A DNA stretch of 41,749 nt. Origin: Saprospiraceae bacterium (GTDB lineage Bacteria > Bacteroidota > Bacteroidia > Chitinophagales > Saprospiraceae). Below the pieces are notes generated by a model. It worked only from the letters and a program-made list of their open reading frames with translations. It had not been told where the DNA came from and ran no database searches. Numbering within the stretch: the first letter of the stretch is position 1; each line of letters begins with the position of its first letter. A program made the position numbers and the translations under genes. Shown here one piece after another: positions 1 to 41,749 of the stretch. The stretch covers positions 1 to 41,749 of the forward strand of contig JALHQW010000064.1 of assembly GCA_022841745.1 (NCBI GenBank). Direction: 5' to 3'.

Positions 1-275
1 TTTGCTGCCTTGTATGTCAATGAACGTTATTTACCGATTCATCGCAAAGGAAATCAAGGTGGATTTCCCGCTGCTAGAATAGGTCATCTTTGTTTTTTTC
101 TAATAGCGAGAATCGCTGCAGTTTGTTCGGTTTTATGGCATAAAAACAATATGGATGAATTTTTGCTATGAAATGTAAACATTTCACTCATTTGCCGACA
201 TACTTGAAAATAACAGCACAAATCCTTTCCTTTGCTAATCCTTTCAAAATCAATGCTTTACTAAACAGTATAACG
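1..275. other. Left-edge region, no supported gene
   Basis: One forward frame is open from the window edge to a TGA near 170, but its translation shows no family I recognise. The region is AT-rich and ends at the start of the LysM gene. A CATCTTTG near 85 resembles a Bacteroidota -7 box (7 of 8 matches to TAnnTTTG) without a clear -33 partner. I see no repeat or RNA gene. Confidence 0.4.
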
Positions 276-1814
276 ATGTTCAAAAGTATTTTGCCAATTT
301 CCATTTTCCTTGCCCTGGCCCTGACCGCCAAAGCCCAGACCATTTACCTGAAAATGGACGAAAATTGCATGGATCGTTTGGAATACAACTCTGGCGATTC
401 CGACAACTCATACGTATCCTATTCCTTTAATTTGGGAGAAAAACGTATCGCCAATTTCGATGTGGGGATGGAAGCAAAGCGGTGGGAAACCAATCTTCCC
501 GGCAAGCTGACCCAATGCAGTACGCTGAGGGTTGATGAGGAACTCGTCAAAAAAGTGAACAGTGGCTCGGTCAAACTTTACGTGGTTCGTGAGACCGAAA
601 CCCATTACCATGTGGCTCCGGTTGATAAGGCCAGTCTCTTGGTGACTTCTGGTGGCACAATGAATTACCAAGGAGAAAGTGAAGGCTTCTCCATCAACCT
701 CAGTAATTTGCTTTCTGGTGTGAACTTAGCCCTGCCTAATTCCAATTCCGAATTTTATTTAGATGGCACCATTGCTTATCAATGTCTTAGGGGATACATC
801 ATCCAAAAAAAGGAACGCAGTGACAGTAGGTCCTTCAAGGAATACGTATTCGTTCCAGAATTGGGTATTGTAGAACGCTCTTCTATTTCAAAGACAGGTT
901 TCGTGGATGAAATCGTACGGGACAACCAATACCGCCTTGCAATGGTGGACGCAGTGCAGTTCAAGACCATCGTTTCCGAAATCTGCGACCGCACGCAGTC
1001 CTATTATTACGACGGCGCTGTTACCACTACAACCGACAAGCCGGCCTCTTATGATAACCTTACCTCCAAAGCTGGGCAGACGATCCCTAAATCATACAAC
1101 AACACTAACCCTTGCGCCCCATCCAACGACCCAACCTTGCATGTGGTCCAAAAAGGGGAGACGCTTTATGCCATTTCAAGGAAATACAGTGTGCCAGTTG
1201 CACAATTGCAGACCTGGAACAACCTGATTGATGGAAATGTCATAAGCCTTTGCCAGAAACTTTGGGTGAAGCAGCCCACCCAAGGCACCAACGCTGGTTC
1301 GACGACTACCACCAACCCTGCCATTAACAACACTGGCAAGTCGGGCGAGGTCATCAACGCCGATGCTGGCTTTTGGACAAAGAGTACCCCGGAGCATCAG
1401 GTCCGGTCTGGTGAGACGGTAGCAAGCCTTGCAAAAATGTACGGCTACACAGAGGACCGTTTTCGCAAGATGAACGGCCTTTCCGCCACAGAAATCATAC
1501 GCCCGGGCCAGCGCCTACGCACCAGCGACTGCAACTGCCCAACCCTGGAGACCTCTACCAAGGATACACCGCTGCCCTACGAGGAGCAGTCTGGCAACTT
1601 GACGGCAAAGGATGGCACGGCTACCCAGCCTGCCAAACCCATTGATAGCAAGGATGTTTACTACCGCCCTATCACGGTTCACCTCGTCAAATCTTCCGAT
1701 ACTTGGTTCAGTATTGCGAAGCAGTACAACACCACCGTGGAGCGCATCCTTGAGTTGAACGGCATGACCAAGGACGATAAACTCTCTGCTGACCAGCGCA
1801 TCTACGTGCAGTAA
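276..1814 (+). CDS. Secreted protein with three C-terminal LysM domains
   Basis: Exported 512-residue protein, likely peptidoglycan-associated through LysM domains. I chose the ATG at 276 because the next 21 residues form a classic signal peptide (basic MFK, hydrophobic core, AKAQ cleavage region). An in-frame ATG at 168 only adds a non-hydrophobic stretch before it. Residues 22 to about 250 form a domain I do not recognise, containing several cysteines. A Thr/Asn/Ser-rich linker follows. LysM-like domains lie at about 289-333 (HVVQKGETLYAISRKY), 374-416 (HQVRSGETVASLAKMYG) and 468-512 (VHLVKSSDTWFSIAKQY), separated by low-complexity linkers. LysM binding to N-acetylglucosamine polymers is established for the family. 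No catalytic domain is recognisable, so the protein may be a binding or scaffold factor. A terminator follows directly, which suggests a single-gene unit. Confidence 0.82.
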   Translation: MFKSILPISIFLALALTAKAQTIYLKMDENCMDRLEYNSGDSDNSYVSYSFNLGEKRIANFDVGMEAKRWETNLPGKLTQCSTLRVDEELVKKVNSGSVKLYVVRETETHYHVAPVDKASLLVTSGGTMNYQGESEGFSINLSNLLSGVNLALPNSNSEFYLDGTIAYQCLRGYIIQKKERSDSRSFKEYVFVPELGIVERSSISKTGFVDEIVRDNQYRLAMVDAVQFKTIVSEICDRTQSYYYDGAVTTTTDKPASYDNLTSKAGQTIPKSYNNTNPCAPSNDPTLHVVQKGETLYAISRKYSVPVAQLQTWNNLIDGNVISLCQKLWVKQPTQGTNAGSTTTTNPAINNTGKSGEVINADAGFWTKSTPEHQVRSGETVASLAKMYGYTEDRFRKMNGLSATEIIRPGQRLRTSDCNCPTLETSTKDTPLPYEEQSGNLTAKDGTATQPAKPIDSKDVYYRPITVHLVKSSDTWFSIAKQYNTTVERILELNGMTKDDKLSADQRIYVQ

Positions 1815-1833
1815 TCGATACAAGCAGCTTAAG

Positions 1834-1870
1834 AAAAAGGATTGTGGCTTCGGGCTGCAATCCTTTTTTT
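1834..1870 (+). terminator. Intrinsic terminator after the LysM gene
   Basis: Arms AAAAAGGATTG (1834-1844) and CAATCCTTTTT (1858-1868) pair perfectly around a 13-base loop and run into a T tract ending at 1870. It lies 20 bases after the LysM stop and before the methyltransferase start at 1898. Confidence 0.85.
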
Positions 1871-1897
1871 GCTTAGGAACAATATCAATAAAAAAGG

Positions 1898-2482
1898 ATG
1901 TCAAAACTTGACCAAGCCTATTGGCAAAGCCGCTATGAGCAGCAAGATACGCCATGGGATATCGGACATGTTGCGCCCCCATTGAAAGCATTCATTGACA
2001 AGTTGGAGAACAGGGACGCTCGAATATTGATTCCAGGGGCGGGGAAGGCATTTGAAGCCATTTACCTCCATCAACAAGGCTTCAAGGAGGTTTATGTACT
2101 CGATTGGGCGATGAGTGCTTTTGAAAATTTGCTGTCGGCGGTGCCTGATTTTCCAAGGGAACACCTGCTTTGCACCGACTTTTTTGAACTTCAGGGGAAA
2201 TACGATTTGATATTGGAGCAGACGTTTTTTTGCGCCCTGGAACCAAGCCTGAGAAAAGCCTATGTCGCCAAAATGGCAAGTTTATTGCCAAGCGGTGGAA
2301 CTTTGGCTGGGCTGTTGTTTGCAAGCCATTTTGAAATGGCTGGGCCACCTTTCGGTGGGACTGAGACAGAATACAAGACCTTGTTCGAAGTCCATTTTGA
2401 AATATGTTGCATAAAAATGGCAGAAAATTCTATTCTGCCCAGAATGAATAATGAGTTATTTTTCGAATTAATTAAGAAGTAA
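1898..2482 (+). CDS. TPMT-family SAM-dependent methyltransferase
   Basis: A 194-residue methyltransferase of the thiopurine S-methyltransferase family, cytosolic. The family signature is clear. The N-terminus has YWQSRYEQQDTPWDIG, the substrate-entry motif, with the Trp that precedes the SAM pocket. Motif I is ILIPGAGKAFEAIYL at about 43-57. An acidic residue follows in VYVLDWA, then CTDFF and the DLILEQTFFCAL strand with the family's E-x-x-F-F-C-A-L. Related bacterial proteins methylate thiols, selenite or tellurite, or halides and thiocyanate; the substrate here cannot be told from sequence. The length matches short bacterial members (about 195-200). It stands alone between the LysM terminator and the promoter of the M23 gene. 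Confidence 0.87.
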   Translation: MSKLDQAYWQSRYEQQDTPWDIGHVAPPLKAFIDKLENRDARILIPGAGKAFEAIYLHQQGFKEVYVLDWAMSAFENLLSAVPDFPREHLLCTDFFELQGKYDLILEQTFFCALEPSLRKAYVAKMASLLPSGGTLAGLLFASHFEMAGPPFGGTETEYKTLFEVHFEICCIKMAENSILPRMNNELFFELIKK

Positions 2483-2547
2483 TTTTGGCTGATACTTTAT
2501 TTTTCTATCGAATATTCTGTTTGTGCAAAGATTTCATGCTTTGTTTT

Positions 2548-2577
2548 TTTGTGGTTTAGGATGTAAAGCTATCTTTG
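2548..2577 (+). promoter_or_regulatory. Bacteroidota-type promoter for the M23 gene
   Basis: TTTG at 2548-2551, an 18-base spacer and TATCTTTG at 2570-2577 match the -33 TTTG / -7 TAnnTTTG consensus of the Bacteroidota primary sigma factor exactly. Transcription should start a few bases after 2580. That gives an untranslated leader of about 210 bases before the GTG at 2796. Confidence 0.75.
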
Positions 2578-2795
2578 CCCCGGCTTAAGATTACTGATAC
2601 ACGCAAAACGGAAAACTACCAACCCACCGTATCCAACAAACAGAGTGCCCCAGCCAAGGGACGGGAGGCTTAAATTCAATTCCCTGCTTACTGGAAGCTA
2701 CGAAAAACACGGTTTTTCATGGTGAATGAAAAACTCGTAAGGTCTTTTTTTTGAAAAATCGTGGCATCCTAATTTCTTAACTTAAAAATTGAACA
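2578..2795 (+). promoter_or_regulatory. Long structured 5' leader of the M23 gene
   Basis: The leader can form two mutually exclusive hairpins that share one strand. GAAAAAC (2702-2708) pairs with GTTTTTC (2712-2718), or GTTTTTCAT (2712-2720) pairs with ATGAAAAAC (2726-2734) around a 5-base loop. CTTAC (2687-2691) and GTAAG (2737-2741) can enclose the second form. Eight T residues follow at 2745-2752. An 11-codon frame (ATG 2719, TGA 2752-2754) overlaps the structure. Competing stems followed by a U tract resemble attenuators and riboswitches. I could not match any known riboswitch class, including c-di-AMP. The 313-base gap between genes (2483-2795) holds only this leader and its promoter. 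Confidence 0.45.
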
Positions 2796-4187
2796 GTGGT
2801 TTACAAGAATTCGGGTAGTAAGTTGAAGTATGGTATTTTGGGTTTGCGAAATAAAAAGAAAAGCTTAGTAAAACTCGGAACTGCAATCGGCCTTGCCGCC
2901 GCCATATTTTACCCTTCAGTCAAGGACAGCGACAACAATTCGATAGGTGCTTCACTTGTGACAACGGATGTGTTGATGGAAGAACAAATAGGTGCCTTCC
3001 CAATCGTTGTTCCAACCGTGAAATACGGTTTCACCTTGGATACTTTTCAGGTAGAAGAAGGAAAAGTACAGAAGAACCAGACCTTTGGCACCATGCTGGA
3101 GCGACAGGGTTTGGATATGCTTTCCATCGAAACCTTGGTTCAACATTCAAAAGGCGTTTTCAATTTGAACAGGCTCCGGCTTGGCCAAGATTACCTCCTA
3201 CTTAAGGACAGGAAAACGGGCAAGCCCAAGCACCTCATTTTTGAACCCAGTGCCCTTGAATACGTCGTTTTCAACCTAGAGAATGAGTTGACGGTACATC
3301 GCATAGAACATGAAGTGGACGTTGAGTTGAGGTCTGTTACCGGCGAAATCAATAGCTCGTTGTGGGCTGCCCTGACAGAAAACGAGGTTGACCCAGAGGC
3401 TGCCTCCAAAATGGAAGATGCCCTCGAATGCTATGTTGACTTTAGCCACACACAAGAAGGCGACAAATTCAAACTGCTTTACGAAGAAAAATACGTCAAC
3501 GGTAAATCAGTTGGTGCCGGCCAAGTTTATGCCGCACAGTACCAGCGGGATGGGAAAGACCATTACGCCTTCTATTTTGACGATGGCGAGACAAAGGGGT
3601 TCTACGATTATGAAGGAGCCTCCGCCAAAAAAGGCTTCCTAAAATCGCCACTGAAGTTCACCCGCATTTCTTCCAATTTTAACTACAAACGTTTCCATCC
3701 AATCCTGAAGCAGGTACGCCCGCACCTTGGCACCGACTATGCCGCGCCACATGGTACGCCTATCTATTCCATCGGCGATGGGGTAGTGGAAGAAGCTGCC
3801 CATGGCAAAGGGAATGGGAAATACGTTAAAATCAAGCACGATAAGACCTATCAGACCCAATACCTGCACATGTCCCGGTTTGCCAAAGGCATACGCAGGG
3901 GAACCAAGGTGGCACAAGGCCAGGTAATAGGATATGTGGGCAGTACTGGCTTGGCAACAGGGCCTCATGTTTGCTTCCGGTTCTGGAAGAATGGCAAGCA
4001 GGTGAACCACCTGAAAGAGCGCCTCCCTGTCTCACGGAAAATGTCAAAGGATAAATTGGTGGAGTTCTACCAACTTCGTGACAACTACCTGATGATGATG
4101 GAAAAAGAAGGTTTGATTGACAACGGCAAATTCCATCAACTACAACAATTGGATACAATTTTAAGCGACGGCAACGCCGCACCTTGA
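2796..4187 (+). CDS. Membrane-anchored M23 family metalloendopeptidase
   Basis: Peptidoglycan endopeptidase of the LytM/M23 family, 463 residues. The start is GTG at 2796, since an in-frame TGA lies at 2790-2792 and no ATG occurs near. Residues about 20-40 (basic KKKS, then LGTAIGLAAAIFYP) form an uncleaved N-terminal membrane anchor. The middle (about 75-280) resembles the OapA/LysM-like N-terminal region of M23 proteins. The catalytic domain, about 285-415, has all zinc and catalytic residues: H310 and D314 in RPHLGTDYAAP, H358 in YLHMS and H391 in TGPHVCFR. It should therefore be active and cut cross-links during cell growth. It has its own promoter and an unusually long leader with alternative hairpins, which suggests regulation below transcription initiation. 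Terminators follow. Confidence 0.9.
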   Translation: MVYKNSGSKLKYGILGLRNKKKSLVKLGTAIGLAAAIFYPSVKDSDNNSIGASLVTTDVLMEEQIGAFPIVVPTVKYGFTLDTFQVEEGKVQKNQTFGTMLERQGLDMLSIETLVQHSKGVFNLNRLRLGQDYLLLKDRKTGKPKHLIFEPSALEYVVFNLENELTVHRIEHEVDVELRSVTGEINSSLWAALTENEVDPEAASKMEDALECYVDFSHTQEGDKFKLLYEEKYVNGKSVGAGQVYAAQYQRDGKDHYAFYFDDGETKGFYDYEGASAKKGFLKSPLKFTRISSNFNYKRFHPILKQVRPHLGTDYAAPHGTPIYSIGDGVVEEAAHGKGNGKYVKIKHDKTYQTQYLHMSRFAKGIRRGTKVAQGQVIGYVGSTGLATGPHVCFRFWKNGKQVNHLKERLPVSRKMSKDKLVEFYQLRDNYLMMMEKEGLIDNGKFHQLQQLDTILSDGNAAP

Positions 4188-4224
4188 TTGCTATTTTACA
4201 TCACTCAGAACGAAAACGCACTTC

Positions 4225-4266
4225 AAACAAAAGCGGCCTTGGGAAACCTTGGCCGTTTGTTTTTTA
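4225..4266 (+). terminator. Terminator after the M23 gene
   Basis: An A-rich outer strand and the CGGCC/GGCCG stem (4234-4238 with 4251-4255), with a GG/CC inner pair, are followed by TTTGTTTTTT. It lies about 40 bases after the M23 stop. Confidence 0.75.
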
Positions 4267-4291
4267 GAATACATTAGGTTGGTTCGAAAAC

Positions 4292-4328
4292 ACAACGGCG
4301 ACGGCACCTTCGATGCCGCCGCCGTTGT
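4292..4328 (-). terminator. GC-rich hairpin ending the minus-strand M16 unit
   Basis: ACAACGGCG (4292-4300) pairs with CGCCGTTGT (4320-4328), and CGGCA pairs with TGCCG inside, giving a stem of about 14 bp around CCTTCGA. Read on the minus strand, downstream of the M16 stop at 4430, it is followed by TGTTTTC. It is therefore a plausible terminator for the convergent minus-strand unit. Confidence 0.6.
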
Positions 4329-4429
4329 ATTTTAGTGGGCACAATTGGGTATTTTGCGCTGCAAAATCACTGGTGAACCCTTTAACAAGTCATGCCCTAA
4401 CAAATTCTAGATGATCCAACATTAACCCA

Positions 4430-6502
4430 TCACTTGACGATGAACAGGTTCGCATCCATTTCACCATTAACTTCCACTTCTTTGGTGGACATGGTGAGTG
4501 GAATTGGCAATACACCAGTAATACTGATGGAGGCTGGGAATTTGATGCCATTCACATCCATGTAACCCTTGATGTCGTTGGTAACCAGTGTTCCACGTTT
4601 GTCCTCTATTTCACGGACTTTTAAGCTGGTTTCCATGTCGAAATAATGGGTCTTTTTAGCGCCGGAGGGGTATTCGACCTGTATTTTATAAGCTTTCTTG
4701 CCCTCAATCATCTCGATGCCTTTCAGCTCCGTTTTTACACCCAATTGCTGGTAGAAGCGCTCCGGGAAAAGGTGGCCGTCAATCTTCATGTCTTCCAAGT
4801 CAGTTCCTTCCATAGGGGATTTTTGCCCCTGTTGGATATTGATGCCTTTCTCGCCATCAAATACTGACTGCATGATGATATTGCCCATCATGGATTGCGC
4901 CATTTCCAATTTGTTGGGAGCCATGTGGTTGAGTTCGGTCACCAGTTCCATGCCTTGGATGCTGGCAGAGGTGTTCATATAAACGGTCTTGATTTCATCC
5001 AATTTCTTTCCGCCCACGGCATTCAAATAATCGGAAAGAACGGTCTGTGCTGTTGCGCCAGTAGGAATATCCATTCCTGCCTGCTCAATCGGGTTACCAT
5101 AGGTGTCATAAAAACGCAGCTTTTTGTCGGCTGAGAACTGGCCCAGTTTGTCGGCCACCTCGTCCTTGTTGCCAACCACCAAAATATGTGCCTTGTCAGG
5201 TGAAATATACTTAGCAGCCATGGCCTTGATGTCCGCAGCGGATACCATGCTCAGGTTTTTCAGGTAGTTGGCGTAGTAGTCGGCTGGCAGGTTGAAGCGG
5301 GCGGTGTTGAGCGCAAAACGGGCGACCGTGGTCGGGTCTTCCAGCGAACGGGCGAAATTGCCAGTCATCACGTTTTTCACCATGTTCAGTTCCTCATCTG
5401 GGACATCCTCTTTGCGAAGACGGTTCAACTCTGCCAGGAACTCCACAATGGCGCTGTCTGTCACCTCGTTGCGAACGCTTGCGTAAGCATTGAAATAGCC
5501 GATGACCGGGTCGGGCGTAAGCACCGAGCGGGCGCCGTAGGTATAGGCATGCTTTTCCCGTAGGTTCTGCATCAGGCGACTGCCGAAATAGCTGCCCAAG
5601 ATGGTGTTCATCACACTTGCCTTGATGGCGTCCTCGGCACCGTTCTTCAATTCGATCGGATAGGTGACGTTGATGACCGATTGTACGGCACCTGCCTTGT
5701 CCACGAAGTCGAGTTGCGCAGCAGCTGGCTTTTGTGGCGTGTCGAACTTGCTCTTTTTCACGTCGTCCTGCTTCCAATCGCCAAAGTATTTTGGTGCGAT
5801 TTTCTTGGCATCTGCCAATTTGATATCACCCGTTATGATAAGGTAGGAGATGTTCGGTTTGAAATAGGTCTGGTAGAATACCTTGCATTTGTCCACCGTG
5901 ATTTTCTCCAGGGTTTTCTCCGTTACCACCTCGCCATAAGGATGGTTCTTGCCAAAATTTATGGCACTTGCCACGTTTTCGGCGATGGCATTCGGGTCGT
6001 CCTTTGACTGTGCCAGTGCAGAAACGGCCTGCTTTTTCGACTTGTCGAATTCTTCCGTTGGAAAAGTTGGGTTGAGCAGTACGTCTGCCATGACCTCCAA
6101 CAGTTTGTCCGTATAACGGCTCAAGCAACTGCCTACAACGCCAGTTTGGCTTGTGTTGAGCGAAGCGCCCATGAAGTCCACCGTTTCATCAATTTGGGCC
6201 TTGGTACGTGTCGTTGTGCCTTTGTTGAGCAATTGGCCAGCCAATTTGGCAGTGCCCGTGAGTTCGCCCTCCACCATTGGCGGCACATCCACGAATATTT
6301 GAAAAGACACCCTCGGCAATTTGTGGTTTTCCACCACGATGACCTTCAGCCCATTTTTCATGGTGAACTGTTCAGCTTTTCCCAATTCAATTTTAGGGGC
6401 AGGCCCTGGCTTTGGGGCCGTTTTGCGAAAATCATTCTGTGCTACCGCAATCTGAGCGAACAGCAACAAAACCAATGTTTTAAGAACGAATATATTTTTC
6501 AT
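4430..6502 (-). CDS. M16 family protein without HxxEH, plus C-terminal extension
   Basis: Periplasmic M16 (insulinase/processing peptidase-like) protein of 690 residues. The start at 6502 is chosen because the next 21 residues form a signal peptide ending IAVAQ. Two M16 half-domains occupy about 43-470. The catalytic HxxEH is absent: the aligned segment reads GTAKLAGQLLNKGT (83-96), with K86, G89 and Q90 where H, E and H should be. The protein is thus very likely the non-catalytic partner of the upstream gene, which keeps HFFEH. Active/inactive pairing is established for mitochondrial processing peptidases and bacterial M16B pairs. Residues about 490-690 form an extension resembling a LolA-like lipoprotein-sorting fold (inference from strand-rich pattern and DxxxG elements). 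It is co-transcribed after the active subunit with a 99-base gap. Confidence 0.88.
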   Translation of the reverse strand: MKNIFVLKTLVLLLFAQIAVAQNDFRKTAPKPGPAPKIELGKAEQFTMKNGLKVIVVENHKLPRVSFQIFVDVPPMVEGELTGTAKLAGQLLNKGTTTRTKAQIDETVDFMGASLNTSQTGVVGSCLSRYTDKLLEVMADVLLNPTFPTEEFDKSKKQAVSALAQSKDDPNAIAENVASAINFGKNHPYGEVVTEKTLEKITVDKCKVFYQTYFKPNISYLIITGDIKLADAKKIAPKYFGDWKQDDVKKSKFDTPQKPAAAQLDFVDKAGAVQSVINVTYPIELKNGAEDAIKASVMNTILGSYFGSRLMQNLREKHAYTYGARSVLTPDPVIGYFNAYASVRNEVTDSAIVEFLAELNRLRKEDVPDEELNMVKNVMTGNFARSLEDPTTVARFALNTARFNLPADYYANYLKNLSMVSAADIKAMAAKYISPDKAHILVVGNKDEVADKLGQFSADKKLRFYDTYGNPIEQAGMDIPTGATAQTVLSDYLNAVGGKKLDEIKTVYMNTSASIQGMELVTELNHMAPNKLEMAQSMMGNIIMQSVFDGEKGINIQQGQKSPMEGTDLEDMKIDGHLFPERFYQQLGVKTELKGIEMIEGKKAYKIQVEYPSGAKKTHYFDMETSLKVREIEDKRGTLVTNDIKGYMDVNGIKFPASISITGVLPIPLTMSTKEVEVNGEMDANLFIVK

Positions 6503-6562
6503 AAAAGGTTGAAAATCTTTGAGTTGAATAAAAGAATGGTCTTTAAAACGGGTATGCATCAC

Positions 6563-6601
6563 ACATACCTCCATACCTCATACCTCATACCTAATACCTC
6601 A
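6563..6601. repeat. Heptamer array between the M16 genes
   Basis: On the plus strand, ccatacc, tcatacc, tcatacc, taatacc and tcatta follow one another from 6571 with a period of 7. A further acatacc lies 1 base out of phase before them. The array ends at the stop codon of the active M16 gene (6602). A single complementary heptamer, GGTATGC at 6551-6557, can pair as GGTATG/CATACC, so the G-arm here is short. Confidence 0.75.
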
Positions 6602-7924
6602 TTAAGGTGTTTTCGGCTTTGGCAAATAGTAAAGCACCACCCGGTTGTCCTTGGTCAGGTACTTATTGGCCACCCGTTGGATATCCTCACGGGTCACCTT
6701 CATATAGCGCTCAATTTCCGTATTGATGAGGTTGGCTTCGCCAAAATAGGTGTGGTAATTGGCAAGGCTTTCGGCAATGCCCTGTACGGTGCTGTTCGTG
6801 GAAATGAAATCATTTTCCACTTGGTTGCGCAGCTTTTGGAACTCCGATTCGCTAATCAGTTCGTTCTGCACCTTCTGCACCTCGGCGTCCATGCTGGCTT
6901 CCACGTCCTTTGGGTCAACGCCTGCATTGCAGATGCCAAAGGCAATGCTGATGCCGGGGTCTTCCATCGAAAAGGGGAAACTGCCCACGACCACGGCCTT
7001 CTGCTGTTGGTCAACCAAAGCCTTGTGCAGCCGGGAGCTTTCACCCTGTGATAGCAGTTGTGAGAGCATTGTCACAGCATAAAAATCGGGAGTACCCTGC
7101 GCCGGAATGCGGTAGGTCTGGACAACTGCCGACAATTGCACATTGTCAAAAATGGTGTCCCGTACCTCGCCGCCGAGTGCTGGCTCCACAATTTTAGGGT
7201 GGAAAGGGTCTTGCTTTTTCGGAATGCCAGCGAAGTATTTTTCAATCAAAGCCTTTGCCTCGGCAATATTGATGTCGCCAGCAATGGAGAGCGTGGCGTT
7301 GTTTGGCACATAAAAATCAGCGTAAAACTGTTTGTAGTCGGCTTCCTGAGCCGCATCGAGGTGCTCCATGTACCCGATGGGCTGCCATTTGTAGGGGTGG
7401 TTGCGGTATGCACGTTTAAAAGATTCTTGCAGCACCGTCCCATAAGGCTGGTTGTCCACCCGCAGGCGACGCTCTTCCTTCACCACTTGGCGCTGCGTCT
7501 CGATGCCAATTTGCTCGACTTTTGCGTGCAGCATCCGCTCCGATTCGAGCCAGAGGCCGAGGCCCAGTTGGTTGGATGGCAGCACCTCAAAATAAAAGGT
7601 GCGGTCTTGTGTTGTGTTGGCGTTGTTGTAGCCGCCCGCCTCTTGGATGTAGTCGTCGAACTTGCCCCGTGCGATGTTCTCGGAGCCTTCAAAGAGCAGG
7701 TGCTCGAAGAAGTGGGCGAAGCCCGTGCGGTCGGGCTTCTCGTTCTTGGAGCCGACGTGGTACAGCACTGATACCGCCACAATGGGCGTAGAATGGTCTT
7801 CGTGGAGGATGACGTGCAACCCATTCGGCAGGTCGTACTCCGTGAAATTGATTTTGTTGGCTTGCGCAAATAGGCACACTGCGCCCATGATGAACAAGCT
7901 CATGGAAACAATTTTCTTAGTCAT
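6602..7924 (-). CDS. Active M16 family zinc metallopeptidase
   Basis: Periplasmic zinc peptidase, 440 residues, first gene of the M16 pair. The start at 7924 is chosen for the signal peptide (MTKKIVSMSLFIMG, ending LFAQ); the longer frame to 8044 adds an unlikely N-terminus. Zinc motif HFFEH is at residues 71-75 within GFAHFFEHLLFEGS. The distal glutamate probably lies in VVKEERRLRVDNQPYG. Both M16 half-domains are present with no further extension. The family cleaves short peptides inside a clam-shell chamber, and the second half comes partly from the partner subunit in heteromers. The neighbour that lacks the motif fits that role. The substrate is unknown; such pairs often degrade signal or transit-like peptides. 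Confidence 0.92.
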   Translation of the reverse strand: MTKKIVSMSLFIMGAVCLFAQANKINFTEYDLPNGLHVILHEDHSTPIVAVSVLYHVGSKNEKPDRTGFAHFFEHLLFEGSENIARGKFDDYIQEAGGYNNANTTQDRTFYFEVLPSNQLGLGLWLESERMLHAKVEQIGIETQRQVVKEERRLRVDNQPYGTVLQESFKRAYRNHPYKWQPIGYMEHLDAAQEADYKQFYADFYVPNNATLSIAGDINIAEAKALIEKYFAGIPKKQDPFHPKIVEPALGGEVRDTIFDNVQLSAVVQTYRIPAQGTPDFYAVTMLSQLLSQGESSRLHKALVDQQQKAVVVGSFPFSMEDPGISIAFGICNAGVDPKDVEASMDAEVQKVQNELISESEFQKLRNQVENDFISTNSTVQGIAESLANYHTYFGEANLINTEIERYMKVTREDIQRVANKYLTKDNRVVLYYLPKPKTP

Positions 7925-8130
7925 TGCTGATGCGTTAGATGATTTTTTCAATGAAAATAATTTGGTAATGAAGGCGAAGGTCGCTGTTATTAAGCGGTTC
8001 GCCATTGTCAAAAACTGCAAAAACGGTGCAAAGATGTAGTGCAAAATTCAGACCCGTCCAAGCTTTCGAGCAAATTGGTTGCCACATAGACAAAAGCAAA
8101 TCGTCAAAGGTTGTTTGAGGGTAACTCGAA

Positions 8131-8244
8131 CTGCCAGTCCGTGCCTATTTTTGCCGTAACACGTACTGCCAGTCCGTGCTTTCACGATGTCAGGTTGTCA
8201 GCAATTTGGTTAATGAAAAAGCACGGTCTGGCGGACCGTGTTAC
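8131..8244. repeat. REPIN-like inverted repeat pair
   Basis: CTGCCAGTCCGTGC occurs directly repeated at 8131-8144 and 8166-8179. The 25 bases at 8156-8180 are inverted at 8220-8244 with four mismatches. The right unit is itself a palindrome, CACGGTC-TGGCG-GACCGTG. Two REP units in inverted orientation about 40 bases apart match the REPIN/BIME layout. They sit in the 329-base divergent spacer between the M16 gene and ribD (7925-8253), which otherwise shows nothing. Confidence 0.65.
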
Positions 8245-8253
8245 AAACGCAAA

Positions 8254-9315
8254 ATGACCCACGAAAATTTCATGCATCGTTGTTTCGATTTGGCCCGCCT
8301 TGGTGCAGGCCACGTCAGCCCGAACCCAATGGTGGGGTCAGTGCTCGTTCATGAGGGCCGCATCATCGGCGAAGGGTGGCACAAAGAATATGGCAAGGCA
8401 CACGCCGAAGTGAATTGCATCGCCGCAGTTCGGGAAGAAGATCGCCATTTGATTGAGAAATCAACGCTTTACGTCTCGCTCGAACCCTGCTGTTTCCATG
8501 GAAAAACACCGCCTTGCACGAATTTGATTTTGCGTAGCAATATCAAGGAGGTGGTCATCTCCTGCTTGGACGAAACGCCAGCGGTACGGGGCAAGGGCGT
8601 CGAGATTTTGCGCAAGGCTGGCATTGAGGTAATAGAAGGGGTACTGGCCGACGCCCCCTTCAAGCCGAGCGATTTCAGGAACACTTATATTACAAAGCAG
8701 CGGCCTTTTATACAACTAAAGTTTGCCCAATCGGCAGATGGCTACATGGGTGTACCTGGCAAACAAGTTTGGTTCAGCAACCATTTCTCTCAGTTACTGG
8801 CTCACAAAGGCAGGGCGGAATTTGATGCTATTTTGGTGGGAACTAACACAGCATTGACCGACAACCCTTCCTTGAGCAACCGATTTTGGCCCGGCAAATC
8901 GCCGTTGCGCATCGTATTGGACAGGGAGCGCCAAGTGCTCAATGACGCCCATTTGTTGCGCAGCGACCAACCCACATGGGTAGTTTGTGAGAAACAACTC
9001 GGAAGCGATTTCACAACCGATTCACTTCGGTTTTTGGAGTTAGGTTTCGATGAGCACCTGCTTGAAAAACTCCTTGCGGAATTGTTCCACCACCGAATAA
9101 CCTCGCTTGTCGTGGAGGGAGGCGCAACCACCATCCGCCATTTCATGGAAAAAGGCTTCTGGGACGAGGCGGCTATGATCAACAATTCGTTACGACTTGG
9201 CAGTGGTATTCCCGCCCCCACGCCTACGGGCGATGAGCTGGCAAGCTTCGCCTTGGAGGGTGATACGTTAACGGTCATTAGGAATCAGCAGCCGAAGCCG
9301 TTAAACTTTGTTTAA
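8254..9315 (+). CDS. ribD: Bifunctional riboflavin biosynthesis protein RibD
   Basis: Diaminohydroxyphosphoribosylaminopyrimidine deaminase plus 5-amino-6-(5-phosphoribosylamino)uracil reductase, cytosolic, 353 residues. I start at ATG 8254 (MTHENFMHRC), where family similarity begins. The longer frame from 8176 would translate through the REP-like palindrome. The deaminase domain, about 1-145, has the zinc site HAEVNC (50-55) and PCCFHGKTPPC (78-88), and the family's SPNPMVGSV. The reductase domain, about 150-353, contains KFAQSADGYMG, the nucleotide-contacting GTNTALTDNPSL, and VVEGGATTIRHF near the end. It stands apart from other rib genes, which is common in Bacteroidota. Upstream lies a REPIN-like element that ends 9 bases before the start codon. 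Confidence 0.95.
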   Translation: MTHENFMHRCFDLARLGAGHVSPNPMVGSVLVHEGRIIGEGWHKEYGKAHAEVNCIAAVREEDRHLIEKSTLYVSLEPCCFHGKTPPCTNLILRSNIKEVVISCLDETPAVRGKGVEILRKAGIEVIEGVLADAPFKPSDFRNTYITKQRPFIQLKFAQSADGYMGVPGKQVWFSNHFSQLLAHKGRAEFDAILVGTNTALTDNPSLSNRFWPGKSPLRIVLDRERQVLNDAHLLRSDQPTWVVCEKQLGSDFTTDSLRFLELGFDEHLLEKLLAELFHHRITSLVVEGGATTIRHFMEKGFWDEAAMINNSLRLGSGIPAPTPTGDELASFALEGDTLTVIRNQQPKPLNFV

Positions 9316-9364
9316 AGTGTCCCTATTACACCATTTCAACACATCCAAAACTGTTTCCCATACG

Positions 9365-9372
9365 TAATTTTG
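9365..9372 (+). promoter_or_regulatory. Possible -7 box for the thioredoxin-like gene
   Basis: TAATTTTG matches TAnnTTTG and lies 30 bases before the ATG at 9403. No TTTG is found 17-23 bases upstream, so only half of the promoter is supported. Confidence 0.35.
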
Positions 9373-9402
9373 CAGTCACATTTTGAAAAAGGAATAGCGA
9401 GT

Positions 9403-9963
9403 ATGAAGCAGGTAATTTTTGCATTTGGAGTCTTGGTGTTGATGGTTACGGCCTTTGCATTCAGTAAGCCGGAAGTAGCTGTCAAGGCAGAAAAGAAGGA
9501 TGCCATCAACTGGATAACGTGGGAGCAGATGCTGGAGAAGTCAAAAAAGCAGAAGCGCAAGGTGGTCGTTGATGTTTACACCGACTGGTGTGGCTGGTGC
9601 AAGCGCATGGATGCCACCACTTTTAGTGAGCCTTGCCTTGCAAAATACGTAAACGAAAACTATTACGCCGTAAAGTTTGATGCAGAGCAAAAACAGGAAA
9701 TCGTATTCAAGGACAAGACTTATAAGTTTGTGAAAAATGGAATGAGGGGCTACCACGAACTGGCTGCCGAGATTACACGAGGACAGTTGAGCTTTCCGAC
9801 CGTTGTGTTCTTGGATGAAAAAATCGAGGTCATTCAGTCCATACCAGGCTATCGGGATGCCAAGGAGTTTGAAACAATTGCCACCTATTTTGGCCGCAAC
9901 GAGTATTTGAAAACCCCTTGGGAAACCTACCAGAAGAATTATAAGCCTCTACCAAAGAACTAA
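9403..9963 (+). CDS. Exported thioredoxin-fold protein (CGWC)
   Basis: Periplasmic or membrane-tethered thioredoxin-like protein of 186 residues. The start at 9403 gives a signal or anchor sequence (MKQVIFAFGVLVLMV); an upstream in-frame TTG at 9370 is less likely. The thioredoxin domain covers about 35-165. Its active site DWCGWCKRM lies in the usual VVVDVYTDWCGWC strand-helix context, and the cis-proline is in LSFPTVVFLD. The CGWC pair supports a disulfide reductase or isomerase role in envelope proteins. It resembles the DUF255/thioredoxin_7 class of Bacteroidota rather than TlpA or DsbA, since no extra insertion is present. It is monocistronic and is followed by two long hairpins. Confidence 0.85.
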   Translation: MKQVIFAFGVLVLMVTAFAFSKPEVAVKAEKKDAINWITWEQMLEKSKKQKRKVVVDVYTDWCGWCKRMDATTFSEPCLAKYVNENYYAVKFDAEQKQEIVFKDKTYKFVKNGMRGYHELAAEITRGQLSFPTVVFLDEKIEVIQSIPGYRDAKEFETIATYFGRNEYLKTPWETYQKNYKPLPKN

Positions 9964-9988
9964 CCCTAATTTCATATCTATTTTGAAG

Positions 9989-10035
9989 TGTGTGTTTTTT
10001 GGGAAAAATTTTCAATTTTTCCCAAAAAACACACA
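9989..10035. repeat. Perfect 22-bp hairpin, TTC loop (first of two)
   Basis: Arms 9989-10010 and 10014-10035 are perfectly complementary over 22 bases with loop TTC (10011-10013). The stem base is GTGTG and the top is AAAAATT/AATTTTT. It begins 25 bases after the thioredoxin-like stop. No T tract follows on the plus strand, so it is not a standard terminator. Confidence 0.85.
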
Positions 10036-10036
10036 A

Positions 10037-10085
10037 AATGTGTGAGGGAGTGAAAAAATTTCATTTTTTCACTCCCTCACACATT
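10037..10085. repeat. Perfect 23-bp hairpin, TTC loop (second of two)
   Basis: Arms 10037-10059 and 10063-10085 pair perfectly around TTC (10060-10062). The lower stem, TGTGTGAGGGAGTG, differs from the preceding hairpin, but the A/T-rich top and the TTC loop are shared. The two hairpins are separated by a single base. Confidence 0.85.
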
Positions 10086-10117
10086 CTCTTTTATAGTCAG
10101 CTAATTTCAAAAAAGTG

Positions 10118-10150
10118 AACGGCCTGTTGGTGTGAAACCAACAGGCCGTT
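10118..10150 (+). terminator. Terminator-like hairpin before xseA
   Basis: AACGGCCTGTTGG (10118-10130) pairs perfectly with CCAACAGGCCGTT (10138-10150) around a 7-base loop, and TTACTTT follows. It probably ends transcription from the thioredoxin-like gene and isolates xseAB. Confidence 0.75.
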
Positions 10151-10163
10151 TTACTTTCGCCCC

Positions 10164-10214
10164 AATCCGCAATCCGTATTTGTCATCCCCGAAGGGGACC
10201 TAATCCGAAATCGA
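10164..10214. repeat. Short heptamer units before xseA
   Basis: AATCCGC and AATCCGT (10164-10177), then AATCCGA and the partial AATCGA (10202-10214), abut the xseA ATG. A CCCC-GAA-GGGG hairpin (10187-10197) separates the two pairs. The AATCCGN unit is the complement of the unit found inside the metallo-hydrolase gene at 41.5 kb. Confidence 0.55.
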
Positions 10215-11450
10215 ATGTCTCATACCCTTTTCGAAATCAACGAGTTCATACGACGGGTCATCACATTGAACCTGCCAGAACCGCTTTGGGTGAGGGCAGA
10301 ACTGGCGGACGTGAAGGTGTCACGGGGGCATTACTACCTTGACCTGGTGCAAAAGGCAGTAGGAAGCAATGAGGTGGTTGCCCAAGGCCAGGCTGTGCTT
10401 TGGAGCAAGGAACACCGTAGGCTGCAAAAGAAAATAGGGGTTTTGCTCGACAACCTGTTGCAGCCGGGCATGGAAGTCTTGTGCTTGGCAAAGCCGGAGT
10501 TCCATGAGCGTTTTGGGCTGAAGCTGATGGTATCGGACATTGACCCGGCTCATACGCTTGGCAAACTTGAAATACAACGCCGGGAAACCCTTGCGAAGCT
10601 GCAAAAATTGGGCTTACTGGAGAAAAATGGACGGTTGCCCATGCCATCTGTACTTCAACGGATTGCAGTGCTTTCTTCGGGCACAGCCGCCGGGTTTCAG
10701 GATTTTTTGAAACACCTCAGTCATAATTCCTTTGGCTATCGGTTCAAATTGGATTTTTACCAGGTAGCTGTGCAGGGTGCCCAGGTGGAAAAGGAGGTGA
10801 TGGAACAGTTGGACAAGGTTGCCAGCCATAGCGCAGCATATGACTGCGTGGCCATTCTACGGGGTGGGGGAGCGAGGCTCGATTTGGCGGCTTTCGACAG
10901 CCTGCCTTTGGCCATTTCGGTGGCCAATATGCCACTGCCCGTTTTGATTGGCATCGGGCATGACGTTGACGAGACCGTTCTTGACCTCGTGGCGCATTCG
11001 TCGCTCAAGACGCCAACTGCAGTTGCGGATTTCATTTTGCACCGCAACCTCGAATTTGAATCCCTAATGGGTAACCTTGGCCTTGTTGTCAAGAATTTGG
11101 CAACTGCCAGAACCAAGGAACAGCATTCGAGGCTACAGAACCTAACGCAACTGCTTGATTTTCAATTAAAAACCAATTTTCGCCGACAAGTGCAGATGCT
11201 CGACTACATTGAAAAAGAATTGCCAATGCTGACCAAACGGTTAATTGCCAACCAGCAACAATCGCTTTTGCAGATAGAAAAACTTATCCGCTTACTCGGC
11301 CCTGAGACTGCCCTGCAAAGGGGTTTCGCCATGGTTTTTCACGAGGGAAAACAAGTGACCGATACGGCAAAACTGAAACTTGAGGATGAGGTACAAGTGC
11401 AGTTGCACAAAGGCAAGTTCATCTCTACCATTAAAAAAACGATGCCATGA
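10215..11450 (+). CDS. xseA: Exodeoxyribonuclease VII large subunit
   Basis: Catalytic large subunit of exonuclease VII, 411 residues, which degrades single-stranded DNA from both ends. The N-terminal OB-fold (about 1-105) starts with FEINEFIRRVI and contains WVRAELADVK and GHYYLDL. The catalytic core has RIAVLSSGTAAGFQDFL, ILRGGGARLDLAAFD and IGIGHDVDETVLDLVAHSSLKTPTA in consecutive segments, all hallmark XseA motifs. A coiled-coil region follows (about 285-370), then the C-terminal GFAMVFHEGKQV. Its stop overlaps the xseB start (ATGA), so the two are translationally coupled. Length is normal for Bacteroidota. Confidence 0.96.
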   Translation: MSHTLFEINEFIRRVITLNLPEPLWVRAELADVKVSRGHYYLDLVQKAVGSNEVVAQGQAVLWSKEHRRLQKKIGVLLDNLLQPGMEVLCLAKPEFHERFGLKLMVSDIDPAHTLGKLEIQRRETLAKLQKLGLLEKNGRLPMPSVLQRIAVLSSGTAAGFQDFLKHLSHNSFGYRFKLDFYQVAVQGAQVEKEVMEQLDKVASHSAAYDCVAILRGGGARLDLAAFDSLPLAISVANMPLPVLIGIGHDVDETVLDLVAHSSLKTPTAVADFILHRNLEFESLMGNLGLVVKNLATARTKEQHSRLQNLTQLLDFQLKTNFRRQVQMLDYIEKELPMLTKRLIANQQQSLLQIEKLIRLLGPETALQRGFAMVFHEGKQVTDTAKLKLEDEVQVQLHKGKFISTIKKTMP

Positions 11451-11647
11451 CAAAGCAAAAGACAAAACTGACTTATGAAACGGCCTTGCAGGAACTGCAA
11501 TCCATTGTCGCCCAATTACAAGAAGAAGCGGTGAGCATGGATGACCTTTCAGAAAAAGTGAGCCGAGCCACTGAGTTGTTGAATTTTTGTAGGGAGCGGT
11601 TGCGGCAAACGGAGGAGCAAGTCGAAGGTCTTTTTCGCACGGAATGA
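11447..11647 (+). CDS. xseB: Exodeoxyribonuclease VII small subunit
   Basis: The 66-residue small subunit of exonuclease VII, a helical hairpin that binds the coiled coil of XseA. Residues LTYETALQELQSIVAQLQEE and the following VSMDDLSEKVSRA match the family, including the conserved LE-x-IV and the segment before the second helix. The four-base overlap with xseA supports the assignment and coupled expression. The last codons (FRTE and stop) form the 5' arm of a perfect 28-bp hairpin, so the C-terminus is constrained by RNA structure. Confidence 0.93.
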   Translation: MTKQKTKLTYETALQELQSIVAQLQEEAVSMDDLSEKVSRATELLNFCRERLRQTEEQVEGLFRTE

Positions 11648-11692
11648 AAAATGGGCAGCCAACTGGCTGCCCATTTTTCATTCCGTGCGAAA
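11633..11692. terminator. Perfect 28-bp hairpin containing the xseB stop codon
   Basis: Arms 11633-11660 and 11665-11692 are perfectly complementary with loop AACT. The 5' arm starts inside the xseB coding sequence, and the stop is at 11645-11647. The hairpin lies between convergent units (xseB and the minus-strand OmpA gene ending at 11719). Inner CATTTTTC gives a T run on one strand and GAAAAATG on the other, so it probably serves as a bidirectional terminator. Confidence 0.8.
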
Positions 11693-11718
11693 CCGCATTT
11701 ATAGATATACGAAGACCT

Positions 11719-13149
11719 CTAATCAATGTACATCTCAAACTCCACCCGCCTATTCTGCTCACGCCCGGGGGCATAGCGGTTGTCGCCAATGGGTTTGGTT
11801 TCACCATAACCTGCATGGCTGATTCGGCCAGCTGGAATTCGCTTGGAGACGAGGTAGTCGAAGCAGGTTTTGGCCCGCTTTTCAGACAGCTTCAGGTTTT
11901 CCTCGGCATCCCCAATACTGTCGGTATGGCCGCTGATGCGCAGGTTTTGACCCGGATTCTTCAGCATGATACCAGCGATTTCGTCCAGGGTTTTATAGCT
12001 GCTTTGCAATAATTTGGCACTACCAGTCTCAAACTGGACGGCCTTCATGGCAAATTGGAGCACCTCTTGTTCCTCCTTTTTCAGTTCTGGGCATCCCTTG
12101 TTGGAAGCAGGGCCAGCGGTTTCTGGGCAGCGGTCTTCTGGGTCAATCACGCCGTCGCCATCGGTATCGGGGCAGCCCTTGTCGGCAGGTGTGCCAGCAA
12201 TGGTGGGGCATTTGTCGTCGGCATCTGCTACACCGTCGCTATCTTGGTCAGGACAGCCACCTGTGTATTTTGAGCCGGCAGCATCTGGGCATTTATCGTC
12301 AGCATCGGCTATGCCGTCTCCGTCACGGTCGGTAACGGGGCAGCCGTTCAGTTCAGGTTTCCCGGGTTCGTCCGGACAGCGGTCAAGGTGGTCAGCAATG
12401 CCGTCGTTGTCACGGTCAGGGCAGCCACCGAGGGCAGGTTTGCCGGCTTCATTGGGGCATTTATCCGTTTTGTCGGCCACGCCGTCGCCATCAGCATCTG
12501 GGCAGCCAAAGGTCGCAGGGGTGCCCGGTTCGTCAGGGCATTGGTCTTCGTTGTCAGTGATGCCATCTTTGTCACGGTCGGTGGGCTTTTTCTCAATTTC
12601 GCCGCCACCGAGGATAATCCAGATGCCAAGGGCATGTTGGAGCTGGTTGCGGTTTTCGTTCAAGTCAAAGCGGTATTGCGATTCAGCACTGATATAAAGG
12701 TTCGGAGAGACCAATACGTTGAGACCCACGCCAACCGGGAACTCAGGGTTCATTTCCCAATCATTGGTTGTTTCGGTCATCAAGCCCGCCCCACCGAAGA
12801 GGTAGGGGTACACCTTCGCTTCGGGTTTGGTGAACTTCAATTGGAGCAAGGCATCCAGACTTCCGATAAGGTCGGCGTTGCCGGCCTCTCCCTCGGCATT
12901 AATGGGCAGGTAAGCCTTGCCAATTTTGAGTGGCAATGCGAGGTTGAACGCCTTGCCAAGGTGGCGGATATAGGTCAGTTCTGCGCCGCTCGTGTAGTCG
13001 TATTTGTCGAATTTTTGTGAAATGGGGAATTGGAAATTGTTCCAGGTCCAGCGAAAAGCCAATGCATTGGGTGCGCCCTCGTGCTGTGCAGACAGCCGAC
13101 CCAGCAATAGCATGAAAAGGAATGAGGTAGTAATGACGGCCTTTTTCAT
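11719..13149 (-). CDS. OmpA-family outer-membrane protein with TSP3 repeats
   Basis: Outer-membrane porin-like protein, 476 residues. A signal peptide (MKKAVITTSFLFMLL, ending LSAQ) leads into a beta-barrel domain of about 25-190. Six calcium-binding thrombospondin type-3 repeats follow (about 193-360), each with the pattern D-x-D-x-DG-x-x-D-x-x-D-x-CP, for example DADGDGVADKTDKCP and DTDGDGVIDPEDRCP. The C-terminal OmpA domain (about 370-476) contains FETGSAKL, the peptidoglycan-binding RISGHTDSIGD and REQNRRVEFEM. The whole matches the OprF/OmpA-TSP3 architecture abundant in Bacteroidota, linking the outer membrane to peptidoglycan. Repetitive DNA at 12.1-12.6 kb produces long open frames on the opposite strand, which are shadows. 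Confidence 0.93.
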   Translation of the reverse strand: MKKAVITTSFLFMLLLGRLSAQHEGAPNALAFRWTWNNFQFPISQKFDKYDYTSGAELTYIRHLGKAFNLALPLKIGKAYLPINAEGEAGNADLIGSLDALLQLKFTKPEAKVYPYLFGGAGLMTETTNDWEMNPEFPVGVGLNVLVSPNLYISAESQYRFDLNENRNQLQHALGIWIILGGGEIEKKPTDRDKDGITDNEDQCPDEPGTPATFGCPDADGDGVADKTDKCPNEAGKPALGGCPDRDNDGIADHLDRCPDEPGKPELNGCPVTDRDGDGIADADDKCPDAAGSKYTGGCPDQDSDGVADADDKCPTIAGTPADKGCPDTDGDGVIDPEDRCPETAGPASNKGCPELKKEEQEVLQFAMKAVQFETGSAKLLQSSYKTLDEIAGIMLKNPGQNLRISGHTDSIGDAEENLKLSEKRAKTCFDYLVSKRIPAGRISHAGYGETKPIGDNRYAPGREQNRRVEFEMYID

Positions 13150-13306
13150 CTCAATAGGTTTATAGTTAAAGGTAGGATAAGCCTCAAATTAGCGTGTAGG
13201 TTGCGTCCGTTCGATTGGGTGTAGTTTGGGACGCCAAAGAATGGGTTGGTCACGAACTGAAAACGGGTATTTTAAAACACAACAACCGAAACTGCTTGGC
13301 CTTTCC

Positions 13307-14245
13307 TCACTCATCAATCAATCCCCTGCCTTCTTTCACGATTTTGCCCTCTTTTTCCAGCTTTTTCATCAATCGGTCCAATATGCCATTGATGAAATCC
13401 TTGCTCTTGTCGGTACTGTACTGCTTGGATATTTCGACGTATTCGTTCAAGGTGACTTTTGTCGGGATCGTTTCGAAAGTCATCAACTCGCAAAGGGCCA
13501 TTTTCAGCAAAATCATGTCCAAGACGGCAACCCGCTCGGCATCCCAGTTTTTGAGGGCTGGTTCAATGATTTGGAGGATTTGCTCGTCCTCTTCGGTAAC
13601 TTTTCTCAAGAGGATTTCGCCAAATTCCTTTACCGTTTCATCCGTTGGCTCGAACTCATGGTAGAAATCGCCTTTTGCAGGAAGCGCCTTCAAGGTTTTT
13701 TTCATTGCACCGACGATGAGCGATTTGTCATCGTACCACGAGAAATAACGGTCTTCCACCATTTCGTTGAAATGCTCGCTGCCGTTGAAATGCTTGTAAA
13801 GGTTTAGCAGCGCATTGCGGAAGTCATCAGGCGTCTCTGTTTTTTGGGCCAAGAACTCAATATAATCGTCGGTTTTGGCGTATTCGTTGTACAGGTAACG
13901 AGTATCGTCGTCAGAGAGTTTTTCCGCAATTTTGAAGGTAGTCAATAGCGTTTTGAAGCCCCTGTTTTCTTCAATGGAGCGCACCATTTCATTGTCGCCA
14001 AGCTTGGCCTTGAATGCTTTGTCCTCATCGGAGGGGCGCAGCTTGGCTTGCTTGCTGGTGTAGTCAACCTTTGCGTACTCGGCAACCCGAATGAGTTGGA
14101 GCACATTGAAAAGGTACATTTCAAAAGATTGCCGAATACTGCTTTGATAGAGGAGCATAGCGTGGCGAAGGTTAAGTTCCTTGTCACGGCTCATGGCATA
14201 TAGCACCTGCATTACTTTGATGCGGATGTTTCTTCTGCTCAGCAT
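13307..14245 (-). CDS. nusB: Transcription antitermination factor NusB
   Basis: NusB, 312 residues, a component of the rRNA antitermination complex with NusE. The protein starts MLSRRNIRIKVMQVLYAM, the classic NusB N-terminus, here followed by a Bacteroidota-specific insertion of about 150 residues before the conserved C-terminal half. That half contains WDAERVAVLDMILLKMALCEL, PTKVTLNEYVEISK and the final SKDFINGILDRLMKKL. In Bacteroidota NusB is about 300-315 residues, twice the proteobacterial size, and this fits. It lies alone on the minus strand, with a spacer carrying a long perfect hairpin upstream. Confidence 0.93.
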   Translation of the reverse strand: MLSRRNIRIKVMQVLYAMSRDKELNLRHAMLLYQSSIRQSFEMYLFNVLQLIRVAEYAKVDYTSKQAKLRPSDEDKAFKAKLGDNEMVRSIEENRGFKTLLTTFKIAEKLSDDDTRYLYNEYAKTDDYIEFLAQKTETPDDFRNALLNLYKHFNGSEHFNEMVEDRYFSWYDDKSLIVGAMKKTLKALPAKGDFYHEFEPTDETVKEFGEILLRKVTEEDEQILQIIEPALKNWDAERVAVLDMILLKMALCELMTFETIPTKVTLNEYVEISKQYSTDKSKDFINGILDRLMKKLEKEGKIVKEGRGLIDE

Positions 14246-14502
14246 AGTTCAATTTCAAACCCCACTCACCACAGCTTTTCAGGACAGCTTTTGCCCTATT
14301 TATCCTTTCAATTCAACAAACCTGAGTAAGTGAGGCAATTTCCGGTTTTGCGATTAAGAACTGCAAAGAAAGGGGTTTTTATCCAAAGATGTTAATTGGT
14401 ATTGGCCTTGGCTTTTAGATTGCTTGGTTTTGAGGTTTTGGGGGTAATTTTTACCCCTAATGCTTCCATCAAAATGCGTTATTGTAACCACTAATTGGGA
14501 TC

Positions 14503-14543
14503 TTTAGGTAGGGAGAAAAATTTCATTTTTCTCCCTACCTAAA
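14503..14543. repeat. Perfect 19-bp hairpin, TTC loop
   Basis: Arms 14503-14521 and 14525-14543 are fully complementary around TTC. The stem contains AGGTAGGGAG and an A/T top identical in design to the hairpins at 10.0 kb. It lies between the DoxX-like gene stop and nusB. T residues precede rather than follow it on the minus strand. The rest of the 312-base spacer (14246-14557) has one small GGGGTAA-TTT-TTACCCC hairpin (14441-14457) and nothing else I can name. Confidence 0.85.
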
Positions 14544-14557
14544 AAAAAGGCAACGAT

Positions 14558-16069
14558 TTATTGCTTTAGTGGCAATTTGATATAATGTTGCTTCATCTCC
14601 TCGAAGCTCATCATATCCTTGTAATGCCATTTCTGCAAGATTTTACCGTCCTTCCAAAGCACGATACCAGGGTTGGAGCGCATGATGGTCTTCAATAGCA
14701 GGTCGTCGGCAGTGAAGAACGGGTATTCGCTGCCCGTCTGCTCCTTGAAACGGTTGATGGTGGCCGGGTCGTTGGGGGCAGTGGCTGCGAAGAATTTGAC
14801 GCCAGTACCTTTGGCGGACATGATGACTGGGTTTATGACGGTTTTGAACCTGTCCATGTATTCAGGGTCGAAGATGATTATTTCCTCTTTTACTTCTTTT
14901 GGTACAATGGAGGCTACCCGTTTCGAGTAGGTGAAAGAATCGGTGGTGCCAGTCACCAAACTGCTGTCCGTGACAAAAGTGGTATCGTTGACCATGATGG
15001 TTTTGGTCTCCATTCCTGCTTCTTTCAGCTTGTAGGCGACCACCATCAGGAAATAGCCCGTGTCCTGCAACAAGGCATCGGTCATGTTGGAGCCATCGGG
15101 GGCAGTGATTTCAAACTCGCTGATTTTAGAGTGCTCGTAGTCGGGATTGGCCTTTATTTGCTCCATTTCCCATTCTGCCTCTGGGTATTTCTCATACTCC
15201 TTCATGTATTGCTCATAAGGCACGGTAATGACCTCGCCGCTCGATTTGCTCTTCATTTTATAGGCCAATACCTTATAGGCAGCAGCCTCTTCCTCCGCTT
15301 CTTTTGCTCGTTGTGCCCGTACGTCCACACCTTCACGGAATGGGCGGAAATCAACCACTGGCTCGTTCATGAAGATATTGTAGTAGCTAAAGGCCGTGAA
15401 GCCAAGCGTGACGAGGATGGTCACCCAACGGCGTACGCCAGTTGTGAACAGCTCGTGCATCTTCGAGTAGCGGAAAACAAAATAGAAAGCTGGAATGAGC
15501 AGGAATACATCCTTGAGGAAGCTTACCTTGGGTTTTAGCTTCAAGAAATCGCCGAAGCAGCCGCAGTCCGTAACCCGCATATTGGTCTTTACGTACTCGC
15601 CCCATTTGCCGAACTCGAAGAAGTTGACACCGCTCGGAACATAGCCGGTGAGGTAGGTATAGCCCGTCAGTGCCGTAAAGAAAAGCACCAAAAGCAAGAA
15701 GAGCCAAGCCGTCAGTTTTGGCCGATAGGCCAGAATAAGCATGACGCCAAGCATGATTTCAAAGATAATAGTTGCCGCTGATAGCAGCACGGAGTGCTCA
15801 GCCAACCAAGGAAACATGGGCGCTATACCCTTCACGGCCGTTTCACCGAATGTGTAATAAAACTCGGCAAAATACTGCTCTAATTTAAAGGCAGTGCCCA
15901 ATGGGTCAACGGCTTTTACATAGCCAGAGAAGATGAAAAGCGAACCGCAAAAATGCTGGAGGTAGGTCATCACCCAGCTTTTCACCCGGTCTTTGAAGGC
16001 AACGCCCGTGATGGCGGTAAGAATGGCAGCAGCGATGGCCACGTAAAGGATTAAGGTATAAATCGTCAT
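14558..16069 (-). CDS. DoxX/MauE-like membrane protein, thioredoxin-like C-terminus
   Basis: A 503-residue protein of the BT_3928 type. The N-terminal half (about 1-225) has six or seven hydrophobic helices. It carries the DoxX-like FCGSLFIFSGYVKAVDPLGTA and the MauE-like VTDCGCFGDF with paired cysteines. The C-terminal half is soluble and contains IIIFDPEYM, a long KEVK/KTIM-rich region and a thioredoxin-like end (FFTADDLLLKTIMRSNPGIVLWKDGKIL) whose CxxC is absent. In many Bacteroidota it lies next to the DUF1599 gene, as here (248 bases apart, same strand). The family is thought to act in membrane redox or sulfur chemistry, but its reaction is unknown. The missing CxxC in the C-terminal domain suggests binding rather than catalysis. 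Confidence 0.8.
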   Translation of the reverse strand: MTIYTLILYVAIAAAILTAITGVAFKDRVKSWVMTYLQHFCGSLFIFSGYVKAVDPLGTAFKLEQYFAEFYYTFGETAVKGIAPMFPWLAEHSVLLSAATIIFEIMLGVMLILAYRPKLTAWLFLLLVLFFTALTGYTYLTGYVPSGVNFFEFGKWGEYVKTNMRVTDCGCFGDFLKLKPKVSFLKDVFLLIPAFYFVFRYSKMHELFTTGVRRWVTILVTLGFTAFSYYNIFMNEPVVDFRPFREGVDVRAQRAKEAEEEAAAYKVLAYKMKSKSSGEVITVPYEQYMKEYEKYPEAEWEMEQIKANPDYEHSKISEFEITAPDGSNMTDALLQDTGYFLMVVAYKLKEAGMETKTIMVNDTTFVTDSSLVTGTTDSFTYSKRVASIVPKEVKEEIIIFDPEYMDRFKTVINPVIMSAKGTGVKFFAATAPNDPATINRFKEQTGSEYPFFTADDLLLKTIMRSNPGIVLWKDGKILQKWHYKDMMSFEEMKQHYIKLPLKQ

Positions 16070-16109
16070 GTCTTTCTGGATTTACTTTTTTTTTGGAATG
16101 AATGCTATT

Positions 16110-16270
16110 CAATGGTTCGTGAAGTTTTCGGGTTTTCGGGCCTAAGGTTGCGGTACAGTAGCCGTTTTTGAAAATATAGGTTGCTTTTCAACTTCGTCAA
16201 AAATGATTTACAGTTAGGTTTTGCCCCAAATCCCGAAAACCATAGAACCTTAAAACTTCACGAACCATTG
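16110..16270. repeat. Inverted repeat between DUF1599 and DoxX-like genes
   Basis: The 19 bases at 16110-16128 are perfectly inverted at 16252-16270. A second block (GGGTTTTCGGG against CCCGAAAACC at 16232-16241) extends the arms. The arms show a weak 7-base periodicity with G-rich phase on the left and C-rich on the right, like the stronger arrays nearby. Confidence 0.7.
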
Positions 16271-16317
16271 ATATTGGTTGGCGTGGCAAATGGGCGAATC
16301 AACCCTTATCCACCTCA

Positions 16318-16866
16318 TCAACTTTTATCCATCTCTCCCAATAGAATCAGTGCAAAAATAGCATAGTTGGCAATGTCGGCATAGTTGGCGTCGAGGCCCT
16401 CGGAGGCCAGGGTTTTCCCCTTGTTTTCCTCGATTTGCCTGATGCGCAGCAATTTCATCAAAATCAAATCGGTGATGGAGCTGATGCGCATGTCACGCCA
16501 AGCCTCCCCATAATCATGGTTTTTGGCAATCATCAGGTTGCGCACGGCATCCACCTGCTTCTCGTAATGTTTACGGGCAACGGCAGGCTCAAGTTCCAAT
16601 TCTTCTTCTTCCTTTAGCTCCAATTGGATAAGTGCCATGTAGGCGTAGTTGACGAGGCCGATGAAATCGCCTTCGATGGAATCTTCCACCATTTGCTTCG
16701 CCTTTTCGTCAATGCTGCGGATGCGCTTGGCCTTGATGAAAAGCTGGTCGGTCAAGGATGAGGGCCGTAAGATGCGCCAAGCAGTGCCGTAGTCGTGCGT
16801 CTTTTTCAAGAAAAGGTCTTCGCACCGTTTTACCACTGTATCGTATTGTGCCAATGTTTTTTCCAC
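16318..16866 (-). CDS. DUF1599 protein with two internal repeats
   Basis: A 182-residue protein made of two copies of the DUF1599 domain (about 8-83 and 101-176). The copies are plainly homologous: KTHDYGTAWRILRPSSLTDQ against KNHDYGEAWRDMRISSITDL, each followed by an RIR-x-IEE helix and a NYA segment. I chose the GTG at 16866, just before the first repeat; the frame is open to a TTG at 16935, so the start is uncertain. Both repeats keep HDYGxAW, which looks like a metal or nucleotide-binding helix. An all-alpha NTP-pyrophosphatase-like fold is a guess. It is adjacent to the DoxX-like gene and in the same block as cdaA. The function is unknown. Confidence 0.8.
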   Translation of the reverse strand: MEKTLAQYDTVVKRCEDLFLKKTHDYGTAWRILRPSSLTDQLFIKAKRIRSIDEKAKQMVEDSIEGDFIGLVNYAYMALIQLELKEEEELELEPAVARKHYEKQVDAVRNLMIAKNHDYGEAWRDMRISSITDLILMKLLRIRQIEENKGKTLASEGLDANYADIANYAIFALILLGEMDKS

Positions 16867-16941
16867 AAGCTGTTTTATTGCGCTGCAAAAGTCTATAACA
16901 AAGCAAGTAATTGCTGTTAATGCCAGGTTAACCAAGGGTTA

Positions 16942-17115
16942 ACGGCTGACGGTGGACGATGGACGATAGACGGAAAACGGTAGACGCTTAAAGGTCTAAA
17001 AAGTTACTGACAGGTCACCGTCCATCGTAATCCGTTCACCGTTCACCGTTCACCGTCCATCGCCCATCGCCCACCGTCCACCGTCCATCGCCCACCGTCC
17101 ATCGTCCATCGTTAT
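16942..17115. repeat. Large heptamer array with inverted arms
   Basis: The left arm, 16942-16986, is six heptamers of ACGRnnG type (ACGGCTG, ACGGTGG, ACGATGG, ACGATAG, ACGGAAA, ACGGTAG). The right arm, 17018-17115, is fourteen consecutive heptamers of YCGTCCA type (CCGTCCA, TCGCCCA, CCGTTCA and variants) with no phase slips. The arms are complementary and separated by 31 bases. The right arm runs into the stop codon of the M20 gene. This is the clearest array in the window. Confidence 0.92.
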
Positions 17116-18530
17116 CCCTTCTTCAGTTCATTGTAAAAGGAGTAATAATAAGGTATGGTCTCAATGCCCTTATAATAGTTGAACAGGCCATAATGCTCGT
17201 TTGGCGAATGGATGGCGTCGCTATTGAGGCCAAAACCCATGAGCACGCTGTCCACGTCCAATACGTCCTTGAACAAGGAGACGATGGGGATATACCCGCC
17301 TTCCCGCTTTGGGATGGGTTCTTTTCCGAAAGTCTTTGCCAATGCTTTGTGGGCTGCCTGGTACTCAGGTGTGTTGGTAGGTGTGACGCCCGGTTCTCCG
17401 CCATGCATTCTGATGACTTTCACTTGTACCGATGGCGGGGCCAATGATTTGAAATGCGCCTCGAACAGGTCGTAAATCTTCTCGCAACGTTGATGGGGTA
17501 CCAGGCGCATGGAGATTTTGGCAAAGGCTTTTGAAGGCAAAACAGTTTTGGAACCCTCACCTGTATAGCCCCCCCAAATACCGTTACAGTCCAGGGAAGG
17601 GCGGATGCTGGTGCGCTCCGTAGTGGTGTAGCCTTTCTCGCCCTGTACATCACCAATGGCAAGGTCTTCCATGTAGTCGGCAAGGCTGAACGGGGCCTTG
17701 TTCATGGCCTCCCTGTCCTTTTTGCTTTCGTTCAGCACATCGTCGTAAAATCCTGGGATGGTGATTTTGCCGTTCTTGTCAATCAATTTGTCAATCATGC
17801 CCGCCAATACGTTGATGGGGTTGGCTACGCCCCCGCCATAGACGCCGGAGTGTAGGTCACGGTTCGGCCCGGTCACTTCCACTTGGAGGTATGCGAGGCC
17901 CCGGACGCCCGTCGTGATGCTGGGCACGTCGTTGGCGATGATGCTGGTATCGGAGCAGAGCACTACGTCACAAGCCAGCTTTTTCTTGTTTTTTTCAACA
18001 AAAGGCCGGAAACTGGGCGAGCCGACTTCCTCTTCCCCTTCTATGCAGAACTTGACGTTGCAGGGCAGGGTATTTGTTTTCACCATCGCCTCGAATGCCT
18101 TGATGTGCATATAGGCTTGGCCCTTGTCGTCGCAGGAGCCACGGGCGAAGATGGCCCCCTGCGGATGCACTTTCGTCTTTTTGATAACAGGCTCAAATGG
18201 CGGCGAGGTCCAAAGGTCGAGCGGGTCGGGCGGCTGCACATCGTAGTGGCCATAGACAAGCACAGTGGGCAGTTTTTTGTCAATGATTTTTTCGCCGTAG
18301 ATGACCGGGTAGCCCTCCTTTGACTTGCCGTCCTTCTTATGGGAGGTAGGGCAGATTTCTACTTTTTCCGCTCCTGCGTCACGAAGGCTTTGGGCAACAA
18401 CCTCAGCAGTACGTAGCACGTCATCCTTGTATTTGGGGTCGGCACTGATGGAAGGGATGCGGAGCAGTTCGAGCAGTTCGTCAAGGAAGCGTTGCTTATT
18501 TTTTGCGATAAAATCTTGTGCTGGTTTCAT
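17112..18530 (-). CDS. M20 family dipeptidase
   Basis: Cytosolic zinc dipeptidase of the M20 (CNDP-like) family, 472 residues, with no signal peptide. Metal ligands are visible: H in LVYGHYDVQPPDP, D in RGSCDDKGQ, the EE pair in CIEGEEEVGS, D in VLCSDTSI, and the late H in NSDAIHSPNEHYG. The lid/dimerisation domain (about 205-360) contains GPNRDLHSGVYGG, typical of this subgroup. It hydrolyses dipeptides, with broad specificity inferred. It lies between the DUF1599 gene and cdaA on the same strand. Both spacers hold heptamer arrays, so co-transcription is uncertain. Confidence 0.92.
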   Translation of the reverse strand: MKPAQDFIAKNKQRFLDELLELLRIPSISADPKYKDDVLRTAEVVAQSLRDAGAEKVEICPTSHKKDGKSKEGYPVIYGEKIIDKKLPTVLVYGHYDVQPPDPLDLWTSPPFEPVIKKTKVHPQGAIFARGSCDDKGQAYMHIKAFEAMVKTNTLPCNVKFCIEGEEEVGSPSFRPFVEKNKKKLACDVVLCSDTSIIANDVPSITTGVRGLAYLQVEVTGPNRDLHSGVYGGGVANPINVLAGMIDKLIDKNGKITIPGFYDDVLNESKKDREAMNKAPFSLADYMEDLAIGDVQGEKGYTTTERTSIRPSLDCNGIWGGYTGEGSKTVLPSKAFAKISMRLVPHQRCEKIYDLFEAHFKSLAPPSVQVKVIRMHGGEPGVTPTNTPEYQAAHKALAKTFGKEPIPKREGGYIPIVSLFKDVLDVDSVLMGFGLNSDAIHSPNEHYGLFNYYKGIETIPYYYSFYNELKKG

Positions 18531-18724
18531 TTTTTATAGATTGCTTGGATAGTTGAATTGTTTGATTGTAGAGTAGCTAGGCAACAATTCAGCACCCACG
18601 ATTTTCGGCCAAAGATAGGTAAGCAGGTGTTTTCGATTGGTGAAAAAAAATAATTGCACCTGATGTTCCATCCCATCGCTAAACCAAGTTTTATGAATTT
18701 CCCGATTACCGCCATATAGCCCTG

Positions 18725-18766
18725 CAAATCACGATACACCAATCACGACTCACCAGTAACCAATTA
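18725..18766. repeat. Heptamer array after cdaA
   Basis: Six heptamers, caaatca, cgataca, ccaatca, cgactca, ccagtaa and ccaatta, run without slip and stop 3 bases before the cdaA stop codon. A G-rich stretch at 18541-18580 (TTGGATAG, TTGAATTG, TTTGATTG) may be a degenerated left arm. It also contains GAATTGTT paired with AACAATTC at 18592-18599... a weak hairpin. Confidence 0.6.
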
Positions 18767-18769
18767 CAC

Positions 18770-19570
18770 CTACAACTGTTGCGACATGAGCAGTTCGGAA
18801 AGCCGCCCTTCGTTGATGCTAAATTCGATTTTGCCACCTTCTGCAAAACTAATGGCACCAGACTCTTCCGAGACGATAAAGGCAGAAGCGCCACTTCGCT
18901 CTGATACACCCAGTGCTGCCCTATGCCGAAGCCCTGCTTTGGCTGGTAGTTGGGCGCTATCGGAAAGGGGAAGGATACAACTGGCTGCCAGGATTTTTCC
19001 CTTGCCGATGACTACTGCCCCATCGTGTAGGGGGCTTTCTTTTTGGAAAATGCTCAGCAGCAAGGATTGGCTGATATTGGCATCCAGCCGAACGCCGGAT
19101 TGAAGTATTGACTCCATTTCAAAGCTTTGTGAGAAAACGACAAGTGCCCCGATTTTCTCTTTTGACATTCTCAGCAAAGCTTGCTTTACCTCAATATTTG
19201 ACACTTCGTTGATGGGCCGCTTGTCGAGGTTGCGGGTGAGCCAGCGTAGCATGACATCGGTGCGGCGGCCCAGGGTCGTATTGCCGAGCATCAGTAGGAA
19301 GCGGCGTACTTCTGGCTGAAAAATGATGATGATGATGATGAACCCCACATTAACAAACTGGCTCAGTATCATCGTAAGCATGTCCATTTTTAAGATACCT
19401 ACCAGCCACCATAACACGTATATAATGACAATGCCAATGAAAATATTGAAAGCGATGCTGCCCTTCAACAACAGGTAAACCCGGTAGATGAGGTAGCCAA
19501 CGATGGCCACATCCAGTATATCCCAAAGGCTCACAGGCAGAAACCCGATTTCAAAAAGAAAGGTCATCAA
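18770..19570 (-). CDS. cdaA: Diadenylate cyclase CdaA
   Basis: Membrane-bound c-di-AMP synthase, 266 residues. Three N-terminal membrane segments occupy about 15-85, ending in the typical FQPEVRRFL junction. The DAC catalytic domain (about 105-245) has the DGA motif at 183-185 in SPLHDGAVVIGKG and the RHR motif at 215-217 in GLRHRAALGVSE, with SGAISFAEGG beyond. All catalytic residues are intact. c-di-AMP controls osmolyte transport and cell-wall balance in other phyla and is widespread in Bacteroidota. In Bacteroidota the gene often follows folP, but folP is not seen here. Instead the divergent neighbour is miaE. Confidence 0.93.
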   Translation of the reverse strand: MMTFLFEIGFLPVSLWDILDVAIVGYLIYRVYLLLKGSIAFNIFIGIVIIYVLWWLVGILKMDMLTMILSQFVNVGFIIIIIIFQPEVRRFLLMLGNTTLGRRTDVMLRWLTRNLDKRPINEVSNIEVKQALLRMSKEKIGALVVFSQSFEMESILQSGVRLDANISQSLLLSIFQKESPLHDGAVVIGKGKILAASCILPLSDSAQLPAKAGLRHRAALGVSERSGASAFIVSEESGAISFAEGGKIEFSINEGRLSELLMSQQL

Positions 19571-19696
19571 ATTAGGAATAATTATTTTTAGCGGTAAATA
19601 TGGCCATTTTTAATCTTTTCGTCGAAATCATAGGATTTTGGCAACAACCTGAGCGATCCAAAAAAATAGGCGCTAACGGATTTGGTAAGACCATCC

Positions 19697-19704
19697 TACA
19701 TTTG
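19697..19704 (+). promoter_or_regulatory. Possible -7 box for miaE
   Basis: TACATTTG matches TAnnTTTG and lies 43 bases before the miaE ATG. The nearest TTTG (19681) is only 12 bases upstream, too near for a standard -33 box. Confidence 0.35.
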
Positions 19705-19747
19705 CTGCTGAACAAGGCAGGCAAAAAACAGGCTGCCTTCATGCTTT

Positions 19748-20329
19748 ATGTTAGGATTAAAATTGCCTACAGACCCAAGATGGGTAAACCTTGCTGAAAT
19801 GGACTTGGCGGAGATTCTGACCGACCATGCCTATTGTGAACAAAAGGCGGCTACGTCCTGCATCTCGCTGATTCAGGGCTATCCTGACAAAACAGAGATG
19901 GTCAAGGAGTTAGCTCCCATCGTAACGGAAGAGTGGGGGCACTTCCGGTTGGTGCTGCTGGAGTTGGAGCGCCGCAACCTTAAGCTCGGCTACCAGCGCA
20001 AAGACGAGTATGTGAACGAACTATTGAAGTTTGAAAAAAAAGGCGGCGGCCGTGAGGAACGGCTCCTCGAACGGCTGCTTGTTTGTGCATTGATAGAGGC
20101 AAGGAGCTGCGAGCGTTTCCGGTTGCTTTCGCTGAACCTAACTGAGGATGACCTGAAAGAATTTTACCATAAATTCATGGTATCGGAAGCAGGGCATTAT
20201 CGGCTTTTCATTGATCTTGCAAAGACGTATTTCCCTGAGGACCAAGTCAAGGCAAGGTGGCAGGCCTACCTTGAAAAAGAAGCTGAAATATTACAGGGCT
20301 TGGAACTTCGTGGCGACCGAATGCATTAA
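19748..20329 (+). CDS. miaE: tRNA-(ms2io6A) hydroxylase MiaE
   Basis: Non-heme diiron monooxygenase of 193 residues that hydroxylates the isopentenyl group of 2-methylthio-N6-isopentenyladenosine at tRNA position 37. The four-helix bundle carries the diiron ligands: DLAEILTDHAYCEQKAATSC has the first Glu, EEWGHF the first ExxH, ALIEARSCERF a second Glu and VSEAGHYRLF the last ExxH. Length (about 190-200) is normal. The ATG at 19748 follows a TACATTTG box. Expression is probably independent of the divergent cdaA. Assignment to MiaE rather than ferritin-like oxidases rests on the conserved LGLKLPTDPRW N-terminus. Confidence 0.9.
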   Translation: MLGLKLPTDPRWVNLAEMDLAEILTDHAYCEQKAATSCISLIQGYPDKTEMVKELAPIVTEEWGHFRLVLLELERRNLKLGYQRKDEYVNELLKFEKKGGGREERLLERLLVCALIEARSCERFRLLSLNLTEDDLKEFYHKFMVSEAGHYRLFIDLAKTYFPEDQVKARWQAYLEKEAEILQGLELRGDRMH

Positions 20330-20632
20330 TTCAAAATATTTTTCTGAATTGTTACACGAGTATGAAACTTTTCGCCAATTTTTGCAAAAACGAAGAATGG
20401 CCACAAATGCCAGAACCAGCTTTTACGCTCGATCGTTGGCCAGAATGTAAGATAGTAGGGCTTTTTTCTTGACGCATTGTCCCTATTGGAATATGTGGCA
20501 ACTTTTTTGTTTAGTTTGGCGTAATTCTTAATATCAGAAATCAAGGAAATTCGTTTTTGAAAAAAATCAATTCTCGTGAATCATAAAGCTGACTACACAA
20601 TCCACAACCTCAAACCAAAAAACGATTAGGTT
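20330..20632. other. Spacer before rpoD with a possible small ORF
   Basis: This 303-base spacer contains a 36-codon frame (ATG 20362, TGA 20470-20472) starting MKLFANFCKNEEWPQMPEP, with no recognised homologue. Two TGGCCA sites flank its centre. The rest is AT-rich with a TTTAGTTTGG element near 20512 that is only a near match to a -7 box. I see no terminator or repeat array. The small ORF could be real, but nothing but its openness supports it. Confidence 0.25.
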
Positions 20633-21499
20633 ATGCGCCAATTAAAGATTACCAATAAAATTACAACCCGTGAAAGTCTTGCCTTAGACAAATACTTGAA
20701 CGATATTGGCAAGATTGACATGCTCACCGCAGAGGATGAGGCCGACCTTGCCCGCCGCATTAGGACCGGTGACCAAGATGCGCTCGAAAGATTGACTGAG
20801 GCTAATTTGCGTTTCGTGGTATCCGTTGCGAAGCAATACCAAAACCAAGGGCTTTCGCTTAGCGACCTGATCAATGAAGGAAACGTCGGCTTGATGAAAG
20901 CCGCCCGCCGTTTTGACGAAACCAAAGGATTCAAGTTCATCTCTTATGCTGTATGGTGGATTCGCCAATCCATTCTGCAGGCCATCGTAGAGTACTCCCG
21001 CATTGTGCGGCTCCCCCTCAACAAAGTGGGCTCCTATAACAAAGTGAACGAAGCGTTTATCTCTTTCGTGCAGGAGTTCGAGCGGGAGCCAACCGACGAA
21101 GAACTCGCTGAAATACTGGAACTGTCCACCAAGGAAGTCTCCAACCTGCTAAAAGGCAGCATCAGGCACGTATCGGTTGATGCCCCAATTGGCGGTGAAG
21201 ACAGTGACTCGACCATGCTCGACCTCATCGCAGATGCCGATGGCCAGCGACCTGACGATGCGCTCATGGATCAATCATTGAAGGATGAAGTGCAGGCAGG
21301 GCTTTCCATTCTGGCGCCAAGAGAGGTAGAAGTGCTATCGGCTTATTACGGCCTAAACGGGCACAAGGCGTTGACCTTGGAGGAAATTGGCGAACTTTAC
21401 TGTCTTACTCGTGAGCGGGTCCGTCAGATAAAAGAACGGGCCATCCGGCGACTTCGAAAGTCCTATAACCGAAATGCACTGAAATCCTACTTGGGTTGA
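20633..21499 (+). CDS. rpoD: Primary RNA polymerase sigma factor RpoD/SigA
   Basis: Primary sigma factor, 288 residues, directing transcription from TTTG/TAnnTTTG promoters. Region 1.2 starts [21 protein letters not shown], with no region 1.1, as is normal for Bacteroidota. Region 2 contains [33 protein letters not shown] and [15 protein letters not shown] (core binding and -10 recognition). Region 3 is [16 protein letters not shown]. The Bacteroidota acidic linker follows as [15 protein letters not shown]. Region 4 has the helix-turn-helix [29 protein letters not shown]. It should be essential. A strong terminator follows. Confidence 0.97.
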
Positions 21500-21520
21500 C
21501 GAACGATGAAAATAACAGGA

Positions 21521-21550
21521 AGCCTTGCCGGATTCGGCAAGGCTTTTTTT
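21521..21550 (+). terminator. Terminator of rpoD
   Basis: AGCCTTGCCG (21521-21530) and CGGCAAGGCT (21535-21544) pair perfectly around GATT and run into a T tract. It lies 21 bases after the rpoD stop. Confidence 0.93.
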
Positions 21551-21755
21551 GTGCGGCTATTTGAGCGAGCGTTTCTGGGTGAATTTATATTTTTCCAAAA
21601 AACACCCCCAATCTGTGTTGCGTTAAAGCAAAAATTTCAATTTTGCTTTTTCCTGACCGCAACTTACTTGATAGTCAAACTACTCATTTATGTCGAATAA
21701 TTTGTTGACGGTGAAGCGACTTAGACCTAAAATTGCCGACTAAATCAAAGCAAAG

Positions 21756-22430
21756 ATGATAGGAGTTGCCTTAGCGCTTTTGTTTATGGTGCTGCTTGCC
21801 TTGGTGATATTGACCGTAGGCATGAAGTTGATGCAGAACTATAGGCCGGGGCGAAATAAGATTCAGAAAGATTTGCAACAAATAAGGGCAGAATTAGCAC
21901 CCTTCGTTGCGGAGTTGGTGCCATTAACCTCAGAGGAGATGGAACAGCTTTCGTTTAACCAGGTCAAGCGGAATACCAAGAGTGGCATGATAAAATCCTC
22001 GAAAGGTGTCATCACGACCATCTACCACGAGCCGGTCGTGGCTTGGGCCTATAAACGTTACGTAAGCAAGGACGAGAATGGGCTGCTCTATGCCAGAACC
22101 CACAACCAAGAGTTCATCTATAGGTTAAAAAAAGGGGAAACAGAGATGGTGATTGGTGAAAAACTGATAGGGTTCCTCAATGATCAAGGAAAGGTGATGA
22201 ACCAAAAAGGTGACAAGCTGATTGCCCAGTTGAGTCAAAATTACGAAAACCAAGTTCTGCCGCTAAAGGTAAACGATAAATTGGTGGGCGGACTTGCCAA
22301 TCCTGAAAAAGGGCACAAAGGCAACACACGGGTTTTCCAGCATTTAGCCAAAATGGAGAAAGAAGAGGAGGAGTTGGTGCTTTCATTGTCCATTTTGGAG
22401 GCTGTCAAACGTGAAGTGAATATGAGATAA
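21756..22430 (+). CDS. Membrane-anchored protein of unknown function
   Basis: A 224-residue protein I do not recognise. Residues 1-26 (MIGVALALLFMVLLALVILT) form one membrane segment with no cleavage site, so the rest is probably tethered. The following region is rich in Lys, Glu and Gln, with HEPVVAWAYKRYVSK, then GETEMVIGEKLIGFL and QKGDKLIAQLSQ. The C-terminus (about 190-224) is a charged helix, EKEEEELVLSLSILEAVKRE. No catalytic motif is visible. It lies between rpoD's terminator and the leader of the giant adhesin, and its start is ATG preceded by AAAGCAAAG. It could be a stress or envelope accessory protein; the context does not decide. Confidence 0.6.
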   Translation: MIGVALALLFMVLLALVILTVGMKLMQNYRPGRNKIQKDLQQIRAELAPFVAELVPLTSEEMEQLSFNQVKRNTKSGMIKSSKGVITTIYHEPVVAWAYKRYVSKDENGLLYARTHNQEFIYRLKKGETEMVIGEKLIGFLNDQGKVMNQKGDKLIAQLSQNYENQVLPLKVNDKLVGGLANPEKGHKGNTRVFQHLAKMEKEEEELVLSLSILEAVKREVNMR

Positions 22431-22847
22431 ACGCCTTTCCGATGTAATTTCTTGAAAATCATGATGAAGGGTGCAAAAAAATGTAAAAAAATGTAGCATA
22501 TTGGTCAAAATAGATACATTTGGCCGTCAAACACCAATTCCCTTTTTCCGAATGTTAGAACAATCTATGCAGGTCAATCTAAAAACAGTATTATCCAAGG
22601 CTCCTTGTTCATTGCGAACTCAAGGGCACTCTCCAGTAGAATCCGATCCATATACTTACTGATAAAAGGTTTAACTACACACTTCGACATTCCAGCAAAA
22701 TAGGGAGGGAAAACGGTGAAGCATTGTTGTATTGGGGCAACTTCCAAGACAATTGCTCGTAATTTGAATTTTCAACAGGGAACATCCTTAGGAGGGATGC
22801 TTACTGTTCCATCAAATACTCAGTTTTACTCATCAAACTTCTGAAAC
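22431..22847 (+). promoter_or_regulatory. Leader region of the giant adhesin gene
   Basis: This 417-base spacer contains TACATTTG at 22515-22522, a good -7 match without a properly spaced -33 box. Near its end GGAA-CATCC (22779-22787) pairs with GGATG (22795-22799) and TTCC (22807-22810). Its loop holds AGGAGG, followed by an ATG at 22797. That ATG opens a 15-codon frame ending TGA at 22844, 3 bases before the adhesin start. If transcription begins near the TACATTTG, the leader is about 320 bases. A long frame at 22471-22662 is not credible as a gene. Confidence 0.4.
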
Positions 22848-25800
22848 ATGAAAGTTTCGTTACTTAACCAAACACCTATTCGAGATCTTGGTTTGTTGCG
22901 AAAAACACCCATTCAAGCTATTGTAGCATTGTTGCTGGTGTTTGGCTCGACACACTTCGCTTGGGCAGAAGGCTCAGTGGATCTCCTGACCCCTCCCTCG
23001 TCCAAAAGACTATGGCTGGACACTCGTGACCCTCAACAGTTCAAGGTATATGCCAACGCTGGTGAATTCATCAATGTGGGTTCCAGCCACTTGGGCTTCG
23101 ATGGTACAGGGTTTATTGGCATTTACCGACCTGACGGCACCCTCGCTATTACCTTCAATGACCTTGGCAGCACCAGCGGGCTTGCCATCATTGATAACCT
23201 CTCTGAGGAATTGGCGGGCCCAAATGGCGGTGGAACGACCAACGGACTTGGCTATACACCGGGCGTATTTTCTGCTGATATGGCAGGCGTTTGGACGGTT
23301 GTTTTTGACTATAACGTCAATTACAGGTCAACAGCCGATTTCACCAATATTGCCAACAACTTCCCGTGGACAAGGGCAGTAAACCAAGAGCAAGCCCATA
23401 GGAGGGCGATATTGGCTTGGGATATCACGATAACAACTGGTGCCGCCGGCAACCAACCCAACGCCGTGAGGCGACCAGGTAGGGTATATACGAACCAGTT
23501 CAATGGTTTGATCAACGGGAATGCTCCTGACAATACAACTTCCCCCACCTTTTATGTTATCACAAGGGATGGCTATCAGTATGAAGTGGACGTTGTTAAT
23601 GCCGATCCTTTCCGCTTCCCTATTTCTTCCAACTCCTTGGGTTTGGTACGTAAAGATGGTCAGAACTTTACGCCAGTTTATAAATCGCTCCTCGAAAATG
23701 CTTTTACCAGAAGTGCTGACCCTACAACTTGGGTGGATGGCAACATTTATTATTATGAGCCACAAGCTGCCGACAACAGCGACATCGGCTTGATCAACAA
23801 CAAGATTTTCTTGAACCTGCCAGACCCAACCTTGCCGGCAACCGCAATGGTTGTGGACATTTATGAGGGAACAAGAAGCGAACCTTACGAGGAGGCGTTG
23901 CCACATGAATTCATCCCGGCTGATCCTTCCCCAACGGTTTACACCACCTGGCTTTATTCGGCCGCTCCTCAGATACTTTCCTACAGCGTATTTGTGACAC
24001 CTGCAAATCCAGGTGGTCTGCCATGTGCTTCGGGTGGATACCTCTTCGGCAAGGGTGGGTATTTTGTCTTTGACTCAAATATTGGTGGCAACGTTACCCT
24101 CCAATTGGATATCAACAACAATGGCTCTTACAACGACCCTGTTGACGTTACCCTGCTGAGCGGCCTCAACGCTCCCCTGGACTCTGTTTATTGGGATGGC
24201 CATGATGGATTGGGTAACCCAATCCCTGTTCAGAACAATTTCCCATTGGTATGGCAAACTACTATACAATATGGTGAGATTCACATTGCCAATGCAGACG
24301 TAGAGAACAACTATGGTGGTGTTGAAATCAACTTGCTGAATCCACCTGCAGGCGATACAGGCCCTACAGATCTTTTCAATTTTGACCACACTTTGGTCAA
24401 TGGTACGATCAGTTGCCCGACACCGCCTTGTACCAACACTACACCGTTGTTGACGAATATCCCGTTTACTTACCAAAACAATTTTGGCAACGACAAGTAC
24501 CTGGACGAATGGACTTTTCGCCAAGGGGATACCTTGAACCAGGTGGATACCATTGACATACTGCTGGAATGCTGTGTGGTGCCTACCATCAGTTCTATAA
24601 TTGTAGGAGGGACACAGTGTGTTGGCCAAGACCTAATCCTTACTGCCACCAACACTGCTGCAGGTGTTGATACCATGACCTATGTTTGGACTGGTCCCGG
24701 CATTCCGGGAGGTCAAGTTTCGGGAGGCCCGATTACAGGATTAAGCACTATCAGCCTGAACCTACCCAACGTCCAGGCAAGTGCCTCAGGGCAATATACT
24801 TTGGTGGTGACCAATGTGGATGGTTGTACCTCCACGCCCGTTTCTATCAACTTAAATATTGGCCTCACCCCTGTTTTGACGGCAGGAACAGGTGGGGGCA
24901 GTTTCTGCCAAAACGACAATACTACCTTGGTTGCGAACAACTCTACGCCGGGCGTTGGCAGCATGACCTGTACTTGGTCTGGCCCAAATGGCTTCACCAC
25001 CATTCAGAACGTCAATGGAAGCGACCCGATTTCCGTACCGCTTACCAATATGAACAGTTCATTTTCGGGAACCTACACATTAATCTGTGTCACTTCGCCG
25101 GAGAACTGTTCCTCAAACTCAGTCAGTTTCAACGTTCAGGTAAATGAAACGCCAAGCATTGTAGGGCTTACTCCAAATGGGGCATTCTGTGAAGGGGCAT
25201 CGTTGACCTTGTCAGCAAGCAATGGCACGGCTGGCACAGGTGATATCCGCTATTTCTGGACTGGACCAAACGGCCCATTATTGCCAAACGGACCGCTACC
25301 AGAAAATGCTCAATACCAAGTCACAATTCCAAGCCTTTCGCTTTCAGATTCAGGCACCTATAGTGTTTACCTTGAGACACTGGGCGGTTGCAGGTCAACG
25401 ACGCAAACTGTGAACATAGCAGTGAATCCAGCACCCAATATCACGGTAACAGGAGGAGGTGATGCTTGCATAGGTCAGGACGTGACCTTGACTGCCTCCA
25501 ACAGCACTGCTGGTACTGGCCCGGTTTCCTATACTTGGACGATTGGCTCAGGTGTTGTGGTTGGAAGTGGCAGCGCAGGTGCTGGCTTGAACTGCATTCT
25601 TGAACTGAGCGATGTGACCCAAGCCAATTCAAGTACTTATACCATCACAAAGACCATTGATGCAACTGGCTGTTCTGCCACGGCTTCGACCACATTGAAC
25701 GTATTGCCGGGTTTGAACCTCGTTGACCTGACTCCAGATACGACCGTCTGCGAGTTTTCAAGTCTTCTCTTGACTGCCACCAACACAGTCAGCGCCGGTA

Positions 25801-28772
25801 CGCTTACCTACGAGTGGGTCGGGCCGAACAATACAAGCCTTGGCTCGCAAACAACTGACAGCAACGGGAACCTGAGTTCCCTTATCACGGAGGCGACTCC
25901 AGCGAACTCTGGACCGTGGATTCTCAATGTTTCCTCTGAGAATGGTTGCAACGCTTCCGACACCGTGAACGTCACAGTTCTTCCAGGCATACGAATTGTA
26001 GACATTATCGGCGATAGCACCTATTGTGCCAATGAGCAGTTGGACATGTTTGGCATAGGCCAAGGGTCTGCTGCTTCCGTTTCTTTTACATGGACTGGTC
26101 CTAGCGGCAATATTATCAATAGCGGTGGGCCTGGCCTGCCTCCAACCGGGCCGTTCCCAGCCGGCAGCAGCGTTGCCGTTGCTGGCACCTATGTGCTGGA
26201 AGTGACCGTTGACGGCAATTCTTGCAGCGACTCAGAAACGGCTGTCATTGACATAGACCCGTTGCCTACTGTGATTGTTGTGAACGACGACAACACGCTT
26301 TGCAACCTTGACACGTTGCAAATCTGCGGTCGTGTTACGTCTCCTGCCAACCCAGGCACGTTTACTTATACATGGACAACTCCCAATGGATCGCAAATAC
26401 CAGGAACGGCCACCGGTTCTGATGTATTCTGTAGAATGATTTCGCCGATGCAGACCTATGGCGCAGGAGCTTACAGCTTGGTTGTCACGGTCAATGGCTG
26501 TACTTCCGAACCAGATTCATTCAACGTCAACCTTTGCCCGAACCCAACCATATCTGCGCTTAGTGGTGGTGGAACTTATTGCGAAGGTGATACTGCCCGA
26601 CTTTGCTTCTCCAATACCAACCCGCTGGTAACGAGCTTCAACTATACCTGTACCTTACCGGATGGCACGCAGATTTTCGGCCAAACCAGCACCAACGAAG
26701 AGATTTGTATTGATGCAATCCAGGAGGGCGAATATTGCTGCTCTATTGAAGCGTTTGATTGTGCATTTGAGGGCTGCCCTTCCAGCCTTGTGTGTGCCAC
26801 TGTTGATTACCAAGAAGGTGCTGTACTTGAAGTACCTACCACCATTGAAGTATGTGCAAATGAACCTTTATTGCTAACAGGTACAAATAGCTTGCCTTGC
26901 AGTGGTCAAGTTACCTTCACATGGAATGGGCCGGGTGGATTTACATTTAGCAACAGCGCCCCTTGTGGTGGCCCATTTACAGCCACTGTTAATCCTCCGA
27001 TCCCAGGCCAATATTGCCTGATTGCACCAGCCAACAACACTTGCTTTGACACCGCTTGCGTAACGGTAATTGTCAACCCCGTTCCATTTGTTGTGAACAA
27101 CACCATCAATGGCGGTGGCGAATTCTGCGCTGGCGAACAAACCACCTTGACGGCCACTATTTCCATTTCCGACAATACGCCGATCACTTATCAGTGGTGC
27201 CGCAACGATGTACCTATCCCAGGCCAGACCGGTACAGTGCCGAGTGGCTCAGTGGTCAGCCTTGACCTAGGCATTTTGGTTACCACAGAAAGCGGCAATT
27301 ATTGCTTGAAACTGACTTCTGTTAATGGCTGTGAAAACGACCCACCAACCTGTACCCAGGTAACAGTGAACCCAACACCTGAAATCGGTATCCCGACTGG
27401 CGGCGGCACCTATTGTGAAGGAGTAGATGTACCATTAAATGGCACAGGTACCGCTGGCCTAGGAAACGTGACCTATATGTGGATGGGGCCGAACAACTTC
27501 GTGTTCAATGGCGGCCCAGTGCCAAGTCAAGGCCCATTTCCTGCCACAGTGAACGACATCCCTCAAACAGGTGCAGGAGAGTACATGCTTATCGTGAAAC
27601 TTGGGGATTGTGCCGATACGGCCATTGTAATAGTAGAGGTCAATCCTAAGCCCATCATTACGGTATTGAGTGGCGGCGGGGCATTTTGCGAAGGCGAGAA
27701 AGTGACCGTTTCGTTCTCGATTGATCCGAATGGCGCCGATAGCGTATTCTGGGAACTTGATTGCGGCAGCTTCGACACCATGGGCGTTGTCACCACCGAG
27801 ACCACCATCACCGTGATGCTGATGCCTTCCGGCAATGAGTCCTGTACCATTACCGCTCGTTCTGAAAAAGGCTGTGAGGCTGACCCAAGGCAGATCCAGA
27901 TGACCGAGCAGCAATTGGAAGACCCAGTTATCACCGCCAACGGTGACCCCGGCTCTTCCGTGCTTTGCGAAGGCGATGGCCTGGTATTGACGACCTCGAC
28001 CCAAACAGGTACGAACGTTACCTATTGTTGGTTCTTGGATGGCGTGCTGATTGATTCGACAAGCGTACCGACATTGCCGGTTGAACCAGTACCTGGCAGC
28101 TACACCGTAACCGTGAAGGTTGATGGCTGTACGGCCACCTCCCAACCTGTCATCGTGACCGACCCAGAAGGGCCAGTTGCCAATGACGACGAATACAATG
28201 AAGGAACGCCTGGAACCGTCGAAGGAAATGTATTAGACAACGACGATACCTCTACAGGCGTAGAAATCACAGAATATACCCAACCTGTGGATGAAAATGG
28301 GAATCCGAATGGTTCGGTGGTCGTGAACCAAGATGGAACGTTCACCTACACACCCGGTGTACCAGCCGAATCACCAGTGACCTTCACTTATACAATCTGC
28401 TTGGTGGACTGCGAAAATGAATGCGATTCAGCTACGGTTACCATCACTTTCGTGCTGGAATGCATCCCGCCGAACATCATCACACCAGATGACAGCCCTG
28501 AGGTCAACGATAATTTCCATATTGACTGCCTTGGAGGAACACCGGGTGACGAACCTCCATCTTCGCTTGTCAATAATCGCTTGCGCATCTTCAACCGCTG
28601 GGGCGATGAGATTTATGTTGCCGAACCTTACAAGAATGAATGGAAAGGTCAATACGGAGACGATGAAAAACCAGTACCTGCTGGTACTTACTACTACCTG
28701 TTCATCTTGGACAAAACCAAGGGAGACGGTGATGACAATGTGCTCACCGGCTATATCAAGGTAGTCCGTTAA
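22848..28772 (+). CDS. Giant Ig-repeat adhesin with T9SS type B sorting domain
   Basis: Cell-surface protein, 1974 residues. A long signal peptide (about 1-41) ends THFAWAEG. Residues 42 to about 575 form a mostly beta N-terminal region of unknown fold. Thirteen Ig/PKD-like repeats of about 92 residues fill about 580-1770. Each follows GGG-x-FC-x-G and later YxWxGPNG, then a Cys-containing strand, for example TGGGTYCEG and TYMWMGPNN. A cadherin-like/VCBS domain spans about 1772-1868 (NDDEYNEGTPGTVEGNVLDN). The final about 105 residues are the gliding-type CHU_C domain, with RLRIFNRWGDEIY, PVPAGTYYYLF and GYIKVVR. That domain is a known T9SS type B signal attaching cargo at the outer surface. 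The next gene, porP-like, is the usual partner. It resembles SprB-type adhesins in organisation, though not in sequence recognised here. Confidence 0.93.
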   Translation: MKVSLLNQTPIRDLGLLRKTPIQAIVALLLVFGSTHFAWAEGSVDLLTPPSSKRLWLDTRDPQQFKVYANAGEFINVGSSHLGFDGTGFIGIYRPDGTLAITFNDLGSTSGLAIIDNLSEELAGPNGGGTTNGLGYTPGVFSADMAGVWTVVFDYNVNYRSTADFTNIANNFPWTRAVNQEQAHRRAILAWDITITTGAAGNQPNAVRRPGRVYTNQFNGLINGNAPDNTTSPTFYVITRDGYQYEVDVVNADPFRFPISSNSLGLVRKDGQNFTPVYKSLLENAFTRSADPTTWVDGNIYYYEPQAADNSDIGLINNKIFLNLPDPTLPATAMVVDIYEGTRSEPYEEALPHEFIPADPSPTVYTTWLYSAAPQILSYSVFVTPANPGGLPCASGGYLFGKGGYFVFDSNIGGNVTLQLDINNNGSYNDPVDVTLLSGLNAPLDSVYWDGHDGLGNPIPVQNNFPLVWQTTIQYGEIHIANADVENNYGGVEINLLNPPAGDTGPTDLFNFDHTLVNGTISCPTPPCTNTTPLLTNIPFTYQNNFGNDKYLDEWTFRQGDTLNQVDTIDILLECCVVPTISSIIVGGTQCVGQDLILTATNTAAGVDTMTYVWTGPGIPGGQVSGGPITGLSTISLNLPNVQASASGQYTLVVTNVDGCTSTPVSINLNIGLTPVLTAGTGGGSFCQNDNTTLVANNSTPGVGSMTCTWSGPNGFTTIQNVNGSDPISVPLTNMNSSFSGTYTLICVTSPENCSSNSVSFNVQVNETPSIVGLTPNGAFCEGASLTLSASNGTAGTGDIRYFWTGPNGPLLPNGPLPENAQYQVTIPSLSLSDSGTYSVYLETLGGCRSTTQTVNIAVNPAPNITVTGGGDACIGQDVTLTASNSTAGTGPVSYTWTIGSGVVVGSGSAGAGLNCILELSDVTQANSSTYTITKTIDATGCSATASTTLNVLPGLNLVDLTPDTTVCEFSSLLLTATNTVSAGTLTYEWVGPNNTSLGSQTTDSNGNLSSLITEATPANSGPWILNVSSENGCNASDTVNVTVLPGIRIVDIIGDSTYCANEQLDMFGIGQGSAASVSFTWTGPSGNIINSGGPGLPPTGPFPAGSSVAVAGTYVLEVTVDGNSCSDSETAVIDIDPLPTVIVVNDDNTLCNLDTLQICGRVTSPANPGTFTYTWTTPNGSQIPGTATGSDVFCRMISPMQTYGAGAYSLVVTVNGCTSEPDSFNVNLCPNPTISALSGGGTYCEGDTARLCFSNTNPLVTSFNYTCTLPDGTQIFGQTSTNEEICIDAIQEGEYCCSIEAFDCAFEGCPSSLVCATVDYQEGAVLEVPTTIEVCANEPLLLTGTNSLPCSGQVTFTWNGPGGFTFSNSAPCGGPFTATVNPPIPGQYCLIAPANNTCFDTACVTVIVNPVPFVVNNTINGGGEFCAGEQTTLTATISISDNTPITYQWCRNDVPIPGQTGTVPSGSVVSLDLGILVTTESGNYCLKLTSVNGCENDPPTCTQVTVNPTPEIGIPTGGGTYCEGVDVPLNGTGTAGLGNVTYMWMGPNNFVFNGGPVPSQGPFPATVNDIPQTGAGEYMLIVKLGDCADTAIVIVEVNPKPIITVLSGGGAFCEGEKVTVSFSIDPNGADSVFWELDCGSFDTMGVVTTETTITVMLMPSGNESCTITARSEKGCEADPRQIQMTEQQLEDPVITANGDPGSSVLCEGDGLVLTTSTQTGTNVTYCWFLDGVLIDSTSVPTLPVEPVPGSYTVTVKVDGCTATSQPVIVTDPEGPVANDDEYNEGTPGTVEGNVLDNDDTSTGVEITEYTQPVDENGNPNGSVVVNQDGTFTYTPGVPAESPVTFTYTICLVDCENECDSATVTITFVLECIPPNIITPDDSPEVNDNFHIDCLGGTPGDEPPSSLVNNRLRIFNRWGDEIYVAEPYKNEWKGQYGDDEKPVPAGTYYYLFILDKTKGDGDDNVLTGYIKVVR

Positions 28773-28855
28773 ACCAATTGGTCGGCTGGTGGAGGCAGTA
28801 ATCGCTGTTTCCACCAGCCCTTCGTTTCCAATCACAACCATTTAAATTTCTGAAC

Positions 28856-29773
28856 ATGAAAAAGCTTATATATACCTTCTTCATTACCTTCATCAGCGTA
28901 TCGGCGTGGTCGCAAAGCGAGGCCATCTACACGTTCAACCTATTCAACCAGTTGAACTTCAACCCTGCCTACGCTGGCTCGAAAGATGTGCTGGACGCCG
29001 GCCTCATCTACCGAAACCAATGGTATTCGGGGATTGACGGCACGCCAAAGAACATCAACCTGTTTGGCCACATGCCCATCGCCAAGAACCGCAGCGGCAT
29101 CGGCCTCAATATTTTGAACGATAAAATCGGTCTGGACAAAATCCTGACGATAGCCGGGAATTACGCCTACAAAATCAAGTTCAACCGAGGTAATGTATTG
29201 GCCATTGGCCTCAATGCTAGGGTGGAAAATGCTCGCTCTGACTGGGGCGAAGCCAATGAAGCCGTTGAAACTGGCGATAGCGAAATTGGTGACGGTGTCG
29301 CTTCAAAGACCACTTTTAATGTAGGCCCCGGTGTCTTCTTCAAGAACAACAAGTTCTATATTGGAGCCTCCTTGCCAAGGATGTTGGCCAATTCGCTGTA
29401 CAACGACAAAAGCCTGTTCGGTGGCCAGGTAAACACTTGGTTCTTCCAAGGCGGGCTTGAGCTGCCTATTGGCCGCAACGTGGAGCTTTTACCGAATGTA
29501 CAAGTGCGCTACAATCCAAGTGCCCCCTTCGACTTCGATGCTAACCTGAATGTGATGTTCAATGACCGCATCATGGTAGGTGCCATGTACCGCTATGAAG
29601 ATGCCCTGAATGCACTCGTGGCTTACCAGTTCACCAATGGCCTCCGCCTTGGCGTGGCTTATGACTTTACCATTTCTGAACTCAAAAAAGCAACGGACGG
29701 GAGCTTCGAGCTGATGCTCGGCTATACGTTCCCCTGCGAGGACTGCACAATCAAGAGCCTCCGGTATTTTTGA
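28856..29773 (+). CDS. PorP/SprF family type IX secretion membrane protein
   Basis: Outer-membrane beta-barrel protein of 305 residues, with signal peptide ending AWSQ. The N-terminus YTFNLFNQLNFNPAYAGS is the family hallmark (NPAYAGS). Further strands include YRNQWYSGIDG, GIGLNILNDKIG and the end LGYTFPCED with two cysteines. PorP/SprF paralogues are encoded next to T9SS type B cargos and are needed to secrete or anchor that partner, so this one probably serves the adhesin 83 bases upstream. The gap to the next gene holds a heptamer hairpin, which may act in 3' end formation or processing. Annotated porP is generic here, so I give no symbol. Confidence 0.92.
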   Translation: MKKLIYTFFITFISVSAWSQSEAIYTFNLFNQLNFNPAYAGSKDVLDAGLIYRNQWYSGIDGTPKNINLFGHMPIAKNRSGIGLNILNDKIGLDKILTIAGNYAYKIKFNRGNVLAIGLNARVENARSDWGEANEAVETGDSEIGDGVASKTTFNVGPGVFFKNNKFYIGASLPRMLANSLYNDKSLFGGQVNTWFFQGGLELPIGRNVELLPNVQVRYNPSAPFDFDANLNVMFNDRIMVGAMYRYEDALNALVAYQFTNGLRLGVAYDFTISELKKATDGSFELMLGYTFPCEDCTIKSLRYF

Positions 29774-29874
29774 TGCTTGATATTGGATGTTGGATACTTG
29801 ATACTGGATTCTCGATACAGGTGAAGCATCCAGCATCCAGCATCTAGTATCCTGTATCCAGCATCCAACATCAT
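29774..29874. repeat. Heptamer hairpin between PorP and OmpA genes
   Basis: The left arm, 29774-29822, is seven heptamers of TRYTGGA type (TATTGGA, TGTTGGA, TACTTGA, TACTGGA and variants). The right arm, 29826-29874, is seven of GCATCCA type (GCATCCA, GCATCTA, GTATCCT, GTATCCA). Each arm is 49 bases with a 3-base gap and the arms are largely complementary. The left arm starts directly after the PorP stop codon. Confidence 0.92.
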
Positions 29875-29892
29875 TTTAAAAATAGAAAGACG

Positions 29893-31818
29893 ATGAAAAA
29901 TATGAAACCCTTGTTTTTGCTTTTTGCCCTTGCTGTGGGTTTCCAAGTTTTGGCGCAGCAGGGAGGAATAGAGCTAAAAAACATCAAAGAAGTCAACGTA
30001 AAGGAACTTGACTTCAGTCCGATCCCATTTGGGAACGGCATAATTTACACATCCTCGAAAAGCAACCGCTTTTTGAAATGCCCTTCCGACAACGCAGGGG
30101 ACTACACCGATATAAAATACGCCGAGAAAAAAGCTGACGGCAGCTTCGACAAGCCTGTACCACTCTCCGGTGATATCAATGGCAAGTACAATGATGGCTG
30201 TGTAGCGATTTTTCCGGGCAATAACAAAATAGTTTTTACCCGTAACAACCTTAACGGCCGTAACTCACAGGAAATCATTGACCTAAAACTCTACACCGCC
30301 GACCTCGTTGGCGACAAATGGGTGAATGTGACGGAACTTCCGTTCAACAGTGACGACTGGTCAACCTGCCACCCTGCACTTTCAAGGGACGGTAATCTGC
30401 TTGTATTCTCCTCCAATCGCCCTGGCTCCACGGATAATACGATGGACCTCTGGTATTCAAGGTTGAATGGTGGTGTTTGGGACATACCACAAAACCTCGG
30501 TTCCAGCGTCAATTCATCGGGCAACGAACTCTTCCCGTACTTGGACGAGAACAACAATCTTTTCTTCTCCTCCAACAGAGCAGGCGGCAGCGGTGGCCTT
30601 GATATCTGGGCAGCAGCCATGAATTCCAGCGGCCAATGGGAACTCACAGGCAACCTCGGTGCTCCTTTTAGCCAGCCGGGTGATGACGTGAATTTCGTTT
30701 CGTTGAACGGTGGAACAGAAGGCTATTTTGCAAGCGATAGGGCGCATTCCGACGCCCAAGGAGCTGACGATATCTATTTTTGGAAATACGCACCAGAGGA
30801 CGTTGACGCTATCATCGCCGTGGTGGACAAGCAGACCAACGAGCGCCTTCCAGGTGCCAATGTTGAGTTGACTCCTGTGGCCTATGCCAGTATGCTGGAC
30901 AAGATTTACGGCGGCGGCGTTGCAACTGCATCAAAAAGCCAACTTTTGACGGATAAAAATGGCGAAGTGATGGTGAAGGTTAGGAAAGGCACCAAGTATG
31001 CCATTGTGACCTCCAAGACGGATTACAAAACGGACAAGCGGGAGGTTGCTGCCGACGAAATCGCCGCCAAGCAGCCCTATATCATTCCGCTCGAAAAGGA
31101 TAAGTACTACGCCAAGCTGATAGTGGAAGTCTATGACGAACTTACAGGTGCACGCATACCACTCGCCGACATCAAGATTTTGGACAAAAAGACCGGTAAG
31201 GTCATCACCTTGACGGGGGATGGCAACGGCGAGTCATTCACACAGATTGACTGTGATGGTCAGTATGAGGTAACAGCCAGCAAATCGCCCTACTACTCGA
31301 ATACCGTTACCGCACCAAGCAATTTCTTCGTTGACTGCAAGGATGGCGAAGTGCGCATACGTGTGCCGCTCAAAGGGCCGAACATCGTCATGTTAGAGCC
31401 TATCTTTTTCGATTTCGACAAATACTATATCCGCAAAAAAGACGCCCAGCCAACGCTTGACAACTTGGTGGAAATCATGAACCGCTACCCGACACTGCAA
31501 GTGCGCCTCGGTGGCAACACCGATGCTCGTGGTACTAACCGCTACAACGATCGGCTTTCCACCAACCGGGCCAACTCAGCTAAAGCATACCTTATCAAGA
31601 AAGGCATTACCAAGGAACGGATTTACACCGACCAGTATGGTGAGACTAAGCCCATCAACAACTGTACGGATGACGTATTTTGCCCTGAAACCGATCACCA
31701 ACTCAACCGTCGGGTGGACGTGATGGCTGAGCGCCACCAGGAGCCTGCCATTGACTTCAAGACCCGCCCTGTCAGCGAGATGAAAGTTGAGTCGGACAGG
31801 AAGGACAAGAAGAAGTGA
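29893..31818 (+). CDS. PorE-like PD40/OmpA-domain outer-membrane protein
   Basis: A 641-residue exported protein; the signal peptide ends QVLAQQ. A PD40/WD40-like beta-propeller lies at about 40-310, with repeats such as HPALSRDGNLLVFSSNRPGS and FPYLDENNNLFFSSNRAGG. A carboxypeptidase-regulatory-like (transthyretin-like) region follows at about 310-490, with VVDKQTNERLPGANVEL and VEVYDELTGARIPLADI. The OmpA domain at about 497-618 has FFDFDKYYIR, GNTDARGTNRYNDRLSTNRA and QLNRRVDVM. PorE in T9SS combines TPR, PD40, CRD and OmpA; this one lacks a clear TPR. It likely anchors the adhesin machinery to peptidoglycan. It completes a three-gene unit with the adhesin and PorP/SprF. Confidence 0.9.
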   Translation: MKNMKPLFLLFALAVGFQVLAQQGGIELKNIKEVNVKELDFSPIPFGNGIIYTSSKSNRFLKCPSDNAGDYTDIKYAEKKADGSFDKPVPLSGDINGKYNDGCVAIFPGNNKIVFTRNNLNGRNSQEIIDLKLYTADLVGDKWVNVTELPFNSDDWSTCHPALSRDGNLLVFSSNRPGSTDNTMDLWYSRLNGGVWDIPQNLGSSVNSSGNELFPYLDENNNLFFSSNRAGGSGGLDIWAAAMNSSGQWELTGNLGAPFSQPGDDVNFVSLNGGTEGYFASDRAHSDAQGADDIYFWKYAPEDVDAIIAVVDKQTNERLPGANVELTPVAYASMLDKIYGGGVATASKSQLLTDKNGEVMVKVRKGTKYAIVTSKTDYKTDKREVAADEIAAKQPYIIPLEKDKYYAKLIVEVYDELTGARIPLADIKILDKKTGKVITLTGDGNGESFTQIDCDGQYEVTASKSPYYSNTVTAPSNFFVDCKDGEVRIRVPLKGPNIVMLEPIFFDFDKYYIRKKDAQPTLDNLVEIMNRYPTLQVRLGGNTDARGTNRYNDRLSTNRANSAKAYLIKKGITKERIYTDQYGETKPINNCTDDVFCPETDHQLNRRVDVMAERHQEPAIDFKTRPVSEMKVESDRKDKKK

Positions 31819-31954
31819 TTTGGCAGTCTTTAGTTTGCAGCTCCTGTCCCGATTTTTCGGGATGGCAGTCAGGGTCTGCCGTAACTTAAAGTGTGATTGC
31901 AATTGCTACTTAATCTTAAAGCGTAGGGGAATTCCCGACATAATATGATAAAAT

Positions 31955-31989
31955 GAAAGCCGCAACCAGTAATGGTTGGGGCTTTTTTT
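31955..31989 (+). terminator. Terminator of the adhesin-PorP-OmpA unit
   Basis: GAAAGCC-CAACCA pairs with TGGTTG-GGCTTT around gtaa, with one mismatch, followed by a run of T. It is the first strong terminator after the adhesin unit. Confidence 0.82.
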
Positions 31990-32134
31990 GTCATAATAAG
32001 GTGAACGCTAAAATGGATTACCAATCAGGCTTTCAAAGGGAAAAATAGAGTTTGTAATTATAGCGGTGGTTTTTCCTTGCTTCTGCCTGTTCCGTTTAGT
32101 TGGGGCTCTTCTGTTTGTTTATCAAAAAAACACA

Positions 32135-32165
32135 AAAGCCTTGGCCAGTGATCAGCCAAGGCTTT
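32135..32165 (-). terminator. Terminator of nupC
   Basis: AAAGCCTTGGC (32135-32145) pairs perfectly with GCCAAGGCTTT (32155-32165). On the minus strand the stem is followed by TTGTGTTTTTTT. It lies 98 bases after the nupC stop. Confidence 0.85.
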
Positions 32166-32263
32166 CATGTAGTGATGCAAATTTGGGGTTGAAACAGGTG
32201 CAAAACAACATTGCAGTGCGTTGCACCTAAATTATTATGTGGGCCGTAAATAAATCAAACCCC

Positions 32264-33562
32264 CTACGAAAACATCCCCGCAATACAAGCCGTCAAGAAG
32301 CTGGCTATCGTACCACCGATCATGGCCTTGAAGCCCAGTTCGGTCAGGTTCTTCCGCTGTGATGGAGCCAAGGCGCTGATACCGCCGATTTGGATGCCGA
32401 TGGAGGCGAAATTAGCGAAGCCACAAAGTGCATACGTAGTAATGATGACCGATTTCTGCTCCATCAAGCTCTTCAATTCAGGCAGCTTGGCGTAGGCGTA
32501 GAACTCGTTGATGGCCGTTTTCATGCCCAGTAGTTGGCCCACCATCATGGAGTCCTGTGAGGATACGCCCATAATCCATGCCACGGGTGCGAACAGCAAT
32601 CCGAGGATATACTCCAAGGTAAGGCCGGAGAATCGGCCATTGGTATTGGCGGCGATGGTTCCGTTCAGGTCACCGATTTGGCCGATGCCAACAAGGATGG
32701 AGTTCAGCATGGCGATCATGGCCGTGAACACGAGGAGCATGATGCCCACGTTCACCGCCAGTCTAAATCCGTCTGTGGCGCCGTGGGTGATGGCGTCCAA
32801 CATGTTGGAGCCTGATTTCTCACGGGGCACGTCCAATTTTTGTTCTTCAAGGGTAACTTCCCGCTCCGCTGGCAGCAACATCTTGGCACAGACGATGGCC
32901 GCTGGTGCCGACATGATGGAGGCCGTGAGTAGGTGCCTTGCAAAAAGTTGTTGTGTGGCCGGGTCGTCGCCGCCAAGGAAGCCCACATAAGCGGCGAACA
33001 CACTGCCAGCAATGGTGGCAAAGCCGCCCACCATCAGGCACATGATTTCGGAGCGAGACATGCCTTCCAGATAGGGGCGAATGACCAAGGGTGCTTCCGT
33101 CTGCCCAATGAACACGTTGGCGGCGGCGGCAAGGCTCTCGGCCCCGGTCAGTTTCATGGTCTGGCTCATCACCCAGGCGATGCCTTTGGTGATGATTTGA
33201 AGGATGCCCAAATAATAGAAAAGGGAAGACAACGCAGAGAAGAAAACGATGGTCGGCAGAACTTTGAACACGAAATTGTTCAGCGCCGGGTCAACTTCCG
33301 TGGCGCTAAAAGGTGTGAGCAGGAACTCTATGCCTGCACTCGTGTAGCCCAACACGCTGACGAAGAAACTGGCCACCCAATCGAATGCCATCGAGACGAA
33401 CTCGACCTTGAGCACCAGCAAGCCAAGCACCAGTTGGAGCAAGGTGCCGCCTGCTACGATTCGCCAATTGATGGCCTTGCGGTTGGCGCTCATCAAGTAC
33501 ATTAGGCCAAGGAACAGGCCGTAGCCAAGTGTGCCACGCAATATGCTGACTACTAAGTCCAT
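32264..33562 (-). CDS. nupC: Concentrative nucleoside transporter NupC
   Basis: Inner-membrane Na+ or H+ coupled nucleoside symporter of the CNT family, 432 residues. The hallmark FIGQTEAPLVIRPYLEGM lies in the substrate-binding helical hairpin, and LMVGGFATIAGSVFAAYVGFLG follows. The C-terminal half has GVSSQDSMMVGQLLGMKTAINEFYAY and ITTYALCGFANFASIGIQIGG in consecutive segments, both family signatures. About nine to ten hydrophobic segments are visible. It is monocistronic, with its own promoter and terminator. Confidence 0.95.
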   Translation of the reverse strand: MDLVVSILRGTLGYGLFLGLMYLMSANRKAINWRIVAGGTLLQLVLGLLVLKVEFVSMAFDWVASFFVSVLGYTSAGIEFLLTPFSATEVDPALNNFVFKVLPTIVFFSALSSLFYYLGILQIITKGIAWVMSQTMKLTGAESLAAAANVFIGQTEAPLVIRPYLEGMSRSEIMCLMVGGFATIAGSVFAAYVGFLGGDDPATQQLFARHLLTASIMSAPAAIVCAKMLLPAEREVTLEEQKLDVPREKSGSNMLDAITHGATDGFRLAVNVGIMLLVFTAMIAMLNSILVGIGQIGDLNGTIAANTNGRFSGLTLEYILGLLFAPVAWIMGVSSQDSMMVGQLLGMKTAINEFYAYAKLPELKSLMEQKSVIITTYALCGFANFASIGIQIGGISALAPSQRKNLTELGFKAMIGGTIASFLTACIAGMFS

Positions 33563-33603
33563 CGTTTTGTTGTTAGTTTTTGAAAATGAAAACCAAAATC
33601 GGC

Positions 33604-33636
33604 CAAATGTACCACAAACCCCTCTAACAATTCAAA
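33604..33636 (-). promoter_or_regulatory. Promoter of nupC
   Basis: On the minus strand TTTG (33633-33636), a 21-base spacer and TACATTTG (33604-33611) match the Bacteroidota promoter consensus. The -7 box ends about 42 bases before the ATG at 33562. Confidence 0.65.
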
Positions 33637-33652
33637 CCCCTCAAACTAAAAC

Positions 33653-34201
33653 TTACCAATTCGTGAACGCCCGGTTGTAGATCCTGTCCACGAGTTCCTT
33701 GCTGATGGTTTCGATGAGTGACTCCTGTACATCGAGCAGGTTCTGTTCGGCCCCGAAGAAGTCCTCAAAGGAGAACTGCTGCTTCCAACTGGCTTTTTCG
33801 TCCTTGCTATTGGTGAACGATACACTGACGGCTATGGTCAGCTTGTTGAAGCCGATTTGCTCGCCCGCCTTGGGTGCCTCTGCCGTCACCCGAAAATCGG
33901 TGATGGCTCCGGTGAACTCGATATCTGGCTCCACGTCGTTGTATTTCAGGCGGGTTTCAGTGCGAATCTTGTCCTTTAGCCGCTCCGTGAAGTCACGAGG
34001 CAGGGTGGGCACAGCCCCCGGCGACTGGTTCTCGAAGGTCTCTACATAGTAGGTGTTCACATCGGGCGGGATGCTGATACCCGCCAAAGAGTAGCCGTTG
34101 CCACGTATCATGCAGCTTTGTAGCGATAGGGCGATGCCGATGGCGACCATTAAAATTGAAAACCAAGTGCCGTAATTTTGTCTTTTATGTTTGTTTGACA
34201 T
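33653..34201 (-). CDS. LptE-like LPS assembly lipoprotein
   Basis: A 182-residue lipoprotein of the Bacteroidota LptE family, which helps insert lipopolysaccharide at the outer membrane with LptD. An N-terminal hydrophobic stretch ends in the lipobox LSLQSC. Conserved segments are MIRGNGYSLAGISIP, YYVETFENQSP and FTERLKDKIRTETRL, followed by a beta region and a C-terminal helix DVQESLIETISKELVDRIYN. The start is taken at ATG 34201; an ATG at 34210 is equally possible. It lies next to nupC on the same strand but has separate transcription signals nearby. The divergent neighbour is a hydrolase. Confidence 0.82.
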   Translation of the reverse strand: MSNKHKRQNYGTWFSILMVAIGIALSLQSCMIRGNGYSLAGISIPPDVNTYYVETFENQSPGAVPTLPRDFTERLKDKIRTETRLKYNDVEPDIEFTGAITDFRVTAEAPKAGEQIGFNKLTIAVSVSFTNSKDEKASWKQQFSFEDFFGAEQNLLDVQESLIETISKELVDRIYNRAFTNW

Positions 34202-34297
34202 GAAAAGCATTTTTTGAATGCCCGAAGATAAGCCTTTGGCTAAAAAACGAGATGAGAACCTGTTTGTGGTGTTGTTTGCCTTTCCTTAATAACTTGC

Positions 34298-35218
34298 ATG
34301 ATGTTCTTGGTCTTAAAAATATTGGCGCTTGTGCTTTTAGGCTACTTCCTGCTTTGGCGGCTGGTGCCCAAGGGCAATTTCGTGGCGGAGGGACTGCATC
34401 TCCCCATATGGTTGCTGCAATTGCGCCGATTGGCGAAGCCACAACCAAAACCACAAAAAATCAAGTACGGCATCCAATACCGTCAGTACTTGCTTTATTA
34501 TTCTGCTTCGCAACAAGTGCCTGAAAAACAGCATGTTGTCATCTATACGCACGGCAGTGGATGGTTGTTTGGTCAGCCCGAAATGTTCAAAACCAATGCG
34601 CAGTGGTTGGCTGGGCAAGGGTTCCATGCCTTCTTCCTCACGCACCGCCGCCTACCGTTGTACCACATCCGCCATTTGCGGGAGGATGCTGCCTTAGCCA
34701 TTAAAGCGGTGACTGATGAAATGGCTCAGCTTGGCCTTTCCAACAAAAAAATACTGATTTGTGGCAATTCCGCAGGTGGCCACCTCTCCGCACTTGCCTT
34801 GCTCGATGAACGATTGTTGGCATCGGTAGGCTTATCGCCCAGCCTGTTCTCAGCCTTGGCTTGCTTCTCCTCTCCGCTCGATTTCTCTAAGATGTGGGAC
34901 TCACCCCCATTGCTGATGCTAACCCGCATGAAGGAGGAGAAATTGTTCCAGCTTTCCAATCCGATAGCTTACCTCGAAAAAGCCCCGGAAATACCCATCC
35001 TGCTTGTCCACGGAGAAAAAGACGGTTTCGTGGAAACGGAGAGCAGCATTTCGTTTCACCAAAAACTGAAGTCGCTAGGTACTGCCGACCTACGGCTCGA
35101 AATCTTGAAAAATGGAACGCACCTGGGAGCGGCGAGTTGGTGCTTCCCTGGCCACCCTTGCAACTTGGTGTTCAAAGAGTGGCTGGAACATGTGGAACGT
35201 CAATGCGAGGAGAAATAA
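34298..35218 (+). CDS. Membrane-anchored alpha/beta hydrolase
   Basis: A 306-residue alpha/beta hydrolase of the esterase/lipase (BD-FAE or HSL-like) type. Residues 1-20 (MMFLVLKILALVLLGYFLLW) are a membrane anchor. HGSG (85-88) supplies the oxyanion hole in place of HGGG. S158 lies in the nucleophile elbow CGNSAGGHLSAL. The acid is D in HGEKDGFV, and the histidine is in NGTHLGA near residue 275. The triad appears intact. The substrate is unknown; short-chain esters or carbohydrate esters fit the fold. The stop overlaps the convergent membrane-protein gene by 19 bases. Confidence 0.87.
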   Translation: MMFLVLKILALVLLGYFLLWRLVPKGNFVAEGLHLPIWLLQLRRLAKPQPKPQKIKYGIQYRQYLLYYSASQQVPEKQHVVIYTHGSGWLFGQPEMFKTNAQWLAGQGFHAFFLTHRRLPLYHIRHLREDAALAIKAVTDEMAQLGLSNKKILICGNSAGGHLSALALLDERLLASVGLSPSLFSALACFSSPLDFSKMWDSPPLLMLTRMKEEKLFQLSNPIAYLEKAPEIPILLVHGEKDGFVETESSISFHQKLKSLGTADLRLEILKNGTHLGAASWCFPGHPCNLVFKEWLEHVERQCEEK

Positions 35219-36048
35219 TTGGAAACACCGCTCATGGTCATAATCCGGGTCGTAATCCTGAACAATACTAATACTTGTTGGAAGATAAAGAAGACCATGA
35301 CCAAACCCGCCGTCACCATGCCAGATTTTCCTTCCAGCCACCAGTAGGTCACCACGGCAAGTATTTGCAAAGCCATGAAAACCAAGTAGATAGCAGTCGT
35401 CTGAAAGAAGTGACGAAAGGTGAAGCCTAAGCCTTTCTTCAAGGCTTGCCAAACTGTCATCCCTTGTTTAATAATGGCGGTGCGGGTAATGATGGAGGCG
35501 TTGTTGAGGCAAACGAACCCAAAGAACCAGCCAATGGCAATCAAAGATAGGTAGCCAAGAACGACTTTCTCCGAAGCCATGGTCTCGAAATTGTTCATCA
35601 AGTTGCCGAGATAGGGCAGGAGCGTGAAGCCTGTCCAAAGCAATAGCAGTAAAAGGAAGGCAATCCCGACCATTGCGAAGCGGAAGAAATAGATGGCGCC
35701 GCCCGCCCAGAAGGAAAGCCAATTAGGCGCTTTATTGACCAATGTTGAAAGCACCCCTCCATTGATGAACACACTGCCCAATCCCCAAACCAATAGCACC
35801 CACCGCAGCTGGCCAATGAGCGGCGTGATACTGGCACCGTGAACGTTCAGGAAGTCGGAAATGACCGTATGGTCATAGCCTGATAGCAAATTGTTGATTT
35901 CCAGCGAATTGCCAATGCTGGCCTCCAGCACATGCCAAACCTGCATGGCCAGCGGCACGGCCAGTAGCAGTTGCATGGCATAGACCAGCAGCACGATGTT
36001 CCAATAGCGGAGGCCGGTTGTGAAAGCTGTTTTTATGGTTGAAATCAT
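35200..36048 (-). CDS. Polytopic membrane protein of unknown function
   Basis: A 282-residue integral membrane protein with about six hydrophobic segments, roughly at 18-40, 80-98, 118-145, 165-182, 217-235 and 244-262. I recognise no family. The segment after the fourth helix, LNNASIITRTAIIKQGMTVWQALKKGLGF, looks like a re-entrant or cytosolic amphipathic loop. It follows the M1 peptidase gene by 4 bases, so the two are surely co-transcribed. The 3' end overlaps the convergent hydrolase gene by 19 bases. It may help localise or assist the peptidase, as inferred from the tight spacing alone. Confidence 0.75.
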   Translation of the reverse strand: MISTIKTAFTTGLRYWNIVLLVYAMQLLLAVPLAMQVWHVLEASIGNSLEINNLLSGYDHTVISDFLNVHGASITPLIGQLRWVLLVWGLGSVFINGGVLSTLVNKAPNWLSFWAGGAIYFFRFAMVGIAFLLLLLLWTGFTLLPYLGNLMNNFETMASEKVVLGYLSLIAIGWFFGFVCLNNASIITRTAIIKQGMTVWQALKKGLGFTFRHFFQTTAIYLVFMALQILAVVTYWWLEGKSGMVTAGLVMVFFIFQQVLVLFRITTRIMTMSGVSNYFSSH

Positions 36049-36052
36049 GTTG

Positions 36053-38044
36053 TCAAATCAAAAATGCAACGGACTGCATCAGGTTTTGCATCCAAAACAC
36101 CGCCTTTACCGTGTACTTCCAAAGCACGGTGGTCTTCGGTTTCAGGGTCATGCTGTTATTGTTCAGGTCTAGGTCTAGGGTGATTTTTTGCTTGGGGTCA
36201 ATTTGTACCGACTCGATTTTTGATTGGCTTTGGTAGCTGAATGTCTTCGTTCGAACCTGTCCGTCCCAGTTCTCCATCTTCACGGTTCCGTCTTCAAATC
36301 GAATTTCCACTTCCAAAGGGAAAATCAACTCCCCCAAGCGGTGCAGCGTTACCGAGGCTGTGTAATCGCCCGTAGGTTCTCCATTTTTGAAAACAAACCC
36401 GCCTTTCCCATCATCAAAAAGCCCGTGGGGACTGTAGTTCTCAAGGTTGTTGATTTCTGAGACGGTATAGTCGCATACGTCGGTGCCCTGAATCACGGCC
36501 TTGAAAAGCCAGTCGAAATTGCTGCCAAAGGCATTGCTCGGATGTTGCGCAGCAAACTCGTTTGCGACCGCAAAAAAATCGGCGCCACGGGGGTGCTTGA
36601 ATTGCCACCGCTCGAAATAGGTGCGCATCATTTCATCCATCAATTCATCGCCGAGCACGGCTTGCATGGTGCGCAGCATGGTGGCCGTTTTGCTGTAAAT
36701 AATACCCTTGTGACGGGCGTCGTAGGTCCAGCCGGGCTTGTCGGCGTAGTCTTCCTTGGGGTTGGGCATGCCCGTGTACTCGTTGCGGCTCAGTTCCCAG
36801 TTGCCCATTTGATAGCCCAAGAAGTCGAAATAGCCCGTTTTTTCACCATAATAATGGTCAATGATGCGGTCTTCGTAATAGGTCGTTATGCCTTCGTCCA
36901 ACCATGCTTGTTCCTTCTCATTGCTGGACAGCATCATCATAAAATACTGGTGCACGAACTCGTGCAAGGCCAGCGACTCCACATTACGTATGCCCGCCGG
37001 TGAGTTCCAAAACGAGCCCAGCGTGATGAACGTCGGGTACTCCATCATGCCGCTGCGCAGCCCGTGGAAGGGCGGGTCGGCGATGGTGATGCTGGCGAAA
37101 GGGTAGGGGCCAACATGCTCCGTAAGGTATTCCAAGCCTTGCTTAATAGCCGTGATGACCCTCGTCGCATGCATCGAGTGCTCTGGAGGCACGAGCAACC
37201 GGATATTGACGTGTTGCCATTTGTCCTCGAAAACTTGGTAGCCGGGGTAGGCCGTCCATGCGAAGTCAATCACGTCCTCCACCACGAAGCGGTGCCGGGT
37301 GAGGTTGTTGGGCAGTTTTTCCTCGCTCATCAAACAGCCAGAAGCGCCCATGACGAGTTGACTGGGGGCAGTTATGGTAACGTCGTAGGTGCCAAAATCG
37401 CCGTAAAACTCGGTGGTTCGGAAGAACTGGTGACAGTTCCAGGCCCATTGGCCGTCAGGCTCCAATTGCCAAACGCCAAGCTGTGGGAACCAGTGCACCC
37501 AGAGCGCAAAATCGTCCTTGGAATAGCCTGCACGGGCAATGGTTTTGGGAAGCTTCGCTGAAAATTTTAGGTCATAAACAGCGGTTTGGCCCGGTTGCAC
37601 AGGCGTTTTAAGTGGAACTAACAGCACGCTTTGGTCACCCGTATTGCCATCATCGGGTTGCACATAACGCATTGATTGCGTGAGGTTTGCGCCATTATGG
37701 ACTGCCATGTCTTCTACCCGAATCCAGCCCCAAGTATCCTCGCCACGGCTGCCGATGTTCTGGTCGAAGATATTCCCGCCACTGCCTTTGAGGAAGGTGC
37801 TGCCCATGTTCTTGAACGAATTTAGGTACATGTAGAACCGCAGCTCGGTCACGGGCACGGGCGAGTTGTTTTTGAAAATGACCTGACCCGTCGAGGTGAC
37901 GGATTTCTTGGCAAGGTCATACCGCACATCCATTACATAGCTGGTGGGCCGGCTGCTCTTGGGCGGGTCGAAACGGGGGTCGCATTGGCCAGCGGCCATC
38001 CAAGCTGAAAGGGTTAACAGGCTGAAAATCAAGACGTATTTCAT
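36053..38044 (-). CDS. M1 family metallopeptidase
   Basis: Exported zinc aminopeptidase of the M1 family, 663 residues. Signal peptide ends WMAAGQ, followed by a cysteine at 21, which could be lipid-modified. The N-terminal beta domain covers about 35-290. The substrate-amine site appears as GMMEYP (332-337). The zinc motif is HEFVH (361-365), with the third ligand E384 in QAWLDEGITTYY. The C-terminal part (about 540-663) is a beta sandwich, and the long HEAT-like C-terminal domain of classical members is missing, as in many Bacteroidota M1 proteins. It is followed after 4 bases by the membrane-protein gene. It probably trims peptides in the periplasm. Confidence 0.92.
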   Translation of the reverse strand: MKYVLIFSLLTLSAWMAAGQCDPRFDPPKSSRPTSYVMDVRYDLAKKSVTSTGQVIFKNNSPVPVTELRFYMYLNSFKNMGSTFLKGSGGNIFDQNIGSRGEDTWGWIRVEDMAVHNGANLTQSMRYVQPDDGNTGDQSVLLVPLKTPVQPGQTAVYDLKFSAKLPKTIARAGYSKDDFALWVHWFPQLGVWQLEPDGQWAWNCHQFFRTTEFYGDFGTYDVTITAPSQLVMGASGCLMSEEKLPNNLTRHRFVVEDVIDFAWTAYPGYQVFEDKWQHVNIRLLVPPEHSMHATRVITAIKQGLEYLTEHVGPYPFASITIADPPFHGLRSGMMEYPTFITLGSFWNSPAGIRNVESLALHEFVHQYFMMMLSSNEKEQAWLDEGITTYYEDRIIDHYYGEKTGYFDFLGYQMGNWELSRNEYTGMPNPKEDYADKPGWTYDARHKGIIYSKTATMLRTMQAVLGDELMDEMMRTYFERWQFKHPRGADFFAVANEFAAQHPSNAFGSNFDWLFKAVIQGTDVCDYTVSEINNLENYSPHGLFDDGKGGFVFKNGEPTGDYTASVTLHRLGELIFPLEVEIRFEDGTVKMENWDGQVRTKTFSYQSQSKIESVQIDPKQKITLDLDLNNNSMTLKPKTTVLWKYTVKAVFWMQNLMQSVAFLI

Positions 38045-38176
38045 CGGAACAAAGAAAGGCAGAGTTAGGGAAAAAGTTGAAAGGAAAAAGTAAAAACTAG
38101 GTCATAGTTTTTTCCAGCATGTGCCAAAACTATGAAACGGCATTATGCTCTCATTCTTTCATCAAAACATTTTATC

Positions 38177-38533
38177 ATGAAATACCTTTCCGGTTTCGCA
38201 TTTTTCATTTTTTGCTTCGCAAATTGCGCCCCCGATTTGGGCTACCAGGAAGCCATTCAAGGCAAATGGCAAGCCTTAAATTGGACAACCGACAGTGGTG
38301 AACCCCGCTCCGTAGAGAATGTTTTGTTTGATTTCAATGGCGAAGCCTACTCTGCAAAACTGGGCGCCCGGGACGAGGCAGGCAGCTTCCGACTCCAAGG
38401 CGACAAGCTCTACACAAAGGCTGAAGGCCAGCAGGAAATCATGGTGAAAATCAGCCAATTGACTGCTGATTCTTTGATATTTGAAATGAACCGGGGTGGG
38501 GTACATGAGGTTTTGACTTTGAAAAAAATGTGA
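38177..38533 (+). CDS. Small lipoprotein, lipocalin-like
   Basis: A 118-residue lipoprotein. ATG 38177 is chosen because it starts the signal sequence MKYLSGFAFFIFCFANC, with a lipobox cysteine at 17; the longer frame from 38132 adds a non-signal stretch. The mature part has WQALNWTTDSGEPRS, VLFDFNGEAYSAKLGARDEAG and LEMNRGG-like strand pattern, consistent with a small beta-barrel (lipocalin_4/DUF-like) fold. No ligand site is evident. Its stop codon TGA is the first three bases of a heptamer array. Confidence 0.72.
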   Translation: MKYLSGFAFFIFCFANCAPDLGYQEAIQGKWQALNWTTDSGEPRSVENVLFDFNGEAYSAKLGARDEAGSFRLQGDKLYTKAEGQQEIMVKISQLTADSLIFEMNRGGVHEVLTLKKM

Positions 38534-38755
38534 TTGGTGATTCGTGATTGGTGACTCGTCATTCGTGGGGCCAGACGCAGATGAGGGTTGTGCTGATTAA
38601 AATTGACGCAGTATTTTTGACGCTGAAAGACGCAGATTTTTTATGATTTTTTATGCTTTTCCACCTTCGGTTGAATGGGATACTTCAAAAAATGAATAAG
38701 TCTTCTACTACTTAGTCACGGATCACGAATCACCAATCACGATTCACGAATCACC
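38531..38755. repeat. Heptamer arms spanning the lipoprotein-fmt gap
   Basis: Left arm 38531-38565: TGATTGG, TGATTCG, TGATTGG, TGACTCG, TCATTCG, beginning with the lipoprotein stop codon. Right arm 38714-38755: AGTCACG, GATCACG, AATCACC, AATCACG, ATTCACG, AATCACC, ending 4 bases before the fmt ATG. The arms are complementary and separated by 148 bases. That gap has several GACGCAG/GACGCTG copies near 38574-38635 and a doubled TTTTTTATG. Confidence 0.9.
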
Positions 38756-38759
38756 AACC

Positions 38760-39728
38760 ATGCGCATCATTTTCTTGGGCACGCCCGATTTCGCCGTGCC
38801 TTCTTTGCAAATATTGTTGGACAATGGCTACGAGGTGGCTGCTGTCGTCACTGCCACCGACAAGCTGGGGGGTAGGGGAGGCAAGCAGTTGCTGGAATCG
38901 GCGGTGAAGAAATTCGCCATGAGCCGAGGGCTGCCCGTACTGCAACCGGAGAAGTTGCGAGACCCTGTTTTTTTGGAAGCATTGCGAAGCTACAATGCTG
39001 ATTTACAAGTGATTGTGGCATTCCGCATGTTGCCAGAGGTGGTTTGGGCGATGCCCAAAATCGGCACTTTCAACCTTCACGGCTCCTTGTTGCCTAAGTA
39101 CAGAGGCGCTGCCCCCATCAATTGGGCAATCATCAACGGCGAGCAAGAAACGGGCGTCACCACTTTTTTCCTACAGCATGAAATTGACACTGGCGATCTG
39201 CTCTTCCAGGCCCATTTGCCTATCGGCGAAGATGAGACAGCGGGCGAGGTGCATGACCGAATGATGCTGCTCGGTGCCGACCTCGTGCTGAAAACGGTGC
39301 AGTCCATTGAAAGGGGCGGTGTTGCAAAGCAAAAACAAGACGACTCGCTTGCTTGCCATGCCCCGAAGATTTTCCATGAAACTTGTGAGATTGATTTTTC
39401 GAAAAAGGCTGCCGAAGTTCACAACTTCGTTCGAGGCCTCAGCCCATACCCCGGCGCCTGGAAGGTGGTGGCCGCACCTTTGACCTTGGCGGATGGAACG
39501 CCTTGGCAATCGGCTAATTGGGAGGCGGCACAAGGAACTGAGTTGAAGGTTTTCAAGACCCAAAAAGAACCGGCCATACATGATTTGCCTATAGGGCAGT
39601 TTATCACTGATGGGAAAAAAACGCTGAAGGTAGCCCTAGCTGATGGTTTCTTGCATTTGCTGGAACTTCAATTACAAGGCCGGAAACGGCTTTCAACAGT
39701 GGATTTCCTGAACGGAATGAAATCTTGA
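38760..39728 (+). CDS. fmt: Methionyl-tRNA formyltransferase
   Basis: Formylates the initiator Met-tRNA using 10-formyl-tetrahydrofolate; cytosolic, 322 residues. The start MRIIFLGTPDFAVPSLQ is typical. The catalytic residues are N105 and H107 in FNLHGSLLPKYRGAAP and D143 in HEIDTGD. The C-terminal tRNA-binding beta-barrel (about 205-322) contains RGLSPYPGAWKV. Its immediate 5' region is the right arm of a heptamer array instead of a conventional leader, so translation must start within a potential hairpin. Confidence 0.95.
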   Translation: MRIIFLGTPDFAVPSLQILLDNGYEVAAVVTATDKLGGRGGKQLLESAVKKFAMSRGLPVLQPEKLRDPVFLEALRSYNADLQVIVAFRMLPEVVWAMPKIGTFNLHGSLLPKYRGAAPINWAIINGEQETGVTTFFLQHEIDTGDLLFQAHLPIGEDETAGEVHDRMMLLGADLVLKTVQSIERGGVAKQKQDDSLACHAPKIFHETCEIDFSKKAAEVHNFVRGLSPYPGAWKVVAAPLTLADGTPWQSANWEAAQGTELKVFKTQKEPAIHDLPIGQFITDGKKTLKVALADGFLHLLELQLQGRKRLSTVDFLNGMKS

Positions 39729-39730
39729 CC

Positions 39731-39768
39731 AAAAAGAAACCCCTTCCAAGCTTTCGCCTGAAAGGGGT
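39731..39768 (-). terminator. Terminator of tRNA-Phe
   Basis: On the minus strand ACCCCTT (39762-39768) pairs with AAGGGGT (39739-39745), with a further AGGCgaaaGCTT-like inner stem, followed by TTTCTTTTT. It lies 7 bases after the tRNA 3' end and 3 bases from the convergent fmt stop. Confidence 0.75.
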
Positions 39769-39777
39769 CTTAGGTGG

Positions 39778-39850
39778 TGGTGAAAGAGGGAATCGAACCC
39801 CCGACACAAGGATTTTCAGTCCTTTGCTCTACCAACTGAGCTACTTCACC
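39778..39850 (-). tRNA. tRNA-Phe (GAA)
   Basis: Cloverleaf on the minus strand: acceptor GGTGAAG pairs with TTTCACC (one G-U). The D arm has AGCTCAGTTGGTAGAGC. The anticodon stem AAGGA/TCCTT encloses loop CTGAAAA with anticodon GAA. The T arm is GGGGG-TTCGATT-CCCTC. The discriminator base is A, and CCA is encoded directly after it (39775-39777), so the gene with CCA is 39775-39850. Confidence 0.97.
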
Positions 39851-39886
39851 GTGGTTGTGCGATTGACCTTTTGTCAAAAGCGAGCG

Positions 39887-39916
39887 CAAAGATATGGGCT
39901 TTTTTAAATTTTCAAA
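39887..39916 (-). promoter_or_regulatory. Promoter of tRNA-Phe
   Basis: On the minus strand TTTG (39913-39916), an 18-base spacer and TATCTTTG (39887-39894) match the Bacteroidota consensus exactly. The box lies about 37 bases before the tRNA 5' end, with an A/T-rich tract upstream. Confidence 0.82.
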
Positions 39917-40007
39917 CCCAAAAAAACTTTTTTCAAAAAAACTTCTCTGGAGGGTTTAGTTCACTGCCCACCAACTTTCTTTGCGGACAAAATGTTCCAT
40001 AACGGTC

Positions 40008-40661
40008 ATGAAAAAAAATCCTTCCCTAAGTTTGCTCAAGCGCCTGTCCATTGGTCTCCTCGTTTTGGTAGTGGCATTGCTCGCCTATTACCGTTTTTGG
40101 TTCCTGCGCTTGCCCGATAGGGCATTGCCCAACGACCCTAGTGCCATCCTCAGCCCGGCCAATGGCGAGGTAGTGGCCATCGTGCATTGGACAAAGGATT
40201 CTCTCGCCTGGGAAAAGGATGCCGGTGTGGTGCAGGTAATGACCTCCGATGTGGACAGCAGTGGCTGGTTGATAGCCATTGAAATGGACGTGACCAATGT
40301 CCACTATCAAAGGGCGCCACTTGCGGGTCGGTTCCTCAAAAACGAATACGTGAAAGGCCGTTTCAACAATGCCCTGGTTCAGACCAATCGCTTCGGCCTG
40401 CGCCTCGAAAACGAGCGTAATGACATGCTTTTTGAAACGGAAAACGGCATGAAATACAAGGTAGTGCAGGTGGCTGGGCTGGTTGCCCGCCGCATCGAAG
40501 ACTACATGGAACCGCAACAGCAAGTAAAAGCGGGCGAGGTCATTGGATTGATAAAATTGGGCAGCCAAGTGGGGTTGGTGCTGCCAGAGAATACCGCCCC
40601 AAATGTGGAACTCGGCCAAAAAGTGGTGGACGGTGAAACAATTATTGCGAAGCAACAATAA
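40008..40661 (+). CDS. psd: Phosphatidylserine decarboxylase, short form
   Basis: Makes phosphatidylethanolamine by decarboxylating phosphatidylserine. 217 residues from ATG 40008; a TTG at 39981 is in frame but unlikely. One membrane segment (about 12-28, SIGLLVLVVALLAYYRFW) precedes the domain. Family motifs are ILSPANGEVV (47-56), IEMDVTNVHYQRAPLAGR (91-108) and VVQVAGLVARRI. The self-cleavage site that generates the pyruvoyl group is G185-S186 in IKLGSQVGLVLP. The length matches the short archaeal/Bacteroidota type (about 215-230). It converges on the metallo-hydrolase gene, with a 9-base gap. Confidence 0.9.
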   Translation: MKKNPSLSLLKRLSIGLLVLVVALLAYYRFWFLRLPDRALPNDPSAILSPANGEVVAIVHWTKDSLAWEKDAGVVQVMTSDVDSSGWLIAIEMDVTNVHYQRAPLAGRFLKNEYVKGRFNNALVQTNRFGLRLENERNDMLFETENGMKYKVVQVAGLVARRIEDYMEPQQQVKAGEVIGLIKLGSQVGLVLPENTAPNVELGQKVVDGETIIAKQQ

Positions 40662-40670
40662 GCGAGATAT

Positions 40671-41561
40671 TCACAAAACGTCAAATCGCTCCTTGACAGC
40701 GACCCTTCCATTTTCGTTGCGCACTAGGCTGGCACAGGCAGTCTGTGGGTCGTGCTCGAAAATCAGCCGCCAATCGTTGTCCACGGCATTTTCCAACAAC
40801 CAAGCTTTTTCCTCCAAAGTCGCCAAGGGCCTAATATCGTAGGCCATCACCCAGGGCATGTTCAGGTGGTAGGTGGCGGGCATGGTATCTGCACAATAAA
40901 CGTATTTCCCATTAGCTGCATCAATGTGTAGCATCATCATCGCATCGGTGTGGCCATGGGTAAACTGCACCTTTAGCCCCGGCATCCATTCCAGCATATC
41001 CCGCTGTACATCAATGAATTGTACCCGCCCAGCTTCTTTTAGGGGCAGAAAATTTTCCTTCAAAAAAGAGGCTTTTTCCTTTTCGTTTGGCGCCATTGCC
41101 GTGCGCCACTGTACCTCGTTCGACCAATAGGTGGCATTGGGGAAGGTAGGCGCTAAGTTGCCGTTAGCATCTAAGCTTACGCCTCCTCCGCAATGGTCAA
41201 AGTGCAGGTGGGTGAGGAACACATCCGTGATTTCTTCAGGGGAAATTTTGCGTTCTGACAAAGCAGGTAGGGGCGACACTGGCCCCGTTGGCTCGAAAAA
41301 ACTGCGCCATTTTGCATCCTGCTTGTCGCCGATGCTGCAATCCACGAGGATTTTTCGGTCGCCCGTCTCAATGAGCAAGCAGCGCAAGGCCCAAGTGCAA
41401 AGGTTGTTCTCATCGGCAGGGTTGACCTTGTTCCAGAGGCGCTTGGGCACAATGCCGAACATGGCACCGCCGTCCAGCTTGAAAGTGCCGGTAGGGAGCA
41501 GGGAAATGCGGATTTCGGATTTAGGATTTCGGATTGTGGCAGTACCTGCTTCGTTTGTCAT
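40671..41561 (-). CDS. Metallo-beta-lactamase-fold hydrolase
   Basis: A 296-residue hydrolase with two-metal site THLHFDHCGGG (HxHxDH) and further ligands in QFTHGHTD and YVYCADTMPATYHL. The domain resembles lactonase/Zn-hydrolase members with the start TGTFKLDGGAMFGIVPK. I chose ATG 41561. Residues 10-18 (IRNPKSEIR) are encoded by four heptamers (41509-41536), so the first about 20 residues are not part of the family. The frame is open further upstream to 41681, where the sequence is again repeat or IS. The substrate is unknown; quorum-lactone or other ester substrates are possible. Confidence 0.85.
   Translation of the reverse strand: MTNEAGTATIRNPKSEIRISLLPTGTFKLDGGAMFGIVPKRLWNKVNPADENNLCTWALRCLLIETGDRKILVDCSIGDKQDAKWRSFFEPTGPVSPLPALSERKISPEEITDVFLTHLHFDHCGGGVSLDANGNLAPTFPNATYWSNEVQWRTAMAPNEKEKASFLKENFLPLKEAGRVQFIDVQRDMLEWMPGLKVQFTHGHTDAMMMLHIDAANGKYVYCADTMPATYHLNMPWVMAYDIRPLATLEEKAWLLENAVDNDWRLIFEHDPQTACASLVRNENGRVAVKERFDVL
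41509..41536. repeat. Heptamer array inside the hydrolase coding sequence
   Basis: CGGATTT, CGGATTT, AGGATTT and CGGATTG run without slip on the plus strand, within the N-terminal codons of the minus-strand gene. The same AATCCGN unit (on the other strand) occurs before xseA. Confidence 0.85.
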
Positions 41562-41575
41562 TGATTTTCCAAATT

Positions 41576-41630
41576 GAAATTGAGAAGTGGAATGATGAAT
41601 TATTAAAGTTAAATGATGAGTAGTGAATTT
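41576..41630. repeat. Heptamer array interrupted by the IS end
   Basis: GAAATTG, AGAAGTG, GAATGAT, GAATTAT, TAAAGTT, AAATGAT, GAGTAGT and GAATTT(T) run in register until 41630, where the IS-like sequence TGACCTG starts. It is weaker than the other arrays, but the GA at position 1 recurs. Confidence 0.5.
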
Positions 41631-41749
41631 TGACCTGTCCTGAAATAAGTTGCCCTGAAAAAGTAACTTAAAACATGTCAAGTCATCAAAAATCTAAATT
41701 GGAAATCCGCCAAAGGCGTATCTTTAGTGAAGAGTTCAAGCGTCAGAAA
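41631..41749 (+). mobile_element. Left end of an IS3-family-like element (partial)
   Basis: TGACCTGTCCTGAAATAAG starts with the TG typical of IS3-family termini and precedes a transposase start by 44 bases. Only the left end lies in the window, so the element's length and target duplication cannot be seen. Confidence 0.6.
41675..41749 (+). CDS. Transposase OrfA-like N-terminus (partial)
   Basis: An ATG at 41675 opens 25 codons to the window edge. The translation contains RRIFSEEFKRQK, the typical beginning of the helix-turn-helix of IS3/IS911-type OrfA proteins (FSEEFKRQ), which binds the terminal repeats. The start lies 44 bases after the putative left IS end, the usual position in such elements. 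The rest of OrfA, OrfB and the right end are outside the window. Confidence 0.72.
   Translation, partial: MSSHQKSKLEIRQRRIFSEEFKRQK

Follow-up and report, generated by a model that had tools for sequence, protein, structure and literature searches.

Between a minus-strand M20 peptidase gene (17112-18530) and a DUF1599 gene (16318-16866, or with its end at 16935 if the earlier start is used), an uncultivated Saprospiraceae bacterium carries a spacer composed of two complementary arrays of seven-base units. The spacer lies in what we refer to as the window, the whole stretch of DNA analysed here, which is one whole contig of 41,749 nucleotides. Its features are as follows:

16942..16986, unstranded: G-rich arm of six ACGRNNR heptamers and one partial heptamer.
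16987..17015, unstranded: inter-arm loop, about 30 bases that separate the two arms.
17016..17113, unstranded: C-rich arm of fourteen consecutive YCGTCCA-type heptamers that reach the stop codon at the end of the M20 peptidase gene (minus strand).

In the order of the transcribed strand, the message of this locus runs from the stop codon into the G-rich arm, through the loop and on to the C-rich arm. A first-pass annotation had described six G-rich and fourteen complementary C-rich heptamers here, and both the letters and a lag-7 scan bear this out, at 16942-17113. In the best window of 91 comparisons in the spacer, 72 match at lag 7, against a maximum of 41 among 500 Markov shuffles. The predicted RNA fold of the spacer, at -86.4 kcal/mol, is much stronger than that of its shuffles (-60.6 kcal/mol, sd 4.0; z -6.5).

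Further heptamer arrays lie elsewhere in the window:

6563..6602, unstranded: CATACCT array, directly 3' of the stop codon of a minus-strand M16 peptidase gene (6602-8005).
10164..10214, unstranded: CAATCCG heptamers flanking a second dispersed block, immediately 5' of the exonuclease VII large-subunit gene (10215).
18727..18769, unstranded: TCACGAA-type array adjoining the stop codon of a minus-strand DAC-domain gene (18770-19567).
29770..29816, unstranded: G-rich arm of GGATACT type, overlapping the stop codon of a PorP/SprF gene.
29825..29872, unstranded: C-rich arm of CATCCAG type, 20 nt 5' of the next start codon.
38530..38566, unstranded: G-rich arm, GTGATTC/GGTGATT; the upstream ORF has its TGA stop within the overlap with this arm.
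38716..38760, unstranded: C-rich arm, TCACGAA, ending at the ATG of an fmt-like gene; the spacer is 226 nt.
41509..41535, unstranded: CGGATTT array within the N-terminus of a predicted minus-strand gene (40671-41561), with the C-rich strand coding and giving the peptide TIRNPKSEIR.

The recurrences of the design that the first-pass annotation had placed at 6563, 29774 and 38531 were recovered by TRF and by a period-7 scan, and the one at 18725 was recovered at period 14. Its three weaker members had mixed fates. The array at 41509 is genuine and sits near the N-terminus of a predicted gene rather than in a spacer; the one at 10164 amounts to three heptamers, two of them CAATCCG and one a variant, set around another dispersed block; and the one at 16110 proved to be a direct repeat with an 8-base unit in about two copies, the membership of which is unsupported. 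The locus at 29770-29872 has a strong predicted RNA fold (z -7.05), and for the array at 6563..6602 no partner arm was detected within 400 bp at the threshold used, though about one heptamer is visible by eye. A lag scan of the window at a strict threshold returned eight places at lag 7, seven at lag 14 (harmonics of the former), one each at lags 6 and 10, and none at the remaining lags from 4 to 13. An Rfam search of the window at the gathering threshold yielded one tRNA and no other curated family, and a Pfam search of 20 window proteins returned ordinary neighbour genes alone.

Our sample of this genome (G000) comprises 40 stretches and the window, 835,115 bases in all, of an 8.43-Mb genome. 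Some of these stretches come from contigs chosen beforehand and some congener stretches come from known matches, and because of this choice the array densities cannot be taken as unbiased for the genome. Gene calls come from our own codon-score script, for which starts are less certain than stops, and fmt, greA, hit, etfA, etfB, fabD, ychF, E1 and NRPS/PKS are putative names given on the basis of sequence. The sample contains 104 period-7 arrays, in comparison to none in five Markov shuffles, together with 30 arrays of period 8, 14 of period 6 and four of period 9. Only 21 of the 104 period-7 arrays lie inside predicted genes, even though coding calls cover 85% of the sample. The excess over shuffled sequence for which the first-pass annotation had advised looking is thus present, and it is found mainly outside genes. 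Greedy clustering at one mismatch sorts the 104 arrays into 19 families, the largest of which are ATTGCGG, ACGGTGG, ATTCGTG, AGGGATG and ATGCTGG. A GGG run, of the kind able to form quadruplexes, is present in the consensus of just 10 of the 104 arrays, and GG is absent altogether from 37. Cyanobacterial STRRs are degenerate tandem heptamers in spacers, and inverted arms are not known to belong to their definition; the arrays reported here resemble them in being tandem seven-base units that occur in excess and mainly outside genes. Eight- and nine-base units of the same design were also seen by eye, at L119 (G005) and L117 (G002) after the M20 peptidase and at L288 (G008) before ychF.

The arrays keep close to the borders of genes. 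Among the 78 that lie between two predicted genes, 61 are no more than 15 nt from a gene edge. Where a spacer offers 100 nt of room or more, 32 of 47 arrays are this close, in comparison to 7.3 (sd 2.4) under uniform placement. By eye, the stop codon is often inside the first heptamer. Orientation at these edges is also constrained, with the G-rich strand pointing outward (outward-G) in 58 of the 61 arrays, divided as 29 of 30 before starts and 29 of 31 after stops. Period-8 arrays near edges behave alike (11/11 at stops and 3/3 at starts). Families that lack GG are outward-G in 25 of 26 cases near an edge and therefore obey the same geometry, so quadruplexes cannot be its general cause. Unpaired arrays before starts all have this leader orientation (16/16), and two of the three exceptions to the rule are unpaired arrays at stops. 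A start codon (ATG, GTG or TTG) is present in 74 of the 104 G-strand heptamers but in only four of the 104 C-strand heptamers, and because the G strand carries these codons, the outward-G orientation before starts is expected from selection on translation. Stop-codon supply was rejected as the cause of the geometry, as it is inapplicable before starts and 42 of the 104 G-strand heptamers hold a stop.

The motif TAnnTTTG serves as a promoter element in Bacteroidota. It is present in the spacers of 12 of the 30 start-adjacent arrays and in 123 of 349 array-free spacers. In those 12 it lies 5' of the array in 11 and overlaps it in one; it never falls between array and start, and many start-adjacent arrays are therefore probably in transcribed leaders. 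Upstream of ychF a TTTG promoter-like block is kept in 10 of 11 regions (by eye), and arrays lie between this block and the start in G000, G011, G004, G007 and G012, with a period-9 repeat in G008.

The orientation rule was followed into two further samples. Twenty congener stretches (333,488 bases) contain 55 arrays in 15 stretches; near starts all ten are outward-G, and near stops nine are outward-G, one is outward-C and two are ties. Among named genomes, the best matches to the M20 peptidase (80 of 563) come from Saprospiraceae and other Bacteroidota and are nearly all metagenome-assembled. A sample of 80 named loci (1.217 Mb), of which three are from congeners and without arrays and the others are from more distant organisms, contains 38 arrays in 20 loci, outward-G in seven of seven cases near starts and divided near stops into six outward-G versus eight outward-C. 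Within these samples the rule therefore holds throughout before starts, and after stops it depends on the genome. The outward-G orientation after stops, which is absent in the distant relatives, may be a property of the families found here. C-outward arrays at stops (AATGTCC, GAACATC and the like), opposite to the arrangement in this genome, were seen at L070, L084, L091 and L097, from distant Saprospiraceae and Chitinophagales.

At the threshold used, a partner arm within 400 bp was detected for 55 of the 104 arrays and went undetected for the other 49. The G-rich arm comes first in 52 of the 55 paired arrays and the C-rich arm in two, with one tie. It had been claimed that the G-rich arm comes first on either strand; the second half of this statement is automatic for one inverted pair, because its reverse complement reads the same, and the bias of G-first over C-first is real. 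Inverted repeats scoring at least 16 are found in 107 of 371 spacers of 30-450 nt, in comparison to two in shuffles. Where such a repeat contains a period-7 array, the G-rich arm leads in 30 of 33 cases; among the 74 that lack one, 52 are G-first, 20 are C-first and two are ties. We use the G-first wording because a purine-first description of the array-bearing repeats is weaker (22/33 versus 30/33). The two arms are also mostly drawn from the same family. G-then-C array pairs agree in 14 of 20 cases at one mismatch and in 19 of 20 at two, against 11.3% agreement at one mismatch between loci. Pairs of out-of-gene arrays belong to one family (one mismatch) in 14 of 19 cases when no gene lies between them, versus one of 28 across one gene; with in-gene arrays included, the counts are 20 of 41 without an intervening gene versus one of 35 across one gene. 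The latter count, below a background of 10%, led us to reject the pairing of 5' and 3' arms around one gene, as in a circularised mRNA. Arrays occupy both edges of one spacer in 10 of 387 spacers, in comparison to 2.4 expected, and this excess, in combination with the one-family pairs, upholds the initial description, in which an inverted heptamer element recurs in spacers and is specific to each locus.

The agreement between arms does not extend below the level of the family. Same-family arms are no more alike within a locus (0.886, n=14) than across loci (0.884, n=43), and no register between the arms is singled out, as several fit about equally well. The covariation of opposite arms that the first-pass annotation had proposed as a check is accordingly missing, and its statement that arms stay complementary while individual heptamers vary holds for the heptamer family and fails for variants and register. 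Because variants and register are uncoupled, the arms represent a common word without a history of matched changes; mirror-copied arms were rejected on the same grounds. Two arms of one family, sometimes placed around unrelated sequence, fit joint insertion, hairpin-templated copying and selection on the fold alike. We give little credence to a dedicated copying process that rebuilds complementary arms at gene borders from a genome-wide heptamer lexicon, such that the fold is inherited and the sequence swapped. In one example of such a process, both 3' ends of a broken spacer would be extended with the same G-rich heptamer, in the fashion of telomeres, and then rejoined. If true, this would yield inverted pairs in which the G-rich arm leads and both arms are of one family but differ in their variants, placed right beside coding sequence.

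Orthologous spacers were compared in 10-14 genomes each, not always all 14, with several of the readings made by eye. Upstream of the fmt-like gene, the spacer of 226 nt with TCACGAA arms in G000 corresponds, by eye, to 4 nt in G004, 8 nt in G001 and 12 nt in G011, to about 100 nt in G007, where a different hairpin stands, and to 30-50 nt without arms in G013 and G008; in G012 an AACTCGA-type run precedes the start and the upstream gene is a different one. The greA-hit spacer has a terminator-like core common to G000, G011, G006, G013 and G001, around which AAAGTAC arms stand in G000. Unrelated families occupy this spacer in G008 (CGGATTG), G004 (GGAAAAT) and G012 (GACGGTG), G009 has 14 nt without an array, and other genomes have other short hairpins or no clear hairpin. 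Upstream of fabD, where the upstream gene differs among some genomes, we found CGGATTG in G000, G001 and G013, an AAATTAG-type family in G009, ACGGTTG in G010 and another repetitive hairpin in G007; six others are without an array by eye, with G002 flagged at a looser threshold. Three further sites were read by eye. Downstream of the M16 peptidase (12 genomes), runs of different words begin at the stop in G000 and G011 and a short run lies further down in G010. In congeners the M20 peptidase is followed by other hairpins, by an 8-base array (in G005) or by neither. Between etfB and etfA, in 30 of the 58 genomes within the family that have a match, arrays beyond that of G000 are present in G063 (period 7) and G043 (period 8) alone. 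Conserved genes of congeners are flanked by different heptamer families, by other hairpins or by nothing, and heptamer hairpins are frequent but replaceable. The presence of a different word in the same gap across species may mean that the fold outlives its sequence. Family turnover in which both arms are of one word in several species represents a natural experiment, as either the fold is selected or the arms are made as pairs.

This bears on one possible, though not probable, account, in which the arrays are functional inter-cistron RNA hairpins, placed after a stop or before a start, that protect 3' ends, limit read-through or insulate translation. The stem would be selected and its sequence left free, such that families are exchanged without loss of the fold. 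Predicted folds are indeed strong in seven hand-picked spacers (z -6.5 to -9.3), and the halves of a spacer match better within their own species than across species, with means of 11.1 versus 6.5 (shuffled 5.6) at greA-hit in 14 species, 12.0 versus 8.0 (shuffled 6.9) upstream of fabD in 12 species, and 9.4 versus 6.9 (shuffled 6.3) upstream of ychF in 11 species. The clearest cases are G008 (14 versus a best of 8) and G012 (14 versus 8) at greA-hit and G010 (29 versus 9) at fabD. At greA-hit the own partner beats the arm of any other species in G008, G012, G004 and G011, though genomes that share the core (G000, G006, G013 and G001) often cross-match better than they self-match, as expected from a common core. 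The ten spacers with both edges occupied, where 2.4 are expected, point the same way, as does the position of TAnnTTTG 5' of the array in 11 of 12 cases, which places many arrays probably in the transcribed leader. Spacers that combine an array with a strong inverted repeat lean toward 3' ends (9/65 convergent, 21/238 tandem and 3/68 divergent), whereas array-bearing spacers overall have no clear 3'-end bias (48/238 tandem, 9/65 convergent and 10/68 divergent). In addition, 49 of the 104 arrays are without a detected partner within 400 bp, some orthologous spacers of 4-14 nt do without arrays, no clear T-run is associated with the arms, and variants do not covary, all of which argue against a hairpin maintained for its function.

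A number of arrays are associated with dispersed sequence. A 24-nt block that is often joined to CAATCCG arrays occurs, at up to two mismatches, in 10 copies in G000, 11 in G006 and four in three other congeners, with 0 matches to a reversed control of its pattern, and by eye 23 of the 25 copies are beside CAATCCG-type heptamers. A second block, TTGTCATCCCCGAAGGGGACCTAATCCG, at 10180-10207 of the window beside the CAATCCG heptamers before the exonuclease VII gene, has nine matches at up to five mismatches among the loci analysed, itself counted, with no control for this number. One TCACGAA loop holds a repeat common to other loci, and most other loops are unrelated within the sample. A GACGCAG-rich dispersed repeat was seen at 38600-38680 of the window, in the loop before the fmt-like gene, and at L138:17652-17729, L027:12631-12694 and L026:13707-13754.

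We consider it unlikely that the arrays are the terminal inverted repeats of miniature elements moved by a transposase, for example of the Y1 (IS200/RAYT-like) type. Such elements would account for arms at both outer ends and for a dispersed composite block beside CAATCCG arrays. The filled spacer upstream of the fmt-like gene, set against the short spacers of relatives, also presents the contrast of insertion and empty site that is a trait of MITE and REP-RAYT elements. Matches to Y1_Tnp occur in 12 of the 14 genus genomes, with nine matches in G000, and nothing links them to the arrays. The families have no visible common motif, however, many of the insertions consist of one array, about 30 nt long and within a linker, and most loops share nothing outside the heptamers with the 835-kb sample. 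The last of these results led us to reject a whole-element transposon with a common core.

We regard the enlargement by slippage of ordinary bidirectional intrinsic terminators as highly improbable. The AAAGGCAAAAGT...ACTTTTGCCTTTTT hairpin that four congeners have in the greA-hit spacer is also the core of the AAAGTAC-armed hairpin of G000, and long inverted repeats without period 7 in this genome favour convergent spacers (26/65 versus 6/68 divergent). At L009 and L028, on the other hand, a canonical terminator-like hairpin sits between the arms (by eye), and the 16 unpaired arrays before starts are all in leader orientation. A T-run (at least six T in 10 nt) is present 3' of the arms in five of 57 cases (8.8%), in comparison to a background of 4.0%, with a mean of 2.95 versus 2.57 T. 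As there is no clear T-run after the arms, identity with intrinsic terminators was rejected.

Of the published systems compared here, two come nearest to these arrays: the Xanthomonas and Nostoc heptamers (PMC4692102) and the P6b stem with its switches of class (PMC4476775). The tandem heptamers GGGAATC and GGGGA(C/T)T of Xanthomonas and Nostoc lie mostly in spacers, and inverted neighbouring pairs number 70 and 75 in two Xanthomonas genomes (Rehm et al. 2015, PMC4692102). In both organisms the G-rich sequence falls on the coding strand downstream of stops and on the non-coding strand upstream of starts, mostly at 0-50 bp, and the heptamers overlap stop codons and scatter over gene classes, with their function left open in that report (PMC4692102). 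The outward-G geometry of our arrays at starts and stops (58/61) is alike, though it fails at stops in distant relatives. The repeats studied there are one G-rich family per genome with a quadruplex reading, unlike the 19 families in one sample, GG-less families, single family per spacer, family turnover and in-frame linker copies described here (PMC4692102). A geometry earlier described for single quadruplex-capable G-rich heptamers thus extends to families without GG.

The P6b stem of the cyanobacterial tRNA-Leu(UAA) intron (Nostoc) is built from heptamers of two interchangeable classes, with class shifts that recur while the fold stays similar and indels of one or two units; it is one intron site, in contrast to the many spacers, many families and lack of a host RNA here (PMC4476775). 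Beggiatoaceae, cyanobacteria and five Bacteroidetes have direct repeats of TAACTGA a few nt before starts; in Flexibacter litoralis a set in reverse orientation immediately follows a stop codon, and indels between two Cyanothece strains are mostly in steps of seven. That system differs from ours in having one heptamer, inverted pairs in one of 170 sets in the main genome and mixed pre-start orientation in one cyanobacterial sample (PMC4679880). Geobacter metallireducens has tandem seven- and eight-base units between and within genes, several classes of which are mostly opposite-strand pairs, but these are a few fixed families, interpreted there as regulator binding sites or regulatory RNA elements (PMC2700814). 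The first-pass annotation had held an inverted-arm version in Bacteroidota to be unfamiliar, and this remark has to be set in context. Inverted pairs and edge geometry are published for Xanthomonas (the geometry also for Nostoc; PMC4692102), class-switching stems for the P6b intron element (PMC4476775) and arrays before start codons for five Bacteroidetes among others (PMC4679880). In the open-access literature searched, we found no description of a multi-family, edge-bound, spacer-specific heptamer system with family turnover in Bacteroidota.

The explanation we favor, at a probability of roughly 50%, is that the arrays are STRR-like repeats of many families, with units of seven or, less often, eight bases, and that they enter and grow in permissive places. 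These places would be the untranslated RNA beside stop and start codons, in leaders and trailers, and linkers inside proteins. Short runs may be copied from a genome-wide pool of families through ectopic copying or template switching, sometimes bringing a short hairpin block along, and would then lengthen through slipped-strand copying. The second arm may be inserted together with the first or be templated from it through a hairpin, with later slippage scrambling the variants between the arms. Orientation before starts and inside genes would be set by selection on translation. The resulting RNA hairpin could alter the expression of neighbours, though at the sites compared it appears replaceable and not required. 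Certain results are in tension with this explanation. The outward-G orientation of 29 of 31 arrays after stops is unexplained by start-codon avoidance, and both the edge hugging in long spacers and the same-family arms around a terminator-like hairpin (L009 and L028) speak against simple neutral spread. The comparison, which was between species, turned up neither an insertion enzyme nor a target duplication nor a recent event of copying.

Arrays inside genes also bear on this entry-and-growth explanation, and they count against it in that those of congeners and relatives are not mainly C-coding. The 21 in-gene arrays of this genome have the C strand coding in 16, the G strand coding in four and one tie, and three of the four G-strand coding arrays have a stop codon in the printed frame. 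The congeners have six C versus eight G and the named relatives three C versus four G, with no C bias in either. Several in-gene arrays are in apparent linkers. One example is a fused 2-oxoacid dehydrogenase E1-like protein, in the alpha-beta linker of which NPQSAIRNPQS-type peptides are found by eye in five of thirteen genus sequences, this genome included. Through such in-frame copies, heptamer repeats add peptides such as NPQSAIRNPQS to conserved proteins. The number of units appears by eye to vary between species in the arrays 5' of ychF and in one megasynthase linker. A hybrid NRPS/PKS-like megasynthase at L016:12067-19998 contains six internal C-strand heptamer arrays, which belong to several families.
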